Source: Candidatus Heimdallarchaeota archaeon (GTDB taxonomy: Archaea > Asgardarchaeota > Heimdallarchaeia > JABLTI01). Taken from it: a stretch of DNA of 64,000 nt. Numbering within the stretch: the stretch's first letter is position 1; the number at the start of each line of letters is the position of its first letter. A program made the translations under genes and the position numbers. The stretch is from assembly GCA_019056785.1 (NCBI GenBank), contig DXJV01000019.1:1-64000 (forward strand), given 5' to 3'. The notes under the pieces are model-generated. The model did not search any database. It saw only the letters and a program-made list of their open reading frames with translations, and had not been told where the DNA came from. Below are positions 1 to 64,000 of this stretch, one piece after another.

Positions 1-3000
1 AAGAAGATAATTCTAATACATCCTCTCGTATCTTATCAGTTGAATCTGCAACGAAAGCATCACTTTTTTGTTGTCGAAGCTTAATACCTTCTTTGATCCA
101 TTGGTATTCCTCTCCACGCCGAATCTTTGAGATAACTACAGGTAAGGAATAATAAAGAATAATAAAACCAATTATTGAAATAAAGCCTATTATTAGCAAC
201 CGATTACGATTATTGATTTTATTATCATCAGGGTCAATAGGATTTGTTCCATCAATTAGTTCTTGACCATCAGTAATACCATCACCATCTGTATCTTCCA
301 TTAAGGGATTGGTTCCAAGGGCCACTTCTATCCCATCTATTATGCTATCGTCATCCGAGTCAAGGTCATGCGGATTAGTGAAAATAAGCTTGATTTCAGT
401 ATAGTCTGAAAGGCCATCTTCGTCTGTGTCAACGACATTAGGGAGTGTATAATAAACTGCAATTTCTTCGAAATCGGTGAGATTATCATTATCTGTATCT
501 AAAACCAACGGGTTAGCGTGATTAATATATTCCTCACCGTTTGAAATCCCATCGCCATCTGCATCCATTCCAGAATCATCTGTACGCGGATCAAGGCCAT
601 ATAACCATTCGAAATAGTCATTCATTCCATCACTATCTGTATCTATCACTGTTGGGTCAGAATGGAAATCAAGCTCGACATTATCTTCCAAAAGGTCATT
701 GTCTGAGTCTCTACTACTGGGATTTGTATGATACAAGTAGACTTCGACACCATCGATGAGGGTATCGCCATCAGAATCTATAATCAAGGGATTTGAACTG
801 TAAATATGCACCTCGAGATAATCATTTAAACCATCACCATCTGTGTCACTGTTTGTCGCATTGGTATGTAAAAAGATTAACTCCTCAAAATCATTTAGAC
901 CATCACCATCAGTATCTGCAAGAGCAGGATTTATGCCAAGAGAAAGTTCTTCTAAATCGTCGAAACCATCTCCATCTGAATCTTTGCTAAAGGGGTTAGT
1001 CCAAAGAAGCGACTCATTGTAATTTGTCAAGCCATCCTCGTCATAATCTAAGAGCTTGTCTGACTGGTTTTTACCATCTAAGCCGAAAAGGTATTCATAA
1101 CTGTCAAGCATGGCATCGCCATCAGTATCGTTGTTATTTGGATCAAGAGCAACATCGTTATTAATCTCCACATTGTCATTTAGTCCATCGAAATCAGAAT
1201 CAGTAAAAAGAGGGTTTGTATGTACATAGCCGGTAGTATTTGCCCCTGGATTCAAGGGCCTATAGAAGCCGGCCACCTCCTTGCCATCCACCAATCCATC
1301 GGAATCGGTGTGTTTTTCAAGTGGTTTTGTCCCCCAGATCATCACTTCTTCATAATCTGTTAGCCCATCCAAATCCGAGTCTTTTTGGTTGGGGAAGGTG
1401 GACCACTGAAATTCATAAAGATTGATGAGCCCGTCTCCATCGGGGTCAGCTGCCGTATCATTGCTTAAAATATCCATGACAGAGTGATAAACGTATTCAT
1501 ACCAATCGAGCATTGTGTCATTATCTGTGTCAATGGAAGTAGGGTTAGAACCCAACTCGTTCACTTCAATGCCATCATCTATCTTATCACCGTCCGAATC
1601 AACATTTAAAGGATCAGAAAAATAGACCCGCGTTTCATTATAATCATCAACATTATCAAAATCAGTATCACTATTATTAGCTGAAGTGCCCAATAAGAAT
1701 TCTTCAATGTTCAATAAGGAATCATTATCTGCATCCCCCAGCGTATCATTCACATAAGGGTTTAAACCATTATAATATTCATAACCATCAAACATTGTAT
1801 CATTATCTTCATCAGGATCAAATGGGTCAAACCCCAAATTAATTTCCTGGCCATCTAAAAACATATCACCATCTGTATCCGGGTTTAAGGGGTCTGTGCC
1901 ATATGTTTCTGTCTCTTCAACATCAACAAGGCCGTCCTCATCTGTATCAACCCAACCTTTTCGATAATACACAATAACGTCGGTGTCATTTTGCGCCACC
2001 CAAACAAGATGAACGTTTCCCTTTTGGTCGAGATTCATGTGGGGATATTGTACATATGCATCTTCCGCTGTAATGGGAATTTCTGAGCCCCAACTATTAC
2101 TAATAGGTGAAAAAGTTCGTATATACAATGTTGCTTTTGTGCCATCATCATATGTGACATAATTCCAGGCAACACTTATCCGATCGTTTTGGTCTATAAC
2201 ACCAGTGATTGTACATTTTTGAGCCAATTTACTGGAAATTTTCTTTGCTTGAGTCCAGCTACCATCTTCACTTTTTCGTTGATAATGGAGTTGGAACGTT
2301 TCATCCGGCATGGGTATTTGGTAGAAGAAATGACTATTCCCATCCCAATTGCTTAAGAGAAGTGGTTGAGCTATCTTAAAATAGGAGTGTGGGATTTCTT
2401 CTGCAAGATAATAAGAGCTATATTCAAATGGTTCTGTAATATTCTTTTTCTCTAGGAGAGTATTTTGAATGTAATAAGAGGGGTGCCAATATCCTTGTTG
2501 ATAGATCATTGATTGGAAGAGAAAGGATTTTTCAAGATTATTTTCATAGGAGATGAGGTAATTATAGTTAAATGCTTTCATATAATATGAATAATATTGT
2601 GAGATGTCGATTTTTTCGGTTTGCCATTCATCTTTTGTGGGGTTAAAAATAGCCAAATAATAATTAAGAGAGTATGATTGAATGCTATGGAAAAGAACTT
2701 TTGGAATGCTTTCATTGTTAATTTCTAATTTTGGAGACAAGCCATAAGCCACCGAATAAATTTTGGACCATTGGCTATTGTTAAAATAGCGGTAATTTAT
2801 GCCATTACTTGTCGTCTCCCAGACAATATGAATTCCTCCAGAGGGGTCATTTTGAACATCCATTAACCCCTCATAATTTGTTGTTGTCTTTCCAAAATTG
2901 TCAGTGCCGCTCCATGAGCCATTTAAAAACTTGATTTTATGATAAAGAACCCAATCGTCTCCTGAACGTCCCGACCAAAAGATATGGGCATTACCAAATG

Positions 3001-3283
3001 CATCAGCAACGACTTTCAGTTCGTTTAGTGGCTGATTTCTAATAACAATTTCCTCTTCTAACCAGCCGAAGCTGCCTTTATGCTCGAAACTATCCGGAAG
3101 CTGCAAGGTACTGTTATAACTGTTCTTCCTTTGTTCGGTTTTCCCTGAGCTTTCTTGAGGGGGCAGACTGTTTGGGTTGGGAAGGCTATTAGCTACTAAA
3201 GTATAATTTATTATCAGTATCAATATAATTGCAAGAGTTGTTAACGACACCCCACAAAGTATAATTTTCTTCTTAAAACCCAT
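1..3283 (-). CDS. Giant thrombospondin type 3 repeat surface protein (C-terminus beyond window)
   Basis: At least 1094 residues are visible and the frame is open to the window edge, so the C-terminus is missing. An N-terminal hydrophobic segment (about residues 7-24, after MGFKKK) looks like a signal peptide or anchor. The next ~430 residues resemble beta-propeller/sialidase-like sheets (HIFWSG, HIVWE, HLVWV strands). About 24 acidic motifs of the DTDGDGLxD type then follow, which is the Ca2+-binding thrombospondin type 3 signature. A transmembrane segment (LLIIGFISIIGFIILYY) and a basic cytoplasmic start (KIRRGEEY) come last. The protein is probably an extracellular Ca-stabilised stalk or adhesin; its ligand is unknown. 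It is divergent from argF. A shorter protein of the same design lies at 10283-12994. The ATG start follows an in-frame stop by three codons, with GTG two codons after that stop as the only alternative. Confidence 0.85.
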   Translation of the reverse strand, partial: MGFKKKIILCGVSLTTLAIILILIINYTLVANSLPNPNSLPPQESSGKTEQRKNSYNSTLQLPDSFEHKGSFGWLEEEIVIRNQPLNELKVVADAFGNAHIFWSGRSGDDWVLYHKIKFLNGSWSGTDNFGKTTTNYEGLMDVQNDPSGGIHIVWETTSNGINYRYFNNSQWSKIYSVAYGLSPKLEINNESIPKVLFHSIQSYSLNYYLAIFNPTKDEWQTEKIDISQYYSYYMKAFNYNYLISYENNLEKSFLFQSMIYQQGYWHPSYYIQNTLLEKKNITEPFEYSSYYLAEEIPHSYFKIAQPLLLSNWDGNSHFFYQIPMPDETFQLHYQRKSEDGSWTQAKKISSKLAQKCTITGVIDQNDRISVAWNYVTYDDGTKATLYIRTFSPISNSWGSEIPITAEDAYVQYPHMNLDQKGNVHLVWVAQNDTDVIVYYRKGWVDTDEDGLVDVEETETYGTDPLNPDTDGDMFLDGQEINLGFDPFDPDEDNDTMFDGYEYYNGLNPYVNDTLGDADNDSLLNIEEFLLGTSANNSDTDFDNVDDYNETRVYFSDPLNVDSDGDKIDDGIEVNELGSNPTSIDTDNDTMLDWYEYVYHSVMDILSNDTAADPDGDGLINLYEFQWSTFPNQKDSDLDGLTDYEEVMIWGTKPLEKHTDSDGLVDGKEVAGFYRPLNPGANTTGYVHTNPLFTDSDFDGLNDNVEINNDVALDPNNNDTDGDAMLDSYEYLFGLDGKNQSDKLLDYDEDGLTNYNESLLWTNPFSKDSDGDGFDDLEELSLGINPALADTDGDGLNDFEELIFLHTNATNSDTDGDGLNDYLEVHIYSSNPLIIDSDGDTLIDGVEVYLYHTNPSSRDSDNDLLEDNVELDFHSDPTVIDTDSDGMNDYFEWLYGLDPRTDDSGMDADGDGISNGEEYINHANPLVLDTDNDNLTDFEEIAVYYTLPNVVDTDEDGLSDYTEIKLIFTNPHDLDSDDDSIIDGIEVALGTNPLMEDTDGDGITDGQELIDGTNPIDPDDNKINNRNRLLIIGFISIIGFIILYYSLPVVISKIRRGEEYQWIKEGIKLRQQKSDAFVADSTDKIREDVLELSS

Positions 3284-3545
3284 TAAAAACACTCATCACA
3301 TTTATTAATAGAAGAATGTTTCCAAACTATTCTTTAGAATCTTACGATAAATCTTTCAATGAGCTTTTTGCTAATCATTTTTTAGTTCCAACGAACATTT
3401 TATTAAGAACGATGAACCTTCTCCAGACAACTCCGAGTTTATCTTTTCCTCGGTCGAAAGAAAGTGAAAAGAGCAGTTAATGCAGTTCTACAATGTTTCA
3501 TTGAAGGACAAGATTAAACGAACTAAAAAGAACGAGGAATGAGTT

Positions 3546-4487
3546 ATGAATTTAAAAGGTCGTCATCTTTTAACACTATTAGACTATTCACCAGAAGAGA
3601 TTCTTTATTTATTAGATCTTGCAGACGAATTGAAAGCAGAGTATCGGAAATACGGTGGTCATCCGAATCGGAAACCACTGAAGAAAAGTCTTGGCATGAT
3701 GTTTGAAAAGACATCAACCAGAACGCGAGTCTCTTTTGAAACGGGCATATGGGAACTTGGGGGCCAACCCCTCTTCCTGAGTTTCCGGGACACACAACTT
3801 GTCGGAACAGGTGAAACACCTGCAGATACAGCTAAAGTTCTTTCACGGTATCTTGGAGGAATTATGGCTCGGGTCTATAAACATGAAACATTAACAGCCT
3901 TGGCTGAACATGCTACCATCCCTGTCATCAATGGCCTATGCAATCTGTATCATCCCTGCCAGATTTTAGCAGACCTCCAAACCATCCGCGAGCACAAAAA
4001 GAAACTGAAAGGTTTGAAGCTCGTCTATGTTGGCGATGGCAATAACGTTTGTCATTCATTAATGATTGGTTGCACGAAAGTTGGTATGAATGTCACCGTT
4101 GTCTGCCCAGACGATTACAAACCAAATGAAGAAATAACAAAGAAAGTTCAAGCTCTTGCCCAGAAATATGACACTAAACTGGAGATAACAAACGACATTC
4201 CTTCCGGCGTGAAAGATGCCGATGTTGTTTACACTGACACGTGGGTTTCCATGGGCGATGAAGCTCAAAAGGAGATCCGCTTGAAAGCCTTTAAGGGCTT
4301 TACCGTTGACGCCAAACTTATGAGCTATGCTAAACCAGATGCAATCTTTATGCACTGCTTGCCGGCGCATCGTGGCTACGAAGTTGCAGATGAAGTCATA
4401 GATAGCAAACAAAGTGTAGTGTTTGATGAAGCAGAGAATCGGAAACACGCACAAAAAGCCGTAATGCTCTCTTTAATGAGTGATTAG
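3546..4487 (+). CDS. argF: Ornithine carbamoyltransferase
   Basis: This 313-residue protein has the normal family length. It catalyses carbamoyl phosphate + L-ornithine to citrulline in arginine biosynthesis, in the cytoplasm. The carbamoyl-phosphate loop STRTR is at residues 57-61, and the ornithine/catalytic motif HCLP is at about 270-273 followed by AHRG. A GDGNNV stretch marks the second domain. The ATG is preceded by a GAGGA-like Shine-Dalgarno. The gene stands alone: no other arg genes are adjacent. It is followed by a hairpin and T-rich terminator. Confidence 0.95.
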   Translation: MNLKGRHLLTLLDYSPEEILYLLDLADELKAEYRKYGGHPNRKPLKKSLGMMFEKTSTRTRVSFETGIWELGGQPLFLSFRDTQLVGTGETPADTAKVLSRYLGGIMARVYKHETLTALAEHATIPVINGLCNLYHPCQILADLQTIREHKKKLKGLKLVYVGDGNNVCHSLMIGCTKVGMNVTVVCPDDYKPNEEITKKVQALAQKYDTKLEITNDIPSGVKDADVVYTDTWVSMGDEAQKEIRLKAFKGFTVDAKLMSYAKPDAIFMHCLPAHRGYEVADEVIDSKQSVVFDEAENRKHAQKAVMLSLMSD

Positions 4488-4496
4488 ATATAAAAA

Positions 4497-4530
4497 AAAG
4501 GGATCCTTTCCCTTTCTTATTTTCTTTTTG
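4497..4530 (+). terminator. Hairpin plus T-rich tract after argF
   Basis: A 7-bp perfect stem (AAAGGGA at 4497-4503 pairs with TCCCTTT at 4509-4515) is followed by a T-rich stretch. It sits 10 bases after the argF stop codon. A role as transcription terminator is inferred. Confidence 0.6.
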
Positions 4531-4624
4531 ATAAACAACACTTGTAAAACTCTTTAAATTCAGAGTAGGCAATTCTTTATGAAACAAATGCCCATTGTAA
4601 GCATTTTATTCCAGGCGATGAAAA

Positions 4625-5482
4625 GTGTCTTTTAAAGAACCTGTGATAGTTACCTCACCTGTCAATATTTGTGGTCGGAATATTCGGAAAGCTCTTTTGG
4701 AACTTCTTGACTGGGAAGAAACCTCTGAATCGTTTGATGGAAACCCAATTCTAAGGCATAAGAATATTCGTCTTGTTCTCTCAAAGAAGGATATAATCGA
4801 GACTGATAATTGTGATTCTCTTGGAGCTGACTTGTTAATTTTTGGTTCTCGGCATAAAAGCGAAGCACAAAGAGCAAGTTTATTAACTCACATCCCAGGC
4901 AATCTTGGGAAAGACAATAGTTATGGGGGCAATCCTTTAGAATTGGCTGTCGCAAGTACGAGAGCAATTCGCGAGGCATATTTAACTCTGAAGCAGGAAC
5001 ATGCTGTAACGCCGGAACTTGAGTCATTTGATGTTACTGTCGAAGCAACCCATCATGGTCCCACAAATATGCAGACACCTTTGATTTTCATTGAGGTCGG
5101 GAGCACCATCACAGAATATCAAAATCCCTTTGCTATTCATGCGGTTGCAAAAACAATCCTTTCCCTCTGTACTAATAAGCCTACACAAGAGATCATCCCA
5201 AGTATTTGTTTTGGAGGAGGGCATTATGCTACACGCTTCAATGAATTAATGGAATTGACATCGGTTGCTGTGGGGCATATCCTACCAAAATACCAGAAAG
5301 ACAATCTTACTGTTGAAATTGTTGAGCAGATGATTGCCAAAACAATTGAGCCTGTGCGTTTGGCCATTGTAGATCGGAGTAGCCTAAATGCTACACAAAT
5401 CCAGGTGATAAAAGACGCATGTTCTCCTCATGGTATAGAGGTTGTTAAAGCAAAGGATGTTAAATATGGTAAAATCATCTAA
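4625..5482 (+). CDS. dtdA: D-aminoacyl-tRNA deacylase (archaeal DtdA type)
   Basis: This 285-residue protein recycles tRNAs mischarged with D-amino acids by hydrolysing the ester bond. Family signatures are visible: EATHHGP at about residue 140, the following FIEVGST, and GGGHYA at about 200, which is typical of the archaeal/plant DtdA (GEK1) family. The start is GTG with an upstream AGGCGATG; the ATG seven bases earlier is in another frame. It converges with the ParB-fold gene, with 8 bases between stop codons. The function comes from family knowledge. Confidence 0.9.
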   Translation: MSFKEPVIVTSPVNICGRNIRKALLELLDWEETSESFDGNPILRHKNIRLVLSKKDIIETDNCDSLGADLLIFGSRHKSEAQRASLLTHIPGNLGKDNSYGGNPLELAVASTRAIREAYLTLKQEHAVTPELESFDVTVEATHHGPTNMQTPLIFIEVGSTITEYQNPFAIHAVAKTILSLCTNKPTQEIIPSICFGGGHYATRFNELMELTSVAVGHILPKYQKDNLTVEIVEQMIAKTIEPVRLAIVDRSSLNATQIQVIKDACSPHGIEVVKAKDVKYGKII

Positions 5483-5490
5483 AATTTTGC

Positions 5491-5919
5491 CTATTCTTTA
5501 ATTTTATCCTGCTTTTTTCGTTCTTCTGCAAGTTTTTGTTGAGCATCTTTACAACGCTTATACCACAAAATTTCGTAATCATCGTGAGGGATAATTCTTG
5601 ATTCTAAATCGGCAATTGAAAGTATGCCAGCTTCTTTGCACCATTGCACGCAAATTTCGTACATCTCCCAATCTAGTTCTTCTGTTTCCCAGACAACGTT
5701 AATTGTTTCCATGCCGGTAAGATAGGCGACAAGGGCACGTGTGTGCCCATCGACAAAGATGATTTCCCCATTTAATTCTTTGATTGGAATAACACCAAAA
5801 GACCCCAGGTCGGTATCGAGGGGGTCGAACACTTTTTGGACTGCTTTTAACTTCCTTTTGCTTATGTATAATTGACTGGGTTGTATCTTGTCAATCTCGA
5901 GGGTAAAATAGTCAAGCAT
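5491..5919 (-). CDS. ParB/sulfiredoxin-fold protein
   Basis: This 142-residue protein has a ParB N-domain motif, VDGHTRALVA (about residues 55-64), the GHxR nucleotide-binding box of ParB/Srx-fold proteins. No helix-turn-helix domain follows. The C-terminus is a charged helix (KDAQQKLAEERKKQDKIKE). The gene begins 9 bases after the stop of the upstream beta-CASP nuclease on the same strand, so the two are probably co-transcribed. The fold assignment is good, but the activity (CTP/ATP binding, nuclease or kinase) cannot be told from sequence alone. Confidence 0.7.
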   Translation of the reverse strand: MLDYFTLEIDKIQPSQLYISKRKLKAVQKVFDPLDTDLGSFGVIPIKELNGEIIFVDGHTRALVAYLTGMETINVVWETEELDWEMYEICVQWCKEAGILSIADLESRIIPHDDYEILWYKRCKDAQQKLAEERKKQDKIKE

Positions 5920-5928
5920 ATGTACAAC

Positions 5929-7092
5929 TCATTCTTTCTCTTTAAAAAAATCATCTAGCGTTTGGTCTTTTTTCACTCGTACAGTTGCTGGAGAGCTCGG
6001 AAGGCTCACATCCATAGCTGGGCTCACGCGGGGGGTTTTTGTGTGTAAATCAGTCAATTTTTCTTTACTTTGAGCCGCATAAAGTCTGTTTTGTTCCAAG
6101 CTATTTCCCTTTAAGGATTGCGCCGGAATGCCCAACTCTCGAGAAATTGCTTTTGCCAACTGCTTTTCAAATCCATACAATGTGAAAACAACATCAGGGG
6201 CAACTGCATCTACATACTCGAGTATTTCTCGGTAACTGGCATGAGAAGATAGCGGAAAAGCGGCATCAAAGTCCTTAAAATTAAAGCGCGAAGCCATTCC
6301 TGTGACAATAGCACTTTTGAAATTCTTATGCTCTTTAAGATAGAAGGGAACGATCTTTTTCGAGCGGGACTGAATTATAACCACCTCTCCATCACGAATG
6401 AGTTCTCTTCCTTCTTCGGACTTAGAATCAAAAAACTCTAATGGAACACCATATTTCCGATAAATTTCAGAGGGAGGGGTAACATCACCATGGGTTATGA
6501 CCCGGAGTTTTGTGAAATCGTTAAAGAGTTTAATTAATTCTTGGGCAGATCCAATCTTCCCAGCTGAGAGAATGACGTTTTGCTTGTCTTTAATCACTTC
6601 TGCTGACCATTTTAGAATTGCTAAAGCGATTTCTTCGCGGGATTGAAAGGTCAATTCTGGTTTTCCGAAAGTTGCCTCCACAACAAGAATATCTGTGTGT
6701 TTAACCTCGAGCGGCTCCTTTACAGTCAAAAGCCCCCTGCCGCCAATGTCTCCTGAACAGAGAATTGTTTTGTCATGATATTTCAGAAACACAGAAGCTG
6801 AACCAAGAATATGTCCCGAAGGAAGAAACTCGGCTTGCAAGCCTGCAATTTCAGGTTGGAAAGTTAACTCTTCATGAAATGCTGTGGGAATGAAATTCCG
6901 TCGGACAGACGATTTCATTTGGCTATAAAAAAGGTCAATCGTTTCCCGGGTGGCAAAGGTGGGGTTTGCAAATGGTAATGTCCCGAAATGGTCTGAATGT
7001 GCATGAGTTATTATTAAATTTGACTTTAAAGAAAAGTGGTTTCCCCTGCCATCAACTATTAATTGCTGATTTTCCGGGAAAGAAAAGACCAA
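5929..7092 (-). CDS. Beta-CASP metallo-beta-lactamase nuclease with C-terminal PIP box
   Basis: This 387-residue protein (COG1236-like) carries the metal motif HAHSDH at residues 30-35, a CSGDIGG loop near 115, motif A VVEATFG and motif B SSHAS. At the motif C position, where RNA-cutting members have a His (HG), it reads TLYG, so that His is absent. This resembles the change in the DNA-acting SNM1 group. The last residues contain QTLDDFF (377-383), an exact match to the PCNA-interacting pattern QxxhxxFF, set in a charged tail. I infer a DNA repair or processing exonuclease recruited by PCNA. An RNA 3'-processing role remains possible. It is followed by the ParB-fold gene. Confidence 0.8.
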   Translation of the reverse strand: MVFSFPENQQLIVDGRGNHFSLKSNLIITHAHSDHFGTLPFANPTFATRETIDLFYSQMKSSVRRNFIPTAFHEELTFQPEIAGLQAEFLPSGHILGSASVFLKYHDKTILCSGDIGGRGLLTVKEPLEVKHTDILVVEATFGKPELTFQSREEIALAILKWSAEVIKDKQNVILSAGKIGSAQELIKLFNDFTKLRVITHGDVTPPSEIYRKYGVPLEFFDSKSEEGRELIRDGEVVIIQSRSKKIVPFYLKEHKNFKSAIVTGMASRFNFKDFDAAFPLSSHASYREILEYVDAVAPDVVFTLYGFEKQLAKAISRELGIPAQSLKGNSLEQNRLYAAQSKEKLTDLHTKTPRVSPAMDVSLPSSPATVRVKKDQTLDDFFKEKE

Positions 7093-7245
7093 GCCGTTTT
7101 TAAAGTAGAAATTGAAAATTGTTTGATTCCACCTATTTCTCCTATTTTAAGGGAGCATTTGTTCTTCATTAATTTATCGACCATTGAAAAGCATTCTTTG
7201 GAAGAGTAAAAGAAAAAGGAAAAAAGATTTCTTCCTTCCAAGAAA

Positions 7246-9378
7246 CTATTTTTGTTTGGTAAGAGTTATTCGAGCATCTACAACGGAGGCTTTGTCTTCC
7301 ATGGCAAACATTGGATTAATATCCAGCTCTTTAATGTCGTCGACTTGGGATACTAGTTGACTGATGACGTAAATTGCATGTTTAAGATCGTCGATATTGG
7401 CCGGTTTCTGCCCTCGGGCGCCATAAAGCATATCCCGTGTTTTGATGCCATCTATCATGTGCTGAGCCTCTTCCAATGAGAAAGGCGCCACACGGAAGAC
7501 AACATCCTTAAGAATTTCGACATAAATTCCGCCAAGACCGAACATTACTGTTGGGCCGAAGGTTGGGTCGCGTGTTACGCCAATGATAACTTCTGTTGCT
7601 TTGGGTTCCATGTGTGAAATGATGACGCCACGAATATTTGCTTTGGGATTATAGGCTTTTGCGTTCTCTATAATTTTATCAAAAGTCTGTTCGACTTCTG
7701 ATAAGTCCTTAATGCCTATGAAGACTCCTCCTGCATCACTCTTATGAATTATGTCTTCAGAGACGATTTTCATGACTACAGGAAAGCCTACTTTCTGGGC
7801 GATATTAATAGCCTTATCTTTCGTCTTTGCAAGACCGTAATTTGGAACATGAAGATTGCAAAGTTTGAAAATTTCTTTTGCCTCATGCTCGAGCATTTGC
7901 ACTCGACCTTCTTTTCGGACCTTAGCAATAATGGCTTTAATTTTGTCGAGAGGCAATTTCAAGCCATTTGGTTTTCCTAGTTTTGTTGTCCGTTCCACGA
8001 AATTCGACCATCGATAAAGTGCACTCAAAGAGGAAATCGCTTTCTCAGGCAAGTCATAAGCGGGGATGTCATTTTCATTTAATTTATCAACCATCTCATC
8101 AACAGCCACACCACCAATACTTGCAATGACAAAAGGCTTTGCTTTTTTGTATTTCTTAACAACTTCGATGATATAATCTGCCAATAAATCAGGATTTGTT
8201 GTTGCCGTTTGACAATAGAGTACTACAATGGCATCTATCTCAGGTGCTGCAAATGCTGCTTCCATTGCTTTCTTATACGCTAATTCCCCACCACCGCCTG
8301 TGATATCCACCGGGTTCTTAGTGGAGCCAAATGGAGGCATGATTTCTGGTTTAAAGAAGAGCTCTTTGAGCTTTTCTTGATCATTGTAGAGTTCAAGGTT
8401 ATAGTCATCGCAGGCATCTGTTGCCATCACCCCTACGCCACCACCATTGGTAATGATAACAACATTCTTCCCTTTTGGTCTGGGGTTATTAGTGATACAT
8501 CGAGCCCAGTCAAAAGCCTCTGATGCGTCAATTGCGCGTAAAACACCTACTTGTTCGAAAGCTGCAGAATAGACTTTGTCAGAGCCCGCCAAGCTTCCTG
8601 TGTGACTGGCAGCGGCCAAGGCACCCCGTTTAGACCGACCGGATTTTAAGGCAATAATCGGTTTTTTTAAGCCCACTTCTCGAAAGACTTCCATGGATCT
8701 TCGACCATCATGCAACCCTTCGATATACAATAAGAGTGCCTTAGTGTTCGGGTCATCTTTTAGAAAGTTCTCCAGAAGTTCACTTTCTCCTATCTGTGCT
8801 TTGTTGCCAATACTAATAATAGACGATAAGCCGATTTTGTTAGTGATTGTCCAACCCATAAGTGCAATTCCCAGCGCGCCACTTTGTGTAATAAATGCCA
8901 GCTTCCCGGGTTTTACATCTGCAGGGCCGAAGGAAGCATTCAAACGGGAGGGAGCATAAACAATGCCAAAGATATTGGGACCAATGAATGGCATGTTATA
9001 TTTTTCAGCTATTTCGACAAGTTTGTGTTCCGTTTCGAAATCGCCAACTTCGCCAAAACCACTGGTAATCAGAGCCACACATTTAACTCCTTTCTTACCA
9101 CATTCCTCAAAAACATCAAGAACATATTTCGCCGGAATAGAAATGATGGCAAAATCAACTTCACCTGGAACATCAGAAATGCTTCGATAAACTTTCTTCC
9201 CGAGGATTTCTGTCTCCCGCAGGTTAATTGGGTAGAGTTCTCCGTTAAACCCATAGGAGATAATATTATCCATTATTTCGTAACCAATTTTCCCCGGCTT
9301 TTTGGAAGCTCCGATTACTGCAATGCTTTTTGGCTTGAACATATATTTCAAGCCTGGATATTTTGTAATTTTTAACAC
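7246..9378 (-). CDS. acd: Acetate/acyl-CoA ligase (ADP-forming), fused alpha-beta subunits
   Basis: This 710-residue protein converts acetyl-CoA (or another acyl-CoA) + ADP + Pi to acid + CoA + ATP, an energy-conserving step in many archaea. Domain order is: CoA-binding Rossmann domain (SIAVIGAS near 18), succinyl-CoA-ligase-like domain with the phosphohistidine in SHTGSLAGSD (His 259), a second flavodoxin-like domain, and a C-terminal ATP-grasp domain (FPVVMKIVSEDIIHKSDAGG). It starts at GTG, but an AGAGGTG Shine-Dalgarno directly abuts that codon, so the ATG at 9342 (MFKPKSIAVIG) is a realistic alternative. Substrate range cannot be told. Confidence 0.92.
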   Translation of the reverse strand: MLKITKYPGLKYMFKPKSIAVIGASKKPGKIGYEIMDNIISYGFNGELYPINLRETEILGKKVYRSISDVPGEVDFAIISIPAKYVLDVFEECGKKGVKCVALITSGFGEVGDFETEHKLVEIAEKYNMPFIGPNIFGIVYAPSRLNASFGPADVKPGKLAFITQSGALGIALMGWTITNKIGLSSIISIGNKAQIGESELLENFLKDDPNTKALLLYIEGLHDGRRSMEVFREVGLKKPIIALKSGRSKRGALAAASHTGSLAGSDKVYSAAFEQVGVLRAIDASEAFDWARCITNNPRPKGKNVVIITNGGGVGVMATDACDDYNLELYNDQEKLKELFFKPEIMPPFGSTKNPVDITGGGGELAYKKAMEAAFAAPEIDAIVVLYCQTATTNPDLLADYIIEVVKKYKKAKPFVIASIGGVAVDEMVDKLNENDIPAYDLPEKAISSLSALYRWSNFVERTTKLGKPNGLKLPLDKIKAIIAKVRKEGRVQMLEHEAKEIFKLCNLHVPNYGLAKTKDKAINIAQKVGFPVVMKIVSEDIIHKSDAGGVFIGIKDLSEVEQTFDKIIENAKAYNPKANIRGVIISHMEPKATEVIIGVTRDPTFGPTVMFGLGGIYVEILKDVVFRVAPFSLEEAQHMIDGIKTRDMLYGARGQKPANIDDLKHAIYVISQLVSQVDDIKELDINPMFAMEDKASVVDARITLTKQK

Positions 9379-9508
9379 CTCTTACATAGTTTCAATTGTC
9401 ATAAGTATATTCTATTGAAACCTCGAAACCATCCAGCAAGTATTACTGCATGATTTTTTGTCGTTATTCTTCACTCAAGGCAAGTCATACTCACATGCCT
9501 TATTCACA

Positions 9509-9536
9509 ATCAAAAAGAATAAGAAAAATAAAAGTT
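9509..9536 (-). terminator. T-rich tract after the uL11 gene
   Basis: Read on the minus strand, several T-runs follow the uL11 stop codon within 50 bases. No strong hairpin is present, which fits a typical archaeal oligo-T terminator. Confidence 0.45.
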
Positions 9537-9559
9537 TGGGTGAGGTCAGAATATCGATT

Positions 9560-10051
9560 CTACCCCAACCGGCTGTCATAGACGCCCTGGTCAATTTCTT
9601 TCTGCACTTCGCAGGGGTCTTTTCCCTCACAGGAAACCTTGCAGCTGAGCATCGTTCCAAGAATTTCTTTTACAAGGGCTTTTTTTGTTGAAGCAATACT
9701 TCCTTCTCGCTTAATTTCAGCAATTTTCAAAACTTGATCCATAGTCAGATTTCCAACAAATGGTTCTTCAGGAGCCTCTTCTGTGGAGCCCTTTCCACCT
9801 TTCTGTAATCCAGCCTCTTTAAGAATCAAGCCACTTGTAGTTGGAATCCCTACCTTTAGCTCAAAACTTTTGTCAGGATGAATGACAATTGTAACCGGTA
9901 CTTTCATACCTGCAAATTTGGCAGTTTCTTGATTGATTTTACTAATAACCGCACCAATGTTTACTCCAGTTGGTCCTAATGCAGGGCCTAATGGTGGCGC
10001 CGGCGTGGCTTTTCCGCCTTCGATAAGGCATTTAATTTCCTCATTGGCCAT
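9560..10051 (-). CDS. rpl11p: Large ribosomal subunit protein uL11
   Basis: This 163-residue protein is a component of the GTPase-associated centre and binds 23S rRNA with the L10/P1 stalk. The N-terminal PPLGPALGPTGVN motif and the SGLILKEAG segment identify uL11. The ATG has a good AGGTG Shine-Dalgarno 7 bases upstream. It stands alone here: the usual archaeal partners L1, L10 and L12 are not beside it. It is divergent from the second repeat surface protein. Confidence 0.96.
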   Translation of the reverse strand: MANEEIKCLIEGGKATPAPPLGPALGPTGVNIGAVISKINQETAKFAGMKVPVTIVIHPDKSFELKVGIPTTSGLILKEAGLQKGGKGSTEEAPEEPFVGNLTMDQVLKIAEIKREGSIASTKKALVKEILGTMLSCKVSCEGKDPCEVQKEIDQGVYDSRLG

Positions 10052-10120
10052 TTTTGTACACCTAATATTTATTACATAACGATTAGCAAGTCATAAACTA
10101 TATTACGGTCGACTTGGAAT

Positions 10121-10131
10121 GTTTATTTAAG
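10121..10131 (-). promoter_or_regulatory. TATA box for uL11
   Basis: On the minus strand this reads CTTAAATAAAC, about 70 bases upstream of the uL11 ATG. It predicts a leader of roughly 45-50 nt. Confidence 0.4.
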
Positions 10132-10191
10132 ACTTTTCTTTCACTTGATTATTTGTTGCTGGGGTATGTTTGTCAATTAGCATATCATTTG

Positions 10192-10200
10192 TTTATAAAT
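10192..10200 (+). promoter_or_regulatory. TATA box for the second repeat surface protein
   Basis: TTTATAAAT matches the archaeal TATA consensus closely. Transcription would be expected to start near 10220, upstream of both candidate start codons. Confidence 0.55.
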
Positions 10201-10282
10201 ATTGACTCTTCCTCTTGGTTATCCGCAATAAAAAGCTTTTTTTCTAATGTTATTACAAAAATATGTAAAGGATGAGTTAAAT

Positions 10283-12994
10283 ATGGCGAAACAGAACAAT
10301 CATGTTAAAACGCTCTTTGCAGCTATTTTAGCCGTGGGTCTTTCATTTTTAGTTGTATTGGCTTCGGGAGCCTTTGATCCATTTAAAAATCTGCAAACAA
10401 CCCCTTCGGTGGGGATAATTTTAACAACAAATCCAGAGGGAGACCCCAATGACTTTTCTCTAAATGCTTTTGTATTTAAAGGAGTGAGACAAGTTTCATC
10501 CACGGGATGGAACTCCTCTCAAACAAGATTGGGATATAACCCACAAACAGAGAGCGTTTTTATTAGCTGGCTCGATTATTATACACCTTTTACAAGCAAC
10601 GCCAAAACAACCCTTTTTTACAGTTATGGAAATAAAACAGTTACCGATTGGTCAGCCAATGTTTATCAAGTTAAAAATATGAATGGAACTATTCTTTCAG
10701 GCATCAACCCTTCAATAGATTTTGATAATACTGTACATTTTATCACAAGCGACATGCCCTCCAATAATTATGACCTTAATGAAACGCTTTTCATTGATGA
10801 AGCGGTGAAACAAGCAGAAACGCCCTTAATTGTTAATACAGGTAATTCAACTCTTCCTATCACTATTACTGATCACAAAGGCTTCATACATCTGGTTTGG
10901 CGAGACACCACCGATAATATAAATGGAGACCTCTATTATACCTTTTATAATGCAACTACCGGAAGCTGGAATGCTTCTTATAGCAAGATAACAACTGCCG
11001 CGGCTGTTGTTGAAAACTCTTCCCTTACAATTGCAATTGATGAGAATAACACCCTTCATTTGGTTTGGGTTGACAAACGGTCCGCAGAACAAGAATTGTA
11101 TTATTCCTATTTAGAGGAAAATGGCAGCTGGTCCACTGAAGAGAAAATTACTACTGTTGCCTATAGCCCACTGAATCCAAAAATGGCATATGACACTCAC
11201 AGTAAGAAGCTTTTATTGCTCTTCCGCGACACAGGCACTTCTAACAATCTTTACTATCTAAGCGCACCGGCAAAAGCCCAGGCAATAGATTGGAGCACAC
11301 CTCAAGCAATCAGCAATTATTTGGCAAAAAATGGCGACTTCGACATTTGTACGGACACTTACGGCAACGCCATTTTAGTTTTTGAGCGGAATGATGGTGT
11401 GCGGAACAACATTTATTTACATTATAAGAGCAGTAATGCTACAAACTGGGGCCCTCTTGAGATAGTTAGCAATCTTGCAACACCTGCTTATGACCCTTCA
11501 ATAATAGTGGCTGATGATGGCACTGTCTACATGGCTTATACCGAACTTCTAAATGGAAAAAAAGAAGTTTTCATCCGTTATGGGATTCTTGATTCAGATG
11601 GTGATGGCTTATCAGATTTAGATGAAATTAACATCTATGGAACAGATCCTTATGCAATGGACTCGGATGGAGACACGCTTTCAGATGGAGACGAAATTCT
11701 AATCTACAATACAAACCCCCTCTCGAGTGACACAGACAACGACCAAATGCCGGATAATTTTGAAATAAACTACTCTTTTGACCCCTTAAATGCGAGTGAT
11801 GCATCCTTGGATGTTGATCAAGACAATTTAACAAATCTAGAAGAATTTACCATCGGGACAAACCCGCTTGCCTTAGATACAGATCTTGACTTTCTATCAG
11901 ATGGGCAAGAACACCTCACCTATCATACTAATCCCCTGAATCCAGATACAGATGGGGATGGGCTGTTGGATGGTTATGAAACAACTTTTGGGCTTAATCC
12001 TTTGATAGCTGATGATATCAACGAAGATATTGATCATGATGGATTAACAACAGAGTTTGAATCCATCATCTGGACTGATCCTACTAACCCTGATACGGAT
12101 GGAGATGGTGTAACTGATGGACAAGAAGTAGCAGATGGCACCGATCCATTGGACCCAACAGATTATAAGGCAACGGAACCAACAAGAAATAATCGAAATA
12201 TCATTATCGGCATTCTTGTAGCAGGTGGAGCAGTTAGTGTTTTCTTACTTTTCGCTATTGTTGTTGCCCGACAATTCAAACCAAAGAAATCCTTACAGAG
12301 AAAAGAACTCGAACGAGAGGAGGCGCATTTTTCAGAAAAAGTGGGTGCTAAAGCAACAAAACCAAGGTTCGAATTTCAAAAACCAACTCCTAGGACAAAA
12401 GAAATAACTGAACTGCCAGAAACAACTCGAGAAGAACCTCCCCTCCAAGAAGAAAAGATTAAAGAAGTAAAAGTTAGCGAGCCTTCCAAGGAACCCTCTC
12501 CACCAGTGGATGAACAGCTTCTTTTAAAGAAAAAGAATGCTTTACGACAAGCAATTACTGCATTACAAAATTATGAAGAAGCATTAAGAAAAATGTTGAA
12601 AAAAGACCTGACACCCTTTAATGTAAGTACTATCACAAGAGAGGCTCTCACTGAATTTGCTGCAGATTCACAAGCATTACTTGGTGAAGCAAAAACAACA
12701 TGGTCAGCAACAATTTTACCATTAATCAAAGGTTTTGAAGAGCAACTTTTAGCAGATACTCTCGAAGCTGAAAAAATTCTTGATAATTGCAAAACAATTT
12801 CTGATAAAATCTTAGAAATCTTAGTTGCTCGTGAAATGGAAATCGTAGACGAAGAAGAAAAACGAGAGGAAATAAAGCGAAAAGCGCAAGAAGCACTAAA
12901 AAGTGAAGCACTACCCTCAGAGGGAGAAGGGGAAGAAAATAAGGTAGCTAAGAATGAACCCACAAGTGAACAGAATAAAAAAGAAGAGGAATAG
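10283..12994 (+). CDS. Thrombospondin type 3 repeat membrane protein with cytoplasmic coiled coil
   Basis: About 903 residues from ATG 10283, which has GGATGAG upstream; an in-frame ATG at 10247 would add 12. An N-terminal signal/anchor (TLFAAILAVGLSFLVVLASG) leads to a ~400-residue beta-propeller-like ectodomain with repeated HLVWVD-type strands. About eight Ca-binding DxDxDG motifs follow (DSDGDGLSD through DTDGDGVTDG). One transmembrane helix (NIIIGILVAGGAVSVFLLFAIVV) comes next, then a ~230-residue cytoplasmic tail rich in Glu/Lys and predicted helical. The layout matches the protein at 1-3283, so the two look like paralogues. I infer a cell-surface adhesin or sensor linking outside to cytoplasm. 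Confidence 0.85.
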   Translation: MAKQNNHVKTLFAAILAVGLSFLVVLASGAFDPFKNLQTTPSVGIILTTNPEGDPNDFSLNAFVFKGVRQVSSTGWNSSQTRLGYNPQTESVFISWLDYYTPFTSNAKTTLFYSYGNKTVTDWSANVYQVKNMNGTILSGINPSIDFDNTVHFITSDMPSNNYDLNETLFIDEAVKQAETPLIVNTGNSTLPITITDHKGFIHLVWRDTTDNINGDLYYTFYNATTGSWNASYSKITTAAAVVENSSLTIAIDENNTLHLVWVDKRSAEQELYYSYLEENGSWSTEEKITTVAYSPLNPKMAYDTHSKKLLLLFRDTGTSNNLYYLSAPAKAQAIDWSTPQAISNYLAKNGDFDICTDTYGNAILVFERNDGVRNNIYLHYKSSNATNWGPLEIVSNLATPAYDPSIIVADDGTVYMAYTELLNGKKEVFIRYGILDSDGDGLSDLDEINIYGTDPYAMDSDGDTLSDGDEILIYNTNPLSSDTDNDQMPDNFEINYSFDPLNASDASLDVDQDNLTNLEEFTIGTNPLALDTDLDFLSDGQEHLTYHTNPLNPDTDGDGLLDGYETTFGLNPLIADDINEDIDHDGLTTEFESIIWTDPTNPDTDGDGVTDGQEVADGTDPLDPTDYKATEPTRNNRNIIIGILVAGGAVSVFLLFAIVVARQFKPKKSLQRKELEREEAHFSEKVGAKATKPRFEFQKPTPRTKEITELPETTREEPPLQEEKIKEVKVSEPSKEPSPPVDEQLLLKKKNALRQAITALQNYEEALRKMLKKDLTPFNVSTITREALTEFAADSQALLGEAKTTWSATILPLIKGFEEQLLADTLEAEKILDNCKTISDKILEILVAREMEIVDEEEKREEIKRKAQEALKSEALPSEGEGEENKVAKNEPTSEQNKKEEE

Positions 12995-13006
12995 GAATCT
13001 CTTCTT

Positions 13007-13519
13007 TCAATTCTTTTTTTTATATAGTTCTTCTTGAAAAGCAATATATATCTGTTTGTTATAAAGAACCAGATAGACTTTTTGAAGAGTTAATGCAGAA
13101 AAGCTCGTTATAGTTTCGATCATTATTTTTGCGCATTCTCTAACAGGAAAACCAGCTACACCCGTCCCTAAAGCCGGAAAAGCAATTGAAGAAAGAGCCA
13201 GTTTCTCAGCGAGTTGCAGGCTTTTGAGCACGCTACTACGTAAAGATTCTGCAGTAATAAAACCATCATTTCGCATTGTAGCAGCATGAATAACATATTT
13301 TGCATTTAACTTGCCTGCGGTAGTTTCAACAGCATCTCCATGCTGAATGGGTCCTTTTTGCAAGGCTTCTTCTTCTATGATTTTACCACCCTTTCTTTTT
13401 ATTGCTCCCGCAACACCCGCGCCCATCCAAAGCTGATTATTTGCCGCATTCACAATTGCATCAGCATGGACTTCAGTTATATCTCCAAGCAACAATACTA
13501 TTTCCATCTTAATCACCAT
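13007..13519 (-). CDS. Macro domain protein (ADP-ribose binding/hydrolase)
   Basis: This 170-residue protein is a stand-alone macro domain. Visible motifs are GDITEVHADAIVNAANNQL (residues ~12-30), the glycine-rich GAGVAGAI loop, and ALGTGVAGFP near 135, which bind ADP-ribose or its derivatives. Members remove O-acetyl-ADP-ribose or mono-ADP-ribose from proteins; which applies is not decidable here. The ATG at 13507 (MEIVLLLGD) with GGTGA 5 bases upstream is an equally good start. It lies 26 bases after prolyl oligopeptidase on the same strand, so co-transcription is likely. Confidence 0.88.
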   Translation of the reverse strand: MVIKMEIVLLLGDITEVHADAIVNAANNQLWMGAGVAGAIKRKGGKIIEEEALQKGPIQHGDAVETTAGKLNAKYVIHAATMRNDGFITAESLRSSVLKSLQLAEKLALSSIAFPALGTGVAGFPVRECAKIMIETITSFSALTLQKVYLVLYNKQIYIAFQEELYKKKN

Positions 13520-13545
13520 TAGTATGAGGTTATTAATTGATTAGT

Positions 13546-15594
13546 CTAATCTAATTTCAAGCCACTTTTCCAACCTAAAAATGCATACATGTCAGTTTCA
13601 GTTTTTGCCAGTTGATTAAGAGGCTTTCCCACACCATGGCCGGCCTGCTGTTCGACAAATAACACAATAGGTTCATCTGAGCTTGTCGCCCATTGCAACG
13701 CTGCAGCCATTTTCATCGCATGATTTGCATCCACTCGAGAGTCCGAAGCAGCAGTGACCAGCATTGTTGCGGGATAAGCTGTCCCTTTTTTGACGTTGTG
13801 ATAAGGCGAATATTTCAACAAATAATCAAATTGTTCTTTATTTTCCGAAGAGCCGTATTCAGGAATCCAATAACGAGCAATTTTAAAGAGATGATAGCGG
13901 ATCATATCCAGTAAAGGAACACCAATATAAACAGCTGCGAACAACTCTGGCTGTTGTGTAAGTACTGCCCCTGTTAATAACCCGCCATTACTCCGGCCGA
14001 AAATCGCCAAATGATCCTTCGATGTATAGCGGTTTTGAATGAGCCATTTTGCAGCATAAATAAAATCATCAAAAACATTTTGCTTCTTTTCTAACATCCC
14101 ATCACGATGCCATTGTTCGCCATATTCAGATCCCCCACGCAAATTTGCAAGAGCAATTATCCCACCTTTTTTCAGCCAAAAGAATCGAGAGAACTTTAAG
14201 TAGGGAGGTTTGATGGGGATGTTAAAACCACCATAGCCACAGAGGAGGGTAGGGTTGTTACCATCTCGAGTAAGACCTTTCTTGTGAGCTAGAAACATTG
14301 AGACCTTTGTCCCGTCTTTCGATGGATACCAAATTTGTGTAACTTCATAATTCTCAGGATTGATAGGCGATTCAATTTCATTATAAATCGCCAACTTTTT
14401 TGTTGTAACATTGAACTTGTAAATTCGGGGTGTAATGAAGAATGATTGCAACCCAAAATAATTGTCGGCAAAGGTGCTTTTACTGATCTTTTTCCCAGAC
14501 GCTACTTGGTAAATTGAACAATAGGCTGGTAAATCAAGTTCTAAAAGAAAAGTGCCTTTTTTTGAATAGACTTTCAAGTAATCAGAAGCATTTCGCATTA
14601 CTTTTACCAAGATACTATCATCAACTATCAATACTTCACTGATAATATCCTCACTTTCGGGAATCACTTCGACCCAATGTTCCTCTGTGGGGGTTGCACG
14701 CTTTGTCTTATAAAGAGCCCAACGCGGATGGTTCTTATTTGTAAGAATCCAAATTTCACCATCAATTTCTGTTGCACTGAAAAGAAAATCCTCATTCTCC
14801 ACAATTGGTATTAAATGCCCATCTTTGAGATTAAAGAGAAAAAGATCATTGTTGGTATATTTCATCACCGATATAAGCAAGAACTGTTGGTCCTCTGTTA
14901 ATTCCACGAGATAATGGTTTGTTGGGGGATATCCTTCTCCGAAAATTTTCGGGTCCTCTTCCCAAGATGTTCCCAGCTTGTGGTAAAAAATATGCTTATT
15001 ATAGTTTTCTTCTCCCTCAGGCACCGTTCCTGGAATCGGATAACGCGTATAATAGAAGCCTTTTTCATTCTTTTCCCAACACAAACTACAAAATCGTGTT
15101 CGGGGAATTTTTTCTTGTAGAAGTTCATTTGTTTCTACATTCAATATATGAAGTTCGCTCCACTCATCCCCATTTGCCGATAAACCATAAGCGAGGAATT
15201 TACCACTCTTTGAGGGGTAAAACCAATCAAGGGCGACGGGATTTTTATTGCTTAATTGGTTAGGATTGACAACTTCTTTCACTTCGTTTGTTGCTTTATC
15301 TTGGCAATAAAGTATTGGTTGATCTTCTGTTGTTGATTTTTGATAAAAGAGGTATTGTTCGGTTTGAATCGGCACTCCCAATATCCCTAAAGAGAGCAAG
15401 TCCTTTATCTCTCGAAAATGCTTCTGATAATTAGGAACCTTTGAAAGTATTTGCTCGTAATATTTATGCTGCTTCTGAAGCCATTCTTGAACTTCAGGGG
15501 CATCAAAATTTTCCAACCAACGATAGGGGTCGTCCACTTTCTTACCGTGAATAATTTCCACAATCTCTTCCCTTTTTGTTTCCGGATAATTCAT
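13546..15594 (-). CDS. Prolyl oligopeptidase (S9 family)
   Basis: About 682 residues from the ATG at 15594, the usual family length. The N-terminal MNYPETKREEIVEIIHGKKVDDPYRWLE-type start is diagnostic, since POP family members begin with PxT..DPYRWLE. It is followed by a seven-bladed propeller and a C-terminal alpha/beta hydrolase. Counting from an in-frame upstream ATG 12 codons earlier, the catalytic Ser is in GRSNGG (547), Asp in ASDSRVD (630) and His in AGHG (665). It cleaves short proline-containing peptides in the cytoplasm. GGTG precedes the chosen start. No signal peptide is seen. The macro-domain gene follows. Confidence 0.93.
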   Translation of the reverse strand: MNYPETKREEIVEIIHGKKVDDPYRWLENFDAPEVQEWLQKQHKYYEQILSKVPNYQKHFREIKDLLSLGILGVPIQTEQYLFYQKSTTEDQPILYCQDKATNEVKEVVNPNQLSNKNPVALDWFYPSKSGKFLAYGLSANGDEWSELHILNVETNELLQEKIPRTRFCSLCWEKNEKGFYYTRYPIPGTVPEGEENYNKHIFYHKLGTSWEEDPKIFGEGYPPTNHYLVELTEDQQFLLISVMKYTNNDLFLFNLKDGHLIPIVENEDFLFSATEIDGEIWILTNKNHPRWALYKTKRATPTEEHWVEVIPESEDIISEVLIVDDSILVKVMRNASDYLKVYSKKGTFLLELDLPAYCSIYQVASGKKISKSTFADNYFGLQSFFITPRIYKFNVTTKKLAIYNEIESPINPENYEVTQIWYPSKDGTKVSMFLAHKKGLTRDGNNPTLLCGYGGFNIPIKPPYLKFSRFFWLKKGGIIALANLRGGSEYGEQWHRDGMLEKKQNVFDDFIYAAKWLIQNRYTSKDHLAIFGRSNGGLLTGAVLTQQPELFAAVYIGVPLLDMIRYHLFKIARYWIPEYGSSENKEQFDYLLKYSPYHNVKKGTAYPATMLVTAASDSRVDANHAMKMAAALQWATSSDEPIVLFVEQQAGHGVGKPLNQLAKTETDMYAFLGWKSGLKLD

Positions 15595-15744
15595 TATTTC
15601 ACACCAATTCTTGTTAAAGTAGAAGCACAAACATATTTGTATTTTTTTTTACCGAGAAAAAAAGACATAATTTATAGATAAAAATTAAAAGAAGGGAACA
15701 AAACAACCATCTGCATTATTAAAACTCTCTCCTCTGTGATAATA

Positions 15745-16911
15745 ATGATAACGGCACAACAAAAAACAAACAAGAAAGAAACTAAGGCAGGAAAACTTCT
15801 CATTGGATTTATTATTAATCCCATTGCCGGGGTTGGAGGGCGCATTGGCTTAAAAGGAAGTGACAATGCCGAAGAAGTCTGGGAGAAGCTTGCTTCAGGT
15901 GAAGGTAAGAAAGTTTCCTTGGAACGTGCCGAACGTTTTTTAAAAACAATTCCAGAACTTAAAGAGAAGATTAATTTTCTCACTTACGAAAGTGAGATGG
16001 GGGCAGATGTTTTAGAGAAAGAGGGGTTTAATTTTGAAATTATTGGTAAGATTCAAGGGGAAAGGCCAACACGCGAAGACACTATCAGAGCTGCGAGGGA
16101 GTGCTTGAAGCGGGGAGTTAAACTAGTAGTCTTTTTCGGAGGAGATGGGACAGCTTGTGACATGTTTGAAGCCGTCCAAGATAAAGTCCCCTTATTGGCT
16201 GTTCCGAGTGGTGTGAAAATGCATAGTGCGTGTTTTGCCCTCAACCCTGAAATTGGTGCGATGATTCTTAAACAATTCACAGAGGGGCAACTAAATCTCA
16301 CTCATGCAGAAGTCATGGATATTGATGAAGAAGCTTTTCGCGCCGGCAGGGTGAGTGCGAGTTTAAAAGGAATGGTTGAAATTCCTTACTTAAAATCTGC
16401 CTTTCAAGGCGGCAAGATGGCTTCTCCCGCAACCCAAGATGAGAAGCTTGACCAAAAGATCATCGCTCGACGCGTTTGTGAAGATATGGAAAGGGATACG
16501 CTCTATCTTTTGGGTTCAGGGACAACTTGCAAAGCAGTTGCCGATTACTTGGGAATTGAAAAAACCTTACTTGGGGTAGATGTCATCTATAATCGCAAAT
16601 TATTGGCACTTGACCAGAACGAACAACAACTACTCGAGTGGTTGGACAAATATCCAAAAGCAAAAATTATCGTCACTGTGATCGGAAACCAAGGGTTTAT
16701 TTTCGGACGTGGCAATCAACAATTCTCTCCCGCAGTCATTCGAAAAGTCGGCTTAGATAATATAATTTTAATCGCGACAATCTCGAAGCTTGAGAAAACA
16801 GAGAAATTACGCGTTGACACCGGCGACCCAGAATTAGATAAAGAATTACAGGGGTTTGTTAGAGTTATAACAAGTTATCATGAAGATTTGCTCATGCGTA
16901 TTGAAGAGTAA
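15745..16911 (+). CDS. ATP-NAD kinase-like protein (COG3199)
   Basis: About 388 residues. The diacylglycerol-kinase/NAD-kinase fold is shown by FIINPIAGVGGRIGLKGSD near the N-terminus and the nucleotide loop FFGGDGTACD (about residues 130-139), followed by PSGVKMHSACFAL. This pattern is typical of the archaeal COG3199 group, annotated as NAD or polyphosphate/ATP-NAD kinase. The substrate has not been inferred from residues here. A GTG three codons upstream (15736) is an alternative start. No clear Shine-Dalgarno is visible. It converges with gcvPB. Confidence 0.82.
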   Translation: MITAQQKTNKKETKAGKLLIGFIINPIAGVGGRIGLKGSDNAEEVWEKLASGEGKKVSLERAERFLKTIPELKEKINFLTYESEMGADVLEKEGFNFEIIGKIQGERPTREDTIRAARECLKRGVKLVVFFGGDGTACDMFEAVQDKVPLLAVPSGVKMHSACFALNPEIGAMILKQFTEGQLNLTHAEVMDIDEEAFRAGRVSASLKGMVEIPYLKSAFQGGKMASPATQDEKLDQKIIARRVCEDMERDTLYLLGSGTTCKAVADYLGIEKTLLGVDVIYNRKLLALDQNEQQLLEWLDKYPKAKIIVTVIGNQGFIFGRGNQQFSPAVIRKVGLDNIILIATISKLEKTEKLRVDTGDPELDKELQGFVRVITSYHEDLLMRIEE

Positions 16912-16937
16912 AAAAGAGAAAAAAAGAAAAGCGGTAA

Positions 16938-18476
16938 TTATTTTTCAGTTTGCCGTTCTTGATACATCTGCCAAGAAAGTATTGGTTCTTTGGCTGCAAG
17001 TACTTCATCGATTCGTGGTACAGCTGTGTTTTGTGGGGCATTTACCAATAACTCCGGTTGCTCGTGGCATTCCTTTGCAATTTGCTTCATCGCTTCTGCA
17101 AATTTATCAAGCGTTTGTTTAGTTTCTGTCTCTGTGGGTTCTATCATTAATGCCTCATGAACAATAAGCGGGAAATAGATTGTCGGAGCATGGAAACCTA
17201 AGTCAAGAAGCCGTTTTGCAACATCGAGAGTGGAAATGCCGGTTTCTTCTTTGAGTTTTTGTCCTTCAAGAACAAATTCATGCTTTCGTGGTGTTTCTGG
17301 AGCATATGGTAAGGTCCAAGCATTACACTCGAGAATTTTCTTCTTCAAGTAGTTAGCATTAAGCACTGCTTGTTCTGAAACTCGTTTTAACCCTTCGGCT
17401 CCTTGTGAGAGCATATATGCGTAAGCCCGGACGATAACGTTAAAGTTCCCCCAAAAGCCCTTTATCTTTCCAATGGATTTTGGCACATCAAAGTTCAGGT
17501 AGTATGTTCCTGTCTTTTTATCAAATTCCGGAAGCGGTTTTGGCAAATACGGAACGAGTTTTTCTACAACCCCTACTGGCCCTGCCCCTGGACCCCCTCC
17601 TCCATGGGGTGTTGCGAATGTTTTATGCAAATTGAAATGGATAGCATCAAACCCCATATCTCCAGGTCGACAACGGCCCATTATAGCATTGAAGTTTGCA
17701 CCATCGTAATAGAGTAGGCCACCGGCATCATGGACAATTTCAGCAATCTCGCAGATCTCTTGTTCAAATAATCCCAGCGTATTTGGATTTGTCAACATTA
17801 AAGCAGCGGTTTTTTCGCTTACTACAGCTTTTAGGGCTTCGAGGTCTACCAAGCCATTCTCTCGAGACTTTATAATAACTGTCCTATAACCTGCCATTGC
17901 TGCTGTTGCAGGATTCGTTCCATGAGCACTATCGGGGATTATAATTTCTGTTCGTTGCTCGCCTTCGCCATGGTCATAATGATAGGCACGGATAACCAGT
18001 ATACCTGTAAGTTCGCCATGTGCTCCGGCTGATGGTTGTAAAGTCGTTCGCTTCATTCCTGCAAGTTCGTTTAACATTTGTTCAGTTTCATAGAGAATTC
18101 GAATATTACCCTGAACAGTTCGTGCAGGTTGGAAGGGGTGGACATCAGACAATCGTCGATCCATGGAGAGAAAATCATTAATTTTCGGGTTGTATTTCAT
18201 CGTACAACTACCAAGAGGATAGAAGTTTGTGTCAACAGAGTAGTTCATTTGTGCCAAGCGCAAATAGTGCCTTGCTAATTGGAATTCTGCAACTGATGGG
18301 AGCTTTGGTGGTTCTTTCCGCAACATTTCCTTTGGAATCAGCTTATCTGTTGCAGGCACGTTTTTCATTATCTCAGGAGGAATTTCCGGTGCATAATATT
18401 TCGGATAGTTAGTGGGCTCAAGCTCAAAGACCAGTGGCTCTTGATAGTGTGCTTGTATTATTTCTTTCTTGTTCAT
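16938..18476 (-). CDS. gcvPB: Glycine dehydrogenase (decarboxylating) subunit 2
   Basis: This 512-residue protein is the C-terminal half of the split P-protein. With GcvPA it decarboxylates glycine and transfers aminomethyl to the lipoyl arm of GcvH. The PLP lysine lies in HLHKTFATPHGGGGPGAG, followed by the glycine-rich loop. NFYPLGSCTMKYNPK near residue 90 is the P-protein signature. The ATG has a strong GGAGGAG Shine-Dalgarno inside the 3' end of gcvPA, whose stop is only 1 base away, so translation is probably coupled. Confidence 0.96.
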   Translation of the reverse strand: MNKKEIIQAHYQEPLVFELEPTNYPKYYAPEIPPEIMKNVPATDKLIPKEMLRKEPPKLPSVAEFQLARHYLRLAQMNYSVDTNFYPLGSCTMKYNPKINDFLSMDRRLSDVHPFQPARTVQGNIRILYETEQMLNELAGMKRTTLQPSAGAHGELTGILVIRAYHYDHGEGEQRTEIIIPDSAHGTNPATAAMAGYRTVIIKSRENGLVDLEALKAVVSEKTAALMLTNPNTLGLFEQEICEIAEIVHDAGGLLYYDGANFNAIMGRCRPGDMGFDAIHFNLHKTFATPHGGGGPGAGPVGVVEKLVPYLPKPLPEFDKKTGTYYLNFDVPKSIGKIKGFWGNFNVIVRAYAYMLSQGAEGLKRVSEQAVLNANYLKKKILECNAWTLPYAPETPRKHEFVLEGQKLKEETGISTLDVAKRLLDLGFHAPTIYFPLIVHEALMIEPTETETKQTLDKFAEAMKQIAKECHEQPELLVNAPQNTAVPRIDEVLAAKEPILSWQMYQERQTEK

Positions 18477-18477
18477 T

Positions 18478-19863
18478 TTATGCTCCTCCTCCTAAGTCTT
18501 TGTCAATTTTTCGTAAAACCTTGAGAAAACGGTCAATGTCCTCGAAGGTGTGCATTTCTGTGGTACAGAAGATTGCTGTCTCACCAAGTTCTGGGTGGCA
18601 TTTTTCGAGCGTATACCCTCCGACAAAGCCCTCCTCGACAAGTCGTGTTTCAACTTCTGCCATTGTTCCTTTTGTTACCCGAACAACAAACTCGTTGTAA
18701 AACTGCCCCTTAAAGATAGGTGCCTCAAAATGCTTGAGTTTATTGATTTCACTTGCTAAGTAATGAGCTGCTTTTAAACAGTACTCTGCTGTTTTTCGCA
18801 AGCCATTGGCACCTAGTAAAGAGAGATATACTCCTGCACCAAAAGCCAAAATCGACTCATTACTACAAATATTACTTGTTGCTTTTTCTCGCCGGATGTG
18901 TTGCTCCCGGGTTGATAGGGTAAGAACAAAAGCGCGTTTCGTCCCGTCCTTTGTTTTTGTTAATCCAACAACTCGTCCGGGCATTTGTCGAATGATCTTT
19001 CTATCATATTGTAAGGAGAAAAAGCCAAAGTAGGGGCCACCAAAAGACAATGGCGTTCCCAATCCCTGTCCTTCACCGACAACAATATCAGCACCATAAT
19101 TTGCTGGTGCCTCTAAAAGCGCCAAACTAATCGGATCCACTCCAACAATCAATTTTGCACCTTTTTCATGAACAATCCGACTAACGGTTGCTGCTTCTGA
19201 TTCTATCACGCCAAAACTATTTGGATTCTCAAGATATACAGCTGCGACATTCTCGTTCATTTTTGTGCGTAAATCTTCCAGGTCCAATTCGCCTGTTTCT
19301 TTATTGAATGAAATTAATTCATAGGAAATTTTTGGACCAGCAAGATAGTTTTCAACGACAGAAAGCCTATCCGGATGGATGGATTGTGGCAACAAGACTT
19401 TTGTGCGATTATTGAACAAACGTCGACACATTAATAATGCTTCAGCAATTGCTGTTGGCCAATCATACATACTTGCATTGGTAACATTCATTCCCGTTAA
19501 TTCATTGATAAGGCTTTGGTACTCAAAAAGTCCTTGGAGCATTCCTTGTGAAACTTCAGGTTGGTAAGGGGTATATGCATTGAGAAGCTCTGGTTTTGTG
19601 ATCACTTCCTTTACCAGTGCCGGGATATAGTGAAATTGAGCTCCTCCCCCTAAGAAGGAGGTGACAGGAAGATTTTGGGAGAGGATTTCATCTAGATACA
19701 ATGAGAGATCGCGTTCGGATTTTGCAGCCGGCAATTTCAAAGGACGATTCAAGCGGACCGAGGGGGGAATGTCTTCGAATAACTCATCGATTGATCGAAT
19801 TCCAAGATAAGACTCCATTTCTTTTTGAATTGTATCAGCTGATCCTTCTTTTTGGTTTGTCAT
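18478..19863 (-). CDS. gcvPA: Glycine dehydrogenase (decarboxylating) subunit 1
   Basis: This 461-residue protein is the N-terminal half of the split P-protein found in archaea and many Gram-positives. Signatures include FLGGGAQFHYIP near residue 72, AYTPYQPEVSQG and SMYDWPTAIAEA. It forms an alpha2beta2 enzyme with GcvPB. It is second in the operon, 28 bases after gcvH. The T-protein and lipoamide dehydrogenase are not in the window. Confidence 0.96.
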   Translation of the reverse strand: MTNQKEGSADTIQKEMESYLGIRSIDELFEDIPPSVRLNRPLKLPAAKSERDLSLYLDEILSQNLPVTSFLGGGAQFHYIPALVKEVITKPELLNAYTPYQPEVSQGMLQGLFEYQSLINELTGMNVTNASMYDWPTAIAEALLMCRRLFNNRTKVLLPQSIHPDRLSVVENYLAGPKISYELISFNKETGELDLEDLRTKMNENVAAVYLENPNSFGVIESEAATVSRIVHEKGAKLIVGVDPISLALLEAPANYGADIVVGEGQGLGTPLSFGGPYFGFFSLQYDRKIIRQMPGRVVGLTKTKDGTKRAFVLTLSTREQHIRREKATSNICSNESILAFGAGVYLSLLGANGLRKTAEYCLKAAHYLASEINKLKHFEAPIFKGQFYNEFVVRVTKGTMAEVETRLVEEGFVGGYTLEKCHPELGETAIFCTTEMHTFEDIDRFLKVLRKIDKDLGGGA

Positions 19864-19891
19864 GAAGTGATCAGTTCTCCATAAAATGACT

Positions 19892-20281
19892 CTAATGTTC
19901 TAAAGTTGCCACATATTTTTCATATTCTTCCGGTGAGAGCAATTCATCAAACTCTTCTATCTTTGAGGGCTTTATTTTCATGAACCAGCCTTCGCCGTAG
20001 GGATCTTCATTGATTGCTTCAGCAGAATCTTCGAGAGCATTATTGACAGCCACAACTTCGCCTGAAACCGGCGCTTTCAATTCCTCAACAGCTTTAACAG
20101 ATTCTATATCCGCTGCTTTGTCTCCCTTCTGAAAGACTGTTCCTTCGGTTGGTAATTCAACATACACAACATCTTTTAACAAACTCTGAGCAAAGTCAGA
20201 TACACCAACGACAATTAAATCGCCTTCTTTTCGGGCCCATTCATGGGTTTTTGCATAACGAGCATCTTTATCCAATTTCAA
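19892..20281 (-). CDS. gcvH: Glycine cleavage system H protein
   Basis: This 129-residue protein is the lipoyl carrier of the glycine cleavage complex. The lipoylation lysine is in DIESVKAVEELKAP (about residue 62). The N-terminal YAKTHEWARKEGD and C-terminal GWFMKIKPS are typical. It is the first gene of gcvH-gcvPA-gcvPB. A lipoate ligase or synthase is not in the window and must be encoded elsewhere. Confidence 0.96.
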   Translation of the reverse strand: MKLDKDARYAKTHEWARKEGDLIVVGVSDFAQSLLKDVVYVELPTEGTVFQKGDKAADIESVKAVEELKAPVSGEVVAVNNALEDSAEAINEDPYGEGWFMKIKPSKIEEFDELLSPEEYEKYVATLEH

Positions 20282-20373
20282 GGTTTTTCCTACCTCTATT
20301 AATTAATCAAGTCTTCATTTTGTTTTAATTTTAAGAATTTATTCATACTTCGAATAATTGCCCCTATTAAACT

Positions 20374-22038
20374 TTATTTCTCAAATTGCAACACAAAATT
20401 ATCTTGAAAAGTTTGTTCATCTTGTACAAAGGTTTTACCAAGGTAGAGGCAAATTTCCGCACGCTCAAGCTCCCTACCAAGATAATAAGCATGGTCGATT
20501 TTTGAAACCAACTTTCGTTTAATAATCTCTTCGAAAATGGGTCGCGCTTTTGCACAAGCAAAGGTAATTGTTGGTTTGTTTGTTTTAAATGCAAGGTGCC
20601 TGGTATAGATTCTTTGTTGATGATAATCCACCCAAATGATAAAATTCCCTTGGGGGTCGGGTTCAAATTCTTGAGTATAAAGAGCAGTTTTTTCGGGTTG
20701 AGGAAGAAATACCAGTCTTGATTGCTCCTCTTCTGTAAGTTCAAAATCATTTGCAACCCTGCTTTTCGCCATGAGTAGATGTACGCCAACCCCTTTTGGC
20801 GGTTTTTTCGTTTGTTTCGCAATGAAAGCCAGATCCCGTGCTTTTTTAACCTCCTTTATTCCGCCACGACATTTCACACTAACGTCTGTTACCAGTAGTA
20901 ATTGGATTCCAAGCTCCACCGCAATACTACCAAACAAAGCGTTTATGCCAATCGGGTCCGCAGCTATAAATTCAGTTACATTGCCAATACAAGTCATCAT
21001 GGGAGTTGCGATGTCAGCTTTCCGGTAGGCCATATAATACTCGAGAGAAGTGGTAAAACCAGGATAGATGGGCATTTCTATTATCGGATCGGCAAAGAGT
21101 TTGGTTAATCCCGCCTCAATTAATTTCTCCTTTAGTGTTAACAAGCTCTCTACCCGTTTTGTTGTTTCACGCGGGATCTTTCCTTCTCGTATGTTTGTTG
21201 GAATAAACACCACACCCACTTTTGGAGGGATCACTGGAAGGAGAGTCTCAATATTCCCGTGGTCTATGCTTAAAATCAATTCTACATTCGCTTTTATTGC
21301 CGCAATAATTTCATCAGTATTGAGGGTATCCACACTGATAAGAAACTTAAATTCCTTTTTGAGAGGTTGTAAGGATTGAATGATAGTGGCAATTCTTTCA
21401 GGTTGGGGGTCATTGGCTACCGCGCCAATATCAAGAACATCTGCACCAAATTGCAAGTAATATTTTGCACGTTCTAGGATTTTCTTATCTGACAGTTTTG
21501 GGGCATCGACAATTTCAGCCATAATTAAAGGGGGTCGTTCGATGCCAATGGGGAATTGATGCTCAAACCCTAAGAGAAATTCTCCTTTTTCCATATCAAT
21601 GGGCTTTCCAAAGCCTTCTTCAAGTGCAATTTGTCCTTTTGCTAATCTTTGTTTTTTCAGGAACTTATCTGCTGGGTAAATGCTCGAAAGTTCAAAAGGA
21701 TTTGTTTCTCGTAGAGTAAGTGGAATGTCACTTGCATATCGTGGCCCTTTTACGAAAGGTACGCCATAATAATCAGTGAGTGTCTGAAGACCACCGGAAA
21801 CCAAGCCTGGTACCATTACAAGGTCATAACCTCGTAAAGCTGTTTTAGGGAGGTGTTTTTTTATTAAAGATGAATTAATGAACGCAGCTACGTTTATCGG
21901 CAAAACGAAGACACTCGTATTCTCAGGGGCGTAAACTTTCACCAAGCTTGCCGCTGCTTTTCCAGTTAAAAGAAGAATTTTTATGTTTTTTTTTATCGAT
22001 TTTTGCGGGACCATTGGAACCATCCACAGATAATTCAT
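20374..22038 (-). CDS. Dihydropteroate synthase-like protein (archaeal, methanopterin-associated type)
   Basis: This 554-residue protein resembles the archaeal dihydropteroate synthase-related family. An N-terminal region (NIKILLLTGKAAA...VLPINVAAFI) precedes a TIM-barrel pterin-binding domain (MAEIVDAPKLSDKKILERAKYYLQFGADVLDIGAVAND) and a C-terminal extension. In the family it is linked to tetrahydromethanopterin or folate synthesis, but the exact reaction is not settled by sequence. It lies 71 bases downstream of the flavoprotein-ferredoxin gene on the same strand, which supports a pterin role. It coexists with a shorter classical FolP at 36617. Confidence 0.82.
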   Translation of the reverse strand: MNYLWMVPMVPQKSIKKNIKILLLTGKAAASLVKVYAPENTSVFVLPINVAAFINSSLIKKHLPKTALRGYDLVMVPGLVSGGLQTLTDYYGVPFVKGPRYASDIPLTLRETNPFELSSIYPADKFLKKQRLAKGQIALEEGFGKPIDMEKGEFLLGFEHQFPIGIERPPLIMAEIVDAPKLSDKKILERAKYYLQFGADVLDIGAVANDPQPERIATIIQSLQPLKKEFKFLISVDTLNTDEIIAAIKANVELILSIDHGNIETLLPVIPPKVGVVFIPTNIREGKIPRETTKRVESLLTLKEKLIEAGLTKLFADPIIEMPIYPGFTTSLEYYMAYRKADIATPMMTCIGNVTEFIAADPIGINALFGSIAVELGIQLLLVTDVSVKCRGGIKEVKKARDLAFIAKQTKKPPKGVGVHLLMAKSRVANDFELTEEEQSRLVFLPQPEKTALYTQEFEPDPQGNFIIWVDYHQQRIYTRHLAFKTNKPTITFACAKARPIFEEIIKRKLVSKIDHAYYLGRELERAEICLYLGKTFVQDEQTFQDNFVLQFEK

Positions 22039-22109
22039 TCATCATTTCAATATAAGATATTTTCCAGCGAATGATTGAGTGGTAAGAACCATTTTGATAG
22101 TTTGTGTGA

Positions 22110-23012
22110 TTATTTCAAATGTTTCGAGAGATAGGTGTAGAGTTTTTCCGGGGTTTCAAAGAGAGAAAATCCTTCTATATTTGCCAGTTGTTTGACAGCC
22201 TCTGCCTCTCGTTTTCGAACAGTTACTTCTGTTTCTTCGAGAAAAGTAATTATTGTGTAGCGACAATACTTAACACAGTCTAGACAACCAATGCATTTTA
22301 AACGATTAATTCGGACCTTTCCACGCTTCCGGCGGATTGCTCCTGGTTTGCATGCCCAGAGAGCCGAGCATTCTTGACAACGCTGACAAGCTTCTTGATG
22401 AAGGAGCACTGGGAGATAACTTTTAATTTTTCCTGCTCTATAATCTGTTGGAACAACAAGAACTTCTGTGCTCCCACTTTTATTAGCCATTATTGCAAGA
22501 TTTGTCAACAAGCTATCCGCAATACCATGAGCAAGTTTAGCTACAGTATTCCCAGTTGCGGGACTGATGATCACAAAATCGTACTTCCCCGTTGCAGCAC
22601 TCGAGCCTGAAGGAGTGCTTCCACCTTCATCGATTTCAAAAATGACATCATTAAAAGCTTCATCAAAATCAAATTCTTCTTTTTGTTCGCTATTCTTTTC
22701 GTCCAATCGTTTCAAATACACATCAATTGACTCGCTTTCGTTACTGCCCAGCCATTGATATTTTTCCACAAATCCGGGGAGAAAAATATCTTGATTGAAA
22801 TTTGGGATCTCCCGAACCTTATCGAGAAAGGGTGTTTTGACAGGCACAGGAGGTTTGAACACACCGTAGCATTGGGAAACTTCCCGCCCGGCATTACTGT
22901 AAAATAAATCGATCTGTACATTTTTATTTTGGACAATTCTTCCTAAAATTTCATAACTTTCAGGTAGCCAACAACCGGCGCCAGTTATTCCCCAAGCAAT
23001 ACGTATGGTCAT
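22110..23012 (-). CDS. Archaeoflavoprotein/dihydromethanopterin reductase-like flavoprotein with two 4Fe-4S clusters
   Basis: This 300-residue protein has an N-terminal flavoprotein domain starting IRIAWGITGAGCWLPES, the archaeoflavoprotein (AfpA/DmrX-like) signature. PATGNTVAKLAHGIAD near 150 is the FMN-binding loop. A ferredoxin module follows, with Cys 209/212/215/221 and 240/243/246/250, sufficient for two [4Fe-4S] clusters. An acidic insertion (about 90-140) breaks the flavin domain. Related enzymes reduce dihydromethanopterin with ferredoxin-type donors; that role is inferred here. It is probably the first gene of an operon with the DHPS-like protein. Confidence 0.8.
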   Translation of the reverse strand: MTIRIAWGITGAGCWLPESYEILGRIVQNKNVQIDLFYSNAGREVSQCYGVFKPPVPVKTPFLDKVREIPNFNQDIFLPGFVEKYQWLGSNESESIDVYLKRLDEKNSEQKEEFDFDEAFNDVIFEIDEGGSTPSGSSAATGKYDFVIISPATGNTVAKLAHGIADSLLTNLAIMANKSGSTEVLVVPTDYRAGKIKSYLPVLLHQEACQRCQECSALWACKPGAIRRKRGKVRINRLKCIGCLDCVKYCRYTIITFLEETEVTVRKREAEAVKQLANIEGFSLFETPEKLYTYLSKHLK

Positions 23013-23470
23013 TACTCAAGTCTTGCTCCTATTAAACGGGTTTAAAATACTACTTTGAGCATTTGAATTTTTCCTTAAGAAGAAAATCCCATAAAAATAA
23101 ATTAATTAAAATAAATAAGCATTATTTAATTCATCAGTTCTTTTTTAAAACAATTACATAACTAATGACTTTTTGTATTAGACAAAAAATAAAAGCATTT
23201 TTCTTCAAATAATATTAAAAAAAATTGCTATTTTTTTCATAAAAAAAAGCAAAAACCGATAGGAGATAAAGAAAATATAGCTCAAACTGTCAATTTTTTG
23301 CCGAAAAAAGTCACAAAATTTCCAGATTGGTTGCCGACAATTAACACATAAGTAAGACTTTTAAGGAAGAACTGCACATTTGTACAATGTAAAACATTTA
23401 AATGTGTTTTACTTACTTAACCGCTTGAAAAATAACTTTATAGTGAAAAAAATCTGCTGAGGACAATATA
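23013..23470. other. AT-rich intergenic region between flavoprotein and zinc-finger genes
   Basis: These 458 bases carry no convincing gene and are extremely A/T-rich with many A- and T-runs. The half nearest the zinc-finger gene holds paired inverted repeats (23376-23405) and a CTTTATAG TATA-like box at about 23436-23445. The rest could be promoter DNA for both divergent genes. Confidence 0.6.
23376..23405 (+). promoter_or_regulatory. Two inverted repeats with ACATT/AATGT arms (candidate operators)
   Basis: IR1 at 23376-23390 is ACATT-N5-AATGT. IR2 at 23394-23405 is the 12-bp perfect palindrome ACATTTAAATGT. Both share the same half-site, which suggests one dimeric regulator. IR2 contains TTTAAA and might also act as the TATA box. 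They lie 66-95 bases before the zinc-finger start codon. Confidence 0.45.
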
Positions 23471-23776
23471 TTGTGTGCTAAGTCATCCATTATTCAAAAT
23501 AAGAGACAAGGACTTAAGTTCTGTAAGATCTGTCAGTGCTTGGTTGAAGATGTTGAAGAACATATGAAAAGGAAGCATCCAAAATATGCAGAGTATCTTC
23601 ACAAAAGAGAGGAAAAAGAAGCATTGAGCATTTGTGGCTACTGCGGACGAATGATTAAGGACTGGCGCAAACACGTGCAAGAGAGTCACCCTGAGTTAAT
23701 AGCCACTTATGCAAGGAAGAAAAAACCGAAGCAGGAAGAAGAGGAAGAAGACTTTACAAAAATGTTCAATTTATAA
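23471..23776 (+). CDS. Small tandem C2H2 zinc-finger protein
   Basis: This 101-residue protein has two fingers with identical spacing C-x2-C-x9-H-x4-H (C18, C21, H31, H36 and C55, C58, H68, H73). Each is followed by HP-x4-Y, so they look like an internal duplication. The linker is basic, and the C-terminus goes from Lys-rich (RKKKPK) to a Glu run and ends in DFTKMFNL. The TTG start is decided by a GAGGA Shine-Dalgarno 7 bases upstream (23459-23463). DNA, RNA or protein binding is possible. I do not recognise a named family. It converges with the VWA gene. Confidence 0.78.
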   Translation: MCAKSSIIQNKRQGLKFCKICQCLVEDVEEHMKRKHPKYAEYLHKREEKEALSICGYCGRMIKDWRKHVQESHPELIATYARKKKPKQEEEEEDFTKMFNL

Positions 23777-23814
23777 AAAATTCTGCAAGAGAATGGCGGT
23801 TCTTCCCCTCTCTT

Positions 23815-24906
23815 CTAACTTTTCTTCCTTAATAATTTCATGAGAATTCTCGGGATCTGATCAATACTTTTTACAGCCATATATCGTCCTTTGCCATACC
23901 GGGCAAGATCTCGACAGACAGCTTCACCCCAGACTTTTTCAGAAGGCAAACCTAAAACATGAAGATTGAAGTAATTCCGCGCAAGTGGCCGTGGATCGTT
24001 TCCTCTGTTGAAACAACCATCGGTTACCAATACACCAAATTTTTCCGTTCGTTTTTCTTTTCGCAATTCTTGAAGGCCCTTTTTCAATGCATCCTCAATG
24101 TTAGTATAACCTGCAGATTCACTTTCCAATACACGATCGATGAGGGTATCGATTTTGACTTTTTCATCCAGCTTTTTAACAACCGTTGCTTTTGTGTTAA
24201 ATAGAATGACAGCGAACTTTTCCTTAGCAAGATGGTAGGCGAGAATCGCCACCGCCATTGCAGCATTTCGGAACTTTTGACCATACAATGAGCCGGAAGT
24301 ATCGAACATCAATACACCGATGTTCTCACGATTGCGCCGCTCAATTGCAACAATATCAGAATATTGGATATATCTGTTCATTAGATATTTCTCAATTAGA
24401 GCATCCATATCAAAGTCAGACATACCTGGCTCATATTCTGTTTTGACTTGTAGTTCGCCCTTTAATCCCCGACCTACAATGCGATAAGAGGATTTGAGAA
24501 TGGACACTCGAGACAATCGCCGGTAGATCTTTTTATATTGAGGATCGAAATTGCTCCGCAACATGAAAAACAGTTCTGGAGCGCTTCCTTCCCCTCGTGC
24601 AGCCCGGCGTTCAATCATTCTAACGCCTTCATTTGATTGAAGGGCTTCTGCAACAGCATATTGATTACTTCGGGCAATTCCTTTTAGAGCTTGGATATTA
24701 TCATGTTCTATCGCCAATTCAGTCAGTTTCTTTAACTGTGGGAATTTCATTCCTTTGGTCATTTGGTTATAGTCCTTCGCGGAACGAGTGCCTGAAACGA
24801 TCTCCGCTTGTACGAGCTTTTCTGGTGTCATTCGACCAAATTGGGGGAGCAGTCTACCAGTCGTTCGCGGAAGAACGCTTTCATTTGGTCCGAAAAAACT
24901 TCCCAA
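23815..24906 (-). CDS. VWA domain protein (MoxR partner)
   Basis: This 363-residue protein has a C-terminal von Willebrand A domain with the MIDAS motif DTSGS (near residue 205) and the later VTDG. The N-terminal ~190 residues form a helical region of unknown fold. The start is TTG inside the 3' end of the MoxR gene (26-bp overlap), so translation is probably coupled. An ATG at codon 26 is an alternative. MoxR-VWA pairs typically act as chaperone or metal-insertion modules, but the client is unknown here because no other partner gene is adjacent. Confidence 0.82.
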   Translation of the reverse strand: MGSFFGPNESVLPRTTGRLLPQFGRMTPEKLVQAEIVSGTRSAKDYNQMTKGMKFPQLKKLTELAIEHDNIQALKGIARSNQYAVAEALQSNEGVRMIERRAARGEGSAPELFFMLRSNFDPQYKKIYRRLSRVSILKSSYRIVGRGLKGELQVKTEYEPGMSDFDMDALIEKYLMNRYIQYSDIVAIERRNRENIGVLMFDTSGSLYGQKFRNAAMAVAILAYHLAKEKFAVILFNTKATVVKKLDEKVKIDTLIDRVLESESAGYTNIEDALKKGLQELRKEKRTEKFGVLVTDGCFNRGNDPRPLARNYFNLHVLGLPSEKVWGEAVCRDLARYGKGRYMAVKSIDQIPRILMKLLRKKS

Positions 24907-25765
24907 TCACTTTCCGTACGATTTCTTCAATGACTGTTTCGATGGTCTCTTCTACGCCATCTTCCAATTCTACCTTGGTTGCCAGAGCCATAATACTAAT
25001 GTCTATCCACGTTTGTAAAGTTCGTTCTTCGAATTCATTTATAATCGATGCCAAATCAATGGCTCCACGAATACTTGCACCACGACGAAGTTTCACATTT
25101 TCTCGCGTTTCGCGGACAATTAGAACAGAGTAGTCAATAACATCTTCTGGTGCGCCCTTTACATTTGCTGCTACGATTTGTTTCTCTTCTTGCTCTGATT
25201 GATAGTCCAAACGAATCCAAACAAACCGATCCTTAATAGCTTCACCTAGAGGCGTTGTTGCAATAAATTCAACGGGATTCTGAGTGGCGATAATAAAGAA
25301 ACCTTTTTTGGCAGTAACTTCTCCGAGTTTTGGGATGACAATACGACCTTCGTCCATTGCTGAGAGCAAGACGTTTTGAGTTGATTCAGGGCACCGATTG
25401 ATTTCGTTCGCAAAAAGAATCGCCCCATTCTGCATCGCACGAATGAGAGGGCCTGAGACGAAAGATTCAAAGGAATACCCTTTTTCAAGGACAACCGGAG
25501 GGTCAAAATGGCCAACTAATTTGTCAGGATGGTAACGTTCGTCACCATCAAAACGAACGAATTGTGTATTAAGATAGGCAGCAAGAGCATGTGCTAGAGC
25601 TGTCTTTCCCACACCAACAGGACCTTCTAACAAAATGTGTCGTCCTGCAGCTTTTGCGGCAAGGGCTTTCATGAGCTCATTTGTTCGGCCAACAATTCCA
25701 AACTTCTTCTTAATGGCATCCACTGAGATTTTTAAATTGGCTTTTTTCAGTTCTTTTTCCGGCAT
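24881..25765 (-). CDS. MoxR-family AAA+ ATPase
   Basis: This 294-residue protein has Walker A GPVGVGKTAL (about residues 44-53) and Walker B ILFANEINRCPESTQNVLL with the MoxR-type EINR. FIIATQNPVE is sensor I. The C-terminal lid helices end in VIGKFFRTK, and the stop codon lies inside the VWA gene. The family remodels protein complexes together with VWA proteins. It is the first gene of the pair and divergent from the coiled-coil gene at 26050. Confidence 0.9.
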   Translation of the reverse strand: MPEKELKKANLKISVDAIKKKFGIVGRTNELMKALAAKAAGRHILLEGPVGVGKTALAHALAAYLNTQFVRFDGDERYHPDKLVGHFDPPVVLEKGYSFESFVSGPLIRAMQNGAILFANEINRCPESTQNVLLSAMDEGRIVIPKLGEVTAKKGFFIIATQNPVEFIATTPLGEAIKDRFVWIRLDYQSEQEEKQIVAANVKGAPEDVIDYSVLIVRETRENVKLRRGASIRGAIDLASIINEFEERTLQTWIDISIMALATKVELEDGVEETIETVIEEIVRKVIGKFFRTK

Positions 25766-25910
25766 TGTTTATCAACTATTGTTAATTCAAAATACTATGA
25801 CTAACTACTGTATTAAATTTAATCCTAGCTTTCAAAAGTGAAAACAAAATGCTTATAATATTTTCCATAGGCTTTAAAACAGAAAAAATAACTGTCAAAA
25901 ATTCAGGTAA

Positions 25911-25945
25911 TATAAAGGCACTAGTGCTTTCCGCCAAATTTTTGG
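25911..25945 (+). promoter_or_regulatory. Divergent control region with two palindromes
   Basis: TATAAAGG is followed at once by the palindrome GCACTAGTGC (25918-25927) and then by CCAAA-TT-TTTGG (25934-25945). It lies between the MoxR start (25765, minus strand) and the coiled-coil gene start (26050, plus strand). A regulatory role is inferred. Confidence 0.35.
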
Positions 25946-26049
25946 AAAGATAAATAAAAAGGCTATTAATTAAAAAATACAGTTACTTTCAAAGTAAACG
26001 ACACCAGCACTGCTAAAATGAGTTGTTAAACTTGATATCGCTTAGCAAA

Positions 26050-27243
26050 ATGAAAGATTGGTTTGAAGCGGAAACAGAGGGAAGTGTAAGAAAAATCCGC
26101 TCAGAACTTCGGAAAAGGTTTGAGAATATTAGCTCAAATATGGAAGACCTCAAAATTGCTGCACAAGATTTTGAAGTGAAAGATACAATCGACGCAGAGT
26201 CACGTTCTTCTCAAAATATCTATGAAAAAATGACTGAAATGGTCGAAGAGTTTGAAATCCCGCAAACAATAACCTACAGTAGCGCGCAGGCATTTTTGAA
26301 AGATTTAGAGAAATTTCTCTCACGCGTGTTAACGTTAGGCTCCAGGTTCATACGTAACTTGAAGAAGAACAAATATCGAACAAGGGTATTCATCCTTCAA
26401 CGAGCGTTAACACGGCTCCAGAAAAATTACCAAGAACTCGAGAACTTTCTTGAAAATAAAACAGTATTATTACAGGAAGTAGATGAAACTTCGGAAGGGA
26501 TTGAAAATCTGATCAAAAAAGTTCATGAAAGAGAGAAAATAAAAAAGGCAATTGTCGAAGAAAAAGAACTTGTATCACAACATGAAGAAAAACTCCAAGC
26601 CTTAAAAGAGGAATACACAAAAATCACGACCGGAACAGCAATTGAAGAGCTTGAAGAAATAACACGAGAAGAACAGATCATTGTTAATAAGATTAAACTT
26701 GTTTTAGGAGGGTTGGATAAACCCCTCCGAAAACTCATCTCGAGAGCTCAAGATGGCAAAGTTATGGTTCCGCCTGGTTTAATTGACTTGGCTAATCAAT
26801 TAAAGGAAGATACAAAAACCGCTCTTGAGAAAATGGACAAAGGGCATCCACAGTTAAGCGAACTGATGGAAATTTTACAAGACGCAGTCGAAAAAAACAA
26901 ATTAAAACTAAAACCATCTATGCAAAATAAAACTAAAACTCTAACAAAAGAAATCATTGAAGGAAGCATTAAAGAGCAACACAATGAATTACTCCGATTG
27001 GTTTCAAAACGAAACGAAATCGAACAAAAGATTGACCAATTGGGTTTACGCGGGCAGTTAGAAGAAATCACCATAAAACGAGAGGCGGTTGAGAAAGACA
27101 AGCTAATTGTTGAACGACGCTTGAAAGAATTGCAAAATCAACTCGAGTCCATCAATAATGAAATCGCTAGCCTGGCTGCACAGATTCAACGTAAAGTTCG
27201 GAAATTGACCTCTCAAGACGTTAAAATTAACATTAAAGACTAA
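26050..27243 (+). CDS. Long coiled-coil protein of unknown function
   Basis: About 397 residues from the ATG (MKDWFEAETEGS); an in-frame TTG nine codons upstream is possible. Nearly the whole protein is charged heptad-rich helix. There are two long coiled-coil blocks, about 125-205 and 300-390, around a middle region with KVMVPPGLIDLANQL. There is no transmembrane segment, signal or catalytic motif. It looks cytoplasmic and structural, like SMC-hinge-free filament or scaffold proteins, but I do not recognise a family. The GTPBP1-like gene follows 119 bases later on the same strand. Confidence 0.75.
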   Translation: MKDWFEAETEGSVRKIRSELRKRFENISSNMEDLKIAAQDFEVKDTIDAESRSSQNIYEKMTEMVEEFEIPQTITYSSAQAFLKDLEKFLSRVLTLGSRFIRNLKKNKYRTRVFILQRALTRLQKNYQELENFLENKTVLLQEVDETSEGIENLIKKVHEREKIKKAIVEEKELVSQHEEKLQALKEEYTKITTGTAIEELEEITREEQIIVNKIKLVLGGLDKPLRKLISRAQDGKVMVPPGLIDLANQLKEDTKTALEKMDKGHPQLSELMEILQDAVEKNKLKLKPSMQNKTKTLTKEIIEGSIKEQHNELLRLVSKRNEIEQKIDQLGLRGQLEEITIKREAVEKDKLIVERRLKELQNQLESINNEIASLAAQIQRKVRKLTSQDVKINIKD

Positions 27244-27362
27244 GTAACGAATTGGAAAAATCCACCCAAATTTAATGCGAAAAAACTCAACTACGATTTA
27301 TTAATATTCGAATACTTATGAGCATTAAAAAGTGAAAGGGAGCTTATAGTATTATTCTATGA

Positions 27363-29000
27363 GTGGAAAGACCGAGACTTGTGCAAATGTCTACTAAAAA
27401 GAAAACTTCTCCGGGAAAAAAAAAGCAAGAATCCGAAGAAGGGAATATCGAATATAAATGGAAATTAATTGAACCTACTGCAACACGGTTCGAACATCTT
27501 GTCTCCCAATTGAAATTCAGGCTTCTAGAGGGACAAGGAGAAGCGATCTACGAAATTGGTATTGAAGATAGCGGTTACCCTCGAGGAATAAGTGAAAAAG
27601 AACTAAAATTATCTATAGCCACTTTAGAAAAAATGGCAAAAAAGCTTGATGCTGATATCACCGTTTTAAGAACACGTGATGGCGAAAGTGGCAAAGTGGC
27701 AGAAGTATTGGTGAGACGGTTAGCCGAGGGGGAATTTCTCGAAATACGCGTTGCCGTTGCTGGCAATGTTGACAGTGGGAAAAGCACTCTCGTTGGTGTA
27801 CTCACTCGAGGTAGCCTTGACAATGGCCGTGGGGCAGCACGCATTAATGTTTTTCGGCATAAGCATGAACTAGAAACAGGGCGAACCTCGAGTATTAGCC
27901 AGCAGCTTTTGGGCTTCGACAGTAAAGGAGAAATTGTTAATTACCATTTGATCGAAGATCATAATTGGACGAACATTATTGAAGCAAGTTCGAAAATTAT
28001 TACGTTCATTGATTTGGGCGGGCATGAGAAATATCTAAAAACTACCCTTTTTGGGTTGACAGGTCACCAACCGGATTATGTTTTACTTGTTATTGGAGCT
28101 AATATGGGTATTGTTGGAATGACAAGAGAACATTTAGGCATTGCCTTAGCATTAAAAGTGCCAATCATTATTATCATAACAAAAATAGACATCTGCCCTG
28201 AGCACATCTTGAAAAAGACCATTGGTGATATTACAAAACTGTTGAAAATTCCAGGCTCAAATAAGATTCCGATAATCATTAGAAATGAAGATGATGTAGT
28301 TGTAAGCGCTAAAAACATCACGTCAAGAAGAATTGCACCAATCTTTTTAATTTCGAACGTGACAGGGGAAAACCTCGATTTGGTTCGAAAATTCCTTAAT
28401 CTTTTACCGGCGAATAAAAATTGGGAGGAACATATAAACGAGCCGGTGGAATTCCACATAGATGAGACTTTTTCAGTGACAGGAGTAGGAACAGTTGTTG
28501 CTGGAACACTTATTAGCGGGACAGTTTCCGTGGACAACATTTTACTCTTAGGTCCTGATGAGGTTGGTGAATTTAGAGAAGTAAAAATTAAAAGTATACA
28601 TAATAAACGCGTTTCTGTTCGAAGAGTTATTTCCGGGCAAACTGCCACATTCGCTTTACGAAAAGTGCAACGGTCATCAATTAGAAAGGGGATGGTGCTT
28701 TTAGACACAACTATTAACCCCAAAGTTGCCATGCAATTTGAAGCAGAAGTTTTGGTTCTTTATCATTCAACTACTATCCAAAAAAACTACCAGGCAGTGA
28801 TACATTGCGGGACCATAAGACAAACAGCCCGAATTGTTTCAATGGATAAAGAAGTAATACGAACCGGCGATAAAGCAAAAGTGATCTTTGAGTTTCTCTA
28901 CTATCCAGAGTATTTGAAGGAAGGCAGACAGATCATCTTCCGAGAAGGAAGAACAAAAGGTATTGGAAAAATTACAAAAATTTTTTACAATAAGAAATGA
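27363..29000 (+). CDS. GTPBP1/2-like translational GTPase (COG5258)
   Basis: This 545-residue protein has a ~125-residue N-terminal domain, then a G domain with GNVDSGKST (134-142), DLGGHEKYLKTT (G3) and ITKID (G4), followed by two EF-Tu-like beta barrels. The RGSLDNGRGAARINVFRHKHELETGRTSSIS switch region is characteristic of the GTPBP1 group rather than EF1A. Eukaryotic relatives act in ribosome rescue and mRNA decay. GTG is taken as the start; an in-frame ATG at 27387 (MSTKKK) is an alternative, and neither has a clear Shine-Dalgarno. Confidence 0.9.
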   Translation: MERPRLVQMSTKKKTSPGKKKQESEEGNIEYKWKLIEPTATRFEHLVSQLKFRLLEGQGEAIYEIGIEDSGYPRGISEKELKLSIATLEKMAKKLDADITVLRTRDGESGKVAEVLVRRLAEGEFLEIRVAVAGNVDSGKSTLVGVLTRGSLDNGRGAARINVFRHKHELETGRTSSISQQLLGFDSKGEIVNYHLIEDHNWTNIIEASSKIITFIDLGGHEKYLKTTLFGLTGHQPDYVLLVIGANMGIVGMTREHLGIALALKVPIIIIITKIDICPEHILKKTIGDITKLLKIPGSNKIPIIIRNEDDVVVSAKNITSRRIAPIFLISNVTGENLDLVRKFLNLLPANKNWEEHINEPVEFHIDETFSVTGVGTVVAGTLISGTVSVDNILLLGPDEVGEFREVKIKSIHNKRVSVRRVISGQTATFALRKVQRSSIRKGMVLLDTTINPKVAMQFEAEVLVLYHSTTIQKNYQAVIHCGTIRQTARIVSMDKEVIRTGDKAKVIFEFLYYPEYLKEGRQIIFREGRTKGIGKITKIFYNKK

Positions 29001-29114
29001 AGTTTCAAAAGTAAAGTGAGAGGAGGATTTTTTTCGCATTCCTAAACCATAATTATTTAAAAATAGGCTCTTTAACAATACTTGAAAAAAAGAAATCGTT
29101 TTGGTGAATAGTAA

Positions 29115-30044
29115 ATGACGAAAAAAGACTACAAGGTAATTATTGTCGGTGCAGGGCCTGCGGGTTTAACTGCAGCAATCTATACTGCTCGAGCAGGTTT
29201 ATCGACCTTAGTAATTGGCAATCCCTATGAATCACAAGTGGCAAAATTGGGAGTAATCGAGAATTATCCTGGGTTTAGGAAAGGGGTTCAAGGGATGCAA
29301 TTAATCGAAGAAATGGCAAATCAAACACAAGCAAATGGCGGAAAAATTGTCTATGCAAATGTAATTTCCATCGAGAAAAAGGGAGAAACCTTCCTTGTGA
29401 AGAGTGATGAAGATGAGGAATTCCAGGCAAAGGTAATCATCATGGCAATGGGTTCTCGCTACCGGAAGATGCGCATTGAAGGTGAAGAGGAATATTATGC
29501 TAAGGGAGTTTCTTATTGTACAGTTTGTGATGGAGCACTTTTCAAAGATAAACCAACAGCAATAATTGGTTATGGCGATGGCGCAGCAATTGGCGCATTA
29601 TATCTTGCAAATTTTTCAACAAAGGTATATGTTATCACACCAAAGAAAGAATTAGGCGCTGAAGCAATTTACATGCACCGTCTTAAAACAAAAGATAACA
29701 TCGAAATTTTTTACAAAGCAAAAGTAAAAAAAATTGCCGGGGATGAATTTGTTAATAGCATCATTTTCAAAGACAGTGAAGGAAAGGAGCATAAAATTGC
29801 GGTTGATGGAGTGTTTATTGAATATGGAACCGTTCCAAATACGCTTCTCGCAAAGCAACTTGGAGTTGAAATCGACGAGAAACATTTCATTATTATTGAT
29901 AATGTGACCCTAGCTACAAACATCCCAGGCGTTTATGCTGCAGGGGATGTTACCGGCCGGATACGGCAAATCGCTACTGCTGTTGGTGATGGCTGCACAG
30001 CTGCAACTTATGCGCAAGAATATCTCGAAAAACTTGAGGATTGA
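29115..30044 (+). CDS. Thioredoxin reductase-like flavoprotein lacking the NADPH signature
   Basis: This 309-residue protein has the FAD motif VGAGPAGLTAAIYTARAGL, the redox disulfide CTVC (about residues 136-139, SYCTVCDGALF) and the C-terminal GVYAAGDVTG. These place it in the TrxB family at normal length. The second nucleotide site is odd: GYGDGAAIGA replaces the usual GGGDSA pattern, and the HRRxxxR that binds the NADPH phosphate is replaced by ITPKKELGA. NADH, F420H2 or ferredoxin could be the donor. GGTGA lies 8 bases before the ATG. It is followed by a T-rich terminator. Confidence 0.85.
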   Translation: MTKKDYKVIIVGAGPAGLTAAIYTARAGLSTLVIGNPYESQVAKLGVIENYPGFRKGVQGMQLIEEMANQTQANGGKIVYANVISIEKKGETFLVKSDEDEEFQAKVIIMAMGSRYRKMRIEGEEEYYAKGVSYCTVCDGALFKDKPTAIIGYGDGAAIGALYLANFSTKVYVITPKKELGAEAIYMHRLKTKDNIEIFYKAKVKKIAGDEFVNSIIFKDSEGKEHKIAVDGVFIEYGTVPNTLLAKQLGVEIDEKHFIIIDNVTLATNIPGVYAAGDVTGRIRQIATAVGDGCTAATYAQEYLEKLED

Positions 30045-30047
30045 GAA

Positions 30048-30080
30048 TCTTTTTCTCCCTCTTTCCTTCTTTTTACCGTC
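30048..30080 (+). terminator. T-rich terminator after the TrxB-like gene
   Basis: Runs of T and C/T follow the stop codon with no strong hairpin, typical of archaeal termination. Confidence 0.45.
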
Positions 30081-30088
30081 TTGACAAT

Positions 30089-30098
30089 TTTTATAAAC
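30089..30098 (+). promoter_or_regulatory. TATA box
   Basis: TTTTATAAAC lies about 45 bases before the next ATG and gives a short predicted leader. Confidence 0.5.
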
Positions 30099-30140
30099 AT
30101 TTTTAGATAGTTACTGATAAGGAAAATTAATTGTATACGA

Positions 30141-30998
30141 ATGATGAGGTTAGCGATTACTATGTCACAAAATATTGATAAAGTAAAAGTGCAGATTCCC
30201 GGAACGATGTATTATTTGCAATTAACTGCTGATAGAGGGCGATGGCTTTTAGCGTTATTACTTCGAAATGATATCGAAAATGAGGTCATTGTCCCCGTTT
30301 TTTCGAAAAATGGTATTTTGAAAGTTGCCACAGAACTGTTAAATAACACCAGAATACAATTGGATAAATATCCACTAATGAATGTCTGTGACCAACTATT
30401 CAACGAAGCTGAAAGAAGCTTGCCGGTTTCGCAAGCACCACCTATTGAGGAAGTCACCAGTACAGAATTAGAGGATATCAAACAAAAATTGGATCTACTC
30501 GAAACAACAGTCAACAATATAAATGAGGAATTAAAAGAAAGCATTACAAATATCGTCGAACGGCTAGACGCATTGGAAAATGAACGTGTGGCAAGATTAG
30601 AAGCCGAAATTTCAAGCACCAAAGAAAAAGGACAGGAAGAGATCATCTCTAATCTAGCCTCAAGAGTGGATAAAATCGAAGAATCATTTATACAAACAAA
30701 AGGCGATGAACGTGTACCATCTATTTTAACAGCAATTGAAGCCCTCGAGAGTAAAATTACTCAATTAGAAGGAAAAACCATTGCTTCCGGCGAGAGTGGT
30801 GACGTGGCCGGGAACACCTTGAACGACCTACAAGACGAACTTGGAAAAATAAACGAAACGATAAACTCAATTCTGCAGAGATTGGCAAAATTAGAGGGGG
30901 GGGCCACAGCAAAAAGCACCTCATCCCCCATTGTTGAAGGGGGCGATAGTTTAGTTCCCCCCACCACTGAAGATACTGAACGACCATCCGAGGGATAA
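30141..30998 (+). CDS. Unknown protein: small N-terminal domain plus coiled coil
   Basis: This 285-residue protein has a ~85-residue N-terminal domain (VKVQIPGTMYYLQLTADRGRWLLALLLR) that looks globular. Heptad-rich helices of about 100-270 residues (LEDIKQKLDLLETTVNNIN) follow, then a low-complexity tail. An 8-G homopolymer (30896-30903) lies in the 3' part, where slippage would alter the last ~30 residues. The start could also be the ATG at 30162 (MSQNIDKVK). No family recognised. It converges with the UbiA gene. Confidence 0.7.
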   Translation: MMRLAITMSQNIDKVKVQIPGTMYYLQLTADRGRWLLALLLRNDIENEVIVPVFSKNGILKVATELLNNTRIQLDKYPLMNVCDQLFNEAERSLPVSQAPPIEEVTSTELEDIKQKLDLLETTVNNINEELKESITNIVERLDALENERVARLEAEISSTKEKGQEEIISNLASRVDKIEESFIQTKGDERVPSILTAIEALESKITQLEGKTIASGESGDVAGNTLNDLQDELGKINETINSILQRLAKLEGGATAKSTSSPIVEGGDSLVPPTTEDTERPSEG

Positions 30999-31060
30999 TA
31001 ATCCCCCCTCTCTTTTTTCTCTTTTCAAACTTTTTTTCAAATCTTGGACTTTTTTACGAA

Positions 31061-31969
31061 TTAATTGCCGATTAGAGGGCCGACAAGATCCCCGAGAAAA
31101 GCTTCTAACGTAAAAGCAACAAGACTAATAAACATGGTATATAAAATAATCGTTTTAATTTTACGCACTGTGGGGATTCTTTGATCACTTAAGACCCAAA
31201 CGATACTAATTGTTGCGAGAATTACAGGAACAGAAATGCTTCCAAGATAGACAACGCTGGCATTGGCGAGCAGAATTGGGATGGTCAAACACGAAGCGAT
31301 AGCAATGAAATAAAGAATAGATGCAATGATTGCTGTAAGTTTGTCGCCAAAAGCAGTAGCAATCGTAGTTACGCCATTCTCCCGGTCGCCTTCAATATCA
31401 ATTATGCCTTTCATCACTTCGCGACCGAAATTTAACATAAAGGCTGCGAGAGCCATGGCTTCTGGCAGGGGGTTTATAGAGAAGTCAAAGACAAGGTCGC
31501 CATAAAGAAACCCCATCCAAACGCCAACAGAGACAGCTAAATTACCCAAGACTGAATATTTTTTCATGTACGGGGTGTAGGTGGTAAGCATCACGGTACA
31601 AATTATGGCTGTAACAATTGAGACGCCAAATTGATTTTTGAAGACAAGCCACTCATAAACATCGATGCTTATACCTGCGAGATTACCAATGACAATTAAT
31701 ACAATACCAAAAATCATTGCTTGTTTCGGGGTGATTTGTCCTGAAGGAATAGGGCGGGAGGGGTCGTTTATCCGGTCGATGTCGACATCAAAAAAATCAT
31801 TCAGGACCATTGCAGCTGCACTTAAGGCCCAACCACCAATTGCAATGAGAATTAAGGATGGCCAATGTTTAAAAGTATTAATTCCCTGGTCAACCATAAT
31901 TCCTACAATTGCGCACATTGTTATTAAAAAGCAATTGAAGGGGCGCATAATGCGGATCCAAGGATTCAT
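31061..31969 (-). CDS. UbiA-family prenyltransferase, probable digeranylgeranylglyceryl phosphate synthase
   Basis: This 302-residue membrane protein has about eight to nine hydrophobic helices. The two Asp-rich Mg-prenyl-diphosphate motifs are visible: NDFFDVDIDRINDPSRPIPSG (about 57-77) and DIEGDRENGVTTIA (about 190-203). In archaea this family adds the second geranylgeranyl chain to make the ether-lipid core. That role is inferred from the close match of both motifs. It lies 80 bases downstream of the DP1 gene on the same strand. Confidence 0.87.
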   Translation of the reverse strand: MNPWIRIMRPFNCFLITMCAIVGIMVDQGINTFKHWPSLILIAIGGWALSAAAMVLNDFFDVDIDRINDPSRPIPSGQITPKQAMIFGIVLIVIGNLAGISIDVYEWLVFKNQFGVSIVTAIICTVMLTTYTPYMKKYSVLGNLAVSVGVWMGFLYGDLVFDFSINPLPEAMALAAFMLNFGREVMKGIIDIEGDRENGVTTIATAFGDKLTAIIASILYFIAIASCLTIPILLANASVVYLGSISVPVILATISIVWVLSDQRIPTVRKIKTIILYTMFISLVAFTLEAFLGDLVGPLIGN

Positions 31970-32048
31970 TCAATTTACACTTCCGCAGTTGCAAGAACAC
32001 TAAAAAAGAAAAATGTTTCGACTACTAAATGAATAGAAGCATTCGAGG

Positions 32049-33674
32049 CTATTTTTCTTTCCCTTCGTAGAAGACCAATTCAATAAATTTATTGGTTTGA
32101 AGATTAAGAATGGGAACACGACCAGGCGTGGGATGGATGTTCTTTGAAAGCATGAAGTCTGTTTGGGATTGAAAAGTACCAGAATTGATGCATTCAACAC
32201 CACGGTATTTTGTATGAGAATTAATATGGATGTGACCAGTATGATAGACATCAGGAACCGTTTCAATAACCAATTCATCTTTTAGGCTCGGAACAATGCT
32301 GGTTCGTCGTCCAAAAGTAGGGGCAAGATGCCGGAACCTGAGCGTGTAAATCATGGGGCCATTTGGTTCATTTATACTAAGCCCCGGTGTCATGGCGGCA
32401 ACATCTTCAAACGAATTGCCATGAAAAAGGAGAAAAATCTTCCCATGAAGCTCCACCGTTGAGGGATTTGAAAGCATGGTCACATTTGGCATTGCCCAGA
32501 GATCAGGGGCATAGTCCTTACTGATTGCCGGTTGCGGGAGAGCAAGGCGACAAGCATCATGATTTCCTGACACAATTAGAATGTGTATCCATTTCGGAAC
32601 GCGAGAAAGAAGCTTTGCAGCGTATTTATATTGCTCATAAATATCAGTGATTAATAAGTCATCCTCTTGTTTAGGATAAACACCAATTCCCTCCACCAAA
32701 TCGCCATTAATAATTAAATATTTGACTTGACTAGCAAGCGTTTGTTGATAGGGATCATCTGACCAACCATTAAGAAAATTCAAAAATTCATGGAAAGAAT
32801 CCTCGAGAAATTCTTTGCTCCCAATATGCAAATCACTCGTAAAACAAACGCTTATTGGTTCTTTCGTCTCTTTTTTTGCCGAAATCATTGGGATATCAGG
32901 GAAGATGAAGTCATTTACGAGAAACATATCCTCATAAATTTGTCCGAAAAACCCAACCACTTGATCATTTAAAAGGGTGCTTGCCTTTCCAACTAGCTCC
33001 TCCATTTTTGAGGAAATGGTAAGCGTTAACTGTCCCGTGGGGTCTTCAATATCAATAAGCATCCCCCCATTTTTCAAAGTCCTTTTATCAGTGATTATAC
33101 CAATAACAGCAATTTGCTCACCATTGTCAAGTTTGGCATTTTTTAAATCACGTATTGCCATAGAATGAGAGATATCCCCACGTCGCAATAAAATAGAACG
33201 AAGTTGCCTGTACCTACTAAGAAAATATTTCTTGAAGTCACTAACAGTTCCTTTAATTGTCGTTTTCCCTGTGGACTCGTGAATGATATTTATTTTTTCA
33301 GGGACTTTTTTGCCGAGAGGTTTGAAGTTGGAAGGAGGGGTTTCTTCCTTTATACGTGCTTTGGCTTTTTCTACAGGCGATTCTTGAGTTGAGATTTTTT
33401 CCACAATCTTCCCGGGAAGAGACGACGGAGGAGCAACTTCCGAGTTGGGGAGTGTTCCTTCTGCAAGGTTGTTTTCAAAGGAACTTAGGACTTCTTGGAG
33501 CTTTTCAACAGTAATAACTATTTCATCTTTTAACAAATCAGCGAGCTGATCAATATTAATAACCTCAAAATCCACATCTTCCAAAAACTCATGTGCTTCA
33601 GGTGTGATTAGGCAATTTCGATCGAGCAATTCTTGAACAATATTTCGTTTTTCTGCCATTTTCTCACACTTCAA
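32049..33674 (-). CDS. polB: DNA polymerase D small subunit (DP1)
   Basis: This 541-residue protein is the exonuclease/accessory subunit of archaeal PolD. The N-terminal ~140 residues contain a helical start and a Pro/Lys linker. An OB fold follows (IAVIGIITDKRTLKNGGMLIDIEDPTG), then the calcineurin-like phosphoesterase domain with intact metal motifs FTSDLHIGS, INGDLVEG, SGNHD, LLFHGNSF and TGHIH. It therefore should retain 3'-5' exonuclease chemistry. The large subunit DP2 is not in the window. The gene for archease lies upstream, 77 bases away, on the same strand. Confidence 0.95.
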   Translation of the reverse strand: MKCEKMAEKRNIVQELLDRNCLITPEAHEFLEDVDFEVINIDQLADLLKDEIVITVEKLQEVLSSFENNLAEGTLPNSEVAPPSSLPGKIVEKISTQESPVEKAKARIKEETPPSNFKPLGKKVPEKINIIHESTGKTTIKGTVSDFKKYFLSRYRQLRSILLRRGDISHSMAIRDLKNAKLDNGEQIAVIGIITDKRTLKNGGMLIDIEDPTGQLTLTISSKMEELVGKASTLLNDQVVGFFGQIYEDMFLVNDFIFPDIPMISAKKETKEPISVCFTSDLHIGSKEFLEDSFHEFLNFLNGWSDDPYQQTLASQVKYLIINGDLVEGIGVYPKQEDDLLITDIYEQYKYAAKLLSRVPKWIHILIVSGNHDACRLALPQPAISKDYAPDLWAMPNVTMLSNPSTVELHGKIFLLFHGNSFEDVAAMTPGLSINEPNGPMIYTLRFRHLAPTFGRRTSIVPSLKDELVIETVPDVYHTGHIHINSHTKYRGVECINSGTFQSQTDFMLSKNIHPTPGRVPILNLQTNKFIELVFYEGKEK

Positions 33675-33751
33675 AACTCAAGAAGGTAAATAAGAGTTTT
33701 AGTATTACCAGCTAATATATTCACAAATGTTTGTACCAGCCATGTAACTTT

Positions 33752-34168
33752 TCAAAGATCTAATGTGAATTCTACGAAGTTTTCACCAACTTTTATAAAT
33801 GAATATGTCATCGCTTTTACTTCTGTTTTTTGGGGGTGGGAGGAAGGATCGAATTCCTCACCATATGCTCTTGCAAAAAGTAAATATTTGCCATCAGCTT
33901 GTTTTTGCAGCTCCAATATTTCCACTCGATGCGCAATAAAATATTCAGTATCAAATAGAAAGATGAACTGATCAATCCAATCGTAGAGCAATGCTTCCAA
34001 GTTCTCAGAAGTGACAGTAATTTCTTTGGTGATCTTTTCATGAATAACAGCAGGATCAGTAAGTACAGTAAAATAGCCCATTGCTGCTTGCTCAAAGGCT
34101 TCTTTGAGATCCTTTCCGGTTGCACGAATAATAACATCGGCAGTATGGTCTAAAAATTCAAAGCTCAC
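33752..34168 (-). CDS. Archease (RtcB tRNA ligase cofactor)
   Basis: This 138-residue protein starts with FEFLDHTADVIIRATG, the archease signature, and ends with YSFIKVGENFVEFTLDL. Archease stimulates RtcB in ligating tRNA exons after intron removal. This fits the probable intron-containing tRNA-Leu at 41492-41641. It has normal family length and lies between tRNA-Ser and the DP1 gene. Confidence 0.95.
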   Translation of the reverse strand: MSFEFLDHTADVIIRATGKDLKEAFEQAAMGYFTVLTDPAVIHEKITKEITVTSENLEALLYDWIDQFIFLFDTEYFIAHRVEILELQKQADGKYLLFARAYGEEFDPSSHPQKTEVKAMTYSFIKVGENFVEFTLDL

Positions 34169-34293
34169 AGAACTGGTCCTCTTTTACATGTTTATTATTG
34201 ATTATTATTGTAGTATTGTCTTTAATAAAAAAAAGCTTTCTAAGCCTTGGAAATGATGTATAGGTGCTCTAAAGGCACATAAAAAAAAGGTGG

Positions 34294-34379
34294 TGCCGAG
34301 AGCGAGATTCGAACTCGCGCTCCCTTTCGAGAACTGGTTTTCAAGACCAGCGCCGTAGTCCAGGCTTGGCTATCTCGGC
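34294..34379 (-). tRNA. tRNA-Ser (anticodon TGA)
   Basis: Acceptor stem GCCGAGA/TCTCGGC, D-arm GCC...GGC, anticodon arm CTGGT-CTTGAAA-ACCAG, a long variable arm and T-arm GCGAG-TTCGAAT-CTCGC fold well. The discriminator is A, and CCA appears to be encoded (34291-34293). A TATA box lies 32-41 bases upstream. Confidence 0.9.
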
Positions 34380-34410
34380 GAGAAATTGCATTTGATTTGT
34401 GAAATGTTCT

Positions 34411-34420
34411 TTTTATAAGA
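34411..34420 (-). promoter_or_regulatory. TATA box for tRNA-Ser
   Basis: On the minus strand this reads TCTTATAAAA at the expected distance from the tRNA 5' end. Confidence 0.55.
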
Positions 34421-34470
34421 TTTATCATTAAATAGTTTTATTCTTTTTAGAGCGCAAGGAGGTTTTCTTT

Positions 34471-36510
34471 TCACCTAAATTCAAATTTCCCTTCTAATGG
34501 GAGAACTCTCGAGGAAGGACCGACAAATATTGTGAAGCTACCGGGTTCTGTTCGCCATGTGAAGTTTTCAGCATCAAAAAATTCGAGGTCTGAACTGCCG
34601 AGAGTCATATTAACAGTAGCTGTTTCGTATGGATTCAAAAAGACTTTTTTGAAACCTCGAAGTTCCTTAACAGGGCGATCTATTGAAGCCTCATCATCTT
34701 TAACATACAGTTGAACTATTTCAGCGCCTGCTACTGGGCTATCATTTGTCACCTCAACTACGACGTCTAATTCTTGACTTCCGGCAATTTCGGAAGAGCT
34801 TAAAAGCAAATCTTTGTAAGAAAACTTTGAATAACTCAAGCCAAAACCAAAGGGAAATAATGGGGCGATACTCTTTTTATCAAAATGTCTGTAACCCACA
34901 TAAATCCCTTCTTCATAAAAGACCGAATCACTTCCAGGATAACTTCGGGGGGAGGTATGTGCGGGGGAGTCTTCAAGCCTTTTTGGGAAAGTGATTGGTA
35001 ATTTTCCAGAAGGATTTACTACACCAAAAAGGACATTGGCAATTGCATTACCACCCATCATTCCCGGGTGCCAAGCTTCAAGAACAGCGGGAACTTTTTC
35101 AAGCCAGGGCTCCATTGTTATTGGACTGCCGTTGATCAAAACGACAACTGTTTGGGGGTTTTGTTCTACAACCTCGAGTATCAAATCATTTTGTTGTTTT
35201 GGTAAACTTAAACCGGGCCGGTCAAAATTCTCACAATCACCACCCTTAGCATGTGATATTCCTACAAAAACAAGACAACAATCCGCTTCAGCAGGTTTTT
35301 TAACAATCTTCACATGTTCTTTCACTTTATTAATTATTCCTTTTTTTGGTGATATTTCAAAGGGGGGAACAACAGCTGCACTCCCACCATAAAGAAATTT
35401 ACCCATTTTCTTAGAGGAAAAAGGACCAAATATTCCCACGCTCTTAATGTGATTAATGTTTAGAGGAAGAAAATTACCCTCATTTTTCAAAAGGACCATA
35501 CCTTCTTCGGCAACATGCTGGGCAAGCTCTTGATGAACTGGAGAATTTACTTTAACACGAAAACTTTTTCTTGGTTTTTCATCAAATAATCCAACACGGA
35601 AAAGCACCCGTAAAAATCTTCTTACTACTGCATCTAACTCCTCACGGGAGAATAACCCTTCTTTGAAGGCCTTCTTCAGCCGCTTGAGAGTATAGACAAT
35701 AGCTTTTGGCATCTCGAGTGAAAGCCCCGCCTGGATTGCTTGCTCGGGGCGCTTAAGGAACTTTGTTGCATACCAATCAGATACTACAAACCCTTTAAAT
35801 CCCCATAAATTAAAAAGGGTCTCCTGTAAAAGCTCTTTATTTTCACAAGCATATATCCCATTTACTTTATTATAACTACCCATCACCACCAGTGGGTCAG
35901 CCTCGCGAACAACATCACGGAAAGCTCGGAGGTAAATCTCGTGCAAAGTTCGAACATCGACTTGTACATTTACAGTGAAACGATTTGTCTCTTGATTGTT
36001 TGCAATGAAATGCTTAATAGTTGCACCTACACCTCGACTTTGTACCCCTTTTACATATGCCACCGCAAATTCTTTAGTTAGGAAAGGGTCCTCACTGAAA
36101 TATTCGAAGGTGCGTCCATTGAGGGGGGTTCTGTCGATATTCATCCCTGGTGCAAGTAATAGCTGTTTCCCAATTGCCTTCGCTTCTTCTGCAATTGCTG
36201 CACCCACATTTGAAGCCAAATGAGGATTCCAGGAAGCACTCAGACATTTACTACAAGGGAATTTCGTCATGAGCCGAAAACTAGAATGAAAACTTATACC
36301 ATGAGGCCCATCACTCATATTAAGTGAAGGAATTTTTAAACGATAAATGGAGGAAGACTTCCACCACGAGAAAACCCGCCCTGATAGAAGCTTAAATTTC
36401 TCCTTAAGAGTTAGACGCATTAAAAGTAAATCAATTCGTTGTTCTATTGGCAAGGAGCTATCATAATAAGGATATTTTTTTAAAAAACGGTTTCTTTGTT
36501 TCAATTGCAA
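34471..36510 (-). CDS. Glycoside hydrolase family 3 (beta-glucosidase type)
   Basis: This 679-residue protein has an N-terminal TIM barrel with the nucleophile Asp in VVSDWYA (residue 245) and KHFIANNQET near 167. A second alpha/beta domain (VGIFGPFS, VVVLINGSPI) and a C-terminal fibronectin-III-like domain (AGAEIVQLYVKDDE) follow. This is the BglX-like three-domain layout. No signal peptide is visible, so it is predicted cytoplasmic. It would hydrolyse beta-linked oligosaccharides; specificity is unknown. Confidence 0.92.
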   Translation of the reverse strand: MQLKQRNRFLKKYPYYDSSLPIEQRIDLLLMRLTLKEKFKLLSGRVFSWWKSSSIYRLKIPSLNMSDGPHGISFHSSFRLMTKFPCSKCLSASWNPHLASNVGAAIAEEAKAIGKQLLLAPGMNIDRTPLNGRTFEYFSEDPFLTKEFAVAYVKGVQSRGVGATIKHFIANNQETNRFTVNVQVDVRTLHEIYLRAFRDVVREADPLVVMGSYNKVNGIYACENKELLQETLFNLWGFKGFVVSDWYATKFLKRPEQAIQAGLSLEMPKAIVYTLKRLKKAFKEGLFSREELDAVVRRFLRVLFRVGLFDEKPRKSFRVKVNSPVHQELAQHVAEEGMVLLKNEGNFLPLNINHIKSVGIFGPFSSKKMGKFLYGGSAAVVPPFEISPKKGIINKVKEHVKIVKKPAEADCCLVFVGISHAKGGDCENFDRPGLSLPKQQNDLILEVVEQNPQTVVVLINGSPITMEPWLEKVPAVLEAWHPGMMGGNAIANVLFGVVNPSGKLPITFPKRLEDSPAHTSPRSYPGSDSVFYEEGIYVGYRHFDKKSIAPLFPFGFGLSYSKFSYKDLLLSSSEIAGSQELDVVVEVTNDSPVAGAEIVQLYVKDDEASIDRPVKELRGFKKVFLNPYETATVNMTLGSSDLEFFDAENFTWRTEPGSFTIFVGPSSRVLPLEGKFEFR

Positions 36511-36553
36511 GTTACTCCAAAGCAGTAATATTCAGTTAATTTTAGAGAAAAAA

Positions 36554-36562
36554 GTTATAAAA
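36554..36562 (+). promoter_or_regulatory. TATA box for folP
   Basis: GTTATAAAA lies about 55-63 bases before the folP start. A short inverted repeat TACTC-N7-GAGTA (36583-36599) lies between them. Confidence 0.45.
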
Positions 36563-36616
36563 TTCTTCTTATTCCATTCCTATACTCAAGTACAGAGTAA
36601 TTTGTTGGTGAAATGA

Positions 36617-37471
36617 TTGAAAACAATTAAAATTAATGGATTATCTATCGGCGAAACCGATCCTGTCAGACTTATGGGTGTTATTAACCTAAGCCCAGAA
36701 TCATTTTACGAGGGGTCAATAAAAACTGGTCCGGGGACAATTCTTCAGACAGCTCTTCGACAAGTAAAAGAAGGTGCAGACATTTTAGACCTTGGGGCAA
36801 AAAGCACTGCACCCTATCTCGAGACAGAAATATCGACAGAAGAAGAAACGAAACGAGCATTAAAAGGATTAAAAATTATTCGAAAAGAGATTGATAAACC
36901 CATCTCAATTGATACAACACGAGCGAAAGTAGCAAAAGCAGCTTTAGAGAATGGTGCAGATATACTCAATGATGTCACAGGGTTTCACACTGATCCTGAT
37001 ATGGCTCCACTTGCTGCAGAGTTTGATGTACCCGTTATTTTAGGAGCTACAAAGATTAATCGTTTTACAGGATCACCAACAGAAAGAATCATCAAAGCAC
37101 TCGAACAGTCATTAAAAATAGCTAAAGAAGCCGGTGTTAAAGAAGAACGGATCATTGTTGACCCGGATATTGGTTTTCATAGAATCAAAGATTATAAGTG
37201 GTATAAAATCGACGCACACATTTTAACGCATTTACAAGCAATCAATAAAGCATTTGAACAACCTATATGTATTGGCCTCTCCAGAAAATCCTTTATCGGA
37301 AAATTTCTCAATCTCAAAGAGCCAGAGGAACGACTTTATGGCTCGCTTGGAGCAACAAGCCTTGCAGTCATTAATGGTGCAAAGATCATCCGCACACATG
37401 ATGTAAGAGAAACATGGGAAGCAATTCGTGTGGTTGAAAAAATCATTGAATACGGATCAGAAGATGAGTAA
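36617..37471 (+). CDS. folP: Dihydropteroate synthase
   Basis: This 284-residue protein joins the pterin pyrophosphate to an aminobenzoate-type acceptor. VRLMGVINLSPESFYEGS near residue 18, EGADILDLGAKSTAP and DKPISIDTTRAKVAK are the classical pterin-binding TIM-barrel signatures. The start is TTG, favoured by GGTGA 6 bases upstream; the ATG at 36613 reads into a stop after five codons. It coexists with the longer DHPS-like protein at 20374. In archaea the substrate may be a modified aminobenzoate. Confidence 0.9.
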   Translation: MKTIKINGLSIGETDPVRLMGVINLSPESFYEGSIKTGPGTILQTALRQVKEGADILDLGAKSTAPYLETEISTEEETKRALKGLKIIRKEIDKPISIDTTRAKVAKAALENGADILNDVTGFHTDPDMAPLAAEFDVPVILGATKINRFTGSPTERIIKALEQSLKIAKEAGVKEERIIVDPDIGFHRIKDYKWYKIDAHILTHLQAINKAFEQPICIGLSRKSFIGKFLNLKEPEERLYGSLGATSLAVINGAKIIRTHDVRETWEAIRVVEKIIEYGSEDE

Positions 37472-37825
37472 ATGCTTCCTGTCCCATAACCAAAAAGGGG
37501 CGAGCATTCGACAATTCTGACCGTCATCGGGTGTTCTTTTCCAGGGTTGAACACTCAACTACTTTCTTATTGTCTGTTTCTCATGCACCCCCAAACAATC
37601 AAATTCCAAACCCTTGTTGATTGTTCGTTGATACATGAGCTTCATGCTCGCCAATTAATTATTGGGTAATTACTTAAAAAAACGTATATTTAACATCAAA
37701 GAGTTAATTTGCGGCAATATGTGCTAGAAAAGAAGGGTAAAAATTAGCATGAAAATGTTAATCGAAGCATTTATTTTCTCCTAAGAACTACCAAAGGCGT
37801 TATTGATTACTAAAAGGCAGCAAAA
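37472..37825. other. Intergenic region folP to cupin
   Basis: These 354 bases contain no gene I can support. There is a 6-bp hairpin GTGTTC/GAACAC with a 12-base loop (37531-37554) that might end folP transcription. A TATA-like GTATATTTAA lies at about 37685, leaving a leader of ~110 nt for the cupin gene. Confidence 0.5.
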
Positions 37826-38161
37826 ATGATTAAAAAAGTGCAAGTAAGCGAAAAGATAGATGCCTTAGAAGGGCGGTCCTGGAACCCAATTGAACTCGCA
37901 AAAACCAATGGGCAAGTAATTCGTCTAGCGTATTTTTTTGGTGACTATCATTGGCACCGGCATCAAGAAGGAGACGAGCTCTTCTATGTCTATCGCGGAA
38001 AAATAACAGTCAAACTACAGAACCAAGAGGATGTTCATTTATCTGCTGGGGAATTAATTGTTATCCCGAAAAATGTGGATCACTGTCCAACGAGTGAGAA
38101 AGGGGCATTTGTTCTTTTGTTCGAACCGCAAGAACTCATCAGTGAAGGAACCAATAAGTAA
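37826..38161 (+). CDS. Small cupin-domain protein
   Basis: This 111-residue single-domain cupin has metal ligands visible in HWHRHQEGDELFYVYRG (H-x-H-x3-E type, about residues 45-61) and IPKNVDHCPTSE (second His). It resembles small cupin-2 proteins of unknown substrate. It stands alone; tRNA-Thr lies just downstream on the opposite strand. Enzyme or sugar-binding roles are both possible. Confidence 0.85.
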   Translation: MIKKVQVSEKIDALEGRSWNPIELAKTNGQVIRLAYFFGDYHWHRHQEGDELFYVYRGKITVKLQNQEDVHLSAGELIVIPKNVDHCPTSEKGAFVLLFEPQELISEGTNK

Positions 38162-38168
38162 GAAGAAG

Positions 38169-38242
38169 AGCCGTTGGCGGGACTTGAACCCGCGACCTAC
38201 TCCTTACCAAGGAGTCGCACTACCAGGCTGTGCTACAACGGC
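38169..38242 (-). tRNA. tRNA-Thr (anticodon GGT)
   Basis: Acceptor GCCGTTG/CAACGGC, anticodon arm ACTCC-TTGGTAA-GGAGT, and T-arm GCGGG-TTCAAGT-CCCGC are visible. The discriminator is T and CCA is not encoded, unlike the other two tRNAs here. A TATA-like ACTTAAAGTG lies 29-38 bases upstream. Confidence 0.92.
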
Positions 38243-38270
38243 AATGAAATGTTAATATTAGTCTGAAGAA

Positions 38271-38280
38271 CACTTTAAGT
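38271..38280 (-). promoter_or_regulatory. TATA-like box for tRNA-Thr
   Basis: On the minus strand this reads ACTTAAAGTG, correctly spaced from the tRNA 5' end. Confidence 0.4.
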
Positions 38281-38366
38281 TATTAAAAATCTTACGGAAT
38301 CTCGGTAATAACGAAGAGCTTTTGAAAGAGAAACAATGTATAACAATTAAAGGTTGTTGGAAATAA

Positions 38367-39569
38367 ATGGTTATCCGTTCATTAACCACAGAAGACCTCC
38401 CGGAACTGAAGAAACTACATCATTATTGTTTTTATAACCCTGATCATTGGGGGTGGGATTCCCCCCTTTGGGACATTAATTGGAAGCTCTTGGACTTGAA
38501 CAAATGTTTTGGCTATTTTATTGATAATAAATTAGTAAGTAGTTTAATCATTCATGACTATGAGTTCTACGTCCGTGGCAGCTTGATGAAGATGGGGGGC
38601 GTAGCTGGTGTTGCCACTCAACCTGAATTTCGGCAGAGAGGGTATGTTCGGGAATTAGCTCAAGAAGCGTTAAAGTGTATGCGAGAGCAAAGCATTAGTA
38701 TCTCTGTACTTTACCCATTCAAATTCTCGTTCTACCGCCGGTTGGGATACGAACATTGTGCTGATGTTCCTTCTCTTTGTTCTACGCCAAGGAATATTCG
38801 TTTGCCTGCTAATTTTAAACCGCTCCCCATACAAGAGCTTAATCCAAAGGAAGCATTCGAGGTTGTTCAAAAGGTACGAAGAGAATTCGGGAAGAAATTT
38901 AATATCATCATCTTCTCCTCTGAAGAGGCTTGGCGTTTTCATTACTTACGACCTACCTCACGTGTTTTTGCCATTTATGCTGGGGAAAAGCTGGTGGGCT
39001 ATTTTATCACCGAGCTAAAAAAACTGGCAGAATGGCAGGTTCGTTTGATAGTTAGTGACCAATTGATAGGAACAGAACAAGCACGTCTAACCTTATTTGA
39101 TTATCTTAAAAAACACACGGATCAAATGAAAGATTTTAAGCTTTATCTTTCAGGCGACGAAAAACCTTTGGACTACTTTATTGAACTCTGGGAAGAAGAC
39201 ATTCAATATCAAATTTCTGGTGGACCAATGTTTCGAGTCGTAGATATAAAGGCTGCCCTCCAGCAGTTAAGGTTTCCGCCAGAGCTCACTACCGAATTTA
39301 CACTAAAAGTAACTGACCCACTGGCGCCTTGGAATGAAGAGCCAATAAAACTGCAAATAACAGCTGGCAACTTGGCAATCACTAATGTAAAACCGGAGGA
39401 GGAAGCAGAAGTACAACTGGATATCAAAGCTTTTACTCAGCTTTTTGTGGGATACCGAACTGTTAAAGACTTGCTACGATTACAAAAAATAACCATTAAG
39501 GACGAACTGCGAAAGCCTCTTCTCCAAGCATTTCCCAAACGTCACACCCGATTAAAAACAGATTTTTAA
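38367..39569 (+). CDS. Eis-like GNAT N-acetyltransferase
   Basis: This 400-residue protein has an N-terminal GNAT domain with GGVAGVATQPEFRQRGYVREL (acetyl-CoA loop Q/RxxGxxR-like, about 74-94), then YPFKFSFYRRLGYE. A second GNAT-like half and a C-terminal sterol-carrier-like domain (AGNLAITNVKPEEEAEVQLDIKAFTQLFVGYR) follow. This is the three-domain Eis layout known from actinobacteria and Bacillus. It transfers acetyl groups to amines; the substrate is unknown. It is an isolated gene. Confidence 0.85.
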   Translation: MVIRSLTTEDLPELKKLHHYCFYNPDHWGWDSPLWDINWKLLDLNKCFGYFIDNKLVSSLIIHDYEFYVRGSLMKMGGVAGVATQPEFRQRGYVRELAQEALKCMREQSISISVLYPFKFSFYRRLGYEHCADVPSLCSTPRNIRLPANFKPLPIQELNPKEAFEVVQKVRREFGKKFNIIIFSSEEAWRFHYLRPTSRVFAIYAGEKLVGYFITELKKLAEWQVRLIVSDQLIGTEQARLTLFDYLKKHTDQMKDFKLYLSGDEKPLDYFIELWEEDIQYQISGGPMFRVVDIKAALQQLRFPPELTTEFTLKVTDPLAPWNEEPIKLQITAGNLAITNVKPEEEAEVQLDIKAFTQLFVGYRTVKDLLRLQKITIKDELRKPLLQAFPKRHTRLKTDF

Positions 39570-39593
39570 TGAAAGAGCCTACTGAGTGGCCAG

Positions 39594-40175
39594 CTAACGA
39601 CTAATACCAAAATGTGTTCTAGCATAATTGTCCAAGAGAAAATTAATAATATCAATACAACTTAGTGCAAGATAGCTTTGCTTTCCTAAAGAGATCTTTT
39701 CGCCAAATCTTAGAGCAAATTTCTCCTTCTGTTTTGGCAAACCAATATTATCACCAAGAACAAACACAGCTTCCGGACCAAACTCTACTTCCATTATGCT
39801 TTTCCCCTTTTCATGAAGAACAAAAATAGGTATGCTTTCTTGCTGCTTCTCTTTCAATAGCACCTCAAAACTCTTTTTCTCTATGGAAATGCCAAGATAT
39901 TTTTGCCCTTTTAACACCAAATTTAATACGCGAGTCCAAGTCACTTCATCCACCGTTGTACGCTCAAGCTTTCGACCATCAACTTGTAAATGAAGAGGTG
40001 GATTTGGAGGACCCTCTAAAATAGCATGAAAAATAACATCTCTACGATAACCATAGGATTTGAAGAGTGCAGTGAGAATACATTGATAAACCGTATCCAA
40101 TCGACCAGCAGATGAGAGAGTAGAGAAATTACCTGAAGTATGCCCTTTGCGAGAGTAAAGAATGAATTCATACAT
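39594..40175 (-). CDS. trmY: tRNA (pseudouridine(54)-N(1))-methyltransferase
   Basis: About 194 residues from ATG 40175 (MYEFILYSRKGHTSGNF), which matches the family start. An upstream in-frame ATG at 40259 would lie at the TATA box and is unlikely. The SPOUT-fold SAM site is FVLGDNIGLP, and the C-terminal LSCIDIINFLLDNY is typical of TrmY. It converts pseudouridine 54 of archaeal tRNAs to N1-methylpseudouridine. A perfect hairpin lies in the predicted promoter/leader. Confidence 0.9.
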   Translation of the reverse strand: MYEFILYSRKGHTSGNFSTLSSAGRLDTVYQCILTALFKSYGYRRDVIFHAILEGPPNPPLHLQVDGRKLERTTVDEVTWTRVLNLVLKGQKYLGISIEKKSFEVLLKEKQQESIPIFVLHEKGKSIMEVEFGPEAVFVLGDNIGLPKQKEKFALRFGEKISLGKQSYLALSCIDIINFLLDNYARTHFGISR

Positions 40176-40231
40176 AGGCGGTCTAGCCTTCTTCTCACAT
40201 AAGAATTTTTTCGAGAAAAAAGAATAAACAA

Positions 40232-40270
40232 GTGTGATGTTTACCATCACACAAGACATATATAATATAC
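40232..40270 (-). promoter_or_regulatory. TATA box and inverted repeat before trmY
   Basis: On the minus strand GTATATTATATATG (40257-40270) is a strong TATA. It is followed by a perfect 8-bp inverted repeat GTGTGATG-N5-CATCACAC (40232-40252) at the expected transcription start. This could be an operator or a leader hairpin. Confidence 0.5.
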
Positions 40271-40283
40271 AGATTGAGAGGGA

Positions 40284-41384
40284 TTAACTCTTTTTGGGAT
40301 TTAATTGTTTAAAGCTAACAATACCAGCTATTAAGCCCATAACAGGAGCTACTAAGAACTTTCCTAAGATGAAAACAATCCAAAGTATTCCAAGGCTTCC
40401 CAGCTGTTGCCCAGATAAAGTTTCACCAAAGGTTAACATTATCAATAAGACAAGGGTAAAACCCGAAGACACAATGTAATTACCGATGCCAAACGAATTT
40501 GCTGAACCCTTACCTTTTATGTAACCTTCTTCAAATAATACAAACGCTGTGTTGAATAGAGCAATTGCTAATGCGATGGAACCCAGATTAATAAGGAGTA
40601 AATCTCTGCCGTAGAAAGCTACAGCCCATTGCACAAAATCTAAACCAGTGGTAGGACCAAAGAGACCAATATTTATAACAGAATTGATTCGTGGAAAGAT
40701 CCCTAAGCCGATCCAAGCAATCCAAAAGCTGGCTGCAATGTAACTTTGTACCTTTCGTTTCACTGTAGGAGCAATTAAAATCAATCCAACAGCTGCAAGT
40801 ATAGCTGCAACGAAGTCCAAATAGTATAAAATGGAATAGATCTTTAAAATGTTTCTTGAAATCTCCGGGCTAGAGACACTTTGTGGGATTGTCACAAGGA
40901 AAGCAATATATAACACAAGTATAGCAACATTCTGAATAAATAATGTCAAGAATGCAAAGCGAATGAAGTTTACCAATGGAGTGGAATGTGTGGGAGCAAT
41001 TTCTTCAGTGACCTTTGATTTGTAGTCTTCATCCTCGCCTTCATCGGAATCGCCTTTGTCTTCCTCTGTTAGCGATGCCATGTTCTTCTTAAACCGATTC
41101 ATAATTATTGGCTGTACAATGAAAATTATAGGGACAAGCACCACTACAACAAGGTTAATGTAAAACCAAACCTTCGGTTGAGCCGTTTGGTTGAATTCAG
41201 TCCAATTGAAGCTAATCTCTTGAATGACAGGCATTCTGGGATGAGAGCCAATATCTTTCTGGCGAGATTGTTTGGAAACAATCTTAGGAACAGAAATCGA
41301 TTGACTGAGAATGGTTACTTGACAAACAAACATTGTAGCCAAGAAAGTTAGTATTATTAGAGATAGTAGTTTTTTTCTCTCCAT
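40284..41384 (-). CDS. Polytopic membrane protein of unknown function
   Basis: About 366 residues from the ATG at 41384 (MERKKLLSLI); an in-frame ATG 18 codons upstream exists. It has one N-terminal hydrophobic segment and a ~50-residue external loop, then a helix. A very acidic stretch (EEDKGDSDEGEDEDYKS) follows, then about six more helices, ending KQLNPKKS. No family motif is recognised. It might be a lineage-specific transporter or membrane scaffold. It is flanked by trmY and tRNA-Leu on the same strand. Confidence 0.7.
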   Translation of the reverse strand: MERKKLLSLIILTFLATMFVCQVTILSQSISVPKIVSKQSRQKDIGSHPRMPVIQEISFNWTEFNQTAQPKVWFYINLVVVVLVPIIFIVQPIIMNRFKKNMASLTEEDKGDSDEGEDEDYKSKVTEEIAPTHSTPLVNFIRFAFLTLFIQNVAILVLYIAFLVTIPQSVSSPEISRNILKIYSILYYLDFVAAILAAVGLILIAPTVKRKVQSYIAASFWIAWIGLGIFPRINSVINIGLFGPTTGLDFVQWAVAFYGRDLLLINLGSIALAIALFNTAFVLFEEGYIKGKGSANSFGIGNYIVSSGFTLVLLIMLTFGETLSGQQLGSLGILWIVFILGKFLVAPVMGLIAGIVSFKQLNPKKS

Positions 41385-41491
41385 TGAGAATAACACCAAC
41401 CTTATTACCCCTTTTTCTCTAATAACCTTTACGCCCAAAATAAGGAAAGGAGAAGCTTTGCTTTAAAAGTGGAAAAAAAAGGGAGAAATGG

Positions 41492-41641
41492 TGCGAGGGG
41501 CGCGATTCGAACGCACGAACCCCTGCGGGAAAGGATTTCCCATCCTTAATTCAACGGTCTTTGTGCCCTATTGTACTCAGTTACCAGCACAAAGGCTGGA
41601 GATCTTGAGTCCTTCGCCGTTGACCACTTGGCTACCCTCGC
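41492..41641 (-). tRNA. tRNA-Leu (anticodon CAA) with a 67-nt intron
   Basis: Exon 1 (41641-41604): acceptor GCGAGGG, D-arm, anticodon stem AAGGA and loop CTCAAG. Exon 2 (41536-41492): A, stem TCCTT, long variable arm, T-arm GTGCG-TTCGAAT-CGCGC, acceptor CCCTCGC and discriminator A. CCA is encoded at 41491-41489. The intron (about 41603-41537) sits after position 37, the canonical site for archaeal introns cut by the splicing endonuclease. The exact ends could shift by a base or two. It begins 24 bases after the secY stop. Confidence 0.88.
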
Positions 41642-41665
41642 ACAGCTGCTGAAAGGGAAGGGGAC

Positions 41666-43096
41666 TCACTGCAAGCCGAGGAATCCCCGGACGGCAGGGC
41701 TAATCTCTGCCATTCGTTCCTTCGCTATTATTTCTGAATATTGTTTTATAATACCAATAGTTAAGAGGATACCGGTTCCCGTTCCCAACGCTCCCAGAAA
41801 GTCTGCAAAGCCCGCCAATATTGCTACGAAAAAGCCTCCCAAGAGTGCAGCGATAGGGATATAACGCTCTAAGTACTTCTCCAGAACTTTCGGATTGCGT
41901 CTGAAACCAGGGATTTGCATATCTGCATCTAAGAGTTGTTTTGCGACATCACGTGGGCCCATTCCGGCTGTCTCGAGCCAGATGGCTGAAAAGATCATAC
42001 AAGCTATAATCAAGATAATTATGTAGATTACTGCTCGGAGTGGGTCGTTCACAACTTGCGATATTCCGCGCGGCGCCGTTGTAAAATAAACCAAGCCGCC
42101 TGTGGGAACTGCTTGATCACCACTAAAGTCCCATTTACCAATAAGCTCAACGATGGGATTGCTAGCAATTTTCTTCGAAAGAATTTGTGAAATGAAATAA
42201 ACGTTGGCAAAAAGCGCAGATGCCAGAATTACAGGAATATTTGATGTATAAAGAAACTTGATGGGATACCTGGCAGGAACCTTGTACTTAGCATGCGATA
42301 TTGGAATCTCGATCCGCATCGATTCAACATAGATGACCATCGCAAAGACAATTATTGTTGCCAGGAAGGCAATTATATCCGGGTTGTCAGGACGATAAAC
42401 TACATTAATGAACTTCTCGCCATGTGTTAACCCATAGAAGAAAGCGATTACAGCACCATAATATCTTCCAGCGGGATTGCGAATGCCTTCTGTAAATCCA
42501 AATAAACCATTAAGAATGGTAAAGGAAACACCTGCAGCAATAAAGAGCGAGATTCCTGAACCCAAGCCATACCCCTTTTGAATCAATTCATCCATTAGCA
42601 TAATAACTAAGCCAGAAGCCAGAAGTTGGAGAAAGATGAGTGTACCAGTTAAGATAGAAATGTTTTCACCATAAGCACCGCCAAAAAGATAAGCGCCTGC
42701 CTCGAAGAGGATCATTAAAACACTCAAGACTTTTTGGGCGCCAGTGTAAAGAGCACGCTCTTCAGGATTATTGAAATCAACTTTTATGATTTGGCTACCA
42801 ACTAACAATTGCATGATTAAACCGGCGGTAACGATTGGACCAATACCCAATTCACCCAGTGTTCCTCTTTGAGAGGCGAGGATGGCTCGCATGGCAAAGA
42901 AGGGGTCAGACCCTCCAGTGGCTTTTTCAACACCATAGAGAGGAACATTGACTAAAATGAAATAAACGACTAAGCAAACAATTGTCCAGATTGATTTCTC
43001 TTTGAAGGAGACAGTTCGATCCGGCTTTTTCACCTCAAAGGTGATACGAGTGAAAGGTTTGAATATTTGCAGGAATCTACTTGTCATTGAATTCAC
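41666..43096 (-). CDS. secY: Preprotein translocase subunit SecY (Sec61 alpha)
   Basis: This 476-residue protein is the pore subunit of the Sec translocon. It has ten predicted helices. Family signatures include the plug region after FFAMRAILASQRGTLGELGIGP and TAGLIMQLLVGS. The MRIEIPISHAKYKVPARYPIKFLYTSNIPVIL loop and the late ETAGMGPRDVAKQL are archaeal/eukaryal in style. It lies apart from the ribosomal spc-type cluster, with tRNA-Leu immediately downstream. A TATA box lies ~105 bases upstream. Confidence 0.96.
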   Translation of the reverse strand: MNSMTSRFLQIFKPFTRITFEVKKPDRTVSFKEKSIWTIVCLVVYFILVNVPLYGVEKATGGSDPFFAMRAILASQRGTLGELGIGPIVTAGLIMQLLVGSQIIKVDFNNPEERALYTGAQKVLSVLMILFEAGAYLFGGAYGENISILTGTLIFLQLLASGLVIMLMDELIQKGYGLGSGISLFIAAGVSFTILNGLFGFTEGIRNPAGRYYGAVIAFFYGLTHGEKFINVVYRPDNPDIIAFLATIIVFAMVIYVESMRIEIPISHAKYKVPARYPIKFLYTSNIPVILASALFANVYFISQILSKKIASNPIVELIGKWDFSGDQAVPTGGLVYFTTAPRGISQVVNDPLRAVIYIIILIIACMIFSAIWLETAGMGPRDVAKQLLDADMQIPGFRRNPKVLEKYLERYIPIAALLGGFFVAILAGFADFLGALGTGTGILLTIGIIKQYSEIIAKERMAEISPAVRGFLGLQ

Positions 43097-43200
43097 GCCT
43101 TTGTTTAATATGCATTAGAGCTGTCATACTTAATTTTTTTTGTTTTAATTAGCGAAAGCTTCTTTCTTTTTTAGCCTTTCGGAGAGTTTGATAGAGTGGC

Positions 43201-43210
43201 ATTTTATAAA
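43201..43210 (-). promoter_or_regulatory. TATA box for secY
   Basis: On the minus strand this reads TTTATAAAAT, about 105 bases before the secY start, implying a leader near 80 nt. Confidence 0.45.
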
Positions 43211-43279
43211 AGTATCTTTATATTTAATGAGTAAACTAAGAGTTTATTAAGCCGAGAAAAACTGCAAAGAATGAAAGCA

Positions 43280-43289
43280 TTTATAAAAG
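43280..43289 (+). promoter_or_regulatory. TATA box for the COG1340 gene
   Basis: TTTATAAAAG predicts a start near 43310 and a ~110-nt leader containing the hairpin at 43353. Confidence 0.5.
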
Positions 43290-43352
43290 TCTACCTCGCA
43301 ATTTTCGAATAATGCTTCTTAAGAAGAAAAAACTAAAAAAAGAAGCACAGTG

Positions 43353-43377
43353 AGTTAAAACCAGCTGGGTTTTAACT
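43353..43377 (+). repeat. Perfect 10-bp inverted repeat in leader
   Basis: AGTTAAAACC and GGTTTTAACT flank the 5-base loop AGCTG. It lies 44 bases before the GTG start and downstream of the TATA box, so it should be in the mRNA leader. A role as RNA hairpin or operator is inferred. Confidence 0.6.
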
Positions 43378-43420
43378 AAGACTAAGAATTTCCCCAGAAT
43401 GAACAGAAAGGCGAACTACT

Positions 43421-44302
43421 GTGATATCTGAAGTTGATCAACTTGTTGTAAAAATAACAGAATTAGAAAAACAAGCAAATGAGCTCCGAAAAAAAAGAGA
43501 TAAATTAAATGCAGAAGCTCGAGAAAAAGCTGATAGAAGAGATGAATTGAACAAAAAGATGGCTGAATTAATCGCTAAGGTAAAAGAACATCAAAAAGCT
43601 CGCGATGAAGACAACAAGAAAGTGCAAGAATTCAAAGTAAAACGTGAAGAGGTTCGTAAGAAACTCGCCGAAGCAAAAAAAGAGGTTGATCAAATAAAAG
43701 AAGAGGAAGAACTTGAGCCTTTACCTAAGATACCCGTTCCTGAGAAAGTTTTACGCCGGCAACTTAAACAACTCGAGTGGAAAATTCAAACAGATATTCT
43801 CCCCACAGAAGAAGAGCGAAAACTCGTTGCGGAAATTGCCAAGCTTCAAGAACAACTCGAGGAAGTAGAAGCCATTAAGGCAATGCGACAAGAGCGGAAT
43901 GCAAGATTTAGTACTTATGAAGGGTTAAAGGCGGAAATGAATCACTATCATAAAGCAGTAATTCGCACAGCAAAATCCTCCCAAAGACACCACCATGAAA
44001 TGACAAAGCTCTTTTCCGAAATTGATGAAATCAGGAAAGAAGCGGACCAGTGTCACAAAGATTTTATTGAAACTAAAAAACTCGCAGATGAAACACACAA
44101 GAAATTCATAGAAGTAATCAAAGAAAAAGAAAAATACTACAAAGAGCTTCAAAATATCAAACAAAAAGCGAGAGTAGAGCATTTCAGAGAAGTCAAAGAA
44201 ACCATCGAAGCACGTGCTGCAAAAGCACTTGAAAAATACAAAGAAGGAAAGAAACTCACTCTGGAAGAATTTAGTATGCTTGTTGAAAGAGGGCTGGTGT
44301 AA
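43421..44302 (+). CDS. Archaeal coiled-coil protein (COG1340 type)
   Basis: This 293-residue protein is almost entirely charged coiled coil (KITELEKQANELRKKRDKLN). A central break contains LKQLEWKIQTDILPTEEERKLVAEI, which is the recognisable COG1340 signature. A His-rich stretch (SQRHHHEMTKLF) follows, and the C-terminus ends TLEEFSMLVERGLV. Family members are conserved in archaea, often mislabelled phosphoserine phosphatase, and have no proven function. The start is GTG with AAAGGCG upstream; an ATG at 43399 is in another frame. Confidence 0.85.
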   Translation: MISEVDQLVVKITELEKQANELRKKRDKLNAEAREKADRRDELNKKMAELIAKVKEHQKARDEDNKKVQEFKVKREEVRKKLAEAKKEVDQIKEEEELEPLPKIPVPEKVLRRQLKQLEWKIQTDILPTEEERKLVAEIAKLQEQLEEVEAIKAMRQERNARFSTYEGLKAEMNHYHKAVIRTAKSSQRHHHEMTKLFSEIDEIRKEADQCHKDFIETKKLADETHKKFIEVIKEKEKYYKELQNIKQKARVEHFREVKETIEARAAKALEKYKEGKKLTLEEFSMLVERGLV

Positions 44303-44338
44303 AAAGAGCCCCAAACTCAATTGAGAACGATTATTTTT

Positions 44339-45025
44339 TCACTTCTCAGGCTGCAAAAGCAAACAAAAGAGTAGCCCTTTGAAGTATGTTTGTGCTGCAT
44401 GCAATTTAAAACCAAATTTTTTGAACAATTGTTTATGATCTAACATCATAAAGAAAGCAGCGGATTCATTTTCAAATAGCCGAAGCGCATAATAGCGGAG
44501 ATTAAGAGAAGAGAAGGATTTTGGAGGAAGCTGGAAATCAAAAACGAGAAAATAGCCCATGGTTTTTAAAACCCTCTTAACTTCATGGAGGACTAGAGAT
44601 AATAGGGTCGTAGGGATTTCGTGAAGAGCGAGGAACGAAGTGACAATATCAAAAGAATTGTCTGAAAAGGGAAGCCGCGAAACGTCCCCACAAACGAATT
44701 TTAAATTAGAAAAATTTTGGAAATGCTTTTTGGCGTAGAAAATCATCTTCGGGTCTATATCTACCCCTACCACCGTTCCACGAGGGAAAAGAGAGGCAAG
44801 TGTTTGTGTTTGTTTACCATTTGCGCAACAAATATCCAAAACCTTTTCTTCTCCTGTAGAAGGGAGGAACTGTTGAAGAACTTTTTTTCGAAACCGAGAC
44901 TCTCTTGCACCCCCAAATAGATAGAGAAAACCAGTAAAGAAGCTATAAAGATGAGCTTTCAAAGAGAAATCGCCATTCTTTTGAGAAGATGAATGTTGCG
45001 AAGTAAGAGGAGGCGTTTTAGTCAT
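44339..45025 (-). CDS. Class I SAM-dependent methyltransferase (UbiE/Menaquinone-type)
   Basis: This 228-residue protein has motif I VLDICCANGKQTQTL (about residues 64-78), then VVGVDIDPKMIFYAKKHF, CGDVSRLPFSDNSFD and the ALHEIP segment. These are typical of UbiE/Coq5-like small-molecule methyltransferases. The usual DxGxGxG is replaced by DICCANG. The substrate is unknown. A good GAGG Shine-Dalgarno precedes the ATG. It is divergent from the DUF523 gene. Confidence 0.85.
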   Translation of the reverse strand: MTKTPPLTSQHSSSQKNGDFSLKAHLYSFFTGFLYLFGGARESRFRKKVLQQFLPSTGEEKVLDICCANGKQTQTLASLFPRGTVVGVDIDPKMIFYAKKHFQNFSNLKFVCGDVSRLPFSDNSFDIVTSFLALHEIPTTLLSLVLHEVKRVLKTMGYFLVFDFQLPPKSFSSLNLRYYALRLFENESAAFFMMLDHKQLFKKFGFKLHAAQTYFKGLLFCLLLQPEK

Positions 45026-45112
45026 TTTTCCTCGGAACTATTATATGTGCTCGTGCTTTTAAATGTACATCCAAAAAAAGGCGAATAATGACTGTTATTT
45101 GGTGAAGAATGA

Positions 45113-45616
45113 ATGGCCGCCATAAAAGAAAAGATTGTAAACGTTTCATCAGTAGCACTCGAAACCAAACGCCCCATTCTTGTCAGTGCATGCCTTTTGG
45201 GAATTAATTGTAAATACAACGGCCAAAATAATAGAAAAGAAGCAGTTATTAATTTAGCAAAAAGTCAATTAGTGATTCCTGTCTGCCCAGAAGTGCTGGG
45301 AGGGTTGCCCACACCAAGAGCACCACAAAGTATTGCTGGAGGAACCGGAGCAGATGTCCTCGACAAAAAAGCAACGGTGCTAACAAATGAAGATGTGGAT
45401 GTAACAGAAAACTTTCTGCGGGGAGCAGAAGAAACGCTAAAGATCGCAGAAATTAATAACTGCTCACAAGCTATCTTTAAAGAACGAAGCCCTTCTTGTG
45501 GCGTCCATTTTATTCATTCGTTTGATAAAAATGGCAAATTGATTCCAGGAGAGGGAGTGACAACTGCACTCTTGAAAAGAAAGGGAATAAAAGTCATTTC
45601 TGATGAAGAGTTGTAA
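45113..45616 (+). CDS. DUF523 family protein
   Basis: This 167-residue protein carries the conserved motifs SACLLGINCKYNG, PVCPEVLGGLPTPRAP and KERSPSCG, with several conserved Cys residues. This suggests a metal or thiol function. The family (YbbK-like) is widespread and uncharacterised, sometimes linked to 2-thiouracil desulfidation. The start is the ATG at 45113 with GGTGA 7 bases upstream; an ATG at 45109 is out of frame. Confidence 0.88.
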   Translation: MAAIKEKIVNVSSVALETKRPILVSACLLGINCKYNGQNNRKEAVINLAKSQLVIPVCPEVLGGLPTPRAPQSIAGGTGADVLDKKATVLTNEDVDVTENFLRGAEETLKIAEINNCSQAIFKERSPSCGVHFIHSFDKNGKLIPGEGVTTALLKRKGIKVISDEEL

Positions 45617-45642
45617 AAGCAGTAGAAAGAATAATGTGAAAA

Positions 45643-46389
45643 TCACACCTGAAAATCTCTTTTAACAAGAGAGATGAATGTTTGGAGGTTCCCCCGAAAA
45701 GTCGGTTGGAGCTTACTAAAACGTTCAAGCTCTGGAGAAACAAAAAGGCTGTCTTTTTGAGGGTTCTCTGAGCAGTGAAAGGTTGGCATGCCAATTTTAA
45801 TGGGACCAACAATATCTGTTAAAAACTCATTTCCAACCATAATACAATTTTCTGCTTTGCGTTTGATCTTTTTGAGAATTTCCAAATAATATTCTTCCCG
45901 GGGCTTACAAAAATACATATTTTCAGCATGCGTAACCAATTTGAACTCAAAATCCGACAGGCCACTCCAATCCATGCGCTTTTTAATCGCAATCTCCGGA
46001 AAAATGGGAGTTGTTGCCAATACAATCTCTAAACCCTTATCGAGACAGAGTTGTACTGCTTCACGCCCGAATTCTGCCGGTTGAACATACACAGAGAGTT
46101 CATTATAATCATTAGAATAAAACTCGAGAAAATCAGCGTAGAGTTTTTTTGGTTTTCGTTTATAGTATTTGGCCATTTCTTGCATGAATGTTTTTATATT
46201 ACGCTCTCGCGGAAGGCGACTAAACATCACCTTCTTTGTGATTTCCGTCAAAGTTTCATAAAAGTACTGAACATCTAGTTCACTAAAGTACTTGTTGTGA
46301 AGCATTTTGAAGTATTTGCTACTAAAAGCAAGCTCATCAATGGTGTTCAAAGTTGAGTCCATGTCAAAAAGAACCGTGGTGATTTCCAT
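45643..46389 (-). CDS. HAD-superfamily hydrolase
   Basis: About 248 residues from the ATG at 46389. Motif I FDMDSTL supplies the nucleophile and acid Asp near the N-terminus. A helical cap follows; motif II is LATTP, motif III Lys lies in CKPREEYY, and motif IV reads GNEFLTDI where GDxxxD/GNDxxxD is usual. The chemistry should be intact. The substrate is unknown: phosphatase or dehalogenase-like. It is divergent from mptA across a repeat-rich gap. Confidence 0.82.
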   Translation of the reverse strand: MEITTVLFDMDSTLNTIDELAFSSKYFKMLHNKYFSELDVQYFYETLTEITKKVMFSRLPRERNIKTFMQEMAKYYKRKPKKLYADFLEFYSNDYNELSVYVQPAEFGREAVQLCLDKGLEIVLATTPIFPEIAIKKRMDWSGLSDFEFKLVTHAENMYFCKPREEYYLEILKKIKRKAENCIMVGNEFLTDIVGPIKIGMPTFHCSENPQKDSLFVSPELERFSKLQPTFRGNLQTFISLVKRDFQV

Positions 46390-46438
46390 AGCTAGTACCA
46401 AACTCCATAAACACATAACTACAGCCATTTCTATTGAT

Positions 46439-46491
46439 AAGCTTTTCTTTTAAAAAGTGAATTCTTAAAAGAAAGCTTTTCTTTCAAAAAA
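46439..46491. repeat. Three copies of an AAGCTTTTCTTT element (two direct, one inverted)
   Basis: Copy 1 starts at 46439. An inverted copy (TTAAAAGAAAGCTT, 46465-46478) pairs with it over 14 bp with one bulged T. A third direct copy spans 46473-46491. They overlap the likely minus-strand TATA (CTTTTTAAAAG) of the HAD gene and lie just before the mptA promoter. Confidence 0.5.
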
Positions 46492-46508
46492 CATTTACGA
46501 AGCAAGAA

Positions 46509-46517
46509 TTTATATGT
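46509..46517 (+). promoter_or_regulatory. TATA box for mptA
   Basis: ATTTATATG lies about 50 bases before the mptA start codon. Confidence 0.45.
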
Positions 46518-46563
46518 CAAAATCTGAAATCGATTAGTAGTAATTACTAAAGAATAAAAATCG

Positions 46564-47388
46564 GTGAGCTTTTTGAAAGATCAAATTGAAACACAAAACG
46601 AACGGCCAAAAGATGCCTTTTCCTTAGACTTTGTAGGGATAACGAATTTCAAAACACTCTTGGTGATAAGAAGAAATGGCAAAACCTTTCATTTAACCCC
46701 TGTGATCGAAGCAACAATAAACCTTCCGGCAGAGAGAAAAGGAGCGCACATGTCAAGAATAAGCGAATCTGTAGTGGAAATCATCAACGATGAACGAAAC
46801 GCACATAATTCTGTAGAAGAATTGTCTCTGCAAGTGTTGCAAAAATTACGAGAAAAACATCATTACACAAAAGCTCACCTCAAAGTAAATTTCGATTTTT
46901 TTTATGAGACAAAAACACCAAAAAGCCAGAAGAAAACCTTTGAAGTTGTGAATGTGACTGTTGATACGTGGGTCGCCGAAAAAGAAGAGAACAAATTCAA
47001 AATCACTATTGAATACATTGGTAACACAGTCTGCCCCCATGCGATGGAAAACAGTCCGAAAAAAAGAACACATATGCAACGTGCAATTGGAAGCTTAGCG
47101 GCAACCGGAACATTAGAAGAAATGCCCACATTCGAAGAAATGGTCGCTGTACTTAAGAAATCCTTCCCCGCAGAAACCTATTCTATTTTAAAAACAAATG
47201 ACGAACAAGCCGTTATTGACAAAATGTTTGAAAAACCGATGTTTGTCGAGGATGTCTGTAGAAGTATTCTTGCTAAGGCAGAAGAAACATTCAAAGACAA
47301 ACATCTAAAACTCGAGGCAGTGGCAAGAAGCTTAGAAAGCATCCACAAACATGATGTCATTGCGAAAGGGCATTTAACCATTAATTAA
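46564..47388 (+). CDS. mptA: GTP cyclohydrolase MptA/FolE2
   Basis: This 274-residue protein (COG1469) converts GTP to a 7,8-dihydroneopterin phosphate, the entry to methanopterin or folate. Visible motifs are FVGITNFKTLLVIRRNG, INLPAERKGAHMSRISESV (about 52-70) and the metal-site segment NTVCPHAMENSP. The start is GTG and no clear Shine-Dalgarno is seen. It works with the pterin genes at 20374, 22110 and 36617, although none is adjacent. It converges with the CapA-like gene. Confidence 0.93.
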   Translation: MSFLKDQIETQNERPKDAFSLDFVGITNFKTLLVIRRNGKTFHLTPVIEATINLPAERKGAHMSRISESVVEIINDERNAHNSVEELSLQVLQKLREKHHYTKAHLKVNFDFFYETKTPKSQKKTFEVVNVTVDTWVAEKEENKFKITIEYIGNTVCPHAMENSPKKRTHMQRAIGSLAATGTLEEMPTFEEMVAVLKKSFPAETYSILKTNDEQAVIDKMFEKPMFVEDVCRSILAKAEETFKDKHLKLEAVARSLESIHKHDVIAKGHLTIN

Positions 47389-47398
47389 GAAAGCGATT

Positions 47399-48409
47399 TC
47401 AAATCTCATCAAACCATTGACATTTCCGATTAAGCTCACAGCGTACCTTTCCATCTTTTGGTGGATATAGCAAAGAGAAATACCAAGAAAGATTGCCAAC
47501 TTGCCAAACGCCATCTTTGTTGGGGCCAATCTCGAGTTTGAGCACAATGCCGTATTTATGATAGATTTTCCAAGCCACACCATAGCTAAAGTTGCCAAGT
47601 GAATACGCGACCAACTTTTTCCCTTTGGAGGTATCAACAGCTGTTACGGGCTGTGGTGTGTGGGAATGATGCCCGATAATAGCATCCCATTGCTCAAGGA
47701 GTTTTTGAGCAACCTTAATCTGAGAAGGATGGGGATAGAGATATAGTTCATAACCCCAATGCGGATAGAGAAAATTGAATGCTGCAGAAGGATAAAAGGC
47801 CTCATTGAGTTGTTTAAAAGAAGCAATAAATTCACACGGTTGATTGCTCCAACTAGATGCAGTAGCGATATTGATTTTATCCTCGAGTAAAATGTTCGGA
47901 ACGTCGCGCCGGCCCATTACTTGAAAGCCATGCTTTTGCAAGATGTGATGGCTCTTTTTGTAAGCATTCCACCCGAAATCATTGGAATGATTGTTAGCAT
48001 ATGATAAAACAATCTGCTCTGGCGGGAGTATTGTTTTCAAAGTTGCGAGTATCCGTTGGCCATGCACTTGTTCAGCAATGACTTCATGCTTTCTATGGGT
48101 AATAATCCCTTCAAAATTACCAACTAAATAATCAATCCCTTGGAAAAAATGTCTGAGAGCCGGTCCAAGAATCAACTCGCGGGAACACATTTTCATTATG
48201 TCACCAACAAAACCAAAAGTATACTTTGGAGTGATTTTATTTAAGGTGACTTTATGAGGGAGGAACTTTACAAGACCTTTATAACGCTTTGTTGGGCCAG
48301 TCACATAATGACTGAGAAAATCGACTTTTTCAAGGAGGCTGTAGGTCTGATAAAACCGTCGCCGATTAGTTTCATAGGCCCAATCAGGATCAGATGCTTC
48401 AAATTCCAT
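47399..48409 (-). CDS. CapA-like metallophosphatase-fold protein
   Basis: This 336-residue protein has the calcineurin-like PGA-cap fold: FGFVGDIM, YLVGNFEGII, LSYANNHSNDFGW and IIGHHSHTPQPV hold the metal ligands. The family is tied to poly-gamma-glutamate capsule synthesis in bacteria, but capB/C genes are absent here, so a general phosphoesterase or cell-surface polymer role is possible. No signal peptide or membrane anchor is visible. Confidence 0.83.
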   Translation of the reverse strand: MEFEASDPDWAYETNRRRFYQTYSLLEKVDFLSHYVTGPTKRYKGLVKFLPHKVTLNKITPKYTFGFVGDIMKMCSRELILGPALRHFFQGIDYLVGNFEGIITHRKHEVIAEQVHGQRILATLKTILPPEQIVLSYANNHSNDFGWNAYKKSHHILQKHGFQVMGRRDVPNILLEDKINIATASSWSNQPCEFIASFKQLNEAFYPSAAFNFLYPHWGYELYLYPHPSQIKVAQKLLEQWDAIIGHHSHTPQPVTAVDTSKGKKLVAYSLGNFSYGVAWKIYHKYGIVLKLEIGPNKDGVWQVGNLSWYFSLLYPPKDGKVRCELNRKCQWFDEI

Positions 48410-48761
48410 AGTGCATCACAAAGTAAGAACCTAAAGTGAGAGGAAGGTTATTTACCACTAATAGACAATCAAAGCTATTTTAGTACTTTTCGGTAGCATG
48501 GCTTGATTCCAAAAAGTCAATGCAGCTGTTTGTAATAGCTGCTGTCAATGGTTATTCTGAATGATTAAGTGGTTTAGAGCCAGATCAACTAGTAATTTTA
48601 ATACAAACGAGCACAAGCTCTCTTCACCTTCTTTATTCCCCCAAAAACAGCTCTTATAATTATGAATGCTTCAAGACCTTTTCAAACTCAAAAAAAGAAT
48701 GAAGTAAAAAAAGGAGAAATAAAAAGGGGAGAATAATTGCCAGAAGTTGGAAGTGTGAAAA
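48410..48761. other. Intergenic region upstream of the CapA-like gene
   Basis: These 352 bases contain no supported gene. A TATA-like ACTAAAATAG for the minus-strand gene lies near 48475-48487, and a short hairpin GCAGCT-N9-AGCTGC at 48522-48542. Confidence 0.5.
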
Positions 48762-50912
48762 TCATTTATCGGCTAGCTGAGGTACCACTTTGGCGAGAGC
48801 CTTCTTTAATGCTGTAATAACCTCCTCTCGCATGCCTTCCACGAATTTTAACGACCCTACCACTTCATGCCCTCCACCGTCGATGCCAGCTTGCGGGAGT
48901 TTTTTCTTCAAGTCTTTAATTATTGCCGGAAAGTTTATGAGGACATTTCTTGAACGGAGGACAACGAAGTCTGGACCCAACCCAAGGGTTATCACTCCTC
49001 TTTCTGGGTGCTCTTCACAAAGAAGGTCATGAATAGCGCCTGTTGTTTTTCCTGGTGGTGGGAACTCGAATTTTCTGGCGAATTTTTCGACATCTATTGT
49101 TCCCAAAATCACATTGTTTGCTAATTCTTCAGTAGAGAGATGTGCTTTGCAGATTGCTATTTGATTATCAAGAGCGCCTTTTGCCTCTTCGTAGAGAAAG
49201 TCCACCAACTCTAAATGAGTTTCGCTGAGGGAATCATCAAATCCTAATATGCTATCAATAATATTCTTTCCATCTGCGAATCGCAAGAAGTATTGCTCAT
49301 AATCTATTGCGAGAGCCATTTTTTGCAAGAGCTCTTCTGTAAAACCTTTTTTCTTGGCAATTTTTAAATACTGTTCAAGTGCTTTCCCCGAAACACGATC
49401 TGCCACACCGGCCAATGCGGCTAAAAAGGCAATCCTTTCGGAGATTTTTGGATTAATAATTCGGGCCAACTCAACACCCAACATCCCTGAACAGAGGTTG
49501 TAATCGCCCTCATAGAAATAAGGATTCACGTGTAATGAAACAGTTTTCTTAATAACTTTTTCAGGAAAGTGATGGTCAAGAACCACAACATTCAATCCGA
49601 AAAGCTTGGCTTTTTTAATGGACGCCAGACTTTCAGTTGAACTTCCAAGATCCAGAAGTACAACGAGTGGGAGTTTATCGCCAAATTTTATAGCATCCTG
49701 CAGAGCAAAATCAACATCCTTGGTTACATCAATAAAATCCCAGAAGGGTGATTTAGAGGGCGAACGTTTTAAGCGAAACTCCGTACTGTCAGGTTGCTCC
49801 TCTATGATGAGAGGGAGAATTGCTTGCTCAAGAGCAACTGCACAAGAAATGCCATCAGTATCAGCATGGTGCCGGAGGAGAATTGGTGTTCCATCAAAAA
49901 TAGCTCGTCTAATAATTTTAGCCAACTTATAAAGATCCTCTTGCATCTTTGTGAGAATGTCATTTTTGATCAAGAAATCCACTTTTTCCGGTTCAGATTT
50001 TTCATCAAGTGCTTTCTCGATCTGACGGCGGATTGTTTTAGTTTCTTCATCACCTGCTTCTGTCATGTCATGAATCTCAATTTGGAGAATATCACGATGA
50101 GTATTTACTACACCATACACTTCAACAATATCACCAATAGCAATATCTTTGTAGGGATTGTCTTCAGTAGGTTTGATAAATGCAACGCCAGCAATAGAGC
50201 CTGTAGCATCAACAAAGTTATAGGCAATTGGCCCAGAAGTTTTCTTAATTTGTGAGACTTTAGCTTGGATAAGGACGGTTTTATCCTGCATTTTCCTCGA
50301 GATACTTGAGATGGCAGTTTTAGGGAGGGTGTCACGGCGAACGCCATGGCGATAGTCAGTAAGGTTAGTAGGAATTAGTTCGAGTTTCCCGTCACGCGTT
50401 TTTGAATTAACATAAACAATAATTTCTTTGCCAATGTCGCTCCGTTTAATGCCTTTCAAGTTTCGATTACGGATCAACCCTTGAACACCGGGATACAATT
50501 CAGCAAAAACACCAAAATCTTTGAAATCTTTGACAGTAGCATGGTAATAAGTTCCAACCTTCACTGTCCGCGTGGAGCAAGGAGGTTTTAAGACAAAAAC
50601 AATGGGCGACACCTTGCACTCTTGACAAATGTCTGCTGGCGTTTGCCCGGCAGGCTGTTGCTTTTTGATCTGCTTGCCACAAGAATCACAAACAATAATG
50701 GCCCCTTTCCCACCACAAGTGCTGCATCGTTTTTTATCAATTAAGGAACCAGTGCCACCACAAGTCTTACATTTATAGGCATCATCATTTTCAGCCCCAA
50801 AAGAGGAAACGATAATCTTAGTACTCCCTAATCCTTTACAATCAGGGCAAGTGGTGTTGGAAATGATTTCAAAGCCTGACCCTTTGCACACCGGACATTT
50901 TACTTTTGCCAT
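48762..50912 (-). CDS. RecJ-like DHH phosphoesterase with DnaJ-type zinc fingers, S1 and OB domains (COG1107)
   Basis: This 716-residue protein has four CxxCxGxG-like zinc motifs at residues 7-70 (CPVCKGSG, CPDCKGLG, CKTCGGTG, CSTCGGKG) and an S1 RNA-binding domain (about 118-190, GTYYHATVKDFKDFGVFAEL). An OB fold (about 205-290), a DHH domain (RHHADTDGISCAVAL, later VVLDHHFPE) and a DHHA1 end (GIDGGGHEVVG) follow. These are archaeal RecJ/Cdc45-related nucleases. The zinc/S1 front suggests RNA or mixed substrates. It is probably an exonuclease in replication or RNA turnover. Confidence 0.9.
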   Translation of the reverse strand: MAKVKCPVCKGSGFEIISNTTCPDCKGLGSTKIIVSSFGAENDDAYKCKTCGGTGSLIDKKRCSTCGGKGAIIVCDSCGKQIKKQQPAGQTPADICQECKVSPIVFVLKPPCSTRTVKVGTYYHATVKDFKDFGVFAELYPGVQGLIRNRNLKGIKRSDIGKEIIVYVNSKTRDGKLELIPTNLTDYRHGVRRDTLPKTAISSISRKMQDKTVLIQAKVSQIKKTSGPIAYNFVDATGSIAGVAFIKPTEDNPYKDIAIGDIVEVYGVVNTHRDILQIEIHDMTEAGDEETKTIRRQIEKALDEKSEPEKVDFLIKNDILTKMQEDLYKLAKIIRRAIFDGTPILLRHHADTDGISCAVALEQAILPLIIEEQPDSTEFRLKRSPSKSPFWDFIDVTKDVDFALQDAIKFGDKLPLVVLLDLGSSTESLASIKKAKLFGLNVVVLDHHFPEKVIKKTVSLHVNPYFYEGDYNLCSGMLGVELARIINPKISERIAFLAALAGVADRVSGKALEQYLKIAKKKGFTEELLQKMALAIDYEQYFLRFADGKNIIDSILGFDDSLSETHLELVDFLYEEAKGALDNQIAICKAHLSTEELANNVILGTIDVEKFARKFEFPPPGKTTGAIHDLLCEEHPERGVITLGLGPDFVVLRSRNVLINFPAIIKDLKKKLPQAGIDGGGHEVVGSLKFVEGMREEVITALKKALAKVVPQLADK

Positions 50913-51124
50913 TAAAATTACTCCATAATTAGATAATGACTTAACAGCAAAACCAAAGCAGTTTTCAAGTTTTCCATCTTATCTAAAAAAATTCGTCTAA
51001 ACTTTTCCGTGTAAATTTCGACTGCCTTTTAAGTTTTATCCTAAAAAGGATTTAAGAACAAGAAAGTTCTCAGGAAAAAAACAGACAAAGAGAAAGGTAG
51101 CAAAAAAAAACGTGGCTTGATAAA

Positions 51125-51979
51125 TCATTCATTAAAAAATTCTTGGAAAATTTCTTTTTCTTCATCTGGCTCTTCGTTGGGAGAGCATACACTAGAATAA
51201 GAAAGGAGAACCACACCTATAACAAGAAGTAATAAAGAAAGACTCTTTACAGCCAAAACCCAGGTTGCCAAATTAGACCACTCCGAAAAGATGATCATCC
51301 CCCCAAAAACAGGTATAGTAAGTGTCATAATAGAAAAAACAGGCGCAACAATAACTGCTTTCCCTTTTTGGAAGGCTATCTGTGGTAAGATACCAGCACA
51401 AATGTTGTAAAAAGCCATAAGAAGGACATACACCCACCAAACCCATTCCTTTAAAAGTGAAACAAAGGAAAAACCAATTTGCCCAAAGTTAATGCCACTC
51501 ATGAAAGCTTTAGTGAAAATGTCTCCCAGACCAGAGAAAATGCCACCTGCAAGGGCAAAAACAATACTTCCTAAATGGAATTTTCGGGCAGCAGAATAAC
51601 TCATGGCTAGAACCATTAATCCAGTTAAGAGAGAAATAAAAAGGATGGCTTTAACTTGTAGAAATGAATTGTTAACCTCAGTGAGAGTATAGGTACGTTC
51701 CCCACCAAAGTTTGTTACCCCTAAGAGAACGACACCCATGATGATGAGCACGATAGCAGTCAACTCCCAAGAATTAATTGCTTCGTGAAGATAGAAATGT
51801 GAAAATAGTGCCAGAGAAAGAAAACCAACTGCTTGTAAAGGAGCAACGACAGAAAGAGAGCCTTGATTCATAGCAACAACAAGAAATAGAAATGAAAGGA
51901 CTGTGAGAAGAAAACCAAAAAGCCAGGTCCGGTTGGTGAAGAAATTCTTAAGATTCTGCCAAAAAGAAATAGTCTCCAC
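51125..51979 (-). CDS. DMT-superfamily (EamA-like) transporter
   Basis: This 284-residue protein has about nine to ten hydrophobic helices in two similar halves, the EamA layout. The conserved VAPLQAVGFLSLALFSHFYLHEAINSWELTAIVLIIMGVVLLG matches the end of the first half. It begins inside a long helix, so a short N-terminal truncation or alternative start cannot be excluded. The C-terminus is acidic (NEEPDEEKEIFQEF). The substrate is unknown; NIPA-type Mg2+ transporters are relatives. Confidence 0.78.
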   Translation of the reverse strand: METISFWQNLKNFFTNRTWLFGFLLTVLSFLFLVVAMNQGSLSVVAPLQAVGFLSLALFSHFYLHEAINSWELTAIVLIIMGVVLLGVTNFGGERTYTLTEVNNSFLQVKAILFISLLTGLMVLAMSYSAARKFHLGSIVFALAGGIFSGLGDIFTKAFMSGINFGQIGFSFVSLLKEWVWWVYVLLMAFYNICAGILPQIAFQKGKAVIVAPVFSIMTLTIPVFGGMIIFSEWSNLATWVLAVKSLSLLLLVIGVVLLSYSSVCSPNEEPDEEKEIFQEFFNE

Positions 51980-52113
51980 TTGGGGAAGAGAAGAAGCCCG
52001 GACATCACACGAAGTTACAACAAAACGGTAATTTTAAAAGGGAAAAGAACGCAAGGCAAAAATTGGTCTGGAAAAAAGGGAAAAAAAGAACAAAAAATAG
52101 GTGATAACGAAGA

Positions 52114-54495
52114 ATGACAAGTGAGAAAACGATGAAAGAAGAAACCCAAGAAGAAATGGAAACAACGGTAACAAAAGAAACGGTACAAAAGCCAGCCATA
52201 AAAGCAGAAGAAAAAGCTAGAGAAAGTAAAGAAGAAACAAAAGAAAATCAAGGAATAGAAGAGATAAAAGAAATAATAGAACTCGAGGAAAACAGAAAGA
52301 GATTCTGGTATAGAATGCAAGGAGGGATAAAAGGCACACTCTATGGGATATGGGAATTCTTCAGACATCCGAAAAAAACACTGAAAAGGTTCTATAAAAA
52401 CAAGGGACTAATAGTCTACTTGGTAGCAATACTGGCTGGAGTGGTAGGAGCAATAGCAGCATGGTTCTTCAGCAATTACATATCAATAATGAGAATATTG
52501 TTCTATGGACTGATGTTTAATAACGCAGGAAGCATAGGGAGAATAGCATTAATAATACTATTACCAACAATAGCGGCAGCAGTAACCGCACCAATATTAA
52601 ACAAGTGGGCACCAGAAGCTAAAGGTCACGGCATTCCGGAGGTTATGGAGAGTATTCTGTATAAAGATGGTTATATTAAGACTACCACACCTTACCTCAA
52701 GATGTCACTTTCTGGCATTTGCATTGGTGGTGGGTTAAGTCTTGGTCGTGAAGGGCCCATTGCTCAGATTGGTGGTGGTTTTAGCTCTTTTCTTGGTCGC
52801 CATTTGGGTTTGAAGGGGCGCTATATTCGTACTGTTGTTGTTTGTGGTTTAGTAGCAGGCATTGCTACTACTTTTAATGCCCCTATTGGTGGGGCTCTTT
52901 TTGGCCTCGAGATTTTAATTATTTCTCTTAGCGCTGATCAGCTGATTCCTGTTATTTTATCCTCTATGATTGCCACCATTATTGGCCGTTTTATTCTTGA
53001 ACGTCGTGCTCAACCTGTTTTCTCTCTCCCCAGTGAATTGACTGAGATCGAATTTTCAGATTATATCCCCTATTTACATTGGTTCTTACTTCTGGGTGTT
53101 CTTGCAGGCTTTGTTGCTTTATTTTATACGAAAGCCATTGGTTTAGTTGAACAACTTGTCCATAAAATCCACCGAGTGCATCCTGTTCTCTGGCCCATTG
53201 CAGGTGGTTTACTTACCGGTCTTCTTGGGCTTATCTCCCCAAAAGAAGGCAACCGTCAGCTCAATTTCTCTCCGCTTGGAAATGAACAACCGGTTATTTC
53301 CATTGATAATGTGAATGGCATCCCCCGTATTTTTGGCGTTGGTTATGAAACAATCACTGATCTCTTCTATAACAAACCTCAAACTGATTCTTGGAGCATC
53401 TTTGGAGGTGGGATTTTTGTTGTTATTATTCTCTTAGTTCTTCTCAAGATCTTGGCTACAGGCTTTTCTGTTGGGACAGGCAACTCGGGTGGAGTATTTG
53501 CCCCAGGGCTTTTTATTGGCGCCTCGACCGGCTATTTGTTCGCCATTGGTGTTGATTCTCTTGACCCAGCCATTACTCTTTCCTCACAAGACATCGCTTT
53601 ATTTACTCTAGCTGGCCTTGCAAGTGTTTTTGCTGGCTCCTCGCGGGCTGTTTTAACCATGATTTTTATGGCTTCTGAGATGACGTCCTCCTATTATACT
53701 TTTATCCCACTCATGCTCACCTGCACTATCAGCTTCTTCATCAACAAGCTTACCATGAAGAGCAATATTTACACACAAAAACTCGAATTACGTGGCCTTG
53801 ATGTTACTCTTGCTGGTCCGACCGACATTCTCGAAACCTACAAAGTTAAGGACATTATGACAACCAACGTTATCTGTGTCCCGAAGGATATGCGAATGCA
53901 TGAGTTTGACTCTCTCGTCAAAACAATGGACCACCTTGGCTATCCTATTATCAATATGGAAGGGAAATTTCTTGGCATGATCACCACTACCCATCTCAAA
54001 GAAGCCCTCAGTACAAACCAAATGGATAAGACGGTTTATGAGATAGGCGAAAAAGACCCCTATGTTCTCTTTCCAAATGAAACGCTCGACCAGGCGATGA
54101 GCCTCCTCTTTAGAAGCGAAATCGGGCGGATTGCTGTTCTTGACTCACCAGAAACACGCAATTTAGTGGGCATCATTTCCAACTCAGACATCTTGCGTGG
54201 CTTGGAGATGCAAAAATTGAAAGACCTCGAAGAACGACGATATGCTGACCAAAAGCTCGCAGAATTGGAGCTGCGCCTTGTCCAAAAGACTATCGAAAAA
54301 TATCCCGAGCTTGCTGAAAAGGTCAAAGTCATTAAGCGAGAAGATGTCAATCGGATCATTGAGAAGGACCTCCTCAACTTTCTCCGAGAAAAATGCGCTG
54401 TTAACACTTTGAAGGAGAAAATCGAAGAAGAATATCAAGCTGTTATTCAAAAGAAGAAAAAGGCTCCTAAGAAGAAAGGAAAAGCCGCTAAATAA
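52114..54495 (+). CDS. ClC-family chloride channel/antiporter with CBS domains
   Basis: This 793-residue protein has a ~65-residue Glu/Lys-rich N-terminus, then the ClC membrane domain with GHGIPE (anion filter), LGREGPIAQIGGG (gating Glu 213) and GNSGGVFAPGLFIG. Two CBS domains (about 580-700) and a basic coiled C-terminus (KKKKAPKKKGKAAK) follow. The gating Glu favours H+/Cl- exchange. The first ~167 codons use only ATA for Ile (19 of 19) and almost only AGA for Arg. From the GHGIPE region on, Ile is ATT and Arg CGT/CGC. This break is treated under findings. Confidence 0.92.
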   Translation: MTSEKTMKEETQEEMETTVTKETVQKPAIKAEEKARESKEETKENQGIEEIKEIIELEENRKRFWYRMQGGIKGTLYGIWEFFRHPKKTLKRFYKNKGLIVYLVAILAGVVGAIAAWFFSNYISIMRILFYGLMFNNAGSIGRIALIILLPTIAAAVTAPILNKWAPEAKGHGIPEVMESILYKDGYIKTTTPYLKMSLSGICIGGGLSLGREGPIAQIGGGFSSFLGRHLGLKGRYIRTVVVCGLVAGIATTFNAPIGGALFGLEILIISLSADQLIPVILSSMIATIIGRFILERRAQPVFSLPSELTEIEFSDYIPYLHWFLLLGVLAGFVALFYTKAIGLVEQLVHKIHRVHPVLWPIAGGLLTGLLGLISPKEGNRQLNFSPLGNEQPVISIDNVNGIPRIFGVGYETITDLFYNKPQTDSWSIFGGGIFVVIILLVLLKILATGFSVGTGNSGGVFAPGLFIGASTGYLFAIGVDSLDPAITLSSQDIALFTLAGLASVFAGSSRAVLTMIFMASEMTSSYYTFIPLMLTCTISFFINKLTMKSNIYTQKLELRGLDVTLAGPTDILETYKVKDIMTTNVICVPKDMRMHEFDSLVKTMDHLGYPIINMEGKFLGMITTTHLKEALSTNQMDKTVYEIGEKDPYVLFPNETLDQAMSLLFRSEIGRIAVLDSPETRNLVGIISNSDILRGLEMQKLKDLEERRYADQKLAELELRLVQKTIEKYPELAEKVKVIKREDVNRIIEKDLLNFLREKCAVNTLKEKIEEEYQAVIQKKKKAPKKKGKAAK

Positions 54496-54529
54496 CAACA
54501 GTCCATACAAGAACTTTCCTTTGATCGCC

Positions 54530-54575
54530 TTTTTTCTCCTTTTTTTCATCCTTTTCTTTTCCTTTTTTCTTTAAA
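54530..54575 (+). terminator. T-rich terminator after the ClC gene
   Basis: Several T-runs follow within 90 bases of the stop codon, without a stable hairpin. Confidence 0.45.
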
Positions 54576-54709
54576 GCTCTTCTCCGGTTAATTCTGAAAG
54601 TAACAACAATTAAAAACAACGGAAAGTTCTTACCATTTAACTTTACAAAGAATAGTTTAAGGACTATTTTGAGTTTAATCATTGATTAGAATAAAAGGTG
54701 AAGCATAAA

Positions 54710-55087
54710 TTGAACATTAAAGATTTACAAGCAGATATGCGAAATGTTGACATTCGTTTTCGAGTGGTAAAAAAAGGAGAGATTAAAACTGTTCAGTCGC
54801 GTGATGGCAAAGAACTCACATTATCGGAAGTTGAAGTTGGTGACTCTACCGGGCGGATTATCCTTACCCTCTGGGATCAGTTTATCCAGATGCTCGATGA
54901 AGGAGATGTCGCTGAGGTGAGAAATGGTTTTGTGAAAGTCATTCGCTCCGAACTCCGGTTAAATGTTGGTAAATATGGCGAACTTGTCAAAATCGAAGAT
55001 GCTGATGATTTTGTAGAAATAACAGACATCCCTGACTTTTTCCCTAAGCCTCCAGAAAATTATCGCCCTTCCTACCGAAGGCGTTAA
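54710..55087 (+). CDS. Single OB-fold nucleic-acid-binding protein (SSB/SOSS-B-like)
   Basis: About 125 residues from TTG 54710, which has AGGTGA at a good distance; a GTG at 54698 would add four codons. One OB fold is visible: RVVKKGEIKTVQSRDGKELTLSEVEVGDSTGRIILTLWDQF, followed by VRNGFVKVIRSELRLNVGKYGEL. This is the layout of archaeal single-domain SSB and the eukaryotic hSSB1. The tail is Pro/Arg-rich (KPPENYRPSYRRR). It probably binds ssDNA. It converges with the aRF1 gene. Confidence 0.83.
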   Translation: MNIKDLQADMRNVDIRFRVVKKGEIKTVQSRDGKELTLSEVEVGDSTGRIILTLWDQFIQMLDEGDVAEVRNGFVKVIRSELRLNVGKYGELVKIEDADDFVEITDIPDFFPKPPENYRPSYRRR

Positions 55088-55154
55088 AAACACAACTATT
55101 CTGATGTCTCCCCTTCTTTTCTTTTTCTGCTCTTTTTTCTTGTGGTAAATAGTA

Positions 55155-56411
55155 CTACATATCTCTTATTGGATAGCGGAGAATAGCGACCAAACCACCA
55201 AATGACTTGAAAAGAATCATCCCTTCTTCTGTATCTATACTGATAATTTCAATATTTGTTCCAGTTTCTTGGGCTTTCTTTCCAAGCTCCTCAACAAAGT
55301 CTTTTGTCTCAGCGATTGTAAGTTTTTGAACACCACATTCCGGGCAGGCACGCTTATAGAGTTCATCCTCAAAAGCAACGAAGTCCTTTGCTTTAACATT
55401 TTCTTGCATTTTGTGCCCACAATTTGAACAAACAATTTTCACTTGTATGACATCCATCTCTTCGCTAATTAACAGTGTATCAACCGCCCCAAGATCCATT
55501 GCCTTCATCACCTGTTTTTGCCCATAAGTTACAAGGCCACTGTCTTTTCCGAGTTCTTGCAAGAACTTCTGAACGAGTTTTTTCTCTTCCAGGTACCGGA
55601 CATCTTTTAACAGCTCAGTGGATTTTTCCATTAGCTCACGAATGCCTTCTTCGCCAGTATAGCCTGTGTCTATAGTGCCTATAACTTTGCTTTGCAAACG
55701 ATAGTCGAGAAAGTTCCCTTTCACAAAATTATCTTTTGCCAAAGAAGGACCGCCAATGACGATACCTTTCAAATCTGGAACATTTAAGAACAATTCATTA
55801 GCTACCTCTCCCGCACGTTTCAGGTGCTCTTGTGCCAATATTTCAGTCCCCCGTTGAATTCTTCGTTGCGACTGGCCACCCTTTCCATGCTTTCCAGGAA
55901 CAAAGGAGCTGAGATTTCTCAAGAATGTCAAGTGATTTCCGCGCAGAAGTGCATATGATGCTGTTTCTCGGTCGAGCACCATCAAACCGAATTGCTCTTT
56001 CTCCTCGAGTTGTTCTCGCAAATGTTCTGTGTGAAAACGTGAGTCACAGATGTACATTTTTCTTGTTATTGGCTCTGTAGGGGTAATTGGGTAATATTCC
56101 ACTTTTCCTGATTGTGTCATCCCACAAAAAATCACTAGACCGTTTTTCGGCAGTTCTTTTATTTGTTTAAGACGATTTAAAATGCTTGAAAGAGCAGCGA
56201 TAACTGCCTTTCCAGTTTGCTTGCTCTTTATGTTTGCAGCTGTACCTCTTTCATCCACTAATTGCTGGGTCACATCAGGAATTGAAGTTCCATGTGGCAT
56301 ATATAATGTGACAAGACATGTCGCTCCATTAAACGATTTTTTGTGTTCTAAGCGCTCAATGTTTTGTTTTATTTTGTAATTTTCATATGAGGAGGGGTGA
56401 TCAGGCATCAT
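55155..56411 (-). CDS. prf1: Peptide chain release factor aRF1
   Basis: This 418-residue protein recognises all three stop codons and triggers peptide release. Domain 1 has NIKS (60-63), domain 2 has GGQ (178-180, in GKHGKGGQSQRR), and domain 3 has a zinc-ribbon with CSNCGH and CPECGV. The fold and length match archaeal/eukaryal RF1. Two adjacent Met codons start it. It is divergent from the Fno gene. Confidence 0.97.
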   Translation of the reverse strand: MMPDHPSSYENYKIKQNIERLEHKKSFNGATCLVTLYMPHGTSIPDVTQQLVDERGTAANIKSKQTGKAVIAALSSILNRLKQIKELPKNGLVIFCGMTQSGKVEYYPITPTEPITRKMYICDSRFHTEHLREQLEEKEQFGLMVLDRETASYALLRGNHLTFLRNLSSFVPGKHGKGGQSQRRIQRGTEILAQEHLKRAGEVANELFLNVPDLKGIVIGGPSLAKDNFVKGNFLDYRLQSKVIGTIDTGYTGEEGIRELMEKSTELLKDVRYLEEKKLVQKFLQELGKDSGLVTYGQKQVMKAMDLGAVDTLLISEEMDVIQVKIVCSNCGHKMQENVKAKDFVAFEDELYKRACPECGVQKLTIAETKDFVEELGKKAQETGTNIEIISIDTEEGMILFKSFGGLVAILRYPIRDM

Positions 56412-56640
56412 CTGCAGCTCCTAACAAGTTTTCAATTTTTAGTTGTTATAGTCAAAAGTTCTTTTTGAAGCTTTTTAAATCTTCAGACAATTAAAAAAGG
56501 CCATCAATCAAAGGCACATTCACCCTCCAAAAAACAAACACTCCGGAGTTGTTGAGTTTTTTAATATCAACAAGTTTTAATATTAGCAATTTACTTGGCA
56601 AAAGCGACAAACGGTTTAACTTGCTTAGGGGAATTGAAAG

Positions 56641-57330
56641 ATGGAAAAGATTACTATTGGTCTTATTCCCGGGACGGGAAAACAAAGTCGAGGCATTGCA
56701 CTCCGATTAGGAGCAGCAGGACAACAAGTATTAATTGGCTCGCGCTCTGAAGAGAAAGCTTTGAGAGTAGCTGAAGAATTAAATAAGAAAATTGGAGCGC
56801 AAATGTTTACTGGCTATTCGAATAAAGAGGTCGTTCGAAAAAGCAATTTGCTCTTTCTTGTGGTCCCCCCACAGTACTTGAAAAAAACTTTGCAAGAACT
56901 TACCTCAGAATTTAACAAAGAGACGATTCTGGTGGATGTCACTGTCCCACTCATTTTTAAAGACAAACGCCTTAGGTGGGATATTTCTGTCTTGGGTGTA
57001 GAGGAGCATTTTGGGTCCTCAAGCGAATTTATTCAAGCTCATGTTCCTGATGGAGTCATTGTCGTGGGTGCGTTTAAAACTATTTCAGCCACAAAACTCA
57101 ACGCGCTCAAAGAACCGTTAAATGTCGCCACTTTTCTAGTCTCCGATTCATTTGAAGCAAAACTCACTGTAAAGAAAGTCCTCTCAAAAATTCTGGACTT
57201 GCAAATTTTAGATGCGGGCCCACTAACTGTAGCAAATACAATTGAACACATGACCGCTCTTGTTATCAACCTGAACAAATTGAATAAAATCAAACATGGC
57301 TCGTTTAGAATTGTTGTACCTGAAAAATAA
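56641..57330 (+). CDS. fno: F420H2:NADP oxidoreductase
   Basis: This 229-residue protein moves hydride between coenzyme F420 and NADP. The N-terminal GLIPGTGKQSRGIALRLGAAGQQVLIGSRSEEKA is the NADP Rossmann motif of the family, with the SR pair contacting the 2'-phosphate. HVPDGVIVVGAFKTIS and DAGPLTVANTIEHMTALVINLN complete the match. It implies F420 is present. An ACTCCGGAGT palindrome (56540-56549) and a 7-bp inverted repeat TTGTTGA-N11-TCAACAA (56549-56573) lie in the divergent gap upstream. Confidence 0.93.
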   Translation: MEKITIGLIPGTGKQSRGIALRLGAAGQQVLIGSRSEEKALRVAEELNKKIGAQMFTGYSNKEVVRKSNLLFLVVPPQYLKKTLQELTSEFNKETILVDVTVPLIFKDKRLRWDISVLGVEEHFGSSSEFIQAHVPDGVIVVGAFKTISATKLNALKEPLNVATFLVSDSFEAKLTVKKVLSKILDLQILDAGPLTVANTIEHMTALVINLNKLNKIKHGSFRIVVPEK

Positions 57331-57352
57331 CGAGAGCACTTATTCTAGTGAC

Positions 57353-57841
57353 TTAACCGAAAGTCATTTCGATGAGTTCCTTAAGAGAAAAAGGTTCAAG
57401 ACATTTTGGGCAATAGCCCTTAATTTCATAAAAATTAAGTAAATGCTCTTTATGTGCATAATTTGAGCAACAAGGTAGCTGAACAATGATATCGCCTTTT
57501 TTGAAGGGAGTAAAACACACAATGCAGACAGGCAAAGGTGTCCCACAGGCAGGGCAACTGTCATCAGTCACCTCAAGAAAGTTGCCACAATTTAAACAAC
57601 AAAAAGCATTTGAAGAATCGTTTGATTCTTCTTGAGAAGTTTTGAAGGCAGATTTTCGTTTGAAAAGATAGACCACACCACCGGTAAGTAAAATGGCCAC
57701 AACTAAAACGATGATATCAATGAGAAAGCCATTGCCAATCCATGCCCAAGAAAAAATATCGCCTGCCCAAACAAGAGCAGTGGAAATTACGGCAAAAATG
57801 ACAAGAACGCTTATATTCCGATCGGCTTTTTCTAATGTCAA
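57353..57841 (-). CDS. Membrane-anchored zinc-ribbon/RING-like protein
   Basis: This 162-residue protein has two transmembrane helices (about 10-30 and 37-58). A short linker follows, then a zinc ribbon with C82-x2-C85 and C96-x2-C99. A RING-like domain comes next: C106-x2-C109, C125-x-N127-x2-H130-x2-H133, C144-x2-C147. Spacing is that of RING-H2, except that the fourth ligand is Asn and the sixth is His. I infer a membrane-tethered E3-like or structural zinc protein. The start is TTG, with only a weak GGA upstream. An inverted repeat lies 16 bases upstream. Confidence 0.72.
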   Translation of the reverse strand: MTLEKADRNISVLVIFAVISTALVWAGDIFSWAWIGNGFLIDIIVLVVAILLTGGVVYLFKRKSAFKTSQEESNDSSNAFCCLNCGNFLEVTDDSCPACGTPLPVCIVCFTPFKKGDIIVQLPCCSNYAHKEHLLNFYEIKGYCPKCLEPFSLKELIEMTFG

Positions 57842-57856
57842 TGATTCCAGCTTCTT

Positions 57857-57885
57857 TTAATCGAGAGTTTCTACTACTCGATTAA
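57857..57885 (-). promoter_or_regulatory. 9-bp perfect inverted repeat before the RING-like gene
   Basis: TTAATCGAG (57857-57865) and CTCGATTAA (57877-57885) flank an 11-base loop. A TATA-like ATTTATTAATAG lies further upstream (about 57899-57910), so the repeat would overlap the transcription start: an operator or leader hairpin. Confidence 0.5.
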
Positions 57886-57995
57886 TACTTCCAAGTCGCT
57901 ATTAATAAATCTTTCAAATCGCAGAAAAGGCAATAAAAAGAGGAAAGAAGAGAAAAAGGATTCCTTTTTGGAATTGTGAGAAGTTGGAAAAAATT

Positions 57996-58004
57996 CTTAA
58001 ATAG
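57996..58004 (+). promoter_or_regulatory. TATA box for gdhA
   Basis: CTTAAATAG predicts a leader of about 100 nt before the gdhA ATG. Confidence 0.4.
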
Positions 58005-58068
58005 ACTCTAAATTCATAGCTTTCGGAACTTCCAAAATGAAGTCAAAACTGGCAAGGTTCAAATAAAA

Positions 58069-58113
58069 ATGAGCCTTGGCCAAGAGACAGAAGTCCTCGA
58101 AAAAACCAATTGA
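58069..58113 (+). CDS. Possible 14-codon upstream reading frame in the gdhA leader
   Basis: ATG...TGA encodes MSLGQETEVLEKTN. Its stop overlaps the GAGGT Shine-Dalgarno of gdhA, so translation of one could affect the other. Too short to claim as a gene. Confidence 0.2.
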   Translation: MSLGQETEVLEKTN

Positions 58114-58125
58114 GGTTTAACTACA

Positions 58126-59496
58126 ATGGGTAAAATTACAGATCCAATTTATGAGCAAGTCGTGAAAAGAAATGCTCATGAGCCTGAATTTCATCAGGCA
58201 GTTAAGGAAGTGCTTGACTCAATCGAGCCAGCACTCGAACAACACCCAGAATTCGTAAAGGCAAAAATAGTCGAAAGACTAGTGGAACCAGAACGAGTGA
58301 TTCATTTCCGAGTCGCCTGGGTGGATGACAAAGGCGAAGTGCAAGTTAACCGCGGTTTCAGAATTCAATTCAATGGTGCGATTGGTCCTTACAAGGGTGG
58401 ACTGCGTTTCCATCCAACAGTTTACAGCGGTATTTTAAAATTCCTCGCCTTTGAACAAATTTTTAAGAATGCACTTACCGGCTTACCAATGGGTGGCGCA
58501 AAAGGTGGTTCCGATTTTGATCCTCATGGCAAATCAGATGGCGAAATTATGCGCTTCTGTCAAGCTTTCATGAATGAGCTCTATCGTCACATTGATGCTG
58601 ATTTAGATGTTCCTGCTGGAGACATTGGTGTTGGTGGCCGCGAAATTGGCTATCTCTTTGGTCAATATCGAAAAATCAAGAACATCTGGCATGGTGTCTT
58701 AACCGGCAAAGGATATGAATATGGTGGTTCTTTGGGCCGTCCTGAAGCCACCGGATTTGGCGCCGTTTGGTTCGCAGAAGAAATGCTCAAAGCTCGTGGT
58801 GATACGACCGGCTTCAAAGGCAAGACTGTTGCTATTTCTGGCGCGGGTAATGTCGCTCAACATGCTTCACAACTTGCCATGGAAATGGGTGCAAAAGTTG
58901 TCACTCTCTCTGACTCTACCGGATTCATTTACGATAAGAAAGGTTTAGACAAAGAGAAATGGAAATTCGTTATGCACTTAAAGAATGTCAAACGTGGCCG
59001 TATAAAAGAATATGCTGAGAAATTCAAAGGAGTAGAATATTACACCTACAACGAAGATAAGACTTTGAAGAGCCCATGGTACGTACCAGAAATTGACATT
59101 GCCATTCCGAGTGCAACCCAAAATGAAGTTGACTTTGATGAAGCTAAAGCCCTTGTTAAAAACGGCTGTATCGTTGTGAGCGAAGGAGCAAATATGCCCT
59201 GTGTTCCAAAGGCTGTTGATTACTTCATTGAGAAAGGTGTTTCCTTTGGCCCAGGCAAAGCTGCTAATGCTGGCGGTGTTGCCACATCTGGTTTGGAAAT
59301 GACCCAAAACAGTGAACGACGACAATGGAGCTTCGAAAAAGTCATTGACGAACTCCATAAAATAATGATCAACATCCACAACACTGCTTACAAGACCGCC
59401 GAGAAATACGGCTATCCAGGCAACTATGTTGTTGGTGCAAACATTGCCGGCTTCTTGAAAGTCGCAAAAGCAATGCTTGCCCAAGGTGTTCTTTAA
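58126..59496 (+). CDS. gdhA: NADP-type glutamate dehydrogenase
   Basis: This 456-residue protein interconverts glutamate and 2-oxoglutarate + NH3. PYKGGLRFHP (Lys 90), GLPMGGAKGGSDFDP (Lys 126) and the Rossmann SGAGNVAQHA are visible. Length and the N-terminal DPIYEQVVKRNAHEPEFHQAV type match the bacterial/fungal NADP enzyme rather than the ~420-residue archaeal NAD/NADP form, which suggests acquisition from bacteria. The nfnAB genes follow. A GAGGT Shine-Dalgarno precedes the ATG. Confidence 0.95.
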   Translation: MGKITDPIYEQVVKRNAHEPEFHQAVKEVLDSIEPALEQHPEFVKAKIVERLVEPERVIHFRVAWVDDKGEVQVNRGFRIQFNGAIGPYKGGLRFHPTVYSGILKFLAFEQIFKNALTGLPMGGAKGGSDFDPHGKSDGEIMRFCQAFMNELYRHIDADLDVPAGDIGVGGREIGYLFGQYRKIKNIWHGVLTGKGYEYGGSLGRPEATGFGAVWFAEEMLKARGDTTGFKGKTVAISGAGNVAQHASQLAMEMGAKVVTLSDSTGFIYDKKGLDKEKWKFVMHLKNVKRGRIKEYAEKFKGVEYYTYNEDKTLKSPWYVPEIDIAIPSATQNEVDFDEAKALVKNGCIVVSEGANMPCVPKAVDYFIEKGVSFGPGKAANAGGVATSGLEMTQNSERRQWSFEKVIDELHKIMINIHNTAYKTAEKYGYPGNYVVGANIAGFLKVAKAMLAQGVL

Positions 59497-59512
59497 ACCA
59501 ACCTTCGAATAA

Positions 59513-59550
59513 AGAAAGGGTTTTTACAGCCTTTTCTCTTCATTTTTCTA
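59513..59550 (+). terminator. Hairpin and T-rich terminator after gdhA
   Basis: An AGAAAGG/CCTTTTCT-type imperfect stem is followed by a T-rich tract, starting 17 bases after the stop codon. Confidence 0.5.
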
Positions 59551-59697
59551 GTGAATTTATTTTTTAAAAACAAGGTTGAAGTTACTTGGAATTGAGGGGA
59601 GATTTTTTTGTGATTATACACCCCAATGATAAACTTTTTAACCACCTTAAAAAACTTATCTCGCAACTTTTAAACTAACTCTCGAGGAACACACATC

Positions 59698-60555
59698 ATG
59701 TTTGAAATTGTACGGAAGGAATGGTTACACGAAGTCATCTTCCTTATCGAAGTAAAAGCCCCGGCAATCGCCCGAAAGATAAAGGCAGGCAATTTTTTAG
59801 TCTTTCGTGCAAAAGAAGGCGGAGAACGCATTCCCATAACCGTGGCAGAATATGATAGGAAGAAAGGAACGGTCACATGCATTATTCAGGTTGTTGGAAA
59901 GTCCACAAAACTTCTTTCAACCTTTGAAAAGGGGGACTATATCCAAGATGTAGTCGGCCCCTTGGGCAAGCCAACTGAGATTAAGAAATATGGCCTCGTT
60001 GGCATTGTCTCAGGAGGATTAGGGATTCCCCTCGCAAATTTGGTCGCAAAAGAACTGCGAAACGCAGGCAACGAAGTTATTGGAATGGTTGGAGCCCGAA
60101 CAAAGGAGCTTTTAGTTTGGGAAGAAGAGATGTCAAAATATTGTACAGAAATGGATTACTGCACAGACGATGGCTCATTTGGTATGAAAGGATTTACAAC
60201 AAACTTACTCGAGAAAAAGATCAAAGAACTCGAGAAAGAAGGGAAGAAATTCGACATGATCTTCACAGTTGGACCAACAATAATGATGAAATTCATCGCA
60301 GGAATAACCAAGAAATATGGCATACACACCATTGCAAGTTTAAATCCAATCATGGTTGATGGAACCGGCATGTGTGGCGCTTGCAGGGTCACAGTTGGCG
60401 GCGAAATTAAATTCGCTTGTGTTGACGGACCGGAATTTGATGCCCATCAAGTCGATTTTGACGAGCTTTTAATGCGCCTTGGCCAATACAAAAAGTATGA
60501 GAAGGTCTCATATGACCTTTACTTGAAAGAATGCTGTGGAGGAAAACAGAAATGA
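59698..60555 (+). CDS. nfnA: NADH-dependent ferredoxin:NADP oxidoreductase subunit A (NfnA/SudB-like)
   Basis: This 285-residue protein has an N-terminal FAD domain and an NAD(P) domain (GIVSGGLGIPLANLVAKEL). A [2Fe-2S] site lies in the C-terminal GMCGACRVTVGGEIKFACVDGPEFDAHQVDF, all as in the NfnA and sulfide dehydrogenase alpha family. With NfnB it bifurcates electrons between NADPH, NAD and ferredoxin, or acts as a ferredoxin:NADP reductase. GAGGA lies before the ATG. Its stop overlaps the nfnB start (ATGA). Confidence 0.92.
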   Translation: MFEIVRKEWLHEVIFLIEVKAPAIARKIKAGNFLVFRAKEGGERIPITVAEYDRKKGTVTCIIQVVGKSTKLLSTFEKGDYIQDVVGPLGKPTEIKKYGLVGIVSGGLGIPLANLVAKELRNAGNEVIGMVGARTKELLVWEEEMSKYCTEMDYCTDDGSFGMKGFTTNLLEKKIKELEKEGKKFDMIFTVGPTIMMKFIAGITKKYGIHTIASLNPIMVDGTGMCGACRVTVGGEIKFACVDGPEFDAHQVDFDELLMRLGQYKKYEKVSYDLYLKECCGGKQK

Positions 60556-62000
60556 CTGAAGAGAAGAAAGAACGCAAACCCCAAAAGCGCTCGGATAAGA
60601 GCCCGAAAAAGACCCCAATGCGCGAACAACCCCCTGAGGAGCGCATCAAGAATTTCCTAGAGGTCCCATTTGGCTATACAGAGAAAGAAGCTTTACTTGA
60701 AGCGGAACGATGCTTACATTGTCGCCGACCCTTCTGTGTTGAAGGATGCCCTGTTGAGATTAACATTCCCGCTTTTATTTCAGCAATTCTTGATAAAGAT
60801 TATCGGCGTGGGATAAATATCATTAAAGAAACGAATGTACTTCCCGCAATTTGTGGGAGAGTATGCCCACAAGAGAATCAATGCGAAAAAGCATGCGTCA
60901 TGGGTCGTAAAGATGGTTGGGATCCTGTCGGTATTGGTCGTTTGGAACGGTTCTTAGCTGATTGGGAATATGCAAATGGCCGTGAGACACCTAAAATCGC
61001 TGAACCAACAGGGAAAAAGGTAGCAGTTATAGGTTCTGGTCCTGCTGGATTGGTTGCTGCTGCTGACCTTGCACGCTATGGTCATAAAGTCACTCTTTTT
61101 GAAAGCCTTCACAAAGGTGGTGGTGTACTTGTATATGGCATCCCTGAATTCCGGTTGCCAAAAAGCATCGTTGCAAAAGAACTCGAGACTCTAGAGCACA
61201 TGGGTGTCGAGATTAAATATGACACAGTTATAGGCTTAACCTACACAATCGACGAGCTCTTTGAGATGGGCTATGAAGCAATTTTCATTGGCACAGGAGC
61301 AGGCCTTCCAAGATACCTCGGCATTCCCGGGGAAAACTTAAAGGGCGTTTATTTTGCCAACGAATTTCTCACACGTGCAAACCTTATGGAAGCCTACAAG
61401 TTCCCAGAAAAAGCGGATACACCGATAAACGTTGGTAAAAAGGTCATCACTATTGGCGCTGGTAACGTTGCTATGGATTGTGCCCGCACGGCTCTTCGAT
61501 TAGGGGCAGAAAAATCCATGATCGTTTATAGACGGTCACTTGCAGAAGCGCCTGCACGAGAAGAAGAGATCCATCATGCGGAAGAAGAAGGAGTAGAATT
61601 CCATCTCTTGACCACACCCCTTGCCATCATGGGTGACAAGGATAACAATGTCATTGGTCTAGAATGCCAGGAATGTGAACTTGGTGAGCCCGATGAATCT
61701 GGTCGTTGCAGACCCATACCTATCGAAGATGCTTGCTTTGACCTCGAGTGTGACACATTAATTATTGCCATTGGCCAAAGACCAAACCCACTTGTTCCTC
61801 GAAATACTCCCAACCTTAAAACACACCGTTGGGGCGGCATTATTGTAAATGAAGAGACACTAGAGACATCTATCCCCGGCGTTTTTGCAGGCGGTGACAT
61901 CGTTAGCGGTGCAGCTACTGTCATTCTTGCAATGGGCGCTGGAAGAAAAGCAGCAAAATCGATGCATGAATACTTGATGAATAAAGACAAAAAGGCCTAA
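60552..62000 (+). CDS. nfnB: NfnB / glutamate synthase small-chain-like flavoprotein
   Basis: About 482 residues from the ATG at 60552, which overlaps the nfnA stop codon. N-terminal cysteine motifs CLHCRRPFCVEGCP and CGRVCPQENQCEKAC bind two [4Fe-4S] clusters. They are followed by two dinucleotide motifs (VIGSGPAGLVAAADLARYGH and ITIGAGNVAMDCARTALRLGA) and the final GVFAGGDIVSGAATV. As a stand-alone small chain with no large GltB nearby, pairing with NfnA is favoured over glutamate synthase. A hairpin terminator follows. Confidence 0.93.
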   Translation: MTEEKKERKPQKRSDKSPKKTPMREQPPEERIKNFLEVPFGYTEKEALLEAERCLHCRRPFCVEGCPVEINIPAFISAILDKDYRRGINIIKETNVLPAICGRVCPQENQCEKACVMGRKDGWDPVGIGRLERFLADWEYANGRETPKIAEPTGKKVAVIGSGPAGLVAAADLARYGHKVTLFESLHKGGGVLVYGIPEFRLPKSIVAKELETLEHMGVEIKYDTVIGLTYTIDELFEMGYEAIFIGTGAGLPRYLGIPGENLKGVYFANEFLTRANLMEAYKFPEKADTPINVGKKVITIGAGNVAMDCARTALRLGAEKSMIVYRRSLAEAPAREEEIHHAEEEGVEFHLLTTPLAIMGDKDNNVIGLECQECELGEPDESGRCRPIPIEDACFDLECDTLIIAIGQRPNPLVPRNTPNLKTHRWGGIIVNEETLETSIPGVFAGGDIVSGAATVILAMGAGRKAAKSMHEYLMNKDKKA

Positions 62001-62008
62001 GTGTGATA

Positions 62009-62054
62009 ATTGAGAATCGCACTCAATTACTCACTTCTCATTCTTTTTTTCCTC
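62009..62054 (+). terminator. Hairpin and T-tract after nfnB
   Basis: ATTGAG (62009-62014) pairs with CTCAAT (62022-62027) and is followed by a 7-T run and T-rich DNA. Confidence 0.55.
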
Positions 62055-62160
62055 ATAATAATTTCTTTACTTTTTTTAGAGAAAAAAGTATTATTCGCCC
62101 AATTAAATAAATAAAAAATGCTTTAAACAAAGATTCGAAGAGTCAATAGAGAAATGAACC

Positions 62161-63771
62161 ATGAACAACTTAATCGATACAGAATGCCTTATTATTAATC
62201 TTCTTTACCCTAACACTATTTTACTTGATTATTTACAAGACAAAGAACCTTTGCGAAGCTTCTTTCCTGGAAAAAATAAAGTCTTCCATCCAGTAACTTT
62301 TCGTGGTGATAGAGGTATCATTCAAGAGCTTTTAAGGACCTATAACGCAACGATTGAAGCCCCACAAGAGACTTTTGCTAATATTGAATTGATAACAGAA
62401 GAACATGTTAAATTTGTTATTACCGGACAACAACCAGGTTTTTTAACAGGCCCTCTTTATACGATTTACAAAACACTTTCAGCCATTAATTATGCCGAGA
62501 AATATTCCACAAAAGAACTCAAACTCATTCCTCTGTTTTGGAACGCTTCAGAAGATCATGATGTTGAAGAAGTCAACAATATCTGGATCTTGAATAAACA
62601 AAATGAAATTGTGCCTGTCGAATTAAAAGATAAAGAAATGCTGAATAAAAGTCTTGAACGGTTACCTCTAAATAAAAAATCCATTAGAAAGCTCATTGAA
62701 CACATGCTTTATTCTTTTCCAGAAACAGAATATACCAAAGACCTGTTTGATGAGTATATTAATGATGCTCTCATTAAATCTGAGAGATGGGGTGAGTTTT
62801 TCAGTCGACTTATGGTAAAACTAATGGGCAAATGGGGTTTAATTCTTTTGGAGCCAAAAATTCTGCGCCCTCATTTAACTGATTTTTTCATTGATATTAC
62901 CTCAAAAGTCCAGCATTATAATAAAATCTTCCAAAAAACAACTGATGAACTTACAAGAATGGGTTATCGCCCCAAAATGCACAAGAAAGAGAATATTGTA
63001 GGACTCTTTTATATTGATAAGGATCATTGCCGGGAGAACATTATTAAAACTGAAAAGGGGGACTTTCTTATCGGGGGGCATTGGCAGTTAACTCTTGAGG
63101 AATTAGTGGATCGCATTAAAGCTGAACCGCAGAATTTTAGCACAAATGCAATCTTCCGACCCCTTGCACAAGACTTAATGATACCAACATATATTTTCAT
63201 AGGCGGTCCGAGTGAAATTGGCTACCATATTCAATTAAAAGACCTTTATCATGAATTCTCTCTTCAACAACCGAACCTCATTTTTAGAATGGGGGCAACC
63301 ATCATTGAAAAGCACATCAACAAAATTTTAGAAAAATACTCTGTGAAAATCACAGACCTAAGCAATGTTGAAGAGCTAACCAATCGTCTTTTACGTTCAG
63401 AAAACAAAGAGTTTCTGGAGCCATATTTTACTATAATTAACGTGACACTCGAGAACTTGCAAACAAAACTCAATGAAATCAACAAAGAGCTTGCAGGGAG
63501 AGTCACTGGACGAAGTCAAATGATAAAGAAAACGCTGAAAGATATCGAAAAGATCTACATCAAATATGTTAAGGAAAATAACAAAATAATGATCAACCAA
63601 TTAGAAAAAGCACGCGCCTATCTCTTTCCATGTAATAAGCCACAAGAAAGAGTATTCAACATTTTCCAATATTTAAATAAATATTCACCAAATCTTTTAA
63701 TTTGTATTAAGAATCTCCTTGCTCAGACTGAACCATGTAATCATGTGGTGTTAAAATGTTGGATGTTTTAA
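62161..63771 (+). CDS. bshC: Bacillithiol biosynthesis cysteine-adding enzyme BshC
   Basis: This 536-residue protein would attach cysteine to glucosaminyl-malate in the last step of bacillithiol synthesis. The diagnostic block FVITGQQPGFLTGPLYTIYKTLSAINYAEK followed by LIPLFWNASEDHDVEEVNNIW is clear (about residues 83-140). ALAQ-like FRPLAQDLMIPTYIFIGGPSEIGYHIQL and a C-terminal coiled coil match the BshC length and layout. It overlaps bshB by 16 bases. BshA, needed for the first step, is not in the window. Confidence 0.93.
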   Translation: MNNLIDTECLIINLLYPNTILLDYLQDKEPLRSFFPGKNKVFHPVTFRGDRGIIQELLRTYNATIEAPQETFANIELITEEHVKFVITGQQPGFLTGPLYTIYKTLSAINYAEKYSTKELKLIPLFWNASEDHDVEEVNNIWILNKQNEIVPVELKDKEMLNKSLERLPLNKKSIRKLIEHMLYSFPETEYTKDLFDEYINDALIKSERWGEFFSRLMVKLMGKWGLILLEPKILRPHLTDFFIDITSKVQHYNKIFQKTTDELTRMGYRPKMHKKENIVGLFYIDKDHCRENIIKTEKGDFLIGGHWQLTLEELVDRIKAEPQNFSTNAIFRPLAQDLMIPTYIFIGGPSEIGYHIQLKDLYHEFSLQQPNLIFRMGATIIEKHINKILEKYSVKITDLSNVEELTNRLLRSENKEFLEPYFTIINVTLENLQTKLNEINKELAGRVTGRSQMIKKTLKDIEKIYIKYVKENNKIMINQLEKARAYLFPCNKPQERVFNIFQYLNKYSPNLLICIKNLLAQTEPCNHVVLKCWMF

Positions 63772-64000
63772 TTTTCGCCCCCCACCCAGACGATGCCGAG
63801 CTTGCTGCTGGTGGAACAATTGTGAAATTAGTGAAGCAAGATTTCAAAGTAGGAATAATTGATTTAACGGCAGGAGAAATGGGGACATATGGAACAAAAG
63901 AACAGCGATTAAAGGAAGCACAAACAGCAAAAAAAGTGCTGGGGATTAACTTGCGAGAGAATTTAGCCCTCCCAGATGGGAGGTTGCCATTTCTTAAAGA
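63756..64000 (+). CDS. bshB: LmbE-like N-acetylglucosaminyl-malate deacetylase BshB (partial, runs off window)
   Basis: Eighty-one codons are visible. The zinc motif PHPDDAELAAGG is the signature of LmbE deacetylases, and LTAGEMGTYGTKEQRLKEAQTAKKVLGI matches the BshB1 subgroup. It removes acetyl from GlcNAc-malate before BshC acts. The start ATG lies inside the bshC 3' end, suggesting translational coupling. The C-terminus lies beyond the window. Confidence 0.9.
   Translation, partial: MLDVLIFAPHPDDAELAAGGTIVKLVKQDFKVGIIDLTAGEMGTYGTKEQRLKEAQTAKKVLGINLRENLALPDGRLPFLK

What the first reader, a model, noticed from the sequence alone, without database searches (positions are those of the whole stretch)
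62161..64000. Bacillithiol genes bshC-bshB in an archaeal chromosome
BshC and BshB overlap and look functional. Bacillithiol is known mainly from Firmicutes and some other bacteria. In an archaeal context this suggests either acquisition from bacteria or a broader thiol pathway. With the odd TrxB-like enzyme and F420/NADPH enzymes in the same window, it hints at a distinct archaeal thiol-redox system.
Basis: partly seen in the sequence, partly recalled or inferred. Interest (0 to 1): 0.7.

Follow-up and report, generated by a model that had tools for sequence, protein, structure and literature searches.

The report
Complete bacillithiol operon in Asgard archaea
A Heimdallarchaeota (Asgard) genome carries all three adjacent genes needed to make bacillithiol, a glutathione-like protective small molecule known chemically only from bacteria, and about two fifths of the Asgard genomes searched carry a related gene set, so these relatives of our own cell lineage may run their redox chemistry on it.

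Summary
bshC (62161-63771) overlaps bshB by 16 bases; bshB runs past the window end, and 17 bases after its stop comes bshA (64460-65563, same contig). All three pass NCBI's equivalog cut-offs. The operon recurs in seven other MAGs of the genus (titled Candidatus Heimdallarchaeota where names are shown), with conserved flanks, so it is neither contamination nor misassembly. The window genus has a bacterial-type BshC and the C-B-A gene order seen in sampled bacteria; whole-operon transfer is likely, donor unresolved. Wider result: 94 of 228 Asgard genomes encode BshA, 105 a BshC homologue; of the 88 with both, 82 have them within 5 kb. Most carry a separate, very divergent Asgard-type BshC (100/100 clade) that keeps the family's invariant residues and adds a cysteine-rich, zinc-ribbon-like insert. 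DinB_2 (bacillithiol S-transferase superfamily) genes track BshA (26 of 27 BshA-positive genera against 10 of 35). YpdA (5 genomes) and bacilliredoxins (none) are almost absent. The window's TrxB and F420 enzymes are ordinary. A 2020 review noted BshA and BshC hits in Asgard; a 2025 survey reported no complete pathway in archaea. No bacillithiol has been measured in any archaeon.

The parts
62161..63771 (+). bshC, bacillithiol synthase (cysteine-adding enzyme), 536 aa
   Evidence: TIGR03998 386.5 bits (cut-off 265.8), PF10079 E 2e-81, PF24850 E 1e-20; AlphaFold2 model (pLDDT 86.8) matches B. subtilis BshC 4WBD, E 5e-35, TM 0.78
63756..64000 (+). bshB (BshB1-type GlcNAc-malate deacetylase), first 81 codons; the gene continues to 64442 on the contig (228 aa), followed by bshA at 64460-65563, outside the window
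   Evidence: TIGR04001 222.5 bits (cut-off 182.5), bshA TIGR03999 424 bits (cut-off 273.7); HPDD and RHPDH motifs intact; closest solved sequences 1uan, 6p2t (deacetylase 1), 2ixd
62030..62150 (+). intergenic region with a T-rich run after the upstream gltA-like gene and an A/T-rich TATA-like stretch about 50 bases before bshC (own promoter proposed)
   Evidence: read directly from the sequence; inference, not tested
60531..62000 (+). gltA-like subunit of an NfnAB/SudAB-type pair, immediately upstream; neighbour, not part of the pathway
   Evidence: TIGR01316 612.6 bits

Best explanation
A three-gene operon bshC-bshB-bshA makes bacillithiol. BshA joins GlcNAc (from UDP-GlcNAc) to L-malate, BshB removes the acetyl group, BshC adds L-cysteine to the free amine, giving Cys-GlcN-malate. 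The thiol would serve as a main low-molecular-weight thiol of the cell, and DinB_2 (BstA-type) enzymes would use it to conjugate electrophiles. In this genus the operon is of bacterial type and was probably taken in whole from a bacterium. Most other Asgard lineages with the pathway carry their own old branch of BshC, next to a true BshA and a PIG-L deacetylase. Shown: gene identity, intact motifs, genomic context, phylum-wide co-occurrence and co-location. Inferred: product, substrates, physiological role, direction of transfer.
For: All three proteins exceed NCBIfam equivalog cut-offs. Operon and flanks conserved in the genus. 37 residues invariant in 20 bacterial BshAs are kept in the window genus and in at least 90% of other Asgard BshAs, including H118, G119, D121, N204, R206, K209 and E280 of the aligned B. 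anthracis sequence. BshC residues Q91, K104, D132, E137, R291, G349, E352, Y355, Q495, E496 are shared with bacteria. The BshC model matches 4WBD. Across Asgard, BshA and BshC co-occur in 88 genomes, 82 within 5 kb. DinB_2 co-occurs with BshA: 26/27 against 10/35 genera, Fisher p 4e-8, not corrected for relatedness. A GshA match over most of the domain (PF04107) occurs in only 2 of 228 genomes. BshC tree places the window genus with bacteria; same C-B-A gene order in sampled bacteria.
Against: No bacillithiol has been measured in any archaeon (PMC7278568). YpdA is absent from the window genus and found in only 5 of 228 Asgard genomes; BrxA/B and BrxC in none, so the usual recycling system is missing. 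The transfer is not nailed down: the window genus does not nest inside any sampled bacterial group, and the BshA tree puts bacteria on one side with 89/80 support. Malate as acceptor is assumed from orthology.
Confidence: 0.8

Rival explanations
1. The operon makes a close relative of bacillithiol rather than bacillithiol itself: the same GlcN-Cys core but another acceptor than malate, or a further modified product.
For: Acceptor specificity cannot be read from orthology alone; Asgard-type BshAs (not the window's) have lost R42, H53 and Y65, invariant in sampled bacteria and lying in the N-terminal half, and all Asgard BshAs have HGSD for HGTD. f18/f19 pair BshB1 and a BshC-like protein with a GT2 enzyme instead of BshA.
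Against: The window genus keeps 19 of the 24 bacterial invariants that are not conserved Asgard-wide, R42, H53 and Y65 among them; the window BshA scores 424 bits as BshA and only 80.6 as MshA.
Confidence: 0.12
2. The genes are vertically inherited Asgard genes, not a bacterial import: the window genus kept a less diverged copy of an ancestral archaeal operon.
For: BshA of the window genus shares HGSD with all other Asgard BshAs; all Asgard rows form one side of the best tree for both proteins, although weakly (89/80 for BshA, 21/24 for BshC); a genome of a second Asgard family (G167) carries the same type at 48% identity.
Against: BshC of the genus scores 386 bits on the bacterial model, Asgard-type BshCs 33-86 in the examples scored; a 100/100 branch separates all Asgard-type BshCs from the window genus plus bacteria; it lacks the Asgard-type cysteine insert; gene order matches bacteria, not the other Asgard clusters.
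Confidence: 0.2
3. Bacterial contamination or misassembly of the contig end.
For: The window ends inside bshB; the MAG is 82.5% complete and 4.1% contaminated; bshC is lower in GC than other genes (34% against 41 +/- 2%).
Against: The contig continues 7.8 kb through bshA into Roadblock and cis-prenyltransferase genes; same synteny in other genomes of the genus from separate assemblies.
Confidence: 0.01

Closest known systems
Bacillithiol biosynthesis BshA-BshB-BshC (B. subtilis, B. anthracis, S. aureus and many other bacteria)
   Same: All three enzymes, their domain architecture, motifs and the predicted BshC fold (4WBD); equivalog scores above cut-off.
   Different: Archaeal host; the genes form one C-B-A operon, whereas bshC stands apart from bshA and bshB in the Bacillus and Paenibacillus records seen here; no YpdA, BrxA/B or BrxC in the genome.
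bshC-bshB-bshA clusters of bacteria in the phylum of L081 (titled Planctomycetota)
   Same: Same gene order and strand in many sampled genomes.
   Different: BshC only distantly alike (24% for L081) and not a supported sister of the window clade.
Asgard BshA and BshC hits reported by Rawat and Maupin-Furlow 2020 (PMC7278568)
   Same: They noted 39 InterPro hits for each in archaea, mostly Asgard, and proposed that archaea may make bacillithiol.
   Different: The passages read name no operon, no BshB, no split into two BshC types and no S-transferase link; Hammerstad et al. 2025 (PMC12719100) reported no complete pathway in archaea, using C. tepidum queries in RefSeq.
Mycothiol biosynthesis (MshA, MshB, MshC)
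   Same: Parallel logic: glycosyl transfer, deacetylation, cysteine ligation (established knowledge).
   Different: Window BshA scores 80.6 bits on MshA (cut-off 462.5); the ligase is BshC, not a CysRS-like MshC.

Membership tests
Bacillithiol biosynthesis pathway | BshA, GlcNAc-malate synthase equivalog | tested here: met
   TIGR03999 424 bits against 273.7; GT4 catalytic-type residues kept
Bacillithiol biosynthesis pathway | BshB deacetylase with metal-site motifs | tested here: met
   TIGR04001 222.5 bits against 182.5; HPDD and RHPDH present
Bacillithiol biosynthesis pathway | BshC cysteine-adding enzyme, both domains | tested here: met
   TIGR03998 386.5 bits against 265.8; PF10079 and PF24850; fold match to 4WBD
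Bacillithiol biosynthesis pathway | L-malate as the sugar acceptor and bacillithiol as the product | not testable with these tools
   needs enzyme assay and LC-MS
Bacillithiol redox cycle (YpdA, BrxA/B, BrxC) | YpdA disulfide reductase and bacilliredoxins in the same genome | tested here: not met
   none in G000; YpdA in 5/228 Asgard genomes, all in family f5; BrxA/B and BrxC in 0/228; G000 is 82.5% complete, but the other genomes of the genus lack them too
Bacillithiol S-transferases (DinB_2/STL) | DinB_2 protein with a three-histidine metal site | tested here: inconclusive
   G000 has one DinB_2 protein over cut-off (41.8 bits) with histidines in the expected regions; the histidine assignment was by eye, without alignment to BstA
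N-methyl-bacillithiol pathway (NmbA) | NmbA methyltransferase | not tested
   no model at hand; not searched
Mycothiol pathway | MshA glycosyltransferase equivalog | tested here: not met
   80.6 bits against 462.5
Bacterial-type BshC | groups with bacterial BshC rather than Asgard-type BshC | tested here: met
   100/100 branch separates Asgard-type from window genus plus bacteria; its place within or beside bacteria is unresolved

The most novel reading that the evidence does not exclude
Asgard archaea possess an old, archaeal branch of the bacillithiol pathway: a divergent BshC with a cysteine-rich, probably zinc-binding insert working with BshA and a divergent PIG-L deacetylase, making bacillithiol or a related glucosaminide thiol with another acceptor, and serving an expanded set of DinB_2 S-transferases. 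The pathway would then be ancient in Asgard, and the window genus a case of replacement by a bacterial operon.
Probability: 0.45. Interest if true: 0.75.

Novelty: new member of a known kind. Interest (0 to 1): 0.6.

Why it matters
Which small thiol Asgard archaea use is not known, and eukaryotes use glutathione. A complete operon in a heimdallarchaeal lineage and a cognate gene set in about 40% of Asgard genomes make a specific, testable prediction (bacillithiol or a close analogue) for cultures and enrichments. It contradicts a 2025 survey that found no complete pathway in archaea, and it points to a divergent BshC branch that scores far below the curated cut-off (33-86 bits against 265.8 in the examples tested), so annotation pipelines can overlook the pathway.

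Tried and rejected
Contamination and misassembly: rejected by conserved synteny in the genus and by contig continuation. A link to the window's TrxB and NpdG: rejected as ordinary enzymes without bsh linkage. GshA as a competing thiol route: PF04107 gave 97 genomes, but nearly all are short partial matches (mostly 30-65 of 291 positions); only G001 and G166 match most of the domain. Plasmid collection for bacterial relatives: only three BshC records and one BshA record. A viral-contig scan for Asgard-type BshC found none. Rooting the BshA tree with other GT4 proteins: no suitable full-length outgroup among the loci held. Structure prediction of an Asgard-type BshC was not attempted, because loci taken through the genome search are not among the sources that tool names. 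The single genome-contig scan gave only 10 loci, so the bacterial sample for the trees is mostly one phylum plus a few Bacillota, Deinococcota, Chlamydiota and Bacteroidota rows.

Full report
What is there. Both are real: bshC at 62161-63771 and bshB from 63756, overlapping by 16 bases. The window is the first 64000 bases of a 71826-base contig of a 2.87 Mb MAG. Reading on, bshB ends at 64442 and bshA follows at 64460-65563. All three exceed the NCBIfam equivalog cut-offs: BshC 386.5 against 265.8 bits, BshB1 222.5 against 182.5, BshA 424 against 273.7. The best sequence matches among solved structures are BshC (4wbd, E 1e-50), BshA (2jjm, 3mbo, 5d00) and BshB-type deacetylases (1uan, 6p2t, 2ixd). 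An AlphaFold2 model of the window BshC (pLDDT 86.8) matches 4wbd first (E 5e-35, TM 0.78), then class I aminoacyl-tRNA synthetases.

Whose genome it is. Downstream genes encode a Roadblock domain protein and a cis-prenyltransferase; the window holds ribosomal protein L11, SecY and other genes of archaeal type. Loci of the same genus in a named collection are titled Candidatus Heimdallarchaeota archaeon or Asgard group archaeon. The operon is conserved in seven other genomes of the genus, one on a 362 kb contig and one on a 295 kb contig, with the same downstream neighbours in six; in the seventh the contig ends inside bshB. Contamination and a contig-end artefact are excluded in practice.

How widespread it is. 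PF10079 (BshC) matches 105 of 228 genomes of the phylum; TIGR03999 (BshA) matches 94, 90 of them over its curated cut-off. Both occur in 88 genomes; in 82 of these the genes lie within 5 kb, in 5 they are on different contigs of fragmented assemblies, and in one they are 7.5 kb apart. Fisher p for co-occurrence is 1e-37 by genome and 4e-12 by genus; genomes and genera are related, so these are measures of association, not of independent events. A PIG-L deacetylase lies close by in most of the clusters examined.

Two kinds of BshC. The window genus (and one genome of another family, G167, on a 5.3 kb contig, 48% identity) has a bacterial-type BshC. All other Asgard BshC homologues in the tree form a separate clade (100/100) on a long branch; three examples scored 33-86 bits on bacterial-derived models. 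They are nonetheless BshC relatives: the profile of 16 of them finds 4wbd as its only significant match among solved structures (E 2e-20) and aligns with the bacterial-type profile along its length (hhalign E 9e-25). Residues Q91, G97, K104, D132, E137, R291, G349, E352, Y355, Q495 and E496 (window numbering) are kept at 89-100% in bacteria and in the Asgard type. The Asgard type adds two invariant cysteines that bacteria and the window genus lack, in most families as part of a zinc-ribbon-like pattern. I infer a metal site; it was not tested.

Origin of the window operon. BshC and BshA trees both show three groups: Asgard-type, window genus (100/100), bacteria. For BshC a 100/100 branch puts the window genus with bacteria. 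No sampled bacterial group is its sister, and in BshA the bacteria form one side with 89/80, so the window clade may branch just outside them. The order bshC-bshB-bshA on one strand is common in the sampled bacterial phylum of L081, while other Asgard clusters are arranged differently. Transfer of a whole operon from an unsampled bacterium is my preferred reading (about 0.75); vertical descent is not excluded. GC of bshC is low (34% against 41%), that of bshB and bshA closer to the other genes; this is no clear sign of a recent event.

How it likely works. By orthology: BshA makes GlcNAc-malate, BshB deacetylates it, BshC adds cysteine. The acceptor malate is assumed. The window genus keeps most bacterial BshA invariants; Asgard-type BshAs have lost R42, H53 and Y65 (numbering of the aligned B. 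anthracis sequence), so another acceptor is possible there. Likely users of the thiol are DinB_2 proteins, the superfamily that includes eight proven bacillithiol transferases of B. subtilis with a three-histidine metal site (PMC5815605). DinB_2 occurs in 85 of 94 BshA-positive genomes and in 32 of 134 others, 13 of which carry a BshC homologue without a detected BshA; by genus 26/27 against 10/35. BshA-positive genomes hold up to 11 copies. Several Asgard members shown carry an HxxxH motif near the C-terminus, as does the single copy of the window genome. Recycling: YpdA occurs in 5 genomes, all of family f5 and all with BshA; BrxA/B and BrxC in none. Oxidised thiol would have to be reduced by thioredoxin-type reductases; this is inference. 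A GshA match over most of the domain is found only in G001 and G166.

Exceptions. Families f6 and f7 have very divergent BshC-like proteins and no detected BshA, yet many DinB_2 genes; f18 and f19 members pair a BshC-like protein with a BshB1-type deacetylase (212.9 bits in L063, over cut-off) and a GT2 glycosyltransferase. They may make another glucosaminide thiol.

What was known. Rawat and Maupin-Furlow 2020 (PMC7278568) reported 39 BshA and 39 BshC hits in archaea, mostly Asgard, and only two YpdA, and suggested that archaea may make bacillithiol; none has been detected. Hammerstad et al. 2025 (PMC12719100) found no archaeon with the complete pathway. The library searches gave no paper on Asgard bacillithiol beyond these. 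So the window operon is a new member of a known kind in a new domain context; the Asgard-type BshC branch as a separate clade, its cysteine insert, the tight BshA linkage and the DinB_2 association appear undescribed in the papers searched.

Limits. MAG data; most genomes carry group codes, not names; the bacterial sample is narrow; statistics are not corrected for relatedness; no structure was predicted for Asgard-type BshC; no chemistry.

Noticed in passing
L063:7246-10574, L064, L065 (families f19, f18): Cluster of a GT2 glycosyltransferase, a BshB1-type deacetylase (over the curated cut-off in L063) and a very divergent BshC-like protein, without detected BshA in the genome: a possible different glucosaminide thiol pathway.
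   Followed up: partly
L048, L049, L050 (families f6, f7): Highly divergent BshC-like protein without detected BshA, in genomes with up to 13 DinB_2 matches.
   Followed up: partly
L046:7918-8811 and the equivalent in L045: A thioredoxin-reductase-like flavoprotein with a CAVC motif lies directly beside Asgard-type bshC in two genomes of family f5; some members of this family carry YpdA elsewhere (L090-L093).
   Followed up: partly
L068 (G214): The BshC match lies in a single 1236-aa open frame, about twice the usual length: a possible fusion or a frame artefact.
   Followed up: no
L055-L071, family f28: Conserved neighbourhood: an alpha/beta hydrolase, a phosphoglucomutase/phosphomannomutase-family gene, bshB, bshA, bshC, a class I/II aminotransferase and an orotidine-phosphate-decarboxylase-like gene; the mutase could feed UDP-GlcNAc.
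   Followed up: partly
all Asgard BshA sampled, position T120 of the aligned B. anthracis BshA: HGSD in all Asgard BshAs sampled, including the window genus, against HGTD in all sampled bacteria.
   Followed up: partly
window 59698-62000: SudB/NfnA-like and GltA/NfnB-like pair just upstream of the operon; in some relatives a NuoF/NuoG-like set stands there instead.
   Followed up: no
L040:11356-12294 (G008): An integrase-like transposase near Asgard-type bshC.
   Followed up: no
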